From Byssothecium circinans (taxonomy: Eukaryota; Ascomycota; Dothideomycetes; Pleosporales; Massarinaceae): a stretch of 64,000 nucleotides of DNA. Where the stretch lies: assembly GCA_010015675.1 (NCBI GenBank), contig ML976982.1, positions 1,499,059-1,563,058 on the forward strand, given 5' to 3'. Below the pieces are notes generated by a model. That model was not told where the DNA came from. It searched no databases and worked only from the letters and a program-made list of their open reading frames with translations. Within the stretch, counting starts at the first letter, position 1; every line of letters begins with the position of its first letter. This document shows positions 1 through 64,000 of this stretch, piece after piece. The translations under genes were made by a program, and so were the position numbers.

Positions 1-1220
<1,220 letters not shown>

Positions 1221-1550
1221 ATGGACCAACGGAATGTCCAGCAGAATGTCCAGCCAACCAGTGCAATCAGAACTGCCGTCGAACGTTACCTCGAGCGTCA
1301 AGATGCTGCTATCGAGCGATCCATACTCCATTCGACCAAACGCAAGCGTTTTGAACTATCTGAGACCATCTCCGACAAAGACGACATCAGCCCCCCAGGG
1401 CTAACTTATGCCTCTACGCAATCATCAAAAATCTCTCAAAAGGAAGGGCCACCAACCACTGTTCCTCCGCAAATTACGGAAACCACGCCTGCTTCGCGGG
1501 ATCCGGCGTCTCCGCGCACACTGTTCTGGCGCCTCGCGAAATCAGCTTAG
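1221..1550 (+). CDS. small hypothetical protein, doubtful gene model
   Basis: Open frame of 109 codons from ATG. The middle (AVERYLERQDAAIERSIL, then KRKRFELSETISDKDD) has the charged, non-repetitive look of a real helical and disordered protein, but I recognise no family. Downstream of the stop the other two frames also look protein-like: SEPAKDSRQYAETCKTMW at about 1550-1604 and PLEPLEEESWADDELSV ending near 1696. The true gene may therefore extend to about 1697 through an intron I cannot place, or it is a frameshifted relic. An intron-like CTAAC...AAG just upstream (1195-1212) hints at a 5' exon. Confidence 0.25.
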   Translation: MDQRNVQQNVQPTSAIRTAVERYLERQDAAIERSILHSTKRKRFELSETISDKDDISPPGLTYASTQSSKISQKEGPPTTVPPQITETTPASRDPASPRTLFWRLAKSA

Positions 1551-3449
1551 GAAGCGAGCCGGCCAAAGACTCCCGACAATACGCGGAGACATGCAAAACG
1601 ATGTGGATGTATTTCGATTCATGGCTCGTCGACGCCGCTAGCGCCACTCGAGCCCCTTGAGGAAGAAAGTTGGGCTGATGATGAGCTCTCTGTCTGAGCC
1701 AACCTTGGTGCTAAGTATAGGGGGTTATGCTATATCATCGTTTTCCTCGAGTATGGTGCGGCTGGTGAGATGGTCTATATGTATTGCTAGGTGACAACAC
1801 TCTAGGCACAGCATGCCAAGTTCACCTTAAATAAATTTTGCCGCACTGCCATGTTCGTAGATCCGCATGTTCTTATTCTCTTTTCTCTGACAACTGCCAC
1901 TCAACTTTCTCTCTCACTATCACATTGTCACAGTCCTCATCCACCGCGTTATCCTACCCAAAAACGAGCACCACCGAGTGCAATCACATTCAGTGTCTTC
2001 AAAGCAAATCACTATCTTCGCAACTCGAACCACCGCCTCCAAATTACCCATCACCGCACAACCACAACCACACATATAATACATACTGTTTTAAATCTCA
2101 TTACCTCACTGGAACCATCCACTCTACCCCCTCGATTCGTCTAGCATGCCGACCAGTATCCTCACCACCGCACCTTCCTCGTCATACATAGAGCTGCCAG
2201 CCTGCAAACCCCATCTAAACTGTCTCCGCGAACACGACACTCCACATTAAAATGTTATAAAATCGACTCCCCTAATCAACGCCAGCAGTGCAATATATAT
2301 ACAACTAGCTGGAAAAAAAAAACCAAAGACTAAACCCAGAAGTGCTAAAAGGAAAGCTGAAGCCAAAGCGCGACTCACAACTCTCAACATAACACCCTCT
2401 TACGACCTGAAAGAAAAGAAACATATTCCCAGGCGTTTCATAGGTAAACTTGCACGTGCGTACACTCTGCAGGTATACCTATGCATATCGTGACTTGTAT
2501 CAGACACTCCGCGTTTGCCTAGATGCAAATACGCAAATTTGTATATGCAAAGAGAAATCGAGGGAGTAAACTAACTTCACGGCAGATGTGTGCACTCTTA
2601 TGTACGTCTTGAGAAGTCCAGATCCGCGTGGAGTAGTTAATTTGTAGTTTGTTACCTCAGATAGCAGTGGGGAAAGGTTTCCGTAAGAGCCGTATGAGTG
2701 CGGTGCGGTGCAATGTAGTAGTGAACAGGTAAAAATAAAAAGAACAATAGCAAACTTATTATTCATCCAAGAAGATGGCAAAGGCCAGGTTAGGCTAAGA
2801 TAGGAACGGTTATCAAGCAGAGCACTTGGAAAAAACCTGGTGTATAAGCCCCGTACGCACGAAGTTCAAAACTTTACTGTTTAGCCTTTCGCAAAGCTAA
2901 ACAACCAAATCGCTGTCTATACCGCCCGTTATGGCTTGCCTTGCCTTGCCAACATGTGCTCACGAACCTCAGCCCTAAACGCAAACGCAAACGCAAACCC
3001 CAACCCCGCTTATATCCAGAACCCTGAGACAAGAACAGGAAAGAAAAGAAGAGCTTGAAAATTCGAACAAAAGGGAAATGGGAATTTATGTGGCTTTTTG
3101 CATATCAAATGCATTCAACGCCTTGCATATCTATCTATTCCATTCCATCACATCGCATCACATCCCATCATCCTAAAATACAAAAAATAAAAAAATTGGT
3201 ATATACATGAACCTAACCTCCACCACCTGACGCACGCACACCAACACCACGCACACCGAATTACAGTTAGATGCATTGATGCATTGATGCTCGCTCGCTA
3301 TGCACACGGTGACGCGGGGGAAAAAAGCTAGCTCGACCCGGCAAACCACCACATTAAAACTCTATAACCGTCCCCTAACGAAGTGAATTACCACAACACC
3401 GAACCCACGCCCACGAATCCCCGGGCCGTCATTCACGAGAGAGAGGGGT
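1551..3449. other. long intergenic stretch, pyrimidine-rich and AT-rich
   Basis: Apart from the doubtful tail of the preceding frame, no gene is seen. The stretch from about 1850 to 2250 is rich in short CA/CT words and gives only low-complexity open frames. The right part (about 2900-3449) is the likely 3' flank and untranslated region of the Crh gene that ends at 3450. It includes short direct repeats such as gcattgat around 3275-3290. Confidence 0.45.
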
Positions 3450-4898
3450 TTAGAAAGCCATGGCCATGACAACACCAACGACACCGAAGAGCGCAGTTGC
3501 GACAGAGTTGCCCGACGCAGCGCCCTGGAAGAGTGTCGGCGGTGCCGTCGAGTTACCGCCCGTTGGCTTCGCGATACCGCCAGTGGGCTGTACGGGGATA
3601 GTCGCGCTGGGGGGAGTGCGGCTGTCCGTCTTGAGCGAGCTCACCGGGTACGGGGGAGCGGTGGTGGCGGGCTTGGAGGCAGCGGGAGTAGAGGTGGTGG
3701 CGGGCTTGGAGGCAGCGGGAGTAGAGGTAGTGGCGGGCTTGGAGGCAGAGGAGATAGGGGTAGTGGCAGGCTTGGATGCAGAGGTAGGGGAGCTCTTAGG
3801 AGGGGTGGGGGTTTTGGTCGCCGGGGGAGCGCTGGCGGGAGGGGTACCGGTCATGGTGACGGTGAGAGTACCGCAGGAACAGGGCTCTTCCTTTCCGCCG
3901 GTGGGCTTGGGGCCAGCGCTCGTGGAAGCCTTCACGCCGGAGGTGCACGAGGAGGTAGAGTTTCCAGCGGCGCCGGAGGGCTTGTTGATGATGGAGCCGG
4001 AGGGCTTGTTGATGATGGAACCGAGAGGGGCACCGGTGGCAGAGGTGCCGGCAGCGGGGGCGGAGATGACGGCGGAGTTGATGGGAGCGCCCTCGACTTT
4101 TCCAGGCTCAATCACCTTGATGCTCTTGTAGGAGCCCGTCTTGTCAGTCCACTCGTACTCCTTGCCGGGCGAGTAGTTGATGATCTTGATGCTCTCGACT
4201 GTCTGGGTGAAGGGAGCCTTGGAATAGTCGGGGGGGCCGCCAGCCCACTCGCGGGTGCCTTGGTTCTCAGAGTCACCACCAGCCCAGATACCAATGCGGA
4301 CGTTGGAAGGGGTCTGAGGGTAGTTGTTGCCGCCGTTGGCCTCGGCATACTTGAGCGTGCGGACGGGCTTGTCGTCAATGATCCAGGTAAGAGCCTCGGC
4401 AGTCCAGTTCAGCGCATATGTGTGCATGGTCTGGACGTTGGCAACCGGGGCCTCGATCATGCGGTCGTAGGTGGTGGTGTTACCCTTGCCGAAGTAGTTC
4501 ATTTGAACCTTGCTGTCGACAGAGCCGATGAACTCCCAGTCCACCTCGTCGAGATCCTCCGACTGGAGAACAATAGAGGAGACGATACCGGCGCCTGGGG
4601 CGGCCTTCATCTTGACCTCAACGTAGCCGAAGTGAAGGTAGCCCTCCGACTGGATGGTGGGAGCCTCGCCCTTCTTGGAGACAGTGAAAGCAGCGCCATC
4701 AGCACCGTAGTTGAGGGTACCGGCAGTCTGTTTCCAGCCCTTGACGGCGTCCTTGCCGGCCTTGAAGTTAGTCTCGAACTTGGCAGGCATGGCCGGGTTG
4801 TTGGGGCATGACTTCTTGGTCGGGTCACACTCGGTGAAGGTCTGGGCCGTAGCAAGTGCCGCGAGCGCGCTCGCAGTGAGGTAGAATGTGGTGCGCAT
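3450..4898 (-). CDS. GPI-anchored Crh-type GH16 cell-wall transglycosylase
   Basis: 482 residues, intronless. The Crh/Utr2 family (GH16) links chitin to beta-1,6- and beta-1,3-glucan in the fungal cell wall. Visible parts: signal peptide residues 1-18 (cleavage after ALATA); GH16 core about 40-250 with the catalytic signature DEVDWE at 117-122 (nucleophile E118, acid/base E122); W/F-rich substrate-cleft strands (EGYLHFGYVEVKMKAA); then a long Ser/Thr/Pro linker with repeats of SKPATTSTPAA and of INKPSGS; finally a hydrophobic tail (SVATALFGVVGVVMAMAF) typical of a GPI-attachment signal. A Cys pair in ECDPTKKSC near the N-terminus is usual for the family. The protein should act at the cell surface. 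The long upstream region (no gene for 2.5 kb) may carry a long leader. Confidence 0.93.
   Translation of the reverse strand: MRTTFYLTASALAALATAQTFTECDPTKKSCPNNPAMPAKFETNFKAGKDAVKGWKQTAGTLNYGADGAAFTVSKKGEAPTIQSEGYLHFGYVEVKMKAAPGAGIVSSIVLQSEDLDEVDWEFIGSVDSKVQMNYFGKGNTTTYDRMIEAPVANVQTMHTYALNWTAEALTWIIDDKPVRTLKYAEANGGNNYPQTPSNVRIGIWAGGDSENQGTREWAGGPPDYSKAPFTQTVESIKIINYSPGKEYEWTDKTGSYKSIKVIEPGKVEGAPINSAVISAPAAGTSATGAPLGSIINKPSGSIINKPSGAAGNSTSSCTSGVKASTSAGPKPTGGKEEPCSCGTLTVTMTGTPPASAPPATKTPTPPKSSPTSASKPATTPISSASKPATTSTPAASKPATTSTPAASKPATTAPPYPVSSLKTDSRTPPSATIPVQPTGGIAKPTGGNSTAPPTLFQGAASGNSVATALFGVVGVVMAMAF
3657..3785. repeat. 33-bp in-gene tandem repeat (Crh linker)
   Basis: About four units of a 33-bp repeat inside the Crh gene encode SKPATTSTPAA-like 11-residue blocks of the Ser/Thr linker. 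The first two are nearly identical, the others diverged. A separate pair of 24-bp units at about 3979-4026 encodes the INKPSGSI duplication. Such coding minisatellites often vary in copy number between strains; that is general knowledge, not seen here. Confidence 0.8.
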
Positions 4899-7457
4899 TT
4901 TGGGTATTGTTGTGGTGAGTGCGGGCGGTTGCTATTGTTGTTTTCTGATTGCGAGATTGAATAAGGTCTTCGCGGAAGATATGGTCGGAGAGTTGGAAGG
5001 GTCCCTGAGCAAACGGCGGTAGGCAATGACGTCGAGCCTGGTAACCAAAAGAGACAATGCGATTGTGAAGGTGTAGACAAGGAATGAACGGGTCTGTGAA
5101 AGAGCCCTTTGTTGTAATGAATGAATGAATGTACCAGTACGAAAACGTCCTGCGGAATAAAGGAGTGAAGAGGGGTCAGGTTTAAGAAAAGAGAATGCAA
5201 GCACACAGAAGTAAAAGGTAAGGTGAGATGTAAGTAAGCCGAATAGTCCGGAGGATGGAGCGGACGTGCCTCTCTATAAAAAGTGCCTAGTCCGCACGCA
5301 CCGCAATCTCCGCCAGCTTTGGATGGCAGCATCAGAAATTGGTATCATGATCAGCGGCGCGGTCGCGATGCTGCGGCCACTCACGGCCGGGCCATGCTGC
5401 CTCCTGTTTCGACGCTGACAGGGCGTGAGTGGTGGAAAGCGGCCTTCCTTTCACCGTTCTGGTGTTTCATAAAACGGATGTGGGACTAGCGGCGTCAGAA
5501 TGCTGGCCGCCCTATCAGACGAGTGCAAGGGCTGGCCCTAGAGGCATCTCCGGCAGCGATGGCATTATTTGGCGGCGGCCGATGAAAAGCCACACAGGCC
5601 CTGCATTTGCTGCTTTCACCATCGAGAGAGCAGAGGCAGGGGCTGTGCGGCCTGCGCAAAATGTCTACGCAGCTGGACGTCCTCGAAGTCGACGCGGGGT
5701 TTCCGTCACATCGCCCCAAAGCGGTGACATCGTGTGGAGCTGAGTGTGCCGTTCACTGGCTTTCACAACGAGCAGTGCGCTCGAGAGAAAGATGATTGCG
5801 ATAGGCAGACGACGTCACCATGTTTCTTCACTCTTCCGGCATTCCAAAGTACGATCTTCGCAGTGATATCACAGCCCAAAATAGCCATCCTATCTCAAAA
5901 CACCCTTGGCAGTGATGCTCTCTTTGTTCAACGCAGCACAGAGCCTCCTGAATGAGTGGATCGAGGGCCATGATGCGTCAGCTGGGAGCCGCCCGTCTGA
6001 CTGCGCACTGGACTGCAGACTGCTAGCCGGCGCTCTGGCTGTGAAGCGCGCGGGCTTGCACAGCACCAGGCGGCTTGTTGGCGGCTCTTTGGATGCATCT
6101 CTCGCGAACCATGTGGGATGGCAATGCATTGCGCCGCTCCCAGTTGCCGATCCATCACTAACCACTTGGCGGCTGCCCGCAGCTGAGTCCCTGCACGGGA
6201 GGCGTTGAATGACCACCGACCGACCAGACACGAGATGAGCTACCTAATTGAAGTCGGAAGAATCGCGGCAATACCATCGAATGTCCTTTACATATGTGAC
6301 CAGACCCAAGGTCGCCCAGGCAGCCTTTTTCCATTTGTCGTACCCGCGGGATGGGATGGAAGCTTAGCAGCCTGTGCTCCGTTCCTACCGCGAGAAGGCG
6401 GCAGACTGCTGCACGATGCGAATTCCCATTCATCAAAACATGATTTTTCACCGGAAAGAGAAACATAATGCGCGACTCCTATGAGATGGCTGAGCCGCAC
6501 AGTGGAAGCATGGTGCTGCCCCACGGATTCGTGTACAGCTAGCACGTGGAGTCCGTATACGAGCCCAAACAGGGCCGAGTCGACGGACTTGGCGGAGATT
6601 GAGATGCAGCTTATGGTTGCCTCACACGTGCTGACAGATTCGATGAGCATTTTTCAAAATGATTTGGTCTTCCGAGGCTTTATTGTTGGGCGAAAACCTG
6701 TCGTTGTTGTGCCAGACGCTGCACTGCGGCGTCATCGACGAGTTCCAACGTTCGTAGACAGCCGCCCGAAGTTGAAGTCAGGAACATGACCCATGGATCT
6801 AACCATTGTCAGTCGAAGCTCAAAACATCGGGACGAATAGCAGCAAAGTTTTGATGGCCTCAGAGCTGTCTTGGTCTCATACATGGAGGATGCAGTGCAA
6901 CACCGTCCTCAACCCGGGCTAGCAAAGCAAACCACAAGGCGTAGAAACGGGAGTGAACTGCAACCTCTGCAGTTCAAGTGTATGGAGTCACCTCCGTAAA
7001 CATCTTTGGCAAGGGCTTGATTGAAGAGGGGAACATACCGGTACCTTGGCTGGGAGACTCGTCAATGCGAGTACCCGGCGATTCCCTGTCTCATCGGAGA
7101 CGCTTCCCGGTAATTCGACAGCGCCTTGAGGATTCTTAACCACTCCTTGAAGATAAAGGATAGAATTTCAGGCGGAATCCATTGTCACAGTAATGGCTGA
7201 GGATGCTGAACAAGGAAGGTTGTCATTATGAAAATTGAACTTTGCTGGATGAGGAAGGACGGCTAACATGATGAGTCAGCAGCCGCTCTCTAGTCTCTTT
7301 CACCTCGAGTGCTTCACTTCTTTGCTCCAACAACACCAACAATTTTGAAGTTTCATTAAATATCATTCCGTTATCGCAACCGCGTCTATGGGTATCATGT
7401 TCCCAAGGGCAGCGCTAGCGCGACCTATCAATCAGATCACCACGTCCGCCAACGCTG
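4899..7457. other. 2.5-kb gene-free region upstream of the Crh gene
   Basis: It contains the promoter and probable long 5' leader of the Crh gene (leftward) and the 3' flank of the kinase gene at 7458. Several frames of 60-120 codons on both strands (for example about 5906-6208 plus and 6288-6650 minus) have no recognisable domain, splice structure or family resemblance. I treat them as chance frames in moderately GC-rich DNA. Confidence 0.5.
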
Positions 7458-8639
7458 TCAGAAATAAAAGTCTTCTTCACTGCTATCCCCATTCATCTCC
7501 TTCTCCATCGTCTTGCTCTCATTCTCCAATTCCTTGAAATGAAAAGCTGCCTCCTGTTCCTCAATACTCTCCTTCAACTGTCCTGCTGCAGGTCTATCCT
7601 TCACATTCATTGTCAACGCCATCTGCATGCACGCATTCAGCTCGTCGGAGTACTTGGGCGTGGGTCGATTTCTCCGCTTGTCGAACACATGTTGAGACCA
7701 ATCCAAATTGATCGGGAGCGGCTTTCGCTCCGTGATGGAGGCCCAGTAGGACTTCTTCTTTGATGGACTCCACGAAGCGGGCGGCGTCTGGGCATCTGGC
7801 AGCTTTTGCATGAAGCGCTCAGTAAGTTCGGGGTCGACAACAGGGGGGAATCCGTGGGCAAGCTCATGTACAATACAACCAATGGCCCACACGTCTCCGG
7901 CCGGTGTGGCCTCGCGTCCCTCCCACGTCTGTTCCGGCGGCCATAGAATGCTTGTACCCCAAGCCCCGGGCATCTTCGAGTCGTTCGGGTGGTAGAAGGC
8001 AGAGAGGCCGAAGTCGCCAAGCTTGATCTTGAGGGACGACAAGTCATCCTTCACGCCGAGGCTGCTGATAAACACGTTCTCGAGCTTCACGTCGCGATGG
8101 ACGACAGGACGCCAGATATCCGCATTGTGAGGATCCTCGCAACCGAGGCCTTCGTGAAGGAATGCGAGTGCCTCGGCGATCTGCCTGAAGATGGCCCACA
8201 TGAAAGCTTCCGAGAAAATGCTCTTTGACTTCCTCCACATCGTCTGCTGCAGGTCAAATAGGTCGCCAGCCGGGCAGTACTCGAACAGCATGCAGTCGGC
8301 ATCGGCCTGAGGTAGCTTCTGGAAGTACGCAAAGAGCTGCACAATTGATTTGTGCGGCGGCAGGTCTTTGAGGATTTCAACCTCACGTGGCATGGCCTGC
8401 CTGGCCCGGATAACCTTGACCGCAATCATCGTTTCCGAATCCATATGCTCCCACAACTCGACCCAGCCTTCAGAACCATCACCAATTTTCCGACGTTTCG
8501 TATAGCGCTTCGGGTAGTCGGTCGCGAGGTCTCCGCCGTGGGCGCTGTTCGCAAGAAGGAATGGCGCAAGTCCGCCCTTACGCATCCATTTTGGCTTGAC
8601 GTCTTTGTGGTGATGGCGGATATGAATTCCGAATGGCAT
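7458..8639 (-). CDS. serine/threonine protein kinase
   Basis: 393 residues, no intron. A complete eukaryotic protein-kinase domain is visible: glycine loop GDGSEGWV at 53-60, ATP lysine K75 in AVKV, catalytic loop HRDVKLEN at 181-188 (D183, N188), DFG at 209-211, a WPPE segment in place of APE at 233-236, and GDVWAIG at 248-254. An insert of about 15 residues (GLGCEDPHNADIWRPV) precedes the HRD motif, a layout common in fungal-specific kinases of uncertain family. The C-terminus is acidic (SSEEDFYF). The N-terminal 45 residues are basic and unrelated to known domains. Substrate unknown. All key catalytic residues are present, so it should be active. Confidence 0.9.
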   Translation of the reverse strand: MPFGIHIRHHHKDVKPKWMRKGGLAPFLLANSAHGGDLATDYPKRYTKRRKIGDGSEGWVELWEHMDSETMIAVKVIRARQAMPREVEILKDLPPHKSIVQLFAYFQKLPQADADCMLFEYCPAGDLFDLQQTMWRKSKSIFSEAFMWAIFRQIAEALAFLHEGLGCEDPHNADIWRPVVHRDVKLENVFISSLGVKDDLSSLKIKLGDFGLSAFYHPNDSKMPGAWGTSILWPPEQTWEGREATPAGDVWAIGCIVHELAHGFPPVVDPELTERFMQKLPDAQTPPASWSPSKKKSYWASITERKPLPINLDWSQHVFDKRRNRPTPKYSDELNACMQMALTMNVKDRPAAGQLKESIEEQEAAFHFKELENESKTMEKEMNGDSSEEDFYF

Positions 8640-9301
8640 TGTTAATTGTGTGACTGTCCGGTTGCGCGCTTTCGAACTGGCGGCCGGGAGGGTTTATACG
8701 GGCAGTGCGGGAGCTGTTGTGAGCGGAAGAGCGCGCTAGTCCATCAGTCCTTTTGGACTGCCAAACTGCACTTTCACTCTCCACGCGCTTCGGTCACCGG
8801 TTGCTTCAGGCTCCGTGAAGCACGGCGATCAGATCGAATAGCGTTCGAGATTGTGACACAGTTGCCAAAACTTCGATTGCTCTACCTGTCGGCCTTCCAT
8901 GAGCAATCATCGGCATCGCTCGAGTCCATGAGGCAAGAAGAGCTGCTTCACCAGATATCGAGACCGTTTGGCTTCAAAAGGTCATCTTGAAATACAAACT
9001 ACGTCATTGGCTACTATCGCCAGTCCTCCAGCACTTTAGCGAAGCCCCATGTAGGAGCACGAAAAATGCATGATTGGAATCGATTCAATTCATATTCGCC
9101 AACTTCGTGCGAACATCTCATGCCACGGGTGTGCTCTACCAAATATCAGATCATGCACAACCCTGCCTAGTGCGCCAGGCTAGGATAAGCGGGGAAGAGG
9201 AACCTCAACATCAACCCCAAGTCTAACTACTTCACCTCCACAGCCATGACACCCTCAATCCAAATACCATCAGCCGCATTACCCAATCAACATCCACCAT
9301 C
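8640..9301. promoter_or_regulatory. divergent intergenic region, kinase and first RING gene
   Basis: 662 bp between two divergent start codons, so it must hold both promoters. No gene is seen. A GGTTTATA-type AT element lies at about 8690-8699 near the kinase side. Pyrimidine/A-rich sequence precedes the ATG at 9302. Confidence 0.45.
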
Positions 9302-10315
9302 ATGGACGGCGATGTTAACATGCGCGAATTTGCTGCCAGCATAGCTTCAACCTACGCAATCTACAACCTCCCCACAGCACGGCGGAAGTACGACATCAAA
9401 CCACAAGACCCTCCCGCAAACGACGATGAAGAATGCATCATCTGCTACCGCACCTTCAACGAAAAAGATGACCCCAGTGACTTGTCCGAAATCTCATGCC
9501 AGCCCATCGAACTGCAGCCATGCAAACACATCATAGGCAGTCAGTGTTTCGAGAAACTGATACGAGCAAACATGGACACATGCCAAATCTGCCGCGCCAA
9601 AATAACACTCCTATCAGACCCGTTTCCGCGTTGGCTGCAACGCGCTACATCGTGGGGATGGTATACCTTGTATGTGGACTACACGCCCGGCTACGCACTC
9701 AAAACCTTCGCGCTAGTGGGTTTCGTAGACCTCAGCAGACGCCTCTTCGAAGAAAAAATCACGCCTAAAGAAGCGTTTAGGCTCTGGTGGTACTACATGG
9801 ACGCGCTCTCCGGTTGGACACGCACCATCCTGTTCATCACCCTGACTATAAAAACAATCTTCAAAATCTCCGCTTTCTTCCTCAGCACGCCTTTCCCCGA
9901 GCTCACCATCCTTCGTACTCTGGGCTTCCCGGGGGTGTCGGATTCTAAGGCTATGGCATTGGCTTTTGACGTCCCGCTTATGTTTGGTCTGTGGGCGACT
10001 TCGACAGATGTTAATTTTGATAATGGGGGTGATGCTAGGGTGTGGGTTGCGAATGCGGCGTTGTTGTTTTGTATCGCGAGGGTTTTGTCGCTGGTGTTGA
10101 GTTTGAAGGTGTTCTTTGCGTTGTTGGTGGGGAATTTTTTGGTTTATGGGGCGTTGACGGGGGCGTTGATTTGGTTTGGTATGGAGGAGGGTTCGCCTGG
10201 ACGACGCAGGACCTACTTCGTCGAGACTTCCCCACCCACGCGTTCGAGTTCTCCAGGATGCATTCCACCCCGAAGCATCGAGCCGCGCCCTGCAAATACA
10301 ACCGCGGAGGGATAA
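9302..10315 (+). CDS. RING-like zinc-finger membrane protein 1
   Basis: First of three tandem plus-strand genes with the same plan: N-terminal RING-like finger, then several membrane segments. Zinc ligands: C45-x2-C48, C74-x-H76, C82, and C94-x2-C97. The position where a canonical RING has its fifth ligand is glycine (G79 in HIIGSQC). Hydrophobic segments follow in the C-terminal two-thirds (for example around TRTILFITLTIKTIFKISAF and ALLFCIARVLSLVLSLKVFF). By family analogy it may be an E3 ubiquitin ligase anchored in an internal membrane. This is inference, since the altered zinc site may impair canonical RING folding. The reading frame ends at 10315, but an overlapping frame continues the protein-like signal to 10562 (see next entry), so the real C-terminus may be longer. 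Confidence 0.75.
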   Translation: MDGDVNMREFAASIASTYAIYNLPTARRKYDIKPQDPPANDDEECIICYRTFNEKDDPSDLSEISCQPIELQPCKHIIGSQCFEKLIRANMDTCQICRAKITLLSDPFPRWLQRATSWGWYTLYVDYTPGYALKTFALVGFVDLSRRLFEEKITPKEAFRLWWYYMDALSGWTRTILFITLTIKTIFKISAFFLSTPFPELTILRTLGFPGVSDSKAMALAFDVPLMFGLWATSTDVNFDNGGDARVWVANAALLFCIARVLSLVLSLKVFFALLVGNFLVYGALTGALIWFGMEEGSPGRRRTYFVETSPPTRSSSPGCIPPRSIEPRPANTTAEG

Positions 10316-10562
10316 ATATGACGATTTCGCCCTGATGATGCCGATGTATGCTATCCCGCCTCCTCGCTATGGGTTCGTTGAGAATGTGTGCTGTTTCGCG
10401 GGAAACATCTTCACGGCGTTATTGGTCTTTGCACGGTCTATTTCTAGACGGATGAAGAGAGCTCTACGTCTTGCGATAGGGGTGCTTTCATTTAAGTTGG
10501 CGTGTTTTCTCTCGCTTGCGTTGGTGGGGTTCTGGGTGTGGAGTAATTGGCGGCGTTGTTGA
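10176..10562 (+). other. overlapping open frame, likely true C-terminus of RING protein 1
   Basis: A second frame overlaps the end of the preceding gene and stays open to a stop at 10560-10562. It encodes YDDFALMMPMYAIPPPRYGF and two strongly hydrophobic stretches (FAGNIFTALLVF and ACFLSLALVGFWVW), like the membrane parts of the neighbouring paralogues. Splicing out a GTATGG...GCAG segment of about 31 nt (10179-10209) would join the frames, but that is too short for a usual intron. A one-base indel (true or assembly) is the alternative. Confidence 0.45.
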
Positions 10563-11872
10563 AAGGCGGGATAATTGCACAATGCATGGACTCTTTGGTC
10601 CTGTGGTACAAGCTCCAAGTCTCTCTTCACCTGTGCAGGCATGTCACGTCAATAATATATAGTATATAGAGTGTACACGAAAGCTGTGGATTTGTTTTAG
10701 TTGGAGTACCTAGGTATGTATGCTTTTATACCGTTTCACTACTTTTTCCCCTCTAAAGCTCTTGCGCAAAGGTACTTGCTGATCTGGTCCTCTGTGCATC
10801 ATTTCACCGATACAGCCAGATAAGTGCAACCTTTTCAAAGCCAATACCATAGAACTAATCGGCTTTACATAATAACCCTGCACAAAAACCCCCAATCTCA
10901 CACCAACCCTGCACGTCTAACTTTAACCCCCCAAGCATCAGATATCCGCCCATCTAAGAGCCTTAATTCATCCACTCCTTCTTCTACTAAGTAAACACCC
11001 CCTCACAACCCAGACCCTCTTTACAACAACATACGACATCTCCATCCCAAACACAATAACCCAGCCCGCAGACTGGAAAGTCCGAGAACAATTCCCGCCA
11101 CTGCGGTGAGCGCGACGGAGAGAGGGGGGTTTCGAGATGGATATTTCTTTCTATTTCGTAACACTGCGCTTGTCTTCACTACGTCTGCACTTTCTGCTTT
11201 GAGAAGATGCGGCTGGTGCTTGATGGGCGCACCTGTGACTGTAGAATATCTTTTTAGTATATGGCTAAAGGAGGTCTGGAGTATGGCGAGTTTGTGAAAG
11301 GTATTGGTGCTTAGGGGGAGAGTGTGTGGCCGATATTGAGAGAAACTTAAGCGGAGGATGTCCATGGGCGTATCGATGTGGTCCTGTTGGAAGATTGTTG
11401 GCGCTGGCTATGGATTGTCAAAGGGATCATTATGAGAGAACCGCGCGCTCTCACTTCCTCCGACCACAAGGTTTCTGTAGCGGCACAGACAGAATCTGGT
11501 CTCGTTGAGCATTGTTAGATAATTATGAGGGTGAGGACAGCGCGTTGTTAGGCCCATCGGACTGGCGTCCAGGCTCGGCGGCCTTTCTCAGGTTTAATAC
11601 ATTACAAGACCATCATGGTTGCACATACTCCAGGTCTGTGTTGTAAGCTCTTGGTATTTTGTTAAACACACTGGTTAGGCGTATCTGTGATATGATGTGT
11701 GGTTCGATTCGTAGTTGCTTTGAACTTCTATGATCTTTAAGGTACATTGTGTTCGTATGTCTCACCTGTTCTAGAATATATTCACCACGGCCCGGCGCAT
11801 AGTGTTTGAATAGCATATATACGCCTCGTATAGTTCTTTCCAATACTCCATTACTCTAACACCATAGCACAA
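10563..11872. other. AT-rich intergenic region between RING genes 1 and 2
   Basis: No gene recognised. The only open frames are short and featureless. The region is downstream of RING gene 1 and leads into the minisatellite in front of RING gene 2. Confidence 0.5.
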
Positions 11873-12038
11873 AACCAACCACAACACCAAACCACAACAC
11901 CAAACCACAACACCAAACCACAACACCAAACCACAACACCAAACCACAACACNNNNNNNNNNAACCACAACACCAAACCACAACACCAAACCACAACACC
12001 AAACCACAACACCAAACCACAACACCAAACCACAACAC
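11873..12038. repeat. 13-bp minisatellite just upstream of RING gene 2
   Basis: About twelve head-to-tail copies of aaaccacaacacc, almost perfect, ending about 70 bp before the start codon at 12111. The array is interrupted by ten N characters. Because 13 is not a multiple of 3 and the unit has no stop on the minus strand, all three minus frames stay open. Those frames are artefacts, not genes. Position suggests it lies in the promoter or 5' leader of the gene at 12111. Confidence 0.95.
11953..11962. other. assembly gap (10 N) inside the minisatellite
   Basis: Ten unknown bases within the 13-bp repeat. The repeat phase before and after the gap is not compatible with a 10-base filler: the missing length should be 2 plus a multiple of 13. 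The N run is therefore a placeholder and the real array length is unknown. Confidence 0.9.
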
Positions 12039-12110
12039 TAAAACCCATCACTACAACCCAACACCAAACTCAACAGCCAACTCAACAGCCAACTGCAAAT
12101 TCCAAACAAA

Positions 12111-13145
12111 ATGTTGCTCCGCCCAAACTACGGCTCGACCGAGTTCGCCAGCGAATACAATGTCCAACCACCCACTCGACGACTTACCAAGGAAGAAAAC
12201 CGATGCAATGTCTGCCTGCGCGAATTTGGAGTCGTTGACGATGCAGATTATCTAGCACCTTGCCTCGCGCTTCGACTGCCATGTAAACACTACATCGGCC
12301 ATAAATGCTTCATGCAGATGGAGTACCATGGGCTAAAAATGCGATGTAATGTTTGTGGACATGGCCTTGAAAAAAAGGTCACCACGGCCAGTGAGGAAGG
12401 CAAGCGGATGACCATAACCCGTGAGCCCAGAACCACAGAGCGCAGACTGCATTTTCCGCCCGCTGGAGTCCCCCGAAGGGAACCAGTTCCTACGACGGGC
12501 ATGCCACTCATCTTCGTCTTCCCTATTTTCCTTGTTAGACAGTTCCGCAAACTGCTCGACCGTATTGGCGACGCCCTTGTTACGTGGCCCTCACTTCGCT
12601 ACTTCCGCCACCCCATCCTCCTGTCCGGCCTCCACCACTCCATCGCCGCCATGGATGCTACCCATGCATGGCTCCGCTTCGTCGCCACGCCTCCCACACT
12701 CCGCTTCCAGCACTTCCTCCGCATCAGCTTAAGGCATAACCACAAGGCACAGATAGCCTGGATACAAGCTGTAGTTTCCATGACCCTTCTCCTGACGTCT
12801 CCGACGTGTGGTCCGGAAGATCGCAAAAACTTCATAGTCGCTAGCGGTCTCGCTAGCTTCTATTTCTGTTCCTTATTGCTGATGAAATTCTGGACATCGA
12901 AAGTTGGGACGAGATTCTGGACACCGGAAGTGAAGAAGGGGTGGATCGAGGCGCTGGTTATAAGTCTGAGCTTTTGGAGCCTGTATGGGTTGTTTCTGTC
13001 GACGGTCTTTTACTCGGCGTCCGGTTGGCTGACGAGGGGCATTATGGCGCCTCTTTTATTGGTCAATCTTGGCATTCAATTGAATGCGGTCTGGCGGGAC
13101 ACTAAGGGTGGAAGGGTAAGGGTACTCGGATATTACGAGTGGTGA
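12111..13145 (+). CDS. RING-like zinc-finger membrane protein 2
   Basis: 344 residues, no intron. Same architecture as its neighbours. Zinc ligands C32-x2-C35, C58-x-H60, C66, C79-x2-C82. The expected fifth ligand is G63 (LPCKHYIGHKC), as in the two paralogues. A basic linker (residues about 88-125) leads to hydrophobic segments at about 129-140 (MPLIFVFPIFLV), 215-235 (IAWIQAVVSMTLLL), 244-260 (ASGLASFYFCSLLLM) and two or three more to the end. The predicted location is an internal membrane with the finger in the cytosol (inference). Its promoter region carries the 13-bp minisatellite. A ubiquitin-ligase role is plausible but unproven. Confidence 0.8.
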   Translation: MLLRPNYGSTEFASEYNVQPPTRRLTKEENRCNVCLREFGVVDDADYLAPCLALRLPCKHYIGHKCFMQMEYHGLKMRCNVCGHGLEKKVTTASEEGKRMTITREPRTTERRLHFPPAGVPRREPVPTTGMPLIFVFPIFLVRQFRKLLDRIGDALVTWPSLRYFRHPILLSGLHHSIAAMDATHAWLRFVATPPTLRFQHFLRISLRHNHKAQIAWIQAVVSMTLLLTSPTCGPEDRKNFIVASGLASFYFCSLLLMKFWTSKVGTRFWTPEVKKGWIEALVISLSFWSLYGLFLSTVFYSASGWLTRGIMAPLLLVNLGIQLNAVWRDTKGGRVRVLGYYEW

Positions 13146-13940
13146 TTCGTTGGTGAAATAGATGGTTGCAGTGTTCATGCAGACTTTGATTTTGCTTGAC
13201 ACGCGACTACTACGATTACTTTGGATGGCATGATTTGCATTCTTAGTATATAGCAAGACCCTCACATTTGAAGTGAGGGCGTTTAGGTAGTATATTGTAA
13301 GATTCTCATATTAAAGGTGAGCGCATTCAAGTTTCAGTTATGTTTAGATTGTTGTTGTAGGTCAGTTTTTAAATTATATTTATATCGTTATTATAGATTG
13401 ACTTCTAGCGCTAAACGTTGCGGGATGAAATACTGCATACTTACTCCGTGCATTCGATGGCGTTCTTATTTTAGTGTAGAAATAGGTTTAGAAATATAGA
13501 TAATTAAGCAGGTCTCATAAATCCGCTTTATCTTATAGTAATTTTGCTTTATAACTACTTGTTTTTAACAGAGGATCGTGCGTACGTGGTATTCCTAACG
13601 TAATAACTTAGGATAGTGGGAATGGATACCCCCTATCTACATATCCAAGGCCTTTTGGTCTGTTTCTGTCGTAATGATATCACTAATAATTTACAAAAGG
13701 ATATGAATAACATTGTATTACGTGTACGAACGACGCGCAGCCCGTAAGGTCTATACACAGCGCATAGGCATTGTGCATTAATAAGGTCGCACTCTTTGAG
13801 ACTATATAATTGGCTTCCCCTTATGCTCACATTTATTATACACAAACCATCAAACACACAACAACTCTTCTGAGAACAACTCAAACACAGCTTTCAGCGC
13901 TTCTGAGAGCAGAAGCAATACACAGAAACTACTAACAGTC
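13146..13940. other. AT-rich spacer between RING genes 2 and 3
   Basis: No gene seen. About 13300-13620 is notably AT-rich and could be a RIP-degraded repeat. The last 150 bp before 13941 are rich in CAAACACA words, typical of a fungal 5' leader, with a TATATAAT element near 13803 upstream of RING gene 3. Confidence 0.5.
13258..13336. repeat. hairpin and diverged tandem duplication
   Basis: A perfect 7-bp stem (ccctcac/gtgaggg, loop atttgaa) at about 13259-13280 is followed after some 45 bp by a diverged copy of the same block (attctcatattaaaggtgag). Differences are mostly C-to-T and G-to-A, as expected of RIP. It may be part of the 3' flank of RING gene 2 or a relic repeat. Confidence 0.4.
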
Positions 13941-14864
13941 ATGGCCTCTGAAATCCCCTGTATCGGCAACGAGGTGCTTCATAACATACTGCACACCTAC
14001 CCATACGACATCATCCTAGACATGCCCGACGACGAAGTCTGTCCCACTTGCCTGGACAACTACGCCAATGGAAACGCCCCGGACCAGTGCCGCGCTATCA
14101 AGCTCCACGAGTGCGGACACATCGTCGGCGACCGGTGTTTCAACGAATGGGCCGTCCGCCAGACCGAACGGCACTGCGGACGATGCCTAAATTGGAACCA
14201 CGAGCTCAAACAAGTCGATTGGTTGGAATGGGACCTATGTTATGAATTCGCCAAGTCCGAGCATTTTCGGGGATACGCTTCAATCGAAGCGCACATCATA
14301 CACAGGTTGAATATGTCCCTCAAGAGTAATCGTCTTGTCGACAAGATGGTGACCAAATGCTTGCAATTGGAGAAGCAGCGTGAGTACCGAGACGTGCTGG
14401 CTATGCGCTGCACAAAGGAAGTGCACAGGTACTTGAAGTATTCCAGCAGGGTGTTTCTGGGCCTCGATATGATTAAAACTACAACATTAATCTTCTTCGA
14501 TACTGTTGAGGCCCTTATAATCGTTAGACTGTACCTTTACGCAATCCGTTTGGTCATCGAGTGGCTCTCCCCGCATGCATGCTTCTATTACCACCAGCGA
14601 CCTATGGACCTTGCACACCAGTCCATGGTTCTGGGTTTTATAGGCTTTCCAGAAACGGCTTTTAGCATGCCTTTTCGCTTCTGGCAGGCTTCATTATGGC
14701 CTGTGCTGTTTTGGCTCTCTTTTGCTTTTTATGTTGCGAAAGTGATTGTGGATTTAGTGCGGCATGTGCGCATTACTGATCTGCTGTTGGATCTTGCGCT
14801 TGCGCGTAACTTCGATGGCGAGGGTGCTAAGGGGGCCCTGCGACGTAACTATTTCGAGAGATAA
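13941..14864 (+). CDS. RING-like zinc-finger membrane protein 3
   Basis: 307 residues, no intron. Third tandem paralogue. Zinc ligands C34-x2-C37, C58-x-H60, C66, C79-x2-C82, with G63 at the fifth-ligand position (ECGHIVGDRC). From C58 onward these positions are numerically identical to RING protein 2, which supports a common origin by tandem duplication. Hydrophobic segments: about 185-205 (TTTLIFFDTVEALIIVRL), 208-222, and 250-275 (ASLWPVLFWLSFAFYVAKVIV). The middle part is charged and helical. Start chosen at the first ATG after a CA-rich leader. Function inferred only from the finger. Confidence 0.8.
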   Translation: MASEIPCIGNEVLHNILHTYPYDIILDMPDDEVCPTCLDNYANGNAPDQCRAIKLHECGHIVGDRCFNEWAVRQTERHCGRCLNWNHELKQVDWLEWDLCYEFAKSEHFRGYASIEAHIIHRLNMSLKSNRLVDKMVTKCLQLEKQREYRDVLAMRCTKEVHRYLKYSSRVFLGLDMIKTTTLIFFDTVEALIIVRLYLYAIRLVIEWLSPHACFYYHQRPMDLAHQSMVLGFIGFPETAFSMPFRFWQASLWPVLFWLSFAFYVAKVIVDLVRHVRITDLLLDLALARNFDGEGAKGALRRNYFER

Positions 14865-16512
14865 ATCAAGGTTGGACTTCAGTTGTCTCTCGAAATGATT
14901 AAGTTGGTATTTGGAGCTTGATCTTTCCTCCGTATGGCTCGGAGCTGGCCTATCTTGCTTCAAGGTAAGTTCTTCAAACACAGGGCAAGTCAGCGACAAC
15001 GTAAGTTGGCTCTAAGCCAAAGCCCCTTCAATAAATAAATATCAGACAAAAATCCCAATCACTCATAGGTAAACTCAGTGATAATCTTCCGTGAGCCAAA
15101 AAGCTTGAACCACTCAATCACATGCAACGCACGTACATTCCCTTCAAGAACTAAAATACATTTGCTCACATTGTCATACTATATATACCAACTTGCTCGT
15201 AAAACCTTTAACACAAAACAAGCCAAAGAACGCTAGCATGGCCGACTGTGGAAAGGACACCACAAATTCTCCCAGCCGGATATAGTAGCAAACAGTGTAG
15301 CGTTCGAGTCCCACTTCAGTCTAATTAATTTCTACGTTTCTCTATAATATGAAATTTAATTAGTAGTGGTGAGTCGAAAGTCCCCCGCTTCGTTGGGCAA
15401 AGTTCAGAAAACACTTCTAACTCTATTTCCTTGGAAAGGAAGTGGTGGTTAGGGGGGTTTCTGGTCGATGGTGTCGTCGATTCTTTTCGCACTTTTCTTT
15501 TATATTCGTTGACTTCAAAGATTCGTCTAAAACACAATAGGAGAGATGCTCTATCCAGAGACTTTAAATCGTTTAGAAGCGCGAAGAGAATCTTTCAGAG
15601 AAAAATTAGTGCAGTCTTGTGACAATCGACGGGTGTCATTTTCGTGTAACGTTATCAACATCATGATAAATAACCTTAGAATCATTACTAAAGGGACTGA
15701 AGCAAAGTGCTGAGAAAAGAAAAGATAACACAAACCCCACACAATCAGAGCATCGCGCTTCTGAATTATGTATGCATGTGAGCTCCTCCGCAAGTTCTTT
15801 ATAAATACCGTGCACCTGCCCCTCCTAAGTCCAGTTCCACGCATCATCACTGACACGATGCCCAGCATTCCAGCCGCGCAATCGCAATTGCAATCATGCA
15901 CGATCTAGCAGTAGCAAAGAACCCGCAAAATCCCGTGCACTATACAAGGAGAGTAAGGCATCACGATTGGCGGGGACCCATAGTTGCTTATGCGAAAAAG
16001 GGGAGGGGAGCAGGTGTTGACTCTCGAAGCACCGGCTTGCAAGGCTGGGACTTTGATATGGTAAGATATAGTGGACTTCAGACACCTCGTCCTTACTGAT
16101 TACCTTACCTTATCTTACTTCCTCTCCTGTGGTTCGTACACACGCCTCCCTGGGCTCCGACTCATAGCAGTGTAGAGCGGGTGAAGGGCGTGACGTTGGG
16201 ATCAACTATCTGAGGATGCTCCATCGACCGCACTTTGAGGAAATAGACGTTCCTACATGTATCCAAAGCATTACATTACACTCCAACTTCAGCTTCAGAC
16301 ATACGTAGGTAGTCTCCCGTATCGGGCTTCCGTTTCCATCGGTCCTGAATACGACGCTTCCATATGGGCCGAGGAAAGATAGCTAGTCACGTCGGTCTTG
16401 AATCGGGTACTTTTGTTCATGAGTTGCATAGCTACAGGCTCGCACACGAATGAGTCCAGTACCTCCCTGTCGGTTGCCCAGACCTCTTGTGAGGAGACCA
16501 TATCCTCGATAC
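14865..16512. other. gene-free AT-rich region downstream of RING gene 3
   Basis: No gene recognised. About 15300-15700 is AT-rich. A T-loop-like gttcgagtcc at about 15300-15310 sits near the locus but no cloverleaf can be folded around it. The last 200 bp are the 3' flank of the IST3 gene. Confidence 0.5.
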
Positions 16513-17445
16513 TCAATCCCTCTCGCGGCTTGAATCTTCGCGGCGACGGCCATGGTCTTTCTTTCGGGGACTAGACGAACGCTTTGAGCGGGGATTCTTG
16601 TAATCGTCCTCATCTGAGCTATGCCGGCGCTTTTCACGGCTGCGGTCTCGTTTGTCACGATCTCGACGACGGTCGCGCTCGCCGTCTCTTGAACCGTCTC
16701 TTCGCCTTGTCGAACTCTTGTGTCGAACTTCGTCATCCGACTCGCTGCGTGCCTTGATCCGCCTTCTCTCCTTACTCCTATCACGTTCTTTTGACCTGTC
16801 CTGCTTGTGCCGCCTGTCGTGCCTCCGCGATCGCTCCTTCTCCTTGCGCTTGCTCTTCTTATACTTCTTCACCGCGCTGTCTGCCTTCTCCTGCAGCCTC
16901 TTGACCATCGACTCCTTCATGGGATCCTCTTCGTCCAAGTTCTGCAACGCCTTCTCCAGCTCGATCTCTTCAGGCAGCATCGGCCGGTCGTCGTCTGAAT
17001 CGCTCTCGCTCTCCGTTCTTTGCCGCATCCGCCTGCCCCCATCCTCATCCCCCGCAGCCGCATCCGGCTCTCCCATAGTATTATCGCGCATGTCCTCGTC
17101 GTCCCTCGGCTTGTACCGTGCATGATCCACCCTCAATATGCGATCCATGACGGTCGCGCCACCCAAGTTGTCCACGGCCAGGTCGCAACTCCGCTGGTCC
17201 TCGTACTTCAGCCATGCATAACCCCGTGACTTTCCCGTCGCCTTGTCGCGCCCCAGCTTGATCCATACCGGCTCGCCGAACTGTGAGAATATGGTGATGA
17301 TGTCGCCTTCGGAGAGCTCCAAGGGTAGGCCGCCGATGTTGATGAAGGCGGTGTCGCGGTAGTCGGTGTGCCAGGAGCCTTCGGGGGTGATGCCTTCGTC
17401 GAGCTCACGCTTGTTGAGCCGTTGTATCGAGCGAATGGAGTTCAT
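16513..17445 (-). CDS. IST3: IST3/RBMX2 spliceosomal RNA-binding protein
   Basis: 310 residues. Member of the RES complex (Ist3/Snu17 with Bud13 and Pml1), which binds the activated spliceosome and aids nuclear pre-mRNA retention. The first residues MNSIRSIQRLNKREL are the family signature. RRM about residues 32-107: RNP2 AFINIGG at 33-39, RNP1 KSRGYAWL at 72-79, followed by RVDHARYKPR. The C-terminal half is an arginine/serine/glutamate-rich tail (KRDRSREKRRHSSDED type) longer than in yeast, usual for filamentous fungi. The start is the ATG at 17445; a non-ATG upstream extension in frame is not needed. Divergent from the dynein chain gene. Confidence 0.93.
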   Translation of the reverse strand: MNSIRSIQRLNKRELDEGITPEGSWHTDYRDTAFINIGGLPLELSEGDIITIFSQFGEPVWIKLGRDKATGKSRGYAWLKYEDQRSCDLAVDNLGGATVMDRILRVDHARYKPRDDEDMRDNTMGEPDAAAGDEDGGRRMRQRTESESDSDDDRPMLPEEIELEKALQNLDEEDPMKESMVKRLQEKADSAVKKYKKSKRKEKERSRRHDRRHKQDRSKERDRSKERRRIKARSESDDEVRHKSSTRRRDGSRDGERDRRRDRDKRDRSREKRRHSSDEDDYKNPRSKRSSSPRKKDHGRRREDSSRERD

Positions 17446-17726
17446 TGTGGGGTTATCATGGGTGCATAGGTGAGGTAGAGAGGTGAGGTCCACGGTTGTC
17501 GAGGTTCGTCACCAAAAAGTTCTTCTTGGCGCTGATCCCTGCTTAAAGGTTGACGGGAATGCCTCCAGGACAAACACCCGCCTGCTGCATCCAACCCGTG
17601 CGCCGCCTTCTCCGCCTGAGTGCTCCACGAAAGGTATAATATAATCGCCATTTCTGCAGCTTCTTTGTCGCCAGACTCGCCAAATCCCCTACCTCGACGC
17701 CGACGGAACCCCCGAACACCTCCGCA
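17446..17726. promoter_or_regulatory. bidirectional promoter, IST3 / dynein light intermediate chain
   Basis: 281 bp separate two divergent start codons of housekeeping genes, so both promoters must lie here. No TATA box is obvious. Confidence 0.55.
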
Positions 17727-19436
17727 ATGGCCAGCGGCCGGCGCAGTTCCAACTTCCCCACACGGCGGCCGAACAGCAAAGATGAGGACAAGGAGGAGAT
17801 ATGGAAGCCCATGTTGGACAGCATCTCCAGCGGGAAGCGCCTACCGGAGAAGAGCTTGCTGGTTCTAGGTACATGGTGCAAGAAAACGCATAGGGGTAGA
17901 GCTAACTTGGCCCAGGCGGGACCCCAGAGACACAGCGAGAGTTCTTGGAATCGGTATCGACGATACCTTCAAATAATCGAAGACCGCCGGATCGGGGCCG
18001 CAAGCCACCCATTGCGAACCAGTTTGCACTTGGCTACACGTATCAAGACGTCCTTGACACCGATCATGAAGGTACAGCACATCTGCACTATCAGAGAAGA
18101 GAAGCTAATATACCCAGACACACTCGCCCGACTATCACTATACCTCCTCGCAAACCCGTCCCCATCTTTCACCCCGCTAATAAAACCCTACCTAAGCCCG
18201 CGCACCCTCCCGCACACCCTCGTAGTCATCCTGCTCGACTGGAACCACCCCTGGCTGTGGATACGGCAGCTGCGAGATTGGATTCGCGTTTTGCGCTCCC
18301 TCATTCTCTCACTCGACGATGCGTCCAAGGAAGTGCTGGAGGAGAACATCACCACCCTACAAGACAAGGGTCGAAGCATGGGCGGCCCCGATGGCAACAG
18401 CGCTTTGGACAACGTCAAGGTACCGCTGGGGCCTGGGGAATGGGACGAGCCGCTGGGGATACCGCTGTGTGTAGTCTGCCAGAACGCCGATAAAATCGAA
18501 GCCCTGGAAAGAGAACGCGGGTGGAAAGAAGAGGAGTTCGATTTCATCCTGCAATATCTACGAACCATTTTAATGAAGCACGGATCTAGCTTGGTGTACA
18601 CCATGCCCACAGCGCCAGGCTCCCTACAAACTCTAATCCACTCAACACTAGGCATCAAGTCACTGCTCAAGCAGAAGCAGCTAAAGCACAACGTGACGGA
18701 CCGTGACCGCGTGCTCGTCCCGCCGAACTGGGACTCGTGGGCAAAAATCCGCATTTTAAGAGAAGGCTTCGACGTAGAAGGTGTCAGCGAGAAGTGGTCC
18801 GTCGATATTGATCCACCACGACATATGAAGCCCGCGTCCAACGGCCAAGCAACCGTCACCGCCGGCACCGAAGAATCCGCAAACGGCGCGCCAGAACCAA
18901 AGGAACACAAGGAAGGACCCACAGCCACCTCCATCTACGAAGAGACAGTCCGCAACCCCGAATCCGAGTTCAAACTCACCACTCTCCACACAAAACAACC
19001 CAACGGCCTCGAAGTATCTAGTAAAGATTCCCAAGAATTCCTGAAAGATCAAGTCGAAATCCTAGATGACCTGCGACGAGAAGACGAGGCCGAAGCGGCT
19101 ATCAAAGCGGCGCGGAAAGATGTCGACCCCACGTATCGGACGTGGTCGGACGATGTGTCTGGCGTGGTGGAGGAGCATATCGGGCCGGTGCAGTTCAATA
19201 TGGGAGGTATCCAGGTTAATGCCGATGAAATGGTCAAGCGGTTGCAGGTACGTACTCTATCTTCTTTTCTTCCAATTTGTGGGTTTCGTGGATACTGACG
19301 GCTGTAGGACCGTGAAGCTAATAGGAGCACGGAACCGGAAACCCCGTCCACACCGACGCCGTCGGATCCGAATAAGATGGATAATGAGAAGCTTATGTCG
19401 TTTTTCTCGGGGCTTATTAGTAAGACACCGAGGTGA
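17727..19436 (+). CDS. cytoplasmic dynein light intermediate chain
   Basis: About 518 residues from four exons: 17727..17868, 17916..18071, 18118..19247, 19308..19436. Introns have GTACAT, GTACAG and GTACGT donors and CAG/TAG acceptors, and frames join exactly. This subunit links dynein heavy chain to cargo adaptors in retrograde transport, nuclear migration and spindle function. Visible: EIWKPMLDSISSGKRLPEKS, then a P-loop-like but degenerate LLVLGGTPETQREF across the first splice; a Ras-like fold with LVVILLDWNHPWLWIRQLRD; NWDSWAKIRILREGFD; and a conserved C-terminal helix ending MSFFSGLISKTPR. The degenerate P-loop is normal for fungal family members. Identity is secure. Confidence 0.92.
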
Positions 19437-23361
<3,925 letters not shown>

Positions 23362-24041
23362 GGGGAAAATTGCGCCTGAGAGGTGGAAGGTTGATGGACA
23401 CGAAGTTAACAATGACCAAATAGTTAAAGCAAACCTTGACAAGGAAATTGGAACTGTTTATATTTAATCATGATTCGAGCGTCTGGCAATTCTTCAAGTT
23501 GTGTTGCTCCAGTCGCGATCAGTGCAATAAAATCGTGCACTCTGATGTGTATGCCGTAGCAACACATACATATGTGGCCATTTCTCATATGTTACTGCAA
23601 TAGTAGACAAATACCTTCGTCTGTTATTTATGTTTACTTTGTCATTGAAAGGCTTCGTTTGCATTGTTATTCAGAGGCTTTTTCTCGTACTCGCGGAGCG
23701 TAGTAGAAACCACTAAAGTCGGAGTCACATGTAATAAAACTCTCTCCCAGCGAACCAAGAAGGCCTGTCCATCATCTAAGACGCAGATCTATCAGAGAGG
23801 GTGGCAAAGCACGTGACTCCGTCTTCGCCGGGTGGCCGCCGGGCACGAGTATTGCACGTGACCATCACTGGAAGCTGAGCTACAGTCACTAATGCATTTT
23901 TTAATGAGCCACTGCCTATATATCTCTCAGTTCCCACCCTCTAATGCTCAACACCAACAACACTGACGCCACAATCTCACCACAACCTCACTATTATCGC
24001 TCTAGCACTCTTCTAAGTCTAATCTACGGTGTGCTACAACC
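23362..24041. other. intergenic region between katG and 24042 gene
   Basis: 3' flank of katG and promoter of the next gene; no other gene seen. A TATATATCT element at about 23916 and a CAACAAC/CACAACC-rich leader precede the ATG at 24042. Two cacgtgac-type E-box words occur at about 23811 and 23855. Confidence 0.5.
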
Positions 24042-24994
24042 ATGAACTCTGCCGCGAACCAAAAGCGGGACACTATGTAAGTAATCCACTATCATCAACA
24101 TTCTAGCGAGGCGCATCCGAGTTTGTACTGGGTGTGAACTCCCATACCTCTGCTGTCATGCATGCAATCTACAGATCTTTTCTTACAACATATAGCACCA
24201 CGTTCAATTCGATCAATTCCCCTCTTCTCCGCCTCCCCGGCGAGCTGCGAAATATGATTACTGAGTACGCCCTTGGCAATAACGTCATTATGGTCGAGGG
24301 CTTCACCCAGAGACTGGCACCCGACAAAGCTGTTGCTCTCGAATTTCGACTAGTCTCGCCGACATCACGAACGAAAGAGTTTGGCCCCGGAATCGATGAC
24401 AGGAAACAGCTACCCTTCAGTACCGTACAAGGAGAGCCATCGAAGAATGTCAGCTTGCTCTTCAACCTCGGACTCGTCTGTCGGCAAATTAACGCCGAGG
24501 CTACGCTGTTCCCGTACCGGTACAACGTTTTCCACTTCAACACGGTACGAACCTGTGACAGATTTATCGAGAAGCTCTCCACCCGGCAACAGGGAGCAAT
24601 TTCTTCAATCTCCCTTGGAGATACATTCATTGACAGCATCATTTTGGCCATCATGCACAATTCTGCCTTAGAGGGGAAATCTTTCGAAGGCTTAACAAAG
24701 GCAGAAACCATCTCATCGATATGGTCCACCGACGTTCCGTTAATTAACACTGGAATCCGTTGTCTCCTCCCAAACCTTAAACGTGTCTATACCGATCCCG
24801 GGCGACTCGCGGGTTACTTTTTCCCTGGCAACCCTGTTAAGGTGATCAGTCTACTTGTGAGGCTGCTAGAATTGGAGGATAAGAATGGCAGCGGTTTGGA
24901 GCTGATAGTGGAAGATACGCTGTACGGGACAGGAAGCATCGAGGATATCACGGTAGTTGAAATCGTGCCGAGGGCTTCCACTACATTAAGATAA
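24042..24994 (+). CDS. hypothetical protein with LPGELRNMIxEYAL motif
   Basis: About 284 residues from two exons: 24042..24076 and 24175..24994, with a 98-nt intron (GTAAGT donor, CTACAG acceptor). The motif SPLLRLPGELRNMITEYALG near residue 25 is the hallmark of a large F-box-like family of uncharacterised Pezizomycotina proteins. The rest (QRLAPDKAV..., GLVCRQINAEATLFPYRYNVFHF) matches the usual pattern of such proteins, in which a NxETxxLxY block follows. A role as substrate receptor of an SCF-type ligase is sometimes proposed but not shown. The first exon codes only 11 residues; its start is chosen from the strong donor and frame fit. Confidence 0.75.
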
Positions 24995-25446
24995 GAGAGC
25001 CATACAACCGACGTGAGTTGGGGAGGATGTAGCCTTATTTGGCATTGATACCATGTCTCCTAACGCGTATGGGCTTTCGTTTTTTGATATCATGAGCTCT
25101 CAATAAGCCGATAACGGAGCTGGATGTTGGAGGAGAGAGACTTTGGGCGTACTGACAGCAGATGGAAAAGCAGGAATCGCTCAGGATGTTTCCACTAATA
25201 CCTAACTGTTAATATAAATTAAGATGAAACGCACGCTATTACGGCCCCTGTCACACACATCGTCATGCGTCTAAGTTCTCAATTTCTCTCTAAACACAAC
25301 GAGCTCAGCTGCCCCAGTCAAATCTCAAATATTCATAGCCTTTCCCCATCAGTCATACTATCTGCATTCCTGAATCTCTCACATTACTTTTCCTCCCACC
25401 AAACTCATACCCCTCCTCCTGCCTTTGACTCTCAGCCAACGCCCTT
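24995..25446. other. intergenic region, no gene seen
   Basis: Convergent 3' flanks of the genes ending at 24994 and 25447. Short open frames only. Confidence 0.5.
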
Positions 25447-26042
25447 CTAAGCCGACACAATAATCTCCTCCCTCGACGCAATCTCCAGCGTCGTCACCGG
25501 ACTCAACCTCAACTTCCACGAGCAACCGACATAATCTGCATACACAGTAGCGTTGAAGAAATTACACATGTCGGTAACGATGGGCTGGGCGACGCTTAGT
25601 TCCTGGAAATTGCAGCCGCCGCCACGACCGCCAACCTCGGGGGGCAAGACACAAGGCTCGATGATCTGTTCATTGTTAACGACTGCGAAGATAGGATTGA
25701 TGAAGCGGCAGAGAGGTGACGTGCGTTAGAGTACTGCTCGTAGTTGGCGCAGTGGCATGCGAAATCATCGTATGCGCAGCCATCTGCCTTGTTCGCTTCG
25801 ATGGTGCAGTCGTGGAGGCATTCGGGAATTTTGGGGAGCCAGTCCTCGGTAGTCCTGTGCAGATATATTAGCATGTGAAGTCAAGTGGAGAAATTCGGGA
25901 ATGAAACAAGTTGACGCGGAATTACTTACAGGCACTTGTACTTTTTGAACTGGGTTGGGTTGAGTGCAGCAGTGATGTTGTACGTTCGCTGCGCAGAGCC
26001 AAGCGTAGCGGCAGCTAGGAGAGAAAAAACAGTAAGTTTCAT
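25447..26042 (-). CDS. secreted CFEM-domain protein
   Basis: About 160 residues. Exon 1 26042..25930 (signal peptide MKLTVFSLLAAATLGSAQ), exon 2 25854..25721, exon 3 25682..25447. CFEM is a fungal eight-cysteine domain used in haem/iron capture and found in some effectors and surface receptors. Visible cysteines: KCL, PECLHDC, GC, ACHC, then EPC and GGGC, plus later NFF and VGCSW outside the core. The aspartate before the third cysteine pair (DGCAYDDFACHC) is the usual axial haem ligand position. Intron 1 (75 nt, GTAAGT) is firm. Intron 2 (25720..25683, 38 nt, GTCACC donor) is short and weaker but is required to restore the CFEM frame. No clear GPI tail, so it is probably secreted. Confidence 0.78.
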
Positions 26043-26695
26043 GATGAGTTTTGTGAAGGTCTTCTGTGGTTTGGTGTGAAAGTGGTGATGTGATGTGCTG
26101 TGGGGTTGGGCTGGGTCTGCCTTATATCTCCTTCCTCTTCGTAATCAGTGACGCCTTGAACTGCTCAAGCGTCCAGCTGAGCCCCCAAGCGTATCCGATA
26201 ATAACGACTTTCTCTTTATTCCGAGTTTAGTGGTGCATGTGAAGCCCTGATTTTCGATAATACGTTCCGTCTGTCACCCCGCTATACCGGAGTTTTAGCG
26301 CGGAGACCCTGAATTGGCCGTTTAGGGTAGCTATATTATCCGTCCGTATACTGCTGGTTGATTAGTATTGCCTTCATGGTCCGTTATGAGGAGTAAAAGG
26401 GTTCAAGGCACAATGTGGGGATTGGACCATCTAGAACATCCAGGCGAACGGTACGGCTTCGGCCATCGAGGTCACCAGATCGTGCAATTCATCATTCGAG
26501 CAACTTCAAAGGGGAAACCTTCAATGTTTTCAACTTTGTCTCAGACCATCAAAGCATTTGTTATGATAGTACCGAACGAGACTTCGTAGTGCTCTTCACG
26601 AACCGAACCGGTAGTAAAAACCTATCAGGGTAGGATTTGTTGAGAGGTTCATTGTTCAATTTCTAGATATCCCAGTCTTCATAATATAAGGGGAT
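26043..26695. other. intergenic region upstream of CFEM gene
   Basis: Promoter side of the CFEM gene (a TATATC/AAGGCAG element near 26120) and 3' flank of the monooxygenase gene. No gene seen. Confidence 0.5.
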
Positions 26696-28024
26696 TCACT
26701 CAAAGAACTGATTCTTCGGCCTTGGCAAACCAAGATGCTCTCTCAAAGTCTTCCCTTCATACTCCTTCCTAAACACCCCACGACGCTGCAACTCCGGAAT
26801 CAACTTTTTGGTAACACTTTCAAGTCCCTCTGGTACGAAAGGAAACGTGACCGTAAACCCATCAGCCGCGCCGGCATCCAGCCAGGTCTCAAGCTCGTCC
26901 GCAACGCTTTCCGGCGTCCCCACAAAAGCAAGGCCTGCATAGCCTCCAAGCCTCGATGCCAGCTGTCGCACCGTCAGCCCCTCTTTCTCTGCCAAGCTGA
27001 TCACACCAGCCTGACTCGATTTGCTCGCATTCGTCTCCGGTATGTCTTTTGGCAACGGCCCGTCGGGGTCAAATCTCGATGCGTCGGCTCCAAGTGCTAT
27101 GGATAGCGAGGCGATAGCAGAATCGTAGTGCACCAGACTATCCAGCTTCAACCTCTTCTGTTTCGCATCTTCAATCGTATTTCCGATCACGATAAGCGCT
27201 GCGGGCAAAATTTTCAAGTGCTCCGGATTCCTCCCTGCAGCCTTCGCCCTCCCCTTGATATCATCATACAGCGCCTTCCCCGCCTCGATGTCCCTCGGTG
27301 AGCAGAATACCGTCTCCGCAGTCTCAGCAGCGAGTTGGCGTCCCGGTTCCGACTGACCAGCCTGTACAATGACAGGCCATCCTTGCACAGGCCGCGCAAT
27401 ATTCAACGGTCCTCGTACTTTCAGTTCATCGCCTCTGTGGTTCAGGACATGCATCTTCTCGGGATCGAGGTATGTTCCGCTCTCTTGATCGCGTATGAAT
27501 GCATCGTCGGCGAAACTGTCCCACAGCCCAGTAACGACGTCGTAGAACTCTCTTGCGCGCTTATACCGCTCACTATGCTCGACATGCTCGTCAAGCCCAA
27601 AGTTCTTCGCCGACTCAGGGTTCCCGGTCGTGACGATATTCCACGCTGCCCTGCCTTCGCTCAGATGATCCAAGCTAGCGAAGCGGCGCGCAATGTGGTA
27701 CGGTTCATCATACGTCGTACTCGCCGTTGCTGCCAGCCCAATGCGCGTCGTCACCTGAGATAGAGCGGACAGCAGCGTGAAGGGCTCAAAGGATGTCACG
27801 GTATGGCTTCGCTTGAGCGCTTCAACTGGCATATTGAGCACGGCAAGATGGTCGGCCATGAAGAAGGCGTCGAACTTTGCGGCTTCGAGTGACTGGATGA
27901 AAGAGATGAGATGCTTGAGATTGAAGTTCGCATCCGGGTAAGCGCCGGGGTATCGCCAGGCTCCGGTATGGAGACTGACTGGGCGCATGAAGGCCGTTAA
28001 GTGGAGTTGCTTTTTTTCTGACAT
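26696..28024 (-). CDS. FMN-dependent monooxygenase, NtaA/SnaA/DszA type
   Basis: 442 residues, no intron. Flavin-dependent two-component monooxygenase of the bacterial luciferase superfamily (nitrilotriacetate monooxygenase / desulfurisation enzyme branch); it uses FMNH2 supplied by a separate reductase. Visible motifs: HTGAWRYPGAYPDANFNLKH near residue 19, FDAFFMADHLAVL, ATASTTYDEPYHIARRFASL, DHLSEGRAAWNIVTT, and VQAGQSEPGRQLAAETAE, all standard for this branch. Length matches the family. The substrate cannot be read from the sequence. The family is mainly bacterial; the absence of introns and strong bacterial resemblance make an old horizontal transfer plausible. Start is the first ATG and fits the family N-terminus. 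Confidence 0.9.
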   Translation of the reverse strand: MSEKKQLHLTAFMRPVSLHTGAWRYPGAYPDANFNLKHLISFIQSLEAAKFDAFFMADHLAVLNMPVEALKRSHTVTSFEPFTLLSALSQVTTRIGLAATASTTYDEPYHIARRFASLDHLSEGRAAWNIVTTGNPESAKNFGLDEHVEHSERYKRAREFYDVVTGLWDSFADDAFIRDQESGTYLDPEKMHVLNHRGDELKVRGPLNIARPVQGWPVIVQAGQSEPGRQLAAETAETVFCSPRDIEAGKALYDDIKGRAKAAGRNPEHLKILPAALIVIGNTIEDAKQKRLKLDSLVHYDSAIASLSIALGADASRFDPDGPLPKDIPETNASKSSQAGVISLAEKEGLTVRQLASRLGGYAGLAFVGTPESVADELETWLDAGAADGFTVTFPFVPEGLESVTKKLIPELQRRGVFRKEYEGKTLREHLGLPRPKNQFFE

Positions 28025-29905
28025 GTCGGCGGTTTATTATCAAAGCTGTGATGCTTTAAAGGGGCTGGGTGCGTAAGATTCGCTTTTGGTGTTGTTCGGA
28101 TGGAACGTTGTTGATATATGTCTGGATGCTGGTCAAGATTACAAATCGAGAATGGTTGCGATCACGACATAGGTGTGTATAGGTGGGGTGCTTATTGCAC
28201 TGCTGATTTGTAGCTCTCCAATCGCGAGGCAGGCGTCCGCATTATACGTAAGGTTTCCCCTCCAGGTGCCTTATCTCCGAGGGTGAGCATAAGTAAACAT
28301 GGGAATACCCTTTGTGATACTCTGTGGTAGACCATGTTGGTGTGGTATCGTGGAAGTCGAAGTATAAAGTCTGAAATATCCGAGCTACAGAAATCTAATC
28401 GCAAGGGGTAGATCCAAGTTAGGTGGAGGCGATAGTGAAGAGACCATTTATACTCAAAATGGTTTTTCTGCAGACTGATTAGTGAGTATGCCCTCAAGAA
28501 CGTAGTTCATCTCGAAAGCACACTGCAGCGCTAGTCCCAAAAGGGTACAGCACGATAACTCATGACTAGCATTGAATGACGTGCTCATGCAACATGTGGA
28601 GTTCCATCCATACTACTTTTTGTCCTTTCTAATCAGTTGAGATGTCTGCGATGAACGAGCACACTCTGCTTCTTCGTAGTGCGTCAAAATCTGCGCCGGA
28701 GCAGTCGGATCCCTCTACGGATGCTATTTTGGCACGAAGGGCACCTTTACAACTAGAAAGCGGGAAGACCAAAACTTGTCGAAATGCTGATTAGCTCTTC
28801 TCCAACCCGCTCGAGTGACATAATGATGGCCGCTCATCCAAGGAAGGATGTGTCCGGCCCTTCCGGGACTTCCGTTGAATGGCTGTTGGCGTAAGTAGTT
28901 ACGGAGGTATAATCGTAGCTACCGAGCCCTATTTGACTCTTTGCAAGTGACTTCCTCTGCTATTTGATGGGATGGTCATGTTTCTGGCGGTAATTGATGA
29001 TGTTGAGCGCTCAAATGTTGTTTGAAGATTTCCTAGGCTGAGAACGAGTGGTAAAAGGCGCTAGACTTATCCCGGAATAGCGCCATTATGTCATCTTCCG
29101 TCTCACACTTTCTCCGTCGATGGCTACTTCTCCTCTGCTCTTCCCGGATCCTGTTCATCGCCGATCCATTAGTGATTTTGTAACCCCCCTTTACACTCCA
29201 ATTGTATGACCTAACTATTTTCTATCTAGTCTTCGTGAGCCTACGGGATCAGGAGTAAAAATTGTCGTATTCGACGAAAGCATCCCGAGGGGAAGACCGA
29301 GCCTCAATGCCTACAGAGCATCCACTCGTTCTAAAAGCGCCAACCGTATCGAGACTATCGCAAACAGCTACCGCAATGTGTTTCTCCTATGAAGCCGTTA
29401 GATCCGATCTGTCGCTATTAGCCGACTAGTTCCATATTACTCTACATCACGCAGCGTCCAAATGAAACCGCCAAAGACATATAAATATTCGCCTGGTACC
29501 TGACCTGACTCAATATGGCACAAGACTACTAATTTAAGAAGCATTGATGTCGTTGTTGATGCACCTTAATCTATTATATGTATGGGCGTCGTATCCAGGT
29601 GCATTTGGACTCCGCCAGTATGGGCCTGCATACGATTTGAACTTCAGCCTGTTCCACGATTACGAACAATGGTATGTTGAGGTTGCAACCTTCCATTTCT
29701 ACACGCCTTCCTGTGCTGATCATCTCTTGAAGAAGCCTAGGTTTCGTGAAGGCTATTAAGCACGAGCAAGGCGTCGGTTCCGACGTGCGCAAACTTTTGG
29801 TCGCGAGGCCATCGTCTCTCCTCAAATACCTGGGATTCTCGTCGCTACCGGTTCGTGACTTGAATGTGCATGTCATTCCAGCGATCAATCACGACTAAAG
29901 CTACC
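28025..29905. other. 1.9-kb region with only small doubtful frames
   Basis: No firm gene. A 50-codon frame at 28642-28794 plus (MSAMNEHTLLLRSAS start) and an intron-like pair at 29180-29229 (GTAACC donor, CTAAC branch, CTAG acceptor) next to protein-like DESIPRGRPSLNAYRAST hint at small genes or relics. The frames across that intron do not match, so no model is offered. The last 200 bp form the promoter of the Agd3 gene. Confidence 0.4.
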
Positions 29906-32128
29906 ATGGCAAACTCGCCAAAGTCGTTCATCCACTGCTGCGTGGCTGCCTTGTTGCTCGCACATACTGTGCATGCAGTTGTCACGATCCAGAGCACCCT
30001 ACTGATTCTCTCTCGCGATCCGAATGCGACCTTGTCGGGCACCGCAGTCCTTCAGGGCTACGGCATCCCGTACCAAGTCATTAATCTCGCACTTCCTGCA
30101 GCTGGCTTCCCTCAACTCAATTCCACGCCTGATGCTGGAAACTTTGGCGGTATTGTCGCTGTTAGCTCGCGTAGCTATACGAACGGCGATGATTGGAACA
30201 CAGCACTGAACGAGAAGCAATGGCAAGAGTTGTATAGCTATCAAGAGGCATTTGGAGTAAGGATGGTGCGGCTGAACTCCTGGCCGAGCGAGAAAGACTT
30301 TGGAGTGCAAAGTACTGGTGGATTAGTCACTGCAGATCAACCCATTGCTATCACAAATAACAAGGCCTTTCTGAGCGCCAATATTATTTCGTAAGTGCCA
30401 GCTGTTGAGGTCTTTCTAGTGCTTTAGACTAACCCACATTACAGGAATGCCCAAATGAGCACATTGAACTTGAGAAAATACCCAGCGAAGATCACAAACA
30501 CCTCACTTGCAACAGAGATCGCGACATTTGGCAGCGGGACCTCGAAGACTACGGCAGCTGTTATGAACAAATTCCCAAGCGGCCGCGAGCAGCAAGTGTG
30601 GTTCACAACCTTTGATCCGAATCTAATCTCCTCAACACTTCTCTCGCATGCATGGATTCACTGGGTTACACGCGGACTTTTCCTCGGTTTCCGACGTGTC
30701 TACTTGAATACCCAGGTCGACGACGTCTTTGTTAAGACAGAGCTATACCAGACCGGCAAGTCTTTTCGAGTCGCAGTCGACGACCTCAAAGCGCACGTAA
30801 CATGGACGAAAGAAGTTAATTCAAAGCTTCCGCCTGGCTCCTCATATACGATTGAACTCGGACACAATGGGAATGGCAATATTGAAGAAGCAGTCGAGCA
30901 CGACTATGACAGTGAAACCGCCCAATGCGACCCTCAAGAAGGCGTAGACTATGCCGATCAAATTGACGGCCCACCGGAATACATGAAACCAATTGGAACT
31001 GGGAAAGACCTATGGGACAAAAAGTTCAAGAACTATTCATGGTCGCTTAGGTGCTCGAATCTCGACCCCATGCTAGTATATCTTGCGGATAAGTCCAATA
31101 GACAGAATTACTACCACGTCTCACACACATTCACCCACGAAGATCAAACGAATGCGACGTATGCCGACGTTGTGAAAGAAATCACTTGGAACCAAGAGTG
31201 GTTCAAGCGCATCGGCTTCGCAGACGCTGACTTTTCATCCCATTTCTCACCCAAGGGCCTGATCCCACCCGGCATCACTGGGCTCCACAATGGCGACGCC
31301 CTCCGTGCTTGGGTCGAAAACGGCATCATCTATGCCGTCGGAGACAATGCACGCCCAATCCTCATGAATGTCCCGAGCCGTAAATCAGATTACCACCCAA
31401 TAAACACTAACGTCAAGGAGAACGGGTATGAGGGTGTATACATCATCGCTCGCTTTGGTTCCTCAATCTACTACAACTGCGACACAACCGACTGCGTGAA
31501 CACTGAGTGGAAAGCCATTGCCGGCGGGACGGGCGACTTCAATGCACAGCTCGAGTACGAGAAGACGACGAATGCGAAGTATTTGCTCGCACTCAGATGG
31601 GATCCGTATATGTTCCATCAGGCGAACATGAGGGTTAGCGATTTGAAGGAGTCTACGTGGTTGGGGAAGACGAAGAAGTGGAGTTTGTTGATGGCTTGGA
31701 CGGAGGCGGTTGTGTATGAAGTTGTGAGACTGTAAGATACCTCGCCCTTTTCTTTTGACGTTTCCCTACATTTTGGTTATGACATGAGGTGTAGTTGATT
31801 ATACTAATGTGACTGCAGGACTGAGTGGCCCATAATAACGCTCAAGCACGACGATGTTGCAAAAGCCATCATCGCCCGCAGGACTTGCGATGAATGTGCG
31901 CCTAGTCTCTCGTACCAACTTTCGGATGACAGGAAGTCGATTACGGGTATCACTGTTAGCGCGAAGAACACGAAATGCGAGACTGCGATCCCGGTCACTG
32001 TACCGAGTGATGTGAGTAGCGCGGCGAGCGCAAAGAAGGAGCAAGTTGGAAAGGATCCATTGACGCTTTGGGTGACGCTTAATGGCGGCGCGAAGACGTA
32101 TACGCTAGCCAGTGCAGTGAAGATATAG
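29906..32128 (+). CDS. agd3: Agd3-type secreted polysaccharide deacetylase (CE18)
   Basis: About 693 residues from three exons: 29906..30390, 30445..31731, 31819..32128 (donors GTAAGT, GTAAGA; CTAAC branch; CAG acceptors). In Aspergillus fumigatus, Agd3 removes acetyl groups from N-acetylgalactosamine units of galactosaminogalactan, making the adhesive cationic exopolysaccharide. Visible: signal peptide in MANSPKSFIHCCVAALLLAH (start ATG in ACCATGG context, preferred over an upstream in-frame ATG at 29864); a Rossmann-like N-terminal domain; FTTFDPNLISSTLLSHAWIH; the catalytic NTQVDD motif; and the metal-binding HTFTHE motif, followed by EITWNQEWF. The usual galactosaminogalactan cluster partners are not visible nearby. 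No catalytic residue appears lost. Confidence 0.88.
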
Positions 32129-32411
32129 GAGAGCATGACTGCTGACAGCGGTCCGAAGAGAAGAATAAGGAGGCCTTGAAATTGCGTTGTTTCTAATATT
32201 CAATCCGATTCTTAACTTTCCCCCCCCCCGTATTCGTTGTTGCTGTTGGTTGCGGACGCTGCTTCTGTTTCACACCTTATGCACGTGGTGGCGCTGTTTG
32301 CCCTTTCTCTACCACCAAACCTGCTCCTATAAACTCCTCCTTTCGCAGTTTCACCGCACCTCACTTCAGTCCACCTCGTCCTAACGCAATAACACGCAGT
32401 CTACATAAACG

Positions 32412-33207
32412 ATGGCCGCTACAACTCCCACTGCCGCCTCCGATGTTGGCTGGGCCGTTCTCCAAAAGCACTATGACCAGTACAACAACTATGCGAGCGC
32501 TGACGACTTCCTCGATCGTGATCCCCGCAACGAAAAGGTTCTCTACCCCGACATGCGCAATATCTGGAAGTTGGCGGCTCTGGCGCACCGACCAGCGTAC
32601 AAGGACAAGTGGCTGTTTTGGTACAATGGGCTGGAGTCGGTGGGGCGCCTTCGTGACAACAAGAACCTCATCGGCAAGGTTAGCTCTGGCGGCTTGGGTG
32701 GCAATGGAGCTCCGAAGGCTGCGATGGCGTATGATTTCGGCGGTGGCCAGTCTCAATAGTAAGTTGACGACAATTACGAGCCTGCCTCTAACCACAGCAG
32801 TCATGGCGAGAACAATTTCATGACCAATGCAGCCGGCAACGCCCATGGTAGAAAGGAGAACAAACCTCCCGCACCTTTCTTCAGCAGCCAGTCCAGGCAC
32901 GAGCACAAGGAGTTCAAGCACGCGCAGCGAGAGACCGAACGTTTTGCCCTCGCCAACGGCCTCATAGGTATGCATTCAACTCCAGCTTTCCCCTTCCAAT
33001 TATCACCGGAAGATTCAGCACCAGTATCGAAACTGACGGTTTTTAGCTCCTCCATCAGGCGCTGGACCGAATTGGGCGGCGAATCGCGAGAAGACGCTGG
33101 CGAAGTATGCGAAAACTACGGCGAGGAGACACGCGAAGCACCAGAGGAACGAGAGGGCCAGGGCTGCGGGCAAGATTCCGGAGCACGATACGTATCGCCC
33201 ACAATAG
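32412..33207 (+). CDS. conserved-looking hypothetical protein
   Basis: About 224 residues from three exons: 32412..32758, 32801..32967, 33047..33207; introns have GTAAGT and GTATGC donors. I do not recognise the family. Visible: an N-terminal segment with DVGWAVLQKHYDQYNNYASA and DRDPRNEKVLYPDMRNIWKL, a Gly-rich middle (GKVSSGGLGGNGAPKAAM), then a basic, His/Arg/Lys-rich C-terminal half (QSRHEHKEFKHAQRETERF; RHAKHQRNERARAAGK) that could bind nucleic acid. The first intron ends in CAGCAG, and either acceptor keeps the frame, adding or omitting one serine. No signal peptide or membrane segment. Confidence 0.75.
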
Positions 33208-33969
33208 AAGCCCAAGGTACACAGGGTGAAAGACGCGCAAGTGAAATGGAGCGTGGGAACGTCCTCGATGGAGAGGGCCCACGACGACACGGAAACGAGG
33301 ACACGATCTACCGATTCGACATGGCTTATCGAATGGCATGGACTGATGATACTGTCACTGAGTGGTAACTTGAGAAACTATAGCTTAAAGTATGATATGT
33401 ACCTTTCTTTCAAGCTCATACTACCAATTAATGCGCTACCCATCCATCATCTCTACCTTAAAAGAGCACTGACTGATGTGTCCCTTCTCGAGCTCCTCCG
33501 ATCGCCGTTATCTCCTCTATTGTAGCATCGGCGTCACTAAGAAGTTTCTCAAGGCCGCTTCATCCTCGGATTTAATTCCCGAGGTTCCTACGTGCGAAAG
33601 CCACTCATGTTCAACCCATCCACCCAAAATGCATGATTTCTAGAGGCCTAGCAGACAGGAAGTGTTTAGCGAAAAGTATTACTACCTCTCGTCCAAAGCA
33701 ATCTCGTTCCATAACTATACTCTTTACCAAGTCTCTTGGAATATTATCTTGAGAGACAGAGATTAATAACGACCATATTTGAGTCTCATGTCATCAGTCT
33801 CTGAGGTTTCATGCTTTCGCCATGTTTTATTACCTCATGAGCTTCGTTCCGTCGACGTCGATCATAAATCCCTCCACCGAGCTTCAAAAACCAGTCGCTA
33901 GATCATCTCTCTTTCCTCTCTTTTCAAAACAGGTTGAAATCTTTACGCCCTTTTCTTCCCCTTCTTCCT
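33208..33969. other. intergenic region, no gene seen
   Basis: Convergent 3' flanks of the hypothetical gene and the membrane-protein gene. An antisense frame at 33015-33339 and the plus frame running past 33207 are shadows of the spliced gene. Confidence 0.5.
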
Positions 33970-35108
33970 CTAGTTTACCCCTTCACCAAGCCATCCTTCC
34001 CTCAAACACCACATTATTCCTATCGTAGCCCCCGGTCCCACCGCCACGAGCAGCACCGCACAAGCCACCCCAAAAGTCGCTAATCCCTTCACATCCTTCG
34101 CACTCCAAGCCAACCAAAGAAACGTCGAGCCACCCACAAACAACTGATCGAAAACCAACGTCCTCCTCATCCTCTCTCCCCACGAATCCACCGTATACGC
34201 ATTCGGATCCGAAAGCGGCTGTGGCCAAAAGACCGTCGGGAATGGGTAGGGGCACTGGATAAGCGTGTATATCCACATGATAGCCGGGGAGAGAATGAGC
34301 GGTGCCATTATTAACCGCAAGTTCTTCTGGTACCCGGCGATATTGAAGGTAGGCAAAGGCGTTATTTTGCGGAGTCCAATGACAACGTAGTAGAAGATGG
34401 TAATGCGGAGAGGGTAGAGTTGCCATAGCCATGTCCAGCAATGTCGTTCTTCAAATGTAGGTGCAAGCATCATACCAGCCAGTGGAACGTTGTGGAAGAT
34501 CAGAATACCGACGAGAAAGACCCAGGCTCCAGCGATATCGATCTTTTTCTCCGCCGCGTTCACGTGCTGCTTCGGCAGGCCGAAGATGATGTTGCAGAAG
34601 TAGTAGATGGGCACAAATACACCTCCGCCACCAAGTTGCGCAATCGTCATGAAGACTGCCGGGCTTTTGATCGATCAGCATACGCATCTCATCTTACTCG
34701 TCACCCAAGGCAGGAGAGCGGGAGATGCGGAACTTACTACCAAACCGGCCCTCCCTTAATTCCAACCCTCAAACCCTCCAGCGCAAAAATCGTGTATATA
34801 ACCCCAATATCGCTCATGAAATTGAACATCTGCCACCGGCTCACGTCGTCATAGCCAAAACTCGCCGGCGCAAACCCGACCGTGATATCTTTAAACACCT
34901 CGTCTAGAAACCCAATCCAATGGAATTTTTGCAGAATCGGCGTTTTGCCGTGCGGATGCGAGATGTAGCCTGATGCGCTCGGTGGTGGGAATTTTAGCAC
35001 GAAAGTTGGGATGTCCATGGATCGGAAACATATTCCCGCTAGCACAAGGAAGATGGAGGCTGGGAATGCGCGATGGAGGCGCGAGGGTGGAGATGGAGAG
35101 GGCGGCAT
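33970..35108 (-). CDS. polytopic membrane protein of unknown function
   Basis: About 354 residues from exons 35108..34738 and 34663..33970. The 74-nt intron has a GTAAGT donor and a CTGAT branch but an unusual AAAAG acceptor; this is the acceptor that keeps the reading frame (joint VWYPAVFMTIAQLGG). About seven hydrophobic segments: FPASIFLVLAGICF at the N-terminus, FMSDIGVIYTIFALE, VFMTIAQLGGGGVFVPIYYF, IDIAGAWVFLVGILIF, ITIFYYVVIGL, LIMAPLILSPAIMWIYTLI, and TFGVACAVLLVAVGPGATIG. Between the first two are SASGYISHPHGKT and ITVGFAPASFGYDDVSRWQM. It resembles integral membrane proteins sometimes found in fungal secondary-metabolite loci, but I cannot name the family. No backbone enzyme is next to it. 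Confidence 0.72.
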
Positions 35109-35191
35109 GGTGGTGTGCGGAGATGGAGAGGAGAGAGGAAGAGGTAAAGAATAGGATGAAAAGTCGATGGGGGCTTATACTGCGTCCCGTC

Positions 35192-35450
35192 AACTCTGAC
35201 AAGACAAATAGGATTACCGGCAGGGATTATACGAGGGGCAGTAGCTAATAAGGTAACTGAAATATTACGATCTAGCAGCGATTCGTCTTAAACCTGAAAA
35301 TTTTTTTCTTAATGTTCTCTTATATTTTCAAGCTCTAGCTAATTAAAATAGTAGGATAAAGAGTTTACCACTATAATACGCCAATTAAAGAGGCCGCATA
35401 AAGTACAACTTACTATCCTAACTGGTAACCCTGTTTCTCCGGTCAGAGTT
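35192..35450. mobile_element. MITE-like AT-rich element with degenerate terminal inverted repeats
   Basis: A 259-bp AT-rich island whose two ends are inverted repeats. The left end aactctgac...ggattacc and the inverse of the right end aactctgac...gggttacc match at about 22 of the outer 27 positions, with weaker pairing further in. Most mismatches are A/G or T/C, as RIP would make. No coding capacity. No clear target-site duplication is seen. It sits 84 bp upstream of the membrane-protein start codon, so it is within that gene's promoter. Confidence 0.5.
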
Positions 35451-35663
35451 AATAAGACACAGTATCTATAGCATTGACTCCTGCGTGTTGTCAACTCCGG
35501 GGCGTTGCCGGATGTACTTCGTGCACGGAGTTGGCGGGAAGAGCTCCAGTGCTTATGGTTCCTTAACACATGCTTGGCATCTGAAGCAAAAGTTTGGCGT
35601 ACTTTGTATCATCCGACATATGTGGAACGTCTCTAGACTTTTAGACCATGACTGTACGTGCGC

Positions 35664-36435
35664 TTATGAAGGCTCTACGCTAGCGAGAAGATTCTTGAGA
35701 TCTTCAACTTTGTGGTTTTTCACGAACGCCTCGATATCGGCAAACGGGGTCGTCTTGATCTTGCTAACGAGAGCTTGAGGAAGCGGTCGATAGTGCTTTG
35801 AGGGTCGATTTTGATCTTGTTGACTAACATCTTCAGCCGATCACCTCTCAGCGACTTCAGCGTGATTTCGAGGACGGTAGGTGCTGTCTCCTTGGGAAGA
35901 AGGGCGGCAACGCCGGAGAGGTCGAGGGCTTCGCGCTTCGTGCTGGCAGCCTTGACTTTGTCAAGCTTTGAGTTCTCGAGAAAGCCAGCAATGATGGCTA
36001 AGGTAGTGGTGTCTCCCTTTGTGACCTTGCTGGATCGATGTCGGGCATGACTACCCTCTCGGGGCTAATGATGGCTTGTATATTGCCAACCAATTCCGCG
36101 ACACCCGTCGGGTCACATCCATGGAGTAGCGATATGAGCTGCTCAACGTTCAAGTTCGTGATGAACGTCGCAACAAGCGTAGCCGTGTTGGCATCTGAGC
36201 TCGGGAGCAAACTGCTGAGATCTGGGACGCCACCCCGGGCGACCTTTCTCTTGCTAGCACTGAGAAGGTTCATGAGCTCCTCTGGAGTGCGCGCCTGCAA
36301 TAGGTTCTCGATTTGGTTCAATAGATCTCTGGGGATTACTTGAGGGGAATCCACGCTTCGCAAGGCCGTGGCAGCCGTCAAGGCCGACAGGGCGGCGAAA
36401 TAGAGGATCGACTTGACACTTGACAACATTTTCAA
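35664..36435 (-). pseudogene. secreted hypothetical protein with two frameshifts
   Basis: Begins with ATG at 36435 and a clear signal peptide (SILYFAALSALTAATA). Then come helical, leucine-rich segments without cysteines (TPEELMNLLSAS, NLNVEQLISLLHGCD). The first frame stops at 35998, but protein-like sequence continues in the next frame from about 36030 (LAIIAGFLENSKLDKVKAAS ... LKMLVNKIKIDP). It changes frame again near 35774, continuing FADIEAFVKNHKVEDLKNLL to a stop at 35664. Each break needs a single lost base. Total coding length would be about 257 codons. No family recognised. The breaks may be real mutations or assembly indels. Confidence 0.6.
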
Positions 36436-38544
36436 AATGCTAGAACGAATAACGTAGCTAGAGTGAATAGAATGAAGGAAAGGTGGAATGAAGAAAAATC
36501 GAAGTGGTGAACTGTGCTTGGACTACAAAGCTAGACAATGGGACTCAACAGGATAACACAATTTTATAGATTGGATAGGGCGGGCAAGGGCGCCCAGGAG
36601 TCAATCCATCCGCCGGAGGATTCTGCGCGTTGAACCTGCGCGTGTCGAAGGGAAGAGGCTTAGTTTCGTTTGGTGATCCGTTAGGTCTTGAAACGGAGTG
36701 GTAGGCATGGTATGGACCGTTCGGGGGCCATGAAACGGCGAAAATATCCGTTAACTTAAGGCCGGGTACAAAGATAATGATGCCTTCAGGGTATACAGAA
36801 TTGAATTGAACGTCTCGCATATTATTTTGAGAGGGCAGATAGCAAGGCAATGCGGCAAGAGGAAGATGGTACTAGCAGCATAAGCGGGACGACCGGGAGT
36901 TTCAAGTAACAAGACCTTAAAAACAAACCTTGTCTATTCAAAACTATCGACGACGCAAGAGGGGACTATAGAAGGGACGAATATAGGTGTTTCAAGGCAT
37001 ATAGGGGGAGCATCACGTGAGCACCTGAGTAAGAAAGGCGAAAGCTGCGATGAGACGAAAGAAAATTATGACTGGATGAAATCCAACAGGCAACACCACG
37101 TCTCGGCTTGAAAGTTGATCAGTGAAGCACGAAAACGGCAAGCATAGTTGTCGGGCTTGTCACGTGCTTGATGCTTTGTTTTGGTCAGGCCAGAAGAATC
37201 TACCCTCGAGCTTGAAATTCAGATGATCTGGTGGTCATCGTCCGCGGCGCTTGGCATTGTCTGACCACAACACTGATACTTGCAGGATAGCCTGGTGGGA
37301 TCTTTCGTCTTGGACCAGGAGCTATTTCGGCTCTTCATGTACGCGGACAATACCGTAAAGATTATGCAGTGCGCCCTGGGTGTTTAACCAGTTCGGTTGT
37401 TTTCAGACGCCTTGGGGACTGGGCGTAATAGAGAGCCTGGGCGTGGTATATTTGAGAAGGAAGGTCAGCATTTGTCCTATCGGATGCGGGCGGAAGGTTG
37501 GAGCTTGGCTGGAGTTAGAAGCGTGGCTGGAGCGAAGAAACGCGGCCTCTTGCCTCCGCGGCTCCGATACTTCTTTATTCGCCCTGCTACTCTGACATGG
37601 CATCTCGGACGTGTTTGTGATAGGGAAGGTGAAAAAGTTTCCCGTCACGGATACGTCGCTGACCATCGGTGTGGTATTGTGAGGGGCTACGATGGAGGAG
37701 GGACGGAGAGTTGAGGCGTATGGAAGGGAGTTTGACTGACAGATGGGATATGGGAAGTAGTAGCGTGCCAAGAATGTAAGACGAGAGATTGAATGATGTG
37801 TATCGCTTCAGTATGGAAGAGTGAAGCATTGTGGTGACGAAATAGTACTATTTGTGGGGAACAGTTTGTATGGCTCGCAGTAACTCTCATCAACCAAACC
37901 ATCGTCACCTGCTAGACTACTTCTATCAATTCCTAGGCTTCACCGGGATATCGGTATTATGCTACGCTACCTAGGTACTATCCCGTATTCTTCTATATAC
38001 CGCAGAGTTACACTCCCCTTCTCTACCCTGCTCTCTCTGTTGCATCAGCTTAATAAGGCTGCAAGGTTTCCGAATCGGCTTTGTATATGTATGTATCCAC
38101 GGGGGTGCTACGGTCCACAGTTGCATTGAAACAAGTAATGGCTGCAACACCCCGCCTTTACTGCAGATGACTGTATTCCGTATTCCCTTACCCTAGTATA
38201 AGTCCAATACTCACGCGCACGGGTGGAATTAGAGTCACGTCTTTTCAGCACCCGCACTCTTAGTCGTTAAATGCCACAATTAAATTCATGTGTAGGGCGT
38301 TATTGGTTAGTTAGAGACGCAATTTCACGTGATTCCAGCTTCTGTCGTATCCAATACGCTCCGTGAGTAGTATGACTCGAGACTCAAGTTGGACTTGATA
38401 TTTACCCCACTTGAACGGGACCCCGGATCCTGAATTACCCGTTATACGTGTAGTATAACTCACAACAACCCTCTCAAAGTTTTCTAAAACACTCGCCATT
38501 ACTTTCAACGCTTCGTGTAGGTAAGAACCGATAGTACCAACGAT
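36436..38544. other. 2.1-kb region with no convincing gene
   Basis: Frames of 60-120 codons occur on both strands (for example 36545-36850 minus, 37397-37714 plus, 37403-37771 minus), but none shows a known motif or splice structure. The left end is the promoter of the frameshifted secreted gene; the right end is the promoter of the dehydrogenase gene. Confidence 0.45.
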
Positions 38545-39608
38545 ATGGCATCAATCGATTTCCCGCTCAAGGGCAAGATCATTCTGATCACGGGTGGCGG
38601 TTCAGGTACATGCTCTCGTCACCTATTCAAAACTCTACACCAACACTCACATCCCTAGGAATCGGCCTCTCACTAACACGACAATCTGCCGCTCTTGGCG
38701 CCTGTGTTCTAGTCGCCGACCTGCGTACAACCGCCGACTTCGACAAACTCGCCTCTAGTGACCCTAACATCGTATATATGCAGACCGACGTAACGAAGTG
38801 GTCGGATTTCCAAAAGCTCTTCGCTGTCTGCGAAGAAAAATGGAACGACGTGCCTGACGCTTATGGTATTTGCGCTGGAGTTTTCGAACCTCCATTTTCG
38901 AACTTCTGGCAAGATCCAGAGGACGAGGAAACCGAGGGAGGCTATAAGCAGGTCCGGATCAATCTTGATCATCCGATGAAGTTGACCAGGATGGCCATTA
39001 AGAAAAGCTTGGGGAGGGGGAAGAGGGCCAGTGTTTGTATCATCGTGAGTATTCCCGCACTCATAGAACCAGCCACTAACTTACACCCAGGCATCCATGT
39101 CCGGTTATGCTGCCAACATAGCCTTACCCATCTACACTGCCACCAAACATGCGATTCTTGGTTTCGTGAAATCAGTGGGCCCATCCGAAGCCTTGACCGG
39201 CGTCAAAATCACTACAATCTGCCCTAGTCTTGTCAACACCCCCCTCATCGACAGCCAGAAAAGGAAGCAATTCAATTTTTCAGAAGGGCAAGGGCTATCT
39301 CCAGATGTTGTTGCGAAAAATATGCTCAAACTCATTCAAGAGAAGGAGCTTGGCTCCGGGACGGTGTTGGAGGTGGCTGCGGAGGGTACGAGGGTGATTC
39401 CGGAATGGTATGCCCGGTTTCCGTTTTGCTTCCCATAACCCTTTTATGTTGACAAATGCTGACTGTATCTCTATCTTTCAGGAACATGGATCCGCCGTCG
39501 TACGAAGGGATGGGCGGCAGCGAGGAGGATCTCATAGCGATGCAAAAGGCGATACTCGGGCCGATTTTGACCAAGTTGGAGGAAGAAAAGGGTGCTCGCA
39601 AGCTGTGA
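38545..39608 (+). CDS. short-chain dehydrogenase/reductase
   Basis: About 296 residues from four exons: 38545..38605, 38659..39044, 39091..39407, 39482..39608 (donors GTACAT, GTGAGT, GTATGC; acceptors CTAG, CCAG, TCAG). Classical SDR fold resembling the 15-hydroxyprostaglandin-dehydrogenase-like fungal group. NAD-binding GGGSGIG spans the first splice. DLRTTADFD follows strand 2, with an acidic residue that suggests NAD preference. The usual NAG is replaced by CAG in YGICAGVFEP. Catalytic Ser lies in ASMSGY and Tyr/Lys in YTATK; then a PSLVNTP segment. Substrate unknown. It stands 147 bp from the transposon but appears intact. Confidence 0.88.
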
Positions 39609-39755
39609 GATATGTGACACCCAATATCTATCGTTCAGAAGCATATGGGTCTATCTTTCGTATGTTTCAGCCATAATTGATGATGTTAGAGAGTATCCCA
39701 CGCGAAGCCTTTTACGGCCCCTGCTAGTGGGATACGAGGCTGTAAGTGCGGGGTA

Positions 39756-39801
39756 ACGTGTTGGTTCAGCACTTGGCGGGGTTCAGCAAATGGCGCACCC
39801 C
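39756..39801 (+). repeat. left terminal inverted repeat with two 17-bp subunits
   Basis: Begins acgtgttggttcagcactt. Within it two 17-bp direct repeats (ggttcagcacttggcgg and ggttcagcaaatggcgc) differ at three positions; these may be transposase-binding sites, by analogy with other pogo-like ends. Confidence 0.9.
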
Positions 39802-39845
39802 CGCATTTTCCACCCAATCCTTCACCCACCCACAACTCAGCCAAT

Positions 39846-41738
39846 ATGGATCCAATTGACAAGGCAATTGAAGAAATCAAATCGCGTGGACTAGGAGAAG
39901 AATGCTCATATCAAAAAATAGCAAAAAAATATGGTGTACCAGATACTACGTTAAGGAGGATACACTAGGGCAAAAACCTGCCAATGAAAGAGCAACAACT
40001 CTAACGGCGAAAGCTCACCCCTTAATAAGAACTAGAGCTTGTAAGCTATATAGAAAAGCTTACAGCCCGTCATCTACCACCTACAAGGGAGATGCTGTAG
40101 AATTTTGTTTCATTAATTACTTAAACTAACGGCGAATAACTAGTAGGAAAAAGCTAGGTTACCTAATTTATTAACCATTATAACGTTAAAATCACCCCCC
40201 ATTAGGCCACTAGAATGGATCGCGTGCGCCACCAAGCTAATTTAGGAGTTAAATACGAGCAATTCTTTCAACTTCTACTAGAGAAAATTGAGGAGTATGA
40301 TATAGAGCCTCGTCACACGTATAATATAGATGAGAAGGGCTTCCTCACAGGGGTGATTAGAAGAAGCAAAAGGATCTTTAGCAAAGCCATGTGGGACCAC
40401 GGGGAAGTGAAATTAGCCCTCTAAGATAGCAATAGAGAGTAGATAACTATCCTAGCTTACGTTTATACTAATAGAACAGCGTTGCCACTAGGCCTACTAT
40501 TTGCAGCTGCCAATAACGCTCTCCAATCAGCCTGGGTAGAGGATATTAAGGCTAGGAAGCATGAGGTTTTCATTACTACTTCTCCTAATAGATGGACTAG
40601 CAACAATATAGGCCTTACGTGGCTTAAGCAGATCTTTAATCAGTATACAAAAGCAAAAGCTCGTTAAGCCTACTAATTACTAATCCTAGATGGCCATAGG
40701 TCCCACGTAACTATGGACTTTATCAACTACTATAACTACAATTAAATTCTCCTTATAATCTTTCCTCCTTATTTAACGCACACGCTGCAGCCCCTTAATA
40801 TAGTACTCTTTAAGCCTCTCTTATCAGCCTACTTAAAAGCTCTCACTACCTACCTCCATGAGGCCCAGGGACTACTCTTAGTAAAGAAAGGAGACTTCTT
40901 CCCTCTCTTCTAGGAGGCCTGGACTACCTCCTTTAAAAAGGAAATAATTCTAAAGTCCTTTAAGGCTACTAGTATATGGCCCTATAACCCTAGTGTAATC
41001 CTCTAAAGGTTTATTAAATTAACGCTAGAGCTACAGGATTTGAGAGAGAGCTCTACCTTAGTACTCAGCGGCAAGGATTAGCTTAAAATTAAGACCCTTA
41101 TGCGTAAGGCTGTAAGGGATGAGGGCAGTAAGGAGGTGTAGAAGCTAAAGCGTTCTCTCTACTATATCTCTATTTAAAATGACATACTCCACGCTAAGGT
41201 ACAAGGCCTGACAAAGGCCCTACAAGTTAAGAAGAAGCATTAGAAGAAGAGCAAGCCTCTAGACCTACAGCAACGCAAGGAGTACCATGGTAGAGCAGTT
41301 TTCTAGTCCCTAAGGAAGCTAAGGGAGGCTAGAGTACGTTCAGCTATTAAGGATTAAGAAAAAGAGGAGCAATAACTTAAGAAGGCTCATAAGAAAGCAG
41401 AACAGGCCTCAGCTAAGCTACGTAAGCTACAAGAGAAGGAAGAAAGAGAAAGGTTGAGGGCTAAGAAGAAGGAGGAAAAGGAGAGGATCGCGGTGGGGAA
41501 GGAGGCTGAGAAACAACGCAAGATTTAGGAGAAAGAAAACTCTAAAAAGGCTACACAAACTTCCCAAAAGGGAAAGAGGAAGGCCTTAAAGCCTGCCGCA
41601 GCGCCAAAACAGAAGAAAAAATAACGTGTGGTGGTTGCTGAGGATAGGGGGGATAGGGGTAGTGAAATGGCGCGTGATCCAGCACCTACAACCACAACGC
41701 GCCGTGGCCGTAACATTAAACTTCCAGTGAAATTCTAA
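39846..41738 (+). pseudogene. Fot1/pogo-like transposase, RIP-degraded
   Basis: Starts MDPIDKAIEEIKSRG with a Psq-type helix-turn-helix (SYQKIAKKYGVPDTTL), 90 bp inside the element. DDE-domain blocks can be followed: YNIDEKGFLTGV (first Asp) at about 40320, then LLILDGHRSHVTMDF (second Asp) at about 40680, HTLQPLNIVLFKPL, and a Lys/Glu-rich C-terminus ending GRNIKLPVKF. At least a dozen in-frame TAA/TAG codons interrupt it, almost all explicable as CAA/CAG to TAA/TAG (C-to-T in a CpA context), the RIP signature. Not functional. Confidence 0.9.
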
Positions 41739-41848
41739 TAGCGCATCTTTTTCGCAGCAATTTGTATAGTAATTGAATGAATTATTAGAATATTCTAGCT
41801 ATTATGGATGGCTCAGTAACGAGGTGTTGTAAACTGCGTGATTTGGTT

Positions 41849-41894
41849 GGGGTGCGCCATTTGCTGAACCCCGCCAAGTGCTGAACCAACACGT
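41849..41894 (-). repeat. right terminal inverted repeat
   Basis: Exact inverse complement of the left repeat over all 46 bp, ending ...ccaacacgt next to the TA duplication. Confidence 0.92.
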
Positions 41895-42141
41895 TACAGT
41901 TCACCACTTGTTACGCAGCAAACAAAGATTGTTGCCTACATATACCATCACTTTCCATGTGAATTTTGACTTTGGAGATGCACAATTTCTTAGAGGTATT
42001 TACTACCTACCGGAACGGCTTGTTATAACTATGCCTACCCCAAAAATTTGCGCTCGGTACGTCTTTCTTGCTTCCAGGGTCATCATAAAGCCTTCGCAAC
42101 TCTGCTAACACCCGAAAAGTTGTATTGCACTTAGCGAGTGG

Positions 42142-44227
42142 ATGAGACGAGAAGGTGATGCCCATGTAGAGGACAAATCCGGTCCCTTCAGCCTTACCGA
42201 TGGCGCATCTCTTATGTCAAATGCCCACACTTGTTCCTTTTGCAGTGTCTTGGTTGAGCACTTAAAAGAAAAGGATCTTCACCTTGATAGTACGGTAATA
42301 ATTTCCGCTTATGTGGAGGAGAAGACAAGGCAAGATCTGATTTCAGTCTTTAAAATCATTGCGGAACGGGAGGGCCGCATGCTAGGGGGTGACACTTGGG
42401 ACGAAGATGGAATTCCGAGTATTGAAATTGACGTTTGGGCGGACATTGGTACACAAAAGGCGCTGTCGACAACACCCCCAATAAAAAGCTATGGAGGTCG
42501 AGAAACGATTGATCTCGTATACGACTGGCTTAGTACTTGCTACCGCAACCACGCCGAATGTCGAAGGTCTCTGAGCGGAGCACATATCGAAGAAAATTCA
42601 CGACTCATACCTGCGGATCGCATTCTCGACATCGGCACCGAACCATCTGATCCTATCAAGCTCGTCAAAGCTATTGGACTCAAAGGCAGGTATTGCGCAT
42701 TAAGCCATTGCTGGGGCAGTCCAGATGGTCCACAGCCGACACGTGTCATACTAGCTAACGAGAAACGCTTCATGGAGGGTGTGCAGTGTCCCGAGTTGTC
42801 GAAGACTTTCCAAGACACTGTTCACATAGTTCGTAGTTTGGGTATACGATACTTGTGGATCGATTCCCTCTGTATCATCCAGGACTCAGCCGAACATTGG
42901 TTACGCGAGTCTAAACGCATGGGATTGATCTATGAAGGCGCATACCTCCGCATCGCTGCCGCGGGAGCACAGAATTCATCCGAAGGCCTCTTTTCCCCAG
43001 AAGACCACGACAACCCAAAGTACCGGACGATATCAATACCACTTCTCACCGGCAACAACGGCGGAAATCCTGACTGTATATATTTGCGGCGATCGAAACC
43101 TAGACTCAAATGGCCCCGTGATGGCCCTCTAGTAAAACGAGCCTGGGTCTTTCAAGAATGGTTCCTCTCTCGGCGCACCGTGTCTTTCATGCTCGCCTAT
43201 CTGAATTGGTCCTGCAAAAGGTACACGAATCTTGACGAGCGCGACAACTACTAAGGCATAGTAGCCACATACTACGGTATTCGCAACTTGGGGCCTACGT
43301 ATTGGGAGCTTTGTATGTGGTTCTACTCGCGTTTGCATTTGACGCATGAAAGCGACCGGCTGGAGGCGATTCAAGGGTTGGTCAAAGAGATAAAGAAAAT
43401 TAGAGAGAATGATGATAAGTATGTGATGGGCATGTGGAAAAAAGATTTACCGAAGCAGCTGCTGTGGCACACGAGGGAGGTGAGGATGGGTATGAGAGGG
43501 AGGAAAGATTTGCCGAGTTGGACGTGGGCGAGTCGGGCGGGGAGTAAGAAACCCGTTTATGTTCCCGATCACGGAGAGGATAGTGAGCTGGATTCTGTTG
43601 TCACTACGGATGAGTACTCAGGTCTGTGTGCGACATTGATCTCTGTCAATGAGCGGATGGTTGAGTTGAAAGGGAGTTTGATCGAGTGCGGTTTGGGAAA
43701 GAGATTGGATGGCTGTTGTCATGATCAGGCTCTGAACCCAAGTGCGGAGTTTGCGATCTTTCATACTGTTGGACCTGCGGTCTACCAGCTACGGAACAGT
43801 GACACAGATATCGGATCGATGATCGGGATTGTGCAGCTGGATGAGGAGAAGGAGTGTAGCACGCTTTACTTCTGCATCTTGCTTGTTGGGGAAAGAAATC
43901 GGGCTTCCAAGCTACGGAGAAGAGAGGAAAGTGATGGTAAGGAAAGAACAGGAAAGTCGGTGCAGGTCTATTTCGACAATATGGGCGAGCGCGCAGAGGA
44001 ATTCATCGCCGATTACGTGAGTATGGGGTTCTGAACAATATATGATGGAATACTGACAGAAATAGCATGCGATTAAACGTTGTGGGTCAAGCGAAATCTT
44101 CTATTGGACTCTGATAGTGGAGCCAACTGGCGAAGAGGATACTTTTCGTCGTGTTGGCGTCGGAATCGTCTGGCCTTCACAGTATATAGAAGATCGGCCA
44201 CTAGAAGATGCCTTCAAACTTGTGTAA
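42142..44227 (+). pseudogene. HET-domain (heterokaryon incompatibility) gene with in-frame stop
   Basis: Exon 1 42142..44016 and exon 2 44066..44227 (GTGAGT donor, CTGAC branch, ATAG acceptor) would code about 678 residues if a single TAA at 43252-43254 were read through. HET motifs: GRYCALSHCWG, LSKTFQDTVHIVRSLGIRYLWIDSLCIIQD, EGAYLRIAAAGAQNSSEGLF, and KRAWVFQEWFLSRRT. C-terminal FRRVGVGIVW fits the family. HET proteins trigger cell death when genetically different hyphae fuse. The stop lies after the HET core in an otherwise open frame; an intron at 43220-43260 was tested and breaks the frame. The gene starts 248 bp from the transposon end. It could still make a truncated 370-residue HET-core protein. 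Confidence 0.8.
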
Positions 44228-44257
44228 TTTATTTCTGTCAAGCAGGAAGTAAATAGT

Positions 44258-44870
44258 TTACCCCTCAGACAAATTTTCAACTCTAGGGGCTGGACGTATT
44301 TCTGCTGAAGAACATGACGGACTGGTCGTAGGGGCCTTCGCATAGTTTCTCGGATTCGTTTTCCCGCATCCGTTCGCAGCACTGAGAAGAGTGCCGTCTA
44401 TCGCCGCAGTGTACGCTACGCCACAGTTTGCATCACTAAATTACTATAAGCAAAGTGACTCTTCAATCGGTGATCGAATGAAACTTACCTCGCGCCTCCG
44501 CTGGCATTATTGAACCACGAACAAATGTCGTGTGAGAAGCAGCCCTGTGTATACACGTTCCCAACGGCACTGCCCGAGCATCCTACACCACAGCGACCGT
44601 TGCAACTGTAGCTATCGGAAGCGTCGGAATGATTACCAGTCAGTTGGAAGTGTGATGTTCGAACTTACTCGCCACCGTTTACACTATTCGTGCCGAAGTT
44701 GCTTCCGACAGTGCCGCTCCATCTGCAAATTTTGCCAGCGCCGTTAGTACAAGTTGCCGTCGCTGATGATCCCACTGTTAGACAACTAATGGCGCGTTTG
44801 TCGGACTTGGTCGGGGATGCGGTGATGGAGGCCAGTGTTGTGAGGAGGAGAGAGTAGTCGTGAATTGCAT
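44258..44870 (-). pseudogene. secreted cysteine-rich phospholipase-A2-like protein, frameshift in signal peptide
   Basis: Three exons: 44870..44669, 44611..44489, 44435..44258 (GTAAGT donors; TAG acceptors). Exon 2 holds CFSHDIC, the calcium/catalytic CxxHDxC pattern of phospholipase A2, preceded by a CNGRCGVGCSG stretch and followed by NNASGGAS and DANCG, as in a group of small secreted fungal proteins. The start ATG has an ideal context (GTCACAATGC) but its frame departs from the signal-peptide frame within a CT-rich stretch at 44842-44853, where one base appears to be missing. Beyond that point the frame is clean to the stop. Either an assembly indel or a genuine null allele. Function beyond the motif is not established. 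Confidence 0.65.
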
Positions 44871-45801
44871 TGTGACAGTACTAGTATAGCTATTACAACG
44901 GAAACTTGCCCTCCAACTATCGTGTGCGTATGTAACACTTTTAATTTGTACGACTATCTTTAAATATCTCTTTGGAGCTTTCAAGGAATTTTTCGTGAAC
45001 TCTTTTCATATGATTCACGCTGAGTGCCGACACCAGTTCATCTCCTCCAATCGAAGCTTACAATATCTCAAGCCACACCATATATTCGGTCCCTTGACTG
45101 CAGAAGGTATCGAACGGTGAAACTCCTTAAAGCAATTTTCACGAGGAAATAATGCGCCGGATACATAGGCCAACGCAAACAAGCCCTTAGCCGATGCAGT
45201 GTTGCCGTAGCTTGGATCTTATTATTTAGCAATGCGTGGCTAGCGATCATAAAGGGATAGAATGGGGAGTGCGAGAGGCTGGGGTGAAATGTCGCAATAT
45301 GAAGCGCTCGAGTTGGAGTATGCTAGGCTGAATCAAGCTTAGCGCAGACGACCATTTCCAGACGCCGAGGTTTGCCTTCTCTTCATCCTCGCTCCATCCC
45401 ATCGCTTTCATCTCAAATCCCGCAGCCACACGTTCTTTGAACTAACATAATCGACCGTGACCTCTTGCAAGCTCCATGCAGAGCGTCCAAATCTTGCGTC
45501 GAGCAAACGGTTAGCAATGACATTGACAAACCTTTCGATGATTGCCCCCGAAAGACTTTTCGATAGTTTATATTATTCTGAACAGCTCGCTACTTCGCTA
45601 TAGAAAAGTGCTTGAAGGAAGACATGGCACAGGGAAGGGCGTGGTTGACGAATATAAGCAGATAGATGGACATACACGTAGTATCCATCGAAACTCTTCT
45701 CCTAAGATGACCTCGACTAAGGAATGCATACCGCATATATTCAGTAAGCTTTCCCCCCCCCCCCCCCCAACGTTGACTCTACATACGCTAGGACAAATAA
45801 C
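44871..45801. other. intergenic region, no gene seen
   Basis: Upstream of the phospholipase-like gene. It contains a run of about 17 C at 45752-45768. No supported gene. Confidence 0.5.
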
Positions 45802-46931
45802 TTGAGAAAAGCCAATTCTTCGTGGAGCTATGATCAAGACGGATCCCATCAGTTGTTGGCATCCGATGGTTATAGCTTCTTTTTCTACAAGGCATTCCAT
45901 TCATTCTATACAAGCCGAAGGAAGATCACGTGTCCAAGACAACTTTGTGGTGCTTTTGGGTCAACTCCGAGCCCATCAAACAGCTCTTGGAAGCTATACG
46001 TGGAGAATTCAAGACGGAGGAAACTATGTTGATGGTAAAGGAGGTCTACTCAAACTGCATCACGGTCCGTACACAGCGAAAGTGGCGCCTTGACACACTG
46101 GATAGAGATCCTTTCTTGAAGCATGATCTTCTGCCGGACCTTCAAAAGTTCTCTCTCTCCAAAGATGAGGAGCAGTTTACCTGGACACCGACTAGCCCTA
46201 TCGTCGAGGGTACCTTTTCTACGGTCCGCCGGGCACAGGTAAGACTTCCTTGTCAAAAGCATTGCGAGTGTGTACAACTTGGAGCTATACGTCGTGAACT
46301 TGACTGATATGGTCGACAAGACGGTCAATGACCAATTGCACGAATTGCCCAACAAATGTGTCACCCAGTTCGAGGATGTGGATGGCTTCAAAGGTCATTT
46401 GCTCATCTTCTCTACCAACGCGCCACATTCGCTCGATCAAACTCTTTATCGCCCAGGTCGAATCGATAGAAAATTCTTCTTGGGCCATGCGACAAAGATT
46501 ACGGCGGCATGTGCTTCGAGCGCGTCTTTGGGAGAGCCCGCTTAAGGAAGTTCAAAAAAGAGACGATTGAGCGCATGCCCCACCAGTTCGGAAGCATGAT
46601 GCCCAAGAATACCTTCACCCGTTGCGATATCAACGAGTACTGTGGGCGGCGCCGTGGACAGCCAAAGCGGGCACGTGATGAGTTCCAGTCGTTCGTCGAG
46701 GAAAAGCGGACGGGCAGGCAAGATGCGTTCTTGTATGATATTCACACTGGTATGAATTCTGCTTCGGACGACCCGGCCGATCAGGAAGATGCACTTGAGG
46801 TGCAGGTTGACGACTGGAGCGACTATTTTAACCTCGATGGAGAGCATGCATTCTTTAGGAGCAGCTCGCCGGTCAAAGAGACTAACGCACAACGTGTCCA
46901 CGTCAGATCACGACGAGATAACTGTTTGTGA
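45802..46931 (+). pseudogene. decayed BCS1-type AAA ATPase
   Basis: Pieces of a Bcs1-like AAA protein (mitochondrial chaperone family, expanded in filamentous fungi) appear in order but in different frames. They are a weak N-terminal domain (GYSFFFYKAFHSFY), NSEPIKQLLEAIRGEF, then [21 protein letters not shown] with the Walker A at 46223-46249, then [13 protein letters not shown] and Walker B QFEDVDG at about 46364. Arg-finger region STNAPHSLDQTLYRPGRIDRK follows, then CFERVFGRARLRKFKKE to the end at 46931. At least three frameshifts occur. The segment normally between Walker B and the sensor-1 strand is deleted. Non-functional. Confidence 0.82.
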
Positions 46932-47736
46932 CAAGCAAGATTCCGACATGTTGTACAGTCCCAGTCCTCATAGGACCTAGAACTCTCCACCCCCACCGAT
47001 ACTAGGTCGCAATTCAACGAGATCGCAAACCAGTGATCAAGGCGAGGGACGAAAGCTCCGAGAGGTGGCGCGGCATCCTGAAGAAGAATCTTTTCACCTA
47101 TCATATAAGGGTGAGGAGGATGAGGGCAATCTATGGGAGCCACATGGTATAAAGGATAAATACGGGAATTAACTGCGATGTTTTATGTCATGTTGTAATT
47201 GTAGGAAGGGAGTTTGAATAGCAGCAAGAATGGAGGTAGCGGTGTGTTATGACTCATACCCTAGGCAGAAGCATTTTACGCTATTGAGACTTGTACCTTA
47301 TCAGGCTTTTACAGTGCAAGTCGCCGAACAATCATATTATGGGCTGCGTAGCCCGAGGCATGGACTGTGAAAATGCGAGCACGCCTGACACAAGCTCACA
47401 TCAGCCTGTTCATTGGTTCGGGCATGTTAACCGAAATCTTCCCTCAACCGCCAGCTGGCATGTCCAACATTTTTGCAAAACCTGCCTCCTCCTTTGCGAC
47501 GCGATAACGCGGTTTCCGTGCCAACATCGTCTCAAATTACTTTGGCCCTGGCTTCTTCATCCTTTCTTTATTTTGGATGTTTATGATGATTTATCAATGA
47601 TCCCGCCGCCGAGAGCTCTCAACTCCTGCCGACATTACCCCACCTCACGTGCTCTCACACTTTCCCCGACACCCCGACATCTGGAGGTCCCACTGCATGC
47701 GGACACCAGAGCCCCGACCCCCTATCAACCACCATC
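46932..47736. other. intergenic region upstream of F-box gene
   Basis: No gene seen. The sequence just before 47737 (ACCACCATC context) is the leader of the F-box gene. Confidence 0.5.
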
Positions 47737-49287
47737 ATGAGTCTCCTGGATCTCCCGGTCGAAATACTGGATACGATTCTTGACCTCAGCCTTCCGTCTG
47801 GTCTCGAGGGACTTGTGCTCTCGTGCAGAGCCATATATGAGAGAGCGGGATCACAAATACGACGACACAATGAACTAAAGCGGAAATGGAGACACACGAC
47901 CAATCATCAGTCTAGACGCGTCGACAATACAATTCAAATTCTATATGAGATTTCGCGCGAGCCGCTGGCCGCAAAATACATTGAAGAGCTGGATCTATGG
48001 GATGATAGATGGCGAGCCGATGGTCAAGCGGAATTGGAGGACGATGACAACACCGAGATCACTGAGGTGGAAGCGACCCCCGAGACGTTTCGCAGGAGTC
48101 AAGAAGCTATGAGGTCAATCAAGACTTTGGTCACCAACTCGCTCCAACAGTACGACACGGACGTCGACTTGGCAGACTTCTGGGAACACATGATGAAGGA
48201 AGAGCTACACCCCGAAAACGAAGACTTTCTTGAGTCGTCGTGCACTGTCATTGGTCTCCTCAGCTTGCTTCCCAATGTTCGCACCTTGCGGTTGCCGGGC
48301 TGGTGGGAAGGCGTGCAGGAAGAAGCCGGCAACGCTCTCAACCAACTCGTCGCCGCTGCAAACAGAAATGGCAGTCACGACAAGCCACTCGGAAAACTCA
48401 CAACAATCCTTCCCTCTATGCACGGTGGCTATGAGGAAAAGACGAGCCTGCAAGATCTGCTACCATTGCTAACTCTTCAGTCGTTGACTGAGGTGTACCT
48501 CGTTAGTACGGTCGCAGTCGATGACGGATACACCGGGATGCCGTTCTCCTGGCCTTCAGGTGCGGGCGTTGCGTCCTCGCTCAAACGCCTCGAGCTCGTA
48601 TCTTGTTGCATAGACGCAGAGGGCTTGTCCGGCCTCATTGCATACACTCCTAATCTCACCATTTTCAAGTACTCTCATGAAACGAAGCATCATGGGTGTC
48701 AGCACGATTGGAATCCCGGCACCTTCACCGAGACGCTAGGCCGCCACTGTGGTAGCACTCTCATTGAGGTCGCACTCACCATCGATGACCTTCATGGCAC
48801 CATTATCAACGGCGCATCGTCTTTCCTCTCTTTCCCTCGGCTAGAGAAGGTGGAAGTCGACGTCCAAATTTTCTGCGGACCACCCGTAGAATCTGGCCAA
48901 CGGCGGGGCCCGGACGCTTTCGTGCCCGAGGGAGAAAGACCCTGGTCGCAGCACGATATTCCTTGTATCGGAAGCATGCTGCCGGATAGCGTTCGCGAGG
49001 TACAGATCAATGTCGATCACCCGGAACCGGACGAGGAGGCGTTGCGTGCGCTGTTGAAGAATTTGAAGACGCAGAGGGCTGAGCGTCTGCATCGGCTTGA
49101 AAGGGCCATCGTCAGGCAGTATGGTGGTAGTAGCACCATGGAAATGGTGACAAGTGCGGGTGCGACGATGGAGGCTTTCGATAAAGATGTGGATGCAGCA
49201 ACTAAGAGAAGAAGAATGGATATGCCAGAGTGGAAGAGAATTTTTCATGAGCGGGTGGCAAGGCTGCAGCCTCGCGAGATTCAGTGA
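47737..49287 (+). CDS. F-box protein
   Basis: 516 residues, no intron. N-terminal F-box at residues about 2-40 (LLDLPVEILDTILDLSLPSG, then LVLSCRAIYERAG), the Skp1-binding module of SCF ubiquitin ligases. The rest is a leucine-rich, irregular repeat region (TVIGLLSLLPNVRTLRLPGW, LLTLQSLTEVYLVSTV, LKRLELVSCCIDAEGLSGLI) that resembles the LRR-like part of many fungal F-box proteins and would bind a substrate. The C-terminus is charged (RRRMDMPEWKRIF). Substrate unknown. Intact, in contrast to its upstream neighbour. Confidence 0.85.
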   Translation: MSLLDLPVEILDTILDLSLPSGLEGLVLSCRAIYERAGSQIRRHNELKRKWRHTTNHQSRRVDNTIQILYEISREPLAAKYIEELDLWDDRWRADGQAELEDDDNTEITEVEATPETFRRSQEAMRSIKTLVTNSLQQYDTDVDLADFWEHMMKEELHPENEDFLESSCTVIGLLSLLPNVRTLRLPGWWEGVQEEAGNALNQLVAAANRNGSHDKPLGKLTTILPSMHGGYEEKTSLQDLLPLLTLQSLTEVYLVSTVAVDDGYTGMPFSWPSGAGVASSLKRLELVSCCIDAEGLSGLIAYTPNLTIFKYSHETKHHGCQHDWNPGTFTETLGRHCGSTLIEVALTIDDLHGTIINGASSFLSFPRLEKVEVDVQIFCGPPVESGQRRGPDAFVPEGERPWSQHDIPCIGSMLPDSVREVQINVDHPEPDEEALRALLKNLKTQRAERLHRLERAIVRQYGGSSTMEMVTSAGATMEAFDKDVDAATKRRRMDMPEWKRIFHERVARLQPREIQ

Positions 49288-51401
49288 GACGGGGCGGTGT
49301 GGCACGTGAACTTCTGTGTACGATCCTTTTCCTATGTGGAATTTGTGGGCTGGGTGAAGCACTTAGACAGGCTCTGGGCATCAGAAGTATTTCTAGAAAA
49401 GCTACAAGGCGGCTGCCGTACGGATATGTTTGGAGGTTGTGCGTAACGACGGCCTCATGATTTGGGCTTACACATATATACCAGGCAACGACACGCATCT
49501 TTACTCCATTAATATCCCCAGAAAAGCGCCATATCCTAATTTGGCTGTATCTAATAGTTCACAACAGTCTTACATCTCCTCTCGAATCTGTTTTCATACT
49601 CCACAACTTTTCATGGGGGCCAAAGGCCACAGTTCAACCAACAAGGCTGCAGCCTAACGCAACCAATCACCCCCCTAGGACGAGTACGAATACGGGCCTA
49701 ACCTTCGTGTTGTATGTGCTGAGGCTTAGTAGCATGTTGAAGGAGCCGTGATCCCTAGATCCGGCGATGTTTGTCACGGAAGGTTACCAAATGCGAGGTT
49801 TTCCTTTACTGTGAGTCTCAGGCTTGCGATCATGTAGGGCCTCCTGTATAACCATGCCTACTAACGATACAACTAGGAAGGGCATATTCAGTTAGGACAA
49901 CTAACGTTCCCCTGCGGATAGAACTGCGCTGTGTATCTGTCGGTTTTCGGTGCCCCTGGCTCAAAATCATCCAGTGTGAGGTGTAATTCGGCAGTGATTC
50001 GTTTATAGTCTTTAGTATGGCTTTCCTGCATCCCGGCTCAGTAGTTACGAGGCTAGTTGCGAGTCAGAGCGCATACGACATCTTGAAAACTCACTCCGCG
50101 CAAGTCGCGTCTGCCTGTCTAAAGCTTGACTATACTATCTAGGTATCGTATTCGACACCGGCGTCATCAGCATCGCTTCTACGTGGTTCGGGCTATGCGA
50201 CTATCCCGATCTTTCATTTTTCAGATTTGCAAAGGTCTCCTACAGCGGCTCCAGAAATGGATCCCATCGACACAGTTGTCTCTTCGCCTACACCATCGAA
50301 CCCCTAAAATTGGCTTGGCATTTGCAGGTATTTGTATCGTTAATCACTATTTAAATACTTAAGCTATTAAGCTAGGTCGCTTCAATCCTCCTTAGCTGCC
50401 CACCACTTCATACAGAAGCTAACGCACACACAAGGTCTCTCACCTACGGCTTTGAGATCAACGTAAGCTTCCTCACCCCGTCCAAATCAACAACTCGAGT
50501 AATAACACTCTTCCACCCATGTCACCAATAAATCCCGCCGCTTCCTTGACATGACCAATCCCCGTAACTCCTCCACCACTAGCTTCCAAGACGCTTCCAT
50601 CAACGGAACGCCCTTCCAGGCCTCCGCCGAATTTGGAATCGCGAAAATCGACGTCTCGCTCCGCCATCAGATCCAGGTCGGTTTCATCTTCGCCAAAGCC
50701 GGCATTGAACTCGCTGCGGGCGTCTACCTCGACCGAGCAAAATACAGAGCGGATTTCGCAAGGATCCAGGGCATGGATGAGAGCTGTACAGATCTTGCGA
50801 CAAGCTAAAGTAGATAAGGATAAAGAGCCTGCAAGGAAGGTCTTGACGGATACTTTCCAGATCGAACTGTCGGTGAACTGTGAGTAGCCCTCCTTGGCTC
50901 ATGGAGATTTTCTTCAGGATGGTGCAGGTGAGTAGATAACGAGGGACTCTAGGTTGTTAAATCTAGTAGCTTCGACGTGGCTTTTGGTAACGGGACGATC
51001 GCTTCGGTCCGGGGTCTTGTTTGAACTTCAAGAAGATTTCGGGGGCGTATGCGGATGCTAGCTAAGCAGGTGGTGGCGCAGGCAAAGAAGTATTCTGGCT
51101 TGAGACGGGCTGTGATTACGGCTTTGGTGATCTGTGTGGGATAGTTGGTAGTTGCTGGGATGGGAGGGGTTTGAGGTGAAGGTTTTCGTGAGGTTAAAGC
51201 GCACTGCTACGTGTCATGAGTCTAGGTACGCTTTCCACACTTTTGACACCCAAATTTCCCAACTTTCCACTCTAATATATATAGTATGGCTTCTCGAAGT
51301 GAAACGTCGTTCATATTGCAATCGGAACTGGAACATCTCAACAATCAAACGCTGCACGACTGCACCGTAATGTTCAAGTATCCTCTCTCCCACCCATCCA
51401 T
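49288..51401. other. 2.1-kb relic-bearing region without a clear gene
   Basis: Two protein-like stretches stand out but cannot be joined into genes. One is at about 50150-50350 plus (TGVISIASTWFGLCDYPDLS and following). The other is at about 50551-50808 plus (next entry). The remainder is AT-rich with short frames only. Confidence 0.4.
50551..50808 (+). pseudogene. fragment of an unidentified protein gene
   Basis: 85 codons with real-protein character: NGTPFQASAEFGIAKIDVSL then QIQVGFIFAKAGIELAAGVY and GMDESC. The flanking frames also read on (VLTDTFQIELSVNCE near 50840-50885), so it looks like the eroded middle of a larger beta-rich protein. Family not recognised. Confidence 0.35.
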
Positions 51402-51620
51402 CTAATCGCCCAGAAGCGTGAAAGCCACATCTATCACAGCCACACCAACCTCAAACTCTCCGACCACTAGCTCCGGAATCTAGATCTTTCCAGTCTCAGG
51501 CTCAGCCGACTCGGAATATGCCAGCTGGGCAAGCCACAGCTGAAAAGTAGTACCCAATCCCCGCTGAGTGTTAGCGAACAACACCATTTTTGGTCGCACT
51601 ATGAACCTCGCCCCTTTCAT
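51402..51620 (-). pseudogene. small gene fragment with in-frame TAG
   Basis: 73-codon minus frame from an ATG at 51620: ARFIVRPKMVLFANTQRGLG, TTFQLWLAQLAYSESAEPET, then a TAG at 51482-51480 in place of a sense codon (CAG to TAG would be RIP-like), then IPELVVGEFEVGVAVIDVAF to the stop. Looks like a remnant of a protein gene; family not recognised. Confidence 0.3.
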
Positions 51621-51954
51621 TGCCTCTGGGCGTTGATCCGCAGCATGGGTGCCACGACCATCTTGCTACGAGATGTGTCCGCTAACGTATGGTCTTGACT
51701 GTTCTGGGTGTTTCATAGAAAAGCTGAGGTCCATGTATAGGCCATGAAGGGAACAGAAAGATGCACTAGGAAATGTGGTGGCTGGGTCAGCTGTGGAATA
51801 TCATGGAAATGTTTATAGATGCAGCGTCGGCCTCTTTGGAGCTTCCTTTTCCTACTATTTTTGATCAACGATTCCACTGAGAGCTATCTCACACTTATGA
51901 TTTCTTCTTTATCACGCTTTCATCTTTGGCTTTGAAGGGAGGATTTCATCGAAA
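51621..51954. other. promoter region of the single-pass membrane protein gene
   Basis: 334 bp with no gene; pyrimidine-rich stretch (ctttttctactattt region, about 51845-51860) ahead of the ATG at 51955. Confidence 0.4.
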
Positions 51955-53115
51955 ATGCCGATAACGGATGATCCCACTATACGGCCAAGGTGGCCACAGG
52001 GCTCGTTCCGCAGTATGCATCCTCTTTTATATCCCCAAAACCTCACTAACACAGAAAAGACAGCACTGTACCACCGGCAGCTAAACCCAACGTTCCCGCA
52101 GCGGTCAATGTACAGCAAACACCCTCGTCAATCCCCACGCCAATCTTCGACACTGTCTCCGTCGCGCCAGCAACTGCTCTCCCCCCACCTCCCACACCAA
52201 AGGATCCAATCCCAACCTACGCCGGCTCAGTAGCGACTCTTCTCCAAGGATACTGCACCGAACCTGCATATACAATAATCGACGGTGGGCCAACCGTGCT
52301 ATGGATGCCAGTTGTAGGATGCATATCGTCAAAAACAGACTGCTGCCCCACACGAACGGCCGATGGGGGAGGCCCGGCCAAACTACCGGGGCAGACAGCG
52401 GTCTCGCAACCGACGACGGCGCTTGCAGGCGGTGGTGGGAAAGATGGCGGTGGAGCACAGTTTCCGATCTCCTTGCTGCCGAGTCAAGGGACGTTGACGG
52501 GGTGTCCGAGGGATTATCATACCGTTGGGGGCACGGCTTGCTGTCCTTCGTAAGTACTTCCCGCTCGTATTTAGAGATGGCACACTGATGCCTTTTAGCT
52601 CCTTTTGGCTCTGGAGTACCACACTTGGTGGCCAAGTTCCATGCTACTCGTCACTCCCTGCAAATATGAAGCCTCCACCTATCCCCAACACTCTGGTCGA
52701 TCGCGCAGGCATAGACATCACGAAGACTGACGCTGCCGCCTCTGAAACCTCTACTTCTTCCTCTACTTCCTCCAAACCGACCTCCGCTATTGTAAATGTG
52801 GCATTCGCAATGCAATTCCCAGTGGATGACGCTGGAAAACCTCCACTGGAAACCAAAACGAAAGTAGGAATCGGTGTCGGAGCTGGAGGGGCTGCGCTGG
52901 TTTTTGGTGCTTTACTCTGGCTTTTCCTGAGGAGTTACATGGCGAAGAAACGGAAAAGGGAAGCTTCAGGTAAGCAGAAGATGCAACCTAGCGTTACGCA
53001 GAGATCAGGAGATGCTGCGGGTACTAGGTTAACGGTACATGAGGTTGAGGGAACACAGAGGAGGTTCCAGGGGAAGAAGTACGCTGGTGTGAATACAATG
53101 GCTGTGAATTATTGA
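51955..53115 (+). CDS. single-pass membrane protein, Cys-rich ectodomain
   Basis: About 354 residues from three exons: 51955..52012, 52060..52549, 52599..53115. The first intron uses a GTATGC donor and an AAAAG acceptor (the one that gives the sensible frame); the second has GTAAGT and TTTTAG. Visible: a Pro-rich N-terminus (KPNVPAAVNVQQ; ATALPPPPTPKDPIPTYAGS), a cysteine-bearing part (GYCTEP, VVGCISSKTDCCP, GCPRDY, ACCPSSFW), a Ser/Thr-rich stalk (ASETSTSSSTSSKPTS), one transmembrane helix (VGIGVGAGGAALVFGALLWL) followed by a basic stop-transfer MAKKRKR, and a short cytoplasmic tail. Overall like fungal wall-sensor or Mid2-type proteins. No classical signal peptide is seen. Function unknown. 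Confidence 0.72.
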
Positions 53116-53208
53116 GATTAACGTCGAGACTGCCAAGCATCTTTAGTCTAAGCTACCACATCTAGTTTAATGATATCCACCAGCGTTGATGATGGCTATA
53201 GAGGCCTA

Positions 53209-53621
53209 CTACAAATTGGCTTTGATGTCCTTCAGAGCCGCTATAACACTGATACCCTCGCCCCTTGCAACTCTCCTGCCATTCTCATCTCCTAGAAAAA
53301 TCTCGGCGTCGGTAACTTCGAGGCTACGGGGTGAACAACGGATGTAGAAAACCTTCTCCTGCCCACAACCTGGTGCCTTTTCAATTACCAGGCCTAGATG
53401 CTTGTCAGTGCATGTGGCTCTCTCTCTCTCCATCTAAGAACGTGGCGGTACTCACGAACAGTTTCACCAGCCAGCTTTGTGGTCGGGAGCTGGATGACTG
53501 GGTCGAGGGGCACTTCGTTCCCAGCGGCATCCTCGGCGTAAACAGTGGTCTCAAACTCCGGATGGCCGCTTCCGCGGGTGCCTACGATTTTGAAGGTGTG
53601 GTGCCAGATAGGGTAAGTCAT
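53209..53621 (-). CDS. tandem small-protein family, copy A
   Basis: 116 residues; exon 1 53621..53456, exon 2 53393..53209, phase-1 intron (GTGAGT donor, CATCTAG acceptor). Family not recognised. N-terminal beta-like block TYPIWHHTFKIVG, then VYAEDAAGNEVPLDP, matching the SEDAAG of copy C. The C-terminal block EKVFYIRCSPRS...TDAEIFLGDENGRRVARGEG...ALKDI matches the FYVLVSRSG...AEIFKVGQGK...ALRNL block of copy F. No signal peptide, cysteine framework or membrane segment, so probably cytosolic. A TATA box (minus-strand TATAAAAT) lies about 120 bp upstream at 53738-53745, so it has its own promoter. Shortest member: the central part present in copies C and F is missing. Confidence 0.7.
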
Positions 53622-54027
53622 GCTTAAAACTTTCTTGAAGCAAGTATCTTTCTAGACTATGCGCTTTGGTTCTATGCTGTAGAAGGTGTATGTTTCGCGC
53701 ACGGGTAGCAGTAGGGAAAGACGTACGGGGGTATGGTATTTTATATGCAGTGGAGCTGCTGTTAGAAATTGAAGAAGTGAACTGTCACTCGCGTCAACTG
53801 AGATGAATTTTTGCCCCAGATCAACTACGTGTACGTAATACGTAGGAAAGTATCGAAGTGGCGAAGGTTACGCTAGATCATTTACACGTTCACATGTAGC
53901 GTTCTTCACCGGTCTAGAGATCTCACCAAAACGCGCTCACTGGAAAGAACAATCACAGATCTCCACCCAATCCATGTTTCAATTTCACCATCGCCTCGCC
54001 GTATGGGATGTATCTATCTCGTGCTCA
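53622..54027. promoter_or_regulatory. promoter region of copy A
   Basis: 406 bp between the copy A start and the copy B stop. It contains the TATA element of copy A; nothing else is seen. Confidence 0.45.
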
Positions 54028-54465
54028 TCATGATCTTGTCTGGCTTAGCACGCGCATCTTATCCCGCAAGTCAGTCAGCGCATCCAAATCCGACTCTCCC
54101 CTGCCCTGAAAATCCACTTCCATTGTGCTGTACTCGTCATGTACCTTCTGACCTGCAAGCACGAACGCTCTGAATCCTCCTGTCGGATAGATGTATAACG
54201 AGATCGTGAAAGCATATGACAACGGGAGACTGTCGAGCGCACACTCTGCTAGCCTGTCAGTCATTGTCACCCGTCGGAACAGCGAGAAGGTCAAACCTCC
54301 AATTTCTTGCACGATGCTCCACATACGATCGGTTGGATTGATTTCAAATGGTGGGTTGAACGCAGCTTCGCTAGGACGCGGCCGTAGATTCCGTTTGAAG
54401 TGAAGTTTTCCTTCGGCGTCGCGGGTTGGTTCGTCGAGACCGAAACTGATAATGGGGTCGTTCAT
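54028..54465 (-). CDS. tandem small-protein family, copy B (divergent, intronless)
   Basis: 145 residues from the ATG at 54465; no intron needed. Its place, strand and size fit the array. Its C-terminus (GGFRAFVLAGQKVHDEYSTM, then GRGESDLDALTDLRDKMRVL) follows the same pattern as the exon-2 block of the other copies (aromatic-rich strand, acidic/Met strand, G-G turn, helix with ALxDL). The N-terminal 90 residues do not resemble the others. A TATAAAG element at 54615-54621 (minus) is about 150 bp upstream. It may be a distant paralogue or an unrelated insert; function unknown. Confidence 0.55.
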   Translation of the reverse strand: MNDPIISFGLDEPTRDAEGKLHFKRNLRPRPSEAAFNPPFEINPTDRMWSIVQEIGGLTFSLFRRVTMTDRLAECALDSLPLSYAFTISLYIYPTGGFRAFVLAGQKVHDEYSTMEVDFQGRGESDLDALTDLRDKMRVLSQTRS

Positions 54466-54720
54466 CGTTGATAGCAGGTTTGGGGAAGGAAAGGAGAGAG
54501 ACGTCAACAAAGATGGTAGTGACGTAAGTTCGCAGTGATTGCGTAGCAGGATGGTCTGGATTGGCCGCAGTTGATGTGTGTGTGGAAGGTCATCGGGATC
54601 GGTTATCTGCCCCGCTTTATAGTGTGAAGTTTGCCATGGCCTGCTTGGTAGCAACCATGTTGGTGATTGCGTATGCGTAGATGTTTCTTTGAGCGCAATG
54701 GAGTTTGTGTTTGCTGTAGC

Positions 54721-54893
54721 CTAGAAGTAGAAGTCACCCGACTTTTCACAGAAAACACCAAGTTTGTAAGAGCATTCGAACGGTAATTTAGATCGATTGC
54801 AATGAAAGAATAACTGTCGACTGGAAAACTCCTCCCACGGTTTGCCACTGGCGTCCCTAAGGTAGAGATCCAAAACGACTATTCCACTGCTTA
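54721..54893 (-). pseudogene. possible exon-1 relic of the small-protein family
   Basis: Directly after the copy C stop codon, the minus strand reads IVVLDLYLRDASGKPWEEFS, which resembles the FFIESEDAAGRPVTPY stretch of copy C exon 1. It ends in a stop at 54721 with no second exon beyond. Weak evidence, but another copy fragment would fit the array. Confidence 0.25.
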
Positions 54894-55438
54894 CTAACCC
54901 CTCCAAATACCCAACTGCTCATGTACGTACCGCTGCATGATCGCTCGCATAGCTTCTAAATGATTGCTTCCCGTCGCCGTCTTGACTGCCACTGTTCTTC
55001 CACGGTCGAGATACATGGTCGCTTCAAAGTGGTCCGTGTTCTTCGTCGAACAAATATAGAATTCCGTCGCATGTCTGTAGTCGTTCTGCGCATAAGCTGT
55101 GAACTGTCAGTCATATTCCTGGCGGCAGTTTTTTCATGTTTGCACTTACCCACAGCTCCCCGCGCAGACGCCATCAACAGCGCCAAAGCATACGAGACTC
55201 GCTTCCCGGGTACCTGCATCCCCCTGATTCTCACCGACTCGCGATACCTGCGACCCGTCTCTTGTAGGGCTTGACTTTTCCGGGCTATCATCCACCGAAG
55301 AGTGCTTACTTTGCGGTAAGGTGTAACAGGCCGACCCGCGGCATCCTCGGATTCGATGAAAAACGAGTAATCCTTTTTGGCAACGCTAACGTAAATGTGG
55401 TAGGTTGTTGCGGCAAACCTGTCGTGATGCAGAACCAT
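54894..55438 (-). CDS. tandem small-protein family, copy C
   Basis: 163 residues; exon 1 55438..55150, exon 2 55096..54894, phase-1 intron of 53 nt (GTAAGT donor, CTGAC branch, TTCACAG acceptor). Exon 1: TTYHIYVSVAKKDYSFFIES then EDAAGRPVTPYRK, a basic helical middle, and IRGMQVPGKRVSYALALLMA leading to the splice at ARGAVG. Exon 2: TEFYICSTKNTDHFEATMYL, then RTVAVKTATGSNHLEAMRAI. These three blocks define the family and align with copies D and F. TATATAAG at 55571-55578 (minus) about 135 bp upstream. No signal peptide or membrane helix; probably cytosolic. Function unknown. Confidence 0.75.
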
Positions 55439-56358
55439 AATTTGCTATAGTAAATCTTCGGTTGAAATAAAGCTTTCGTGAACAGGGAAGGGTAAAGAGT
55501 GCTACAAGGCCGGCTTGAAGGATTCTGAACTCTCGTCTTTGTGGCAAATAAAACAAGGAGCGGACGGCGCCTTATATATCTGTCTTCGCAGGCAGTGAAC
55601 CTCGAGTGAATGCAACGGTCATGTGATTGAAGGTTGAGACAGGTGAGATTCCAAGGATTTCCCGTCAATATGGATCATAAGGAAGTCCACATAATTTACC
55701 TTCCATGAGCTTCTCGATAGATCGGGAACGTTTGGCGATGTACACAAACTCTATGAGACCAGTCACTTCCAAGACGGGCGTTGCGGGGCGCAAGAATGCC
55801 TAATGAGGTGAACTAAAACATTACCTCTTCAAATGATGGATCCTCATTCGTAAGGTCCTCTGGCCCAAATTCACTCTGATACCCCAAGTTCGCCGCCCAA
55901 CTTCAATTCTCATCTTCATCATGAGATAGAAGTGCAACGCGGACTTCAAGGTCATCCAAAAAGTGAGTGTCGAAATGAAATTCCATCTGAAGTCTTGTAT
56001 TCACGGCTTGGTATGGCCTTGCGAGTTTCATGTCCGAGAATTTGAGTTTTCTCAAATCTCTGTCACTGAACCAGTCGGCAACTTATCAGTGCAAGGGAGC
56101 TTTTGAACATTCGGACCGTCGAAGGTGTCAGGTTTTCCATCACAGTACGCATGTACATGTTGTACACAGCCAGGCCCATGTTCACAGTTTTCAGTTGTAC
56201 TCTTGGATAGCCGTATTTGTATGGAAATCGAATAAGATGCATCATCTAGTGCCAAGTATGCCCTTTGGGCTATTCACACTCTTGGAGGAAGATCTTCCTT
56301 ACTAGTAGGATTCTAAATCGCTCCATTTTTCTCGCTATATGGCGGAGTGGATCGTTGC
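55439..56358. other. region between copies C and D, possible relics
   Basis: No intact gene. Promoter of copy C on the left. Minus-strand protein-like bits: MALDDASYSISIQIRLSKST near 56250 and TRLQMEFHFDTHFLDDLEVR near 55980. The first vaguely recalls the family N-terminus, the second does not. Treated as debris. Confidence 0.35.
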
Positions 56359-57028
56359 TCACCTTCTGGGCAGGACGCTGCTCTCCATGCTCCTCTTAGC
56401 CAGGTTCTTCCTGATATATTGCTCCCGGATATCGCAAACAGCCTGCCAGTGATCCACTCCTTGGCCCTTCTCCACCAACACTTGTTTCTCATCAACCGTA
56501 TACATTGTCGCCTGGAAGTTATCGTTCGTGCCTATAGAGCAGATGTAAAACTCTTCACCATCGCGATATTCCCCCAAAGCTTGGCCTGCAACGAAAGTGA
56601 GCTCATAGTTTAACAGCGCTCAAGAAGCTGAGTTAACTCACAAACCGCGGCCCTCGCCAGCAACGTCAACTGAGCCATCGCGTATGCTTCCTTTCTCCTA
56701 GGGACTCTCTCGCCAGCTTTCTCGGCTGCGTCTCTGATGTTGCGTGTTGCGACTCCATTCTCGAGTAGCATGGTACACTCCTGTTCGCACATGGGGCGAA
56801 AGAAGATAAAATTGTGTCGCTGTTTGTTCTCTTTGTAAACCCAGTGACGATGCCAAAACTCGGACAGTCGATCTCTGGCTGGTTTGTGGTACTCAATCAA
56901 ATGCTGATCGGTGATATCCTCAGCGCGAATCATAGAAGAGTAGTCTCTTTCTGAAAAGCGTCGTTCTTGAGTACCGTTATGTAGATGTGATACGTTGGCG
57001 CGATCAGTTCCTTAGCATCGATATCCAT
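56359..57028 (-). pseudogene. tandem small-protein family, copy D (frameshift in exon 1)
   Basis: Starts MDIDAKELIAPTYHIYITVL, almost the same as copy F (ARYLIAPIYHIHITV). The frame then breaks near 56957-56969, where one base seems to be missing. The next frame continues SSMIRAEDITDQHLIEYHKP through AGERVPRRKEAYAMAQLTLL to the splice at ARAAVC. Intron 56641..56586 (GTGAGT donor, TTGCAG acceptor), phase 1. Exon 2 56585..56359 is intact: EEFYICSIGTNDNFQATMYT, then VLVEKGQGVDHWQAV. An ATG at 56930 (MIRAED) could restart translation. Either a recent pseudogene or an assembly indel; function unknown. Confidence 0.65.
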
Positions 57029-57504
57029 GGTGGTATATTGTAGGTAAAACGCTTGGTGGGAATGTGAAACAGTGCCATAAAAACTGTTGTGGGTCGAAAA
57101 GTCGTGTAGTGACTCTGCAAGGTTCTCGACGGATTCTTATAGGAGCTGTGCGCTTGATTTTCAATTTTCGACACCTGATTGAATCGCTATTCACCGACAG
57201 AGTGACGTCCCAGTGTTGTTCGCGGACTGCTAATGCAACATCGTTCAATTGAAGGACTCAACGCCTGCAACACAATATTGAATATCATATCTTCACCTTC
57301 TGCACTATCTTACAAACCAGGTTCTAGTAAAAAATCACCCCCACATAAATGTCTTTGTAACCGTCCATCTTCCAAAGGAGGCGATCCATTGCTAGCTTTA
57401 AAGTTGTGGCTATAACTCATTTATTACCTCTCCGCGTTTACAAAGCTCTTATTGGGAAATGTAGAACAAGTTTTCAAACGCAAAACACGATCAATGATGT
57501 TTGC
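57029..57504. promoter_or_regulatory. promoter region of copy D
   Basis: About 475 bp without a gene. A TATAAGAATC-type element (minus) near 57135 lies about 105 bp upstream of the copy D start. Confidence 0.35.
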
Positions 57505-57693
57505 TTACTGTTCGGTCGCTCTTCTTTCATACAGCAGTTCAAGGCCTAGAATAAGGAAAACTTTTCGTACGAGTTTATAGAACTGCTTGCGGGTATATTC
57601 ACGGAGGAGGAGGAGAATCGAATCAAGATAAATGAATTCAGGGACAGGTTCCGGGACCTTGACAGTATTTACTGTTAAGAGGATTCGCTTCTC
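57505..57693 (-). pseudogene. small-protein family relic D' (exon 2 only)
   Basis: Minus frame EKRILLTVNTVKVPEPVPEF continues to KQFYKLVRKVFLILG. Aligned without gaps to exon 2 of copy F, the arginine that opens the block and the QF pair are 36 residues apart in both, and E17 of the block is shared. Upstream sequence shows no exon 1. Probably a decayed copy. Confidence 0.35.
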
Positions 57694-57880
57694 TGTTTTG
57701 TTGGGATTAGTTAGTAGAGAGACCAATAGCAGCTATGACAAAGAGGATGCTCGTACCCCACCGGCAAAAAACCACATGTCTAGGACGCACGACTGCCTTC
57801 TCCTCCCTGCGACACGGACGCATGAAATTCAACACGCATCTCCATGAGTGCCAATTCAATCTCTTCCTACCAGTATTATA

Positions 57881-58200
57881 TTAGCTACCATGGTAAGAAG
57901 TAACGCCAACAGATTTTCTCCCCTTCTAGAAATGGAGGAAAGAAAGGGCTGACAAGAGAGAGAGAGAGAGAGAGAACATACTTCTTTAAGATAACGCGGC
58001 ACATCCATCACGAATTGACCTCTTCTGTACTTCTAAAATCCCAATAGATACCTTAGTTTTAGAGGAACGAGATACATATATCCCCGCCGCCGCCGCCACC
58101 GCTCACGTACCAGTTTCCACGCCTCTTCTGGAAAAAGTCGCGATAGAAGTTCGTGGAGCATCTCCATGCTGATAAATCGATTTTTAAGCGTCTGTTTCAT
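57881..58200 (-). CDS. candidate 61-residue three-exon protein
   Basis: Minus strand: exon 1 58200..58111 (MEMLHELLSRLFPEEAWKL at its end), intron 78 nt with GTACGT donor and TTTTAG acceptor, exon 2 58032..57982 (KYRRGQFVMDVPRYLKE), intron 56 nt with GTATGT donor and TTCTAG acceptor, exon 3 57925..57881 to a TAA. All joints are phase 0 and remove stops. The second intron holds a (GA)n microsatellite (about 57955-57974). The pattern LxxLFP...GQFVMDVPRYL recalls small uncharacterised fungal proteins but I cannot name the family. It lies inside the paralogue array and could be unrelated to it. Confidence 0.35.
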
Positions 58201-58839
58201 AGTGTGCACAATTAAGTGGCCGCTGGTTCAACTTGTCTCTCGTTGTAAAAGGTTTGTGTGTGCGTGTTGTGTGTTCTAGGTTCTAGTAAGATAGAGTCGA
58301 CGCTAAACGTAGGCACCAGCACGGCGTTTCTTACGTACAATTCCGGTTCTAACCGCAAGTAGATGCGGTGAATACTATCCGTGGCATTGGAAGGCTTACC
58401 TCACGTTATGGCACTACAGTTTCATCAGCTAAATATCTGCAATTTCAACGCCACAGGTCCTTCTTACACGTTCCATGATGCGCACCGTAAGTAAGTGCAT
58501 GCACAACATGAGCTTGCGACCATTGCGGGCGAAAGAATACATCCCGCTCGCTGTACCGAAGAAATCGACCGCAGAAGTTTCGCGCATGTCTCTCATCCGT
58601 CGTATCGCAGGCATTTATTGAGACATTTTCAGTCCCGTCATAGTTAAGCTTGTCGGTCCCTATCTCGAATTATTCCACGGCAACCCGCACATGTTGTGAC
58701 ATCACCACCGACTGCGACAACGGGCGAGAGAACCCAGGCTTAGCAGTTGGGTTCTCTGTGCCGTCGCGGGCCTTGATGCACGCTTCCACACATCCCACTT
58801 ATCTGGGCAAGGAACGCGCCGTTCATTGAGCTCGCAAAA
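58201..58839. other. spacer within the array
   Basis: No intact gene. A minus frame from about 58590 (AVDFFGTASGMYSFARNGRK and on) ends next to a GTAAGA donor-like site and could be a damaged exon, but there is no partner exon. Confidence 0.35.
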
Positions 58840-59040
58840 ACTGATCTCAAAGCGTGTATTGATGACTTTAGCGTAGAAACCCTCTAAATTTTGACGTACT
58901 TGCCAGTCATCTCTGCCAGGGAGAGAGGGACAAAGTGTCTCAGAGGGCTTTTTATATATCTCAGCTACGTGGGTGTGGGTGTCGCCCATCCGAAAAAGTA
59001 TATACAAAACCAACACGGTTGCTCTCACTGGCTGATCTCG
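58840..59040 (-). pseudogene. small-protein family relic E (exon 2 only)
   Basis: Minus strand reads LYILFRMGDTHTHVAEIYKK and DDWQVRQNLEGFYAKVI. Aligned with copy F exon 2 (FYVLVSRSGNTAQAEIFKVG, and NDQFRALRNLEGLV), it shares AEI, the D-x-[FW] pair and NLEG in the right spacing. No exon 1 is found upstream, where a fragment of a different gene begins. A clear but truncated copy. Confidence 0.6.
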
Positions 59041-59127
59041 AAAACAATATCATGACAACCTTTTGCTATCGGCTCAAAGTTTTGAGATCGATCACCTTCA
59101 ACATGGTTCATTCGTGGCGGCAGCTTT

Positions 59128-59328
59128 GAGAGTTATCATGAGATTTTCGACGGTATCGGTCCTGTAAAGGCCTCACTGCAGCACCTGAAGGTCAATTACA
59201 TCGACTTTGGTGGCCAGGCCATCTACGCGATTTATATGGGTCCGAATCCCGATGTCTATGAATTTGATAGGCTCAATCTTCCGGACTGGCTGGCGCTTCG
59301 CCGCCTCCCCAAAGATGCAGGATGGTAA
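59128..59328 (+). pseudogene. F-box/LRR-type protein fragment
   Basis: 67 codons on the opposite strand to the array: ESYHEIFDGIGPVKASLQHL, VNYIDFGGQAIYAIYMG, then FDRLNLPDWLALRRLPKDAG, then TAA. The S-LQHL...LRRL pattern is common in leucine-rich parts of fungal F-box proteins. No start or further exons; a relic inserted into or caught within the array. Confidence 0.4.
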
Positions 59329-59732
59329 GAGGTGGGATCTTTATAATTGTGAAGATGGTCGCCCACTACTTGACCATTACGGCTTGTTACCTCCTAGCCT
59401 TAATGTTTTCGTCGGCAGGGCTACTACCTTTTCAGGTTAAAATTAAGCTTGACTTTCTCCTGTCTTTGATGTTATCTTTCGATGTTGGATACTTCTGTCT
59501 ATAAGGCTGCACAGTGCGCTCTCTTTACACTTTCAGGCCTAAAGCTTCTGCAGCCTATTTATTGGCACGCAGGCTTGAGTATATATCGTATTTGAGAAAG
59601 AGTATCGGTTATATCATGATTGTACGTTATAAACAATGAAATACATGATTCTGCAGCATCAGAATGATCTTGCTCCTTCCGTGAGGCCAACGCAACGCCG
59701 ATCTTGCAAAAAGGGGGGGGGGGGGGGGAAGA
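59329..59732. other. spacer with poly-G run
   Basis: No gene seen. A run of about 16 G at about 59713-59728 lies just beyond the copy F stop codon; such runs are prone to sequencing error. Confidence 0.45.
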
Positions 59733-60390
59733 CTACCATTTCCGGCCCTGAGCCCTATGATAACAAGCGTTCACCAATCCTTCAAGATTACGCAATGCTC
59801 TGAACTGATCATTTCCCGTTCCCATGGCGATCGACTTCCCCTGTCCTACCTTAAATATCTCCGCCTGGGCAGTATTTCCGGAACGCGAAACTAGCACATA
59901 AAAGCTCCTCTCATCTTGGCTTATGTTCAATGCCTGAGCTATATCTTAGGTCAGTAATTCCTAACATATGCAAGGAAATTGTACAGCACACACCAACGGC
60001 GACTTTCGCGGACTCAACCAAATTTACCATCTGAATACCTTCACTCTTGCTGGGCACCCTTAAATTTCTTTTCTGGGCCTCCTCTTGTACGTTTCTAACG
60101 GGCTGAGCCATAGCTTTCTTCTCAGCTGCGTTTATCCTCCGTGTCTGATTTTTGAAACCCAATATATCATAAAAGGCATCCCCGGGGTACTCGGGGTTGG
60201 TTTTGTCGGTTTTCACACTCTTCCAGTAGTTGGACCATCTCTCGCTGAAGCCCTTATGGAATTGAGGTGCGGACTGGCTGGCAGCTGAATCTTCGGCAAA
60301 GATGTTGGTTGTCCAATCGCCATCGGTGTTGACGGTAATGTGGATATGGTAGATCGGAGCTATGAGGTAACGTGCGTCGCAAGTGCCCAT
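59733..60390 (-). CDS. tandem small-protein family, copy F
   Basis: 200 residues, the longest intact copy; exon 1 60390..59994, exon 2 59938..59733, phase-1 intron of 55 nt (GTGTGT donor, ACTGAC branch, ATATAG acceptor). Exon 1: IAPIYHIHITVNTDGDWTTN, FAEDSAASQSAP, a long basic/aromatic middle (GFSERWSNYWKSVKTDKTN), then KRNLRVPSKSEGIQMVNLVE to the splice at SAKVAVG. Exon 2: ERSFYVLVSRSGNTAQAEIF, VGQGKSIAMGTGNDQFRAL, RNLEGLVNACYHR. TATAAATA at 60491-60498 (minus) about 105 bp upstream. Function unknown. It is the best reference copy for database searches. Confidence 0.78.
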
Positions 60391-61282
60391 TGTGGTAGTA
60401 CTTTGAATATTCTTCCACGTACGAGTGCAGGCTGATGTAAGGTTCTGCTTTCGAGTCTTTATGTGGTGTAAATCTAGGCAGGCAGTCGCTTATTTATAAC
60501 AATAAGCTGTGAGCGATGAATGAAGGCCTAATCAATGAGAAATGTGACGTAGAAGATCGATATCCCAAACAGATTTGAGAATAGAAGCACACATTCACTG
60601 CTGACTAGGACTCCGTATCAAGAACACTCTAAAGCGCAGTGAAAGATTACGGCTTTGCTGCCTATGATATATGAAGAATACAGGTGAATTATATGATCGT
60701 TACCCTGAATAACACAATGATGACACCGCACAAACAGCTCGACACGTCGTTATACAAATTGAAATGACTTCAATCACTGCACACCTTGCGCTATGCGCTT
60801 TCCATTTTCGTACACTCGTGATGTTCTAAGTGAGTATCCTGAGCTCTGCGCACTTCATTTCTGACACGTTGGCCCCTTATCACTTCCACTGGAATGAACG
60901 TGGTTTCGAGGTGCGCAAAGCAGCAACTTTGATAGTACGCATGCCAGAGATGCACTTGACATGTCACTGTGCAGAGTATGAGTGTATTGAAGCTAGTAAA
61001 GGCATTATTAACTATTGATCAACGTCTGCATAAGTAGTAACGATATATAAATCGGTCAGTAAGTAGTGACCTTAGGGCTTACCTCCGCGTCTGATACCGA
61101 TTAGAGCAGCGCATCAGCTAGGTATAAGCGCTCACCCTTACCAACTAGGCTTACTTTCTAATCCCAATGACAGAGACTGGCTCCTAAAACCAAATTGCAG
61201 ATACACACTAGAAACGATCACCTCGGCATAGTCCCGTACGCTGACCCTTTCTCCCCCGCCTACGAATATTTTTCGAATCAAT
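60391..61282. other. promoter of copy F and spacer
   Basis: Contains the copy F TATA box; otherwise no gene seen over about 890 bp. AT-rich. Confidence 0.45.
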
Positions 61283-61809
61283 CTATGCTGTCACCCAACT
61301 CGCAGCTATTTTCATCCTTTGTAATGCCTTCCCCAAATTATACACAGCATCAGTATGACTTTTGCCCTTGGCTCTCGCAAGCGGTCCCTCTACATCAGCC
61401 ACAGAAACCGTAGCTTCAAACACTACTCCGCAGCGAGCAACAGTAACATAGTACTGCAGCGCCTCACCATGCATAAGCATCGCTCGATCTGTCACCTTCG
61501 TCAGCCAACATTCTGCTCTCAAACATTTTTCGAAGATGGGAAAGACATACTGACAACTTTCCTCGTACTCTCAACTAATTTGACAATTTCCATGCCTTCC
61601 TTGAAAGTAGGGCTCTGTATACCCTCACACTTTGCACTATCCTGAAGGATACTGATGTTTTCGTATGTATCGAGCTCTTCGCAGCGGTTTGGCTGGACAT
61701 TTTTCCGGGAGAAACTGATGGAGAAGCTGGTATCCTGTTCATGCGATGACAAAGTAAGGCAGACGTGCTGAGTGGATGAGATGAGAGTAACTGTATATTG
61801 AGCGCTCAT
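61283..61809 (-). CDS. tandem small-protein family, copy G
   Basis: 162 residues; exon 1 61809..61551, exon 2 61512..61283, phase-1 intron of only 38 nt (GTATGT donor, GAGCAG acceptor). Exon 1: MSAQYTVTLISSTQHVCLTL, a diverged N-terminus, then SPTFKEGMEIVKLVESTRKV, which matches the VPSKSEGIQMVNLVESAKVA stretch of copy F at the same distance from the splice. Exon 2: LQYYVTVARCGVVFEATVSV then AKGKSHTDAVYNLGKALQRM, the usual strand-strand-helix block. TATAAAAT at 61878-61885 (minus) is about 70 bp upstream. Function unknown. Confidence 0.72.
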
Positions 61810-61987
61810 TTTGACTTGCTTGTGGGTTTGTTACAAACTTGGCGAGCAGGTTGACAGTGTATATTAGCGCGCATAAAATTTTATAAAGAACCTTCGCCTT
61901 CGCAGAAGATCGAAATCACAGCGATCATTCAAGAGGCAAGTCTCTTCACTGAACACGACCACCTCACTATACTAAACAATACCCAGC

Positions 61988-62269
61988 TCACTCCACTTTA
62001 TGCGCACCTATATCCGCTTCTGAAAGTTTAGAATTCCTTTCTCGCTCGATTTCACAAATTAGATACCCTGCATAGCAGCGACTATCTCTAAAGGTCATTC
62101 GGACCGCACCATCCTGCTCTTCTTCCTCGATCATTGCCTCGAAATACTTGTGCGCTGTCGTAGTCGTGACAATAATCCAATCCCGGAGGGTTCCTCGACA
62201 AACTTCATGCGGTTATCTTTCGCGCATAGCGCCACGTTACTTTGAGAGACGTGAAACTAAATACTCACC
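61988..62269 (-). pseudogene. small-protein family relic H (exon 1 end plus exon 2)
   Basis: Exon-2-like frame 62202..61988: TLRDWIIVTTTTAHKYFEAM followed by a Glu-rich turn, aligning with the EFYICSTKNTDHFEATMYL block of copy C. A GTGAGT donor at 62268 ends a short exon-1 remnant (SDTIQQLNANLL), and joining at phase 1 to an AAG acceptor at 62203 keeps the frame, as in the other copies. No N-terminal TYHIY block or start codon can be found upstream, so the copy is truncated. Confidence 0.5.
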
Positions 62270-62509
62270 TAGCAAATTCGCATTCAATTGCTGAATTGTG
62301 TCACTGACCTACAGCGCCATTGCAAATCCATGAGCGCTAGTATCACGGTTATGACGGTAATGCGTGGAAGTGATTTGCCCCGCGTCGCCCCGTGAAGAAT
62401 GGAAGGTTGCGAAGTCCAGAAAACAAACAAGACACGGATCGCTAAGAACTGAGGTCAGGCATAAGTCGCTGGGGGAGGTCGGTCGTGTTTCTATGATCCA
62501 AACATGCAT

Positions 62510-63372
62510 TCACGAGTTCGGGAAGTACTTCTTATTGAACTCGTCCACAATCTGCCTTGCAGCAGTGACAATCTCAAGCGCACCAGGCGAATCCGAGTGA
62601 CAACACAGCGAAACATGATCATCGCCAATGGGCAGTGGTATCTCCTCGCCAGTAACAGCAGTAACCGCCGCGTTTTCAACCTGGGTCCTCACATGCTTCT
62701 TCGTCTCATCAGGATGCCATGGCCTGTATCGCGTCAGCAACCATGCGTTCTTCGCCTCATCTCGACCTACTTCTTCTTCCGATCAATGACCAACGTGCCA
62801 TCTTTATTATACTTCACATCGCCATATATCTCCGCCACAAACGGCAGGCCCATCTCCTTCGCGACCTCTTCATGCAGCGTACCCGCCAGTCCAAAAACAG
62901 GCGTCCCCTTCGGCACGCCCTCATACACCGCCCTGCACGTCTCCTTATCCCCATACATCATCCCATAGAGTATGCCATGCGGCTTCACATGGTTCAGAGG
63001 CATGTTTTCGGCGTCGAGGAAGGCTTTGAGGGCACCGACTTGATAGCGCACGGCGGCTGTGAGCTCCTCAGGGGACATTTTGATTTCACGGCGGCCGAAG
63101 CCTTGGATATCGGGGAGGCCGGGGTGTGCGCCTACGAGGATGTTATGGGCTTTGCAGGCACGGACTGTGTTTTGCATTATAAGAGGGTCACTGATGTTTT
63201 AGTCGGATGCTATACCAAACGAAAGAGGGAAAGCTCACCCAGCGTGGAAACCACACGCAACGTTCGCATGGTCGATGAGAGGGATCAGTTCATCATCGGG
63301 ACCGCATTTGAAGTTTCCGTACCCTTCGCCGAGGTCGACGTTGATTTTGACGGGATGCTTGATAGCGGCCAT
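62510..63372 (-). CDS. LamB/YcsF family protein (PxpA-like 5-oxoprolinase subunit A)
   Basis: 255 residues from exons 63372..63239, 63190..62771, 62723..62510 (donors GTGAGC and GTAGGT; acceptors ATCAG and TACAG; frames join exactly). In bacteria PxpA works with PxpB and PxpC to open 5-oxoproline (pyroglutamate) to glutamate with ATP. Visible: [73 protein letters not shown], then [19 protein letters not shown]. Length equals bacterial homologues (about 250). Divergent from a biotin-carboxylase gene, a pairing that fits a fungal 5-oxoproline or urea-amidolyase-related pathway. Intact. Confidence 0.88.
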
Positions 63373-63769
63373 ATCAATCTAATTCTCTAGTATCGTTAAG
63401 TTGATTGCGGTTCAAACAGCGGTCGATACAGGTGTTCACAGTGCTACAAATGTTTTGTTTTGACCCCACACGAGCCGCCTCTAGGTGCATACGTTTTCCG
63501 ATGACGTCTGCGGTATCTGCCCCGACCATCCCGTCCTGGCAAATCGTCCCCCCAGCCCGGATGACAGGATAGGTGAGTGCTTCCGTAGCTATCCGCCCAT
63601 ACCTATCGACGATGCGTACACAGGGAGGGACCGAAAGCGGGGTTTCGCTAGCCGTGTGGCTGTACTGCGTAGTTTGATTGTTACAAAGGTACAGTCTGTA
63701 CTCTCTCCAGGAGTATATCATCCGTAGGAATGCATTGATGTGAAAGAAGAGTCATTTGCCGTCTTCGAG
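63373..63769. promoter_or_regulatory. bidirectional promoter, PxpA-like / biotin carboxylase
   Basis: 397 bp between two divergent start codons; shared regulation is likely given the linked functions. No gene seen. Confidence 0.55.
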
Positions 63770-63817
63770 ATGGAGAAACTCCGAAACCTCCTCATCGCGA
63801 ACCGAGGCGAAATCGCG
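63770..63817 (+). CDS. biotin carboxylase-type gene, exon 1 (partial, interrupted)
   Basis: Exon 1 codes MEKLRNLLIANRGEIA, the invariant start of biotin carboxylase domains (acetyl-CoA, propionyl-CoA, pyruvate, urea carboxylases and biotin-dependent PxpB/C-type fusions), which would continue VRI. It ends at a GTAGGT donor at 63818. The expected second exon does not follow: 57 nt into the intron, just after a CTGAC branch-point motif (63864-63868), a transposon begins. Given the divergent PxpA-like neighbour, the gene may be a urea-amidolyase-like or 5-oxoprolinase-associated carboxylase. The rest lies outside the window. Confidence 0.75.
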
Positions 63818-63882
63818 GTAGGTCATAGCTTCACTTCGTCCCTTATCGATACCGCACCTCAGGCTGACATCATACCGAGGTT

Positions 63883-63916
63883 GACGGCGCGACGCACGGG
63901 ACGGCGCGACGCACGA
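63883..63916. repeat. two tandem 17-bp subterminal repeats
   Basis: gacggcgcgacgcacgg followed at once by gacggcgcgacgcacga. Same unit length as the subunits in the terminal repeat of the first transposon, though the sequence differs. Confidence 0.85.
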
Positions 63917-63963
63917 TCCGCAAAATCAGCACCCCAATTTCAACGCGATATAACTCCACCAAT

Positions 63964-64000
63964 ATGAGCTTAATCGAGGCTGCGCTTGCAGCTATTGAAT
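63964..64000 (+). CDS. pogo/Fot1-like transposase, N-terminus (partial)
   Basis: Twelve residues, MSLIEAALAAIE, before the window ends. They match the usual first helix of Psq-type transposase N-termini, like MDPIDKAIEEI in the element at 39846. Confidence 0.5.
   Translation, partial: MSLIEAALAAIE

Follow-up and report, generated by a model that had tools for sequence, protein, structure and literature searches.

The last 64 kb of a 1,563,058-base contig in the 48.4-Mb genome of Byssothecium circinans (hereafter the window) carry an array on the minus strand at 53.2-61.8 kb, in which five copies (A, C, D, F and G) are related to one another. Four of these (A, C, F and G) are intact, each forming one two-exon gene, and copy D has a broken frame. 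Public databases list members of the array as separate hypothetical proteins; they are recognised here as one family, which is tandem, small and old. No description of the family was found in the literature, searched through titles and abstract openings of mostly freely readable journals. The initial annotation had proposed a single undescribed family arranged head to tail on one strand, and this was borne out for the five copies. As an explanation we put forward, with a confidence somewhat short of even, that the five (perhaps seven) are old tandem paralogues encoding stand-alone proteins of a Type B-like dsRBD fold, which would bind other proteins or dimerise.

Gene models were derived for the minus strand with scored GT-AG introns, and all features of the array given below lie on that strand. 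Copy A (53209-53621, 116 aa) comprises exon 1 at 53456-53621, an intron at 53394-53455 and exon 2, with the stop codon, at 53209-53393; an alternative acceptor at 53370 scored equally to the chosen one. Copy F (59733-60390, 200 aa) has its exons at 59994-60390 and 59733-59938 (with stop) and its intron at 59939-59993, and copy G (61283-61809, 154 aa) has exons at 61551-61809 and 61283-61488 (with stop) around an intron at 61489-61550. The predicted proteins of F and G are identical, letter for letter, to the B. circinans NCBI proteins P0003 (CC80DRAFT_501281) and P0004 (CC80DRAFT_581040), respectively. In copy D (56359-57028) the frame is broken near the N-terminus, where the N-terminal piece ends at a stop at 56930-56932 and the remainder lies in a second open frame, followed by an intron at 56586-56641 and a last exon at 56359-56585. 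Copies A and D were absent among the NCBI proteins returned by our searches.

Copy C (54894-55438, 163 aa) is encoded by exon 1 at 55150-55438 and exon 2 at 54894-55096 (with stop), which flank an intron at 55097-55149. Two introns were tied in score for this copy, and this one was chosen because it agrees with the B. circinans NCBI protein P0002 (CC80DRAFT_544437, 290 aa), the first part of which equals nearly all of copy C, and with a protein of the same length from Massarina eburnea, P0001 (P280DRAFT_484799, 163 aa), which has the same final residues. P0002 continues beyond copy C into B. Since the M. eburnea relative stops where C stops, this fusion of C and B (54031-55438) is probably a prediction error, and we flag the public gene model as probably two genes.

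Each of the five copies contains one phase-1 intron, which in C, D, F and G lies exactly 20 residues past a conserved proline. Copy A has about 11 residues fewer in the helix that precedes the intron, and because of this the exact place of its intron, also of phase 1, cannot be equated with that in the other four. TATA-like boxes were found upstream of A (53740-53745), C (55573-55578), F (60493-60498) and G (61880-61885). Counting B as well, a TATAWA motif was present within 160 nt upstream in five of six cases (A, B, C, F and G, absent for D), against a frequency of 0.11 for random 160-nt stretches drawn from the window and 0.18 for those drawn from the array. This placement is consistent with separate promoters, and in the proposed explanation each array member would be a separate gene with its own phase-1 intron. 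No hydrophobic leader was obvious by eye in A, C, F or G.

The homology of the five copies was established with leave-one-out profiles, run against the 1631 six-frame stop-to-stop open reading frames of at least 25 aa in the window. For the C-terminal exon the E values were 4.3e-14 (D), 8.1e-8 (F), 2.7e-7 (A), 1.3e-3 (G) and 2.9e-23 (C), the last obtained with P0001, a 66% relative, remaining in the profile. For the N-terminal exon they were 1.2e-27 (C), 4.3e-5 (F), 0.01 (G) and 0.39 (A), and the two upstream pieces of copy D, which were never part of that profile, matched it at E 1.5e-7 and 0.0039. From these sequence comparisons, A, C, D, F and G are homologous, and they were found neither to be unrelated to each other nor to belong to one already characterised family. 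The shared blocks named in the initial annotation, an N-terminal YHIY(V/I)(S/T)V strand, an (A/S)ED-x-A-G turn, a VP-K/R stretch before the splice and a C-terminal strand-strand-helix block, were judged right. An internal duplication giving rise to the N- and C-terminal halves was considered and rejected (E 0.33, no better than decoys).

At least eight copies on one strand had originally been counted; five of them stand, B and E are suggestive only, and H and D' are unsupported. B is a 145-aa open frame (54031-54465, stop following at 54028) whose score is confined to its last 18-residue motif. Shuffled sequences scored as well in 3 of 1000 and 2 of 120 cases, and against single members the best comparison was equalled by 31 of 500 shuffles. 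E is a 47-residue stretch (58870-59010) that aligns along the C-terminal unit; here shuffles equalled the profile score in 6 of 1000 and in 2 of 120 cases, and comparisons with single members were equalled by 3 of 500 shuffles for F, 33 of 500 for D and 143-388 of 500 for the other four. In the tests with 1000 shuffles, 449 shuffles reported a score for B and 534 for E. The resulting values for the B motif and for E, about 0.3-2% against shuffles, are per-candidate figures from several candidates tried. For H, shuffles did as well as the real sequence in 120 of 1000 and in 61 of 120 cases with the C-terminal profile and in 27 of 1000 with the N-terminal one; for D' they did so in 153 of 1000 and in 323 of 1000 cases.

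The paralogues differ strongly, with protein identities of about 17-26%, and within 52.5-63.5 kb blastn detected no self-match between copies at E 1, and a recent duplication was rejected on these grounds. Copy C, by contrast, shares 66% identity over its full length with P0001 of M. eburnea. Taken together, these values point to old duplications with one conserved member. On the simplest reading the duplications took place before the two genera parted, and constraint has been strongest on C; alternatively, duplicates of later origin may have diverged very fast. The array had been taken to suggest fast birth-and-death evolution, with copies at all stages of decay. The paralogues appear instead to be old and lack DNA-level similarity, and four of the five are open, with only D broken. 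RIP was rejected as the cause of the divergence, as the composite index of the array (-0.36) is close to that of positions 1-52000 (-0.40). Individual copies have values from -0.66 to -0.24, the spacer separating A from C reaches +0.04, and just one (57501) of the 11 one-kb windows with an index above 0, among 127, falls within the array.

A dead family of non-functional relics would account for the broken frame of D and for a codon usage that is mostly indistinguishable from the null. Codon usage was uninformative, the training genes themselves being only weakly biased, and the conservation of C between genera, together with four paralogues that stay open at such low identity, keep their intron phase and carry TATA-like boxes, makes this explanation barely plausible.

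Queries with C, with F and with an alignment of C, P0001, F, G and A (alignment A1) against 5.8 billion proteins retrieved, at E values up to 10, sequences of B. circinans and M. eburnea alone, in a search that requires shared 5-residue words and may overlook distant relatives. By these comparisons the family is so far known from two Massarinaceae fungi only. Single-protein searches of the source genome (with D exon 2, F, P0001, A, G and B) led to places in the array, except for one match of copy G on C65 (E 1), in a frame that looks transposase-like by eye.

The initial annotation had reported no known domain, which holds for Pfam, NCBIfam and PADLOC. With E values allowed up to 10, Pfam gave no family in searches with A, C, F, G and B or with P0001, F, G, B and H, and the PF00035 profile, the canonical Type A dsRBD, found no match in the members searched. 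NCBIfam yielded one match, to the SSU0593 family, far below the cut-off (E 0.013-0.047). Other database matches were weak (P-II proteins, E 0.65-0.85; chitinase, 0.5; titin, 0.89). The source genome contains four PF00035 matches, two of them above the cut-off, and the best E value of the family profiles against the dsRBD genes of this genome was 0.61 across five loci tested. A library of viral folds gave nothing at E 0.001; its rows included an Orf virus interferon-resistance fragment (probability 0.90) and a swinepox dsRNA-binding PKR inhibitor (0.54), placed among unrelated rows, some of higher probability. A survey of fungal Dicers (PMC12663654) reports that in 62.7% of those identified neither a PAZ nor a dsRBD domain was detectable, which suggests that fungal dsRBDs are often missed by profile search.

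Two AlphaFold2 models, of the M. eburnea protein and of copy G, reached pLDDT values of 70.6 and 73.4, and in both the C-terminal half is built of a helix, three strands and a helix. Among the 50 structural matches listed by VIA for the model of copy G, 41 were dsRBD or hibernation-factor folds with modest Z scores, and a profile comparison also pointed to dsRBDs. The C-terminal unit is tentatively assigned, below threshold and as a prediction from models, to the dsRBD fold. For the model of the M. eburnea protein all 50 matches listed were MHC-like platforms. It is a distinct possibility, which we nevertheless doubt, that the proteins have another fold (a six-stranded sheet with helices resembling an MHC platform, or an unlisted alpha/beta fold), that the likeness to dsRBDs reflects a common arrangement and that they act as small cytosolic binding modules. 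The MHC-like matches show only 5-14% identity at an rmsd of 4.2-5.3, and both the copy G model and the profile comparison favour dsRBDs. A ribosome-binding role, like that of hibernation factors, would fit the top VIA matches of copy G, which are HPF chains that cover an N-terminal strand too. Their Z scores are modest, though, and level with those of the dsRBD matches, the members have no sequence match to HPF or protein Y, and they are nuclear genes of fungi with an intron; we regard this role as very unlikely.

Returning to the dsRBD assignment, the lysine pair of region 3, located where the last helix begins, is missing in six of six aligned members. These lysines contact dsRNA in dsRBDs, and Type B dsRBDs, such as the third dsRBD of TRBP, PACT and Loquacious and dsRBD5 of Staufen, are described as lacking these residues and as binding proteins or dimerising (PMC5716075). 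The members resemble them in the predicted alpha-beta-beta-beta-alpha order and in the loss of these lysines, but differ in being small and stand-alone, in carrying a beta module at the N-terminus, in their tandem arrangement and in having no sequence match to PF00035. As the lysines that grip dsRNA are absent and Type B dsRBDs without them bind proteins, the C-terminal unit would be a protein-binding and probably dimerising module. The isoelectric points of the whole proteins range from 5.6 (A) to 10.0 (C) and the C-terminal half carries a charge of +4 in all four measured (C, P0001, F and G), and with this mixed charge weak binding of nucleic acids may still occur. In the proposed mechanism the intact proteins (116-200 aa) would combine the N-terminal beta module with a C-terminal helix-strand-strand-strand-helix unit of predicted dsRBD fold, which as a Type B dsRBD would offer a surface for protein binding or dimerisation, and the diverged paralogues could pair with each other, or their partner could be a protein that processes dsRNA (Dicer or RNase III, for example).

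A gene with a HET domain (PF06985, E 8.3e-29) lies at 42109-43251 on the plus strand, about 10 kb from copy A. This is a lead, and no more, for the role proposed at first, that of fast-evolving recognition or conflict genes. Such a role, which could lie in allorecognition or defence against mycoviruses, would also suit the restricted distribution and the strong divergence of the paralogues. Lineage-specific genes are reported to cluster with HET genes in Neurospora (PMC10684091) and a HET protein to act with a small PII-like protein in Podospora allorecognition (PMC10890737), which likewise are only leads. Yet the HET gene does not adjoin the array, recent copies are absent and copy C is well kept across genera, so that we consider such a role unlikely.

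Next to the HET gene, positions 40001-42000 show a dinucleotide signature like that of RIP, with the composite index reaching 1.25, and are probably an old repeat. The plus strand also carries an Agd3-type polysaccharide deacetylase at 30428-31732 (PF25115, E 3.3e-143) and, at 47590-49284, a 565-aa open frame with a weak match to a death-effector domain, below the cut-off (PF01335, E 0.002). The array is adjoined by a LamB/YcsF gene in two pieces (PF03746, 62510-63198, minus strand). A frame starting MEKLRNLLIANRGEIA at 63770, which resembles the start of a biotin carboxylase, is followed by the terminal repeat at 63865-64000, which has 39 matches in the genome including itself and in which a frame resembles, by eye, the start of a transposase. 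The contig terminates in this repeat, and a subtelomeric position was rejected, as inspection by eye of the final 521 bases showed no telomere repeat.

A more specific version, in which a Massarinaceae-specific set of stand-alone Type B-like dsRBD proteins, all encoded by this one old array, tunes RNA silencing or another dsRNA pathway through combinatorial pairing, as small adaptors or decoys, appears quite unlikely at present. If the broader proposal of old, stand-alone proteins with a Type B-like dsRBD fold is true, this orphan cluster would represent an old branch of a known fold, strongly diverged and hidden until now.
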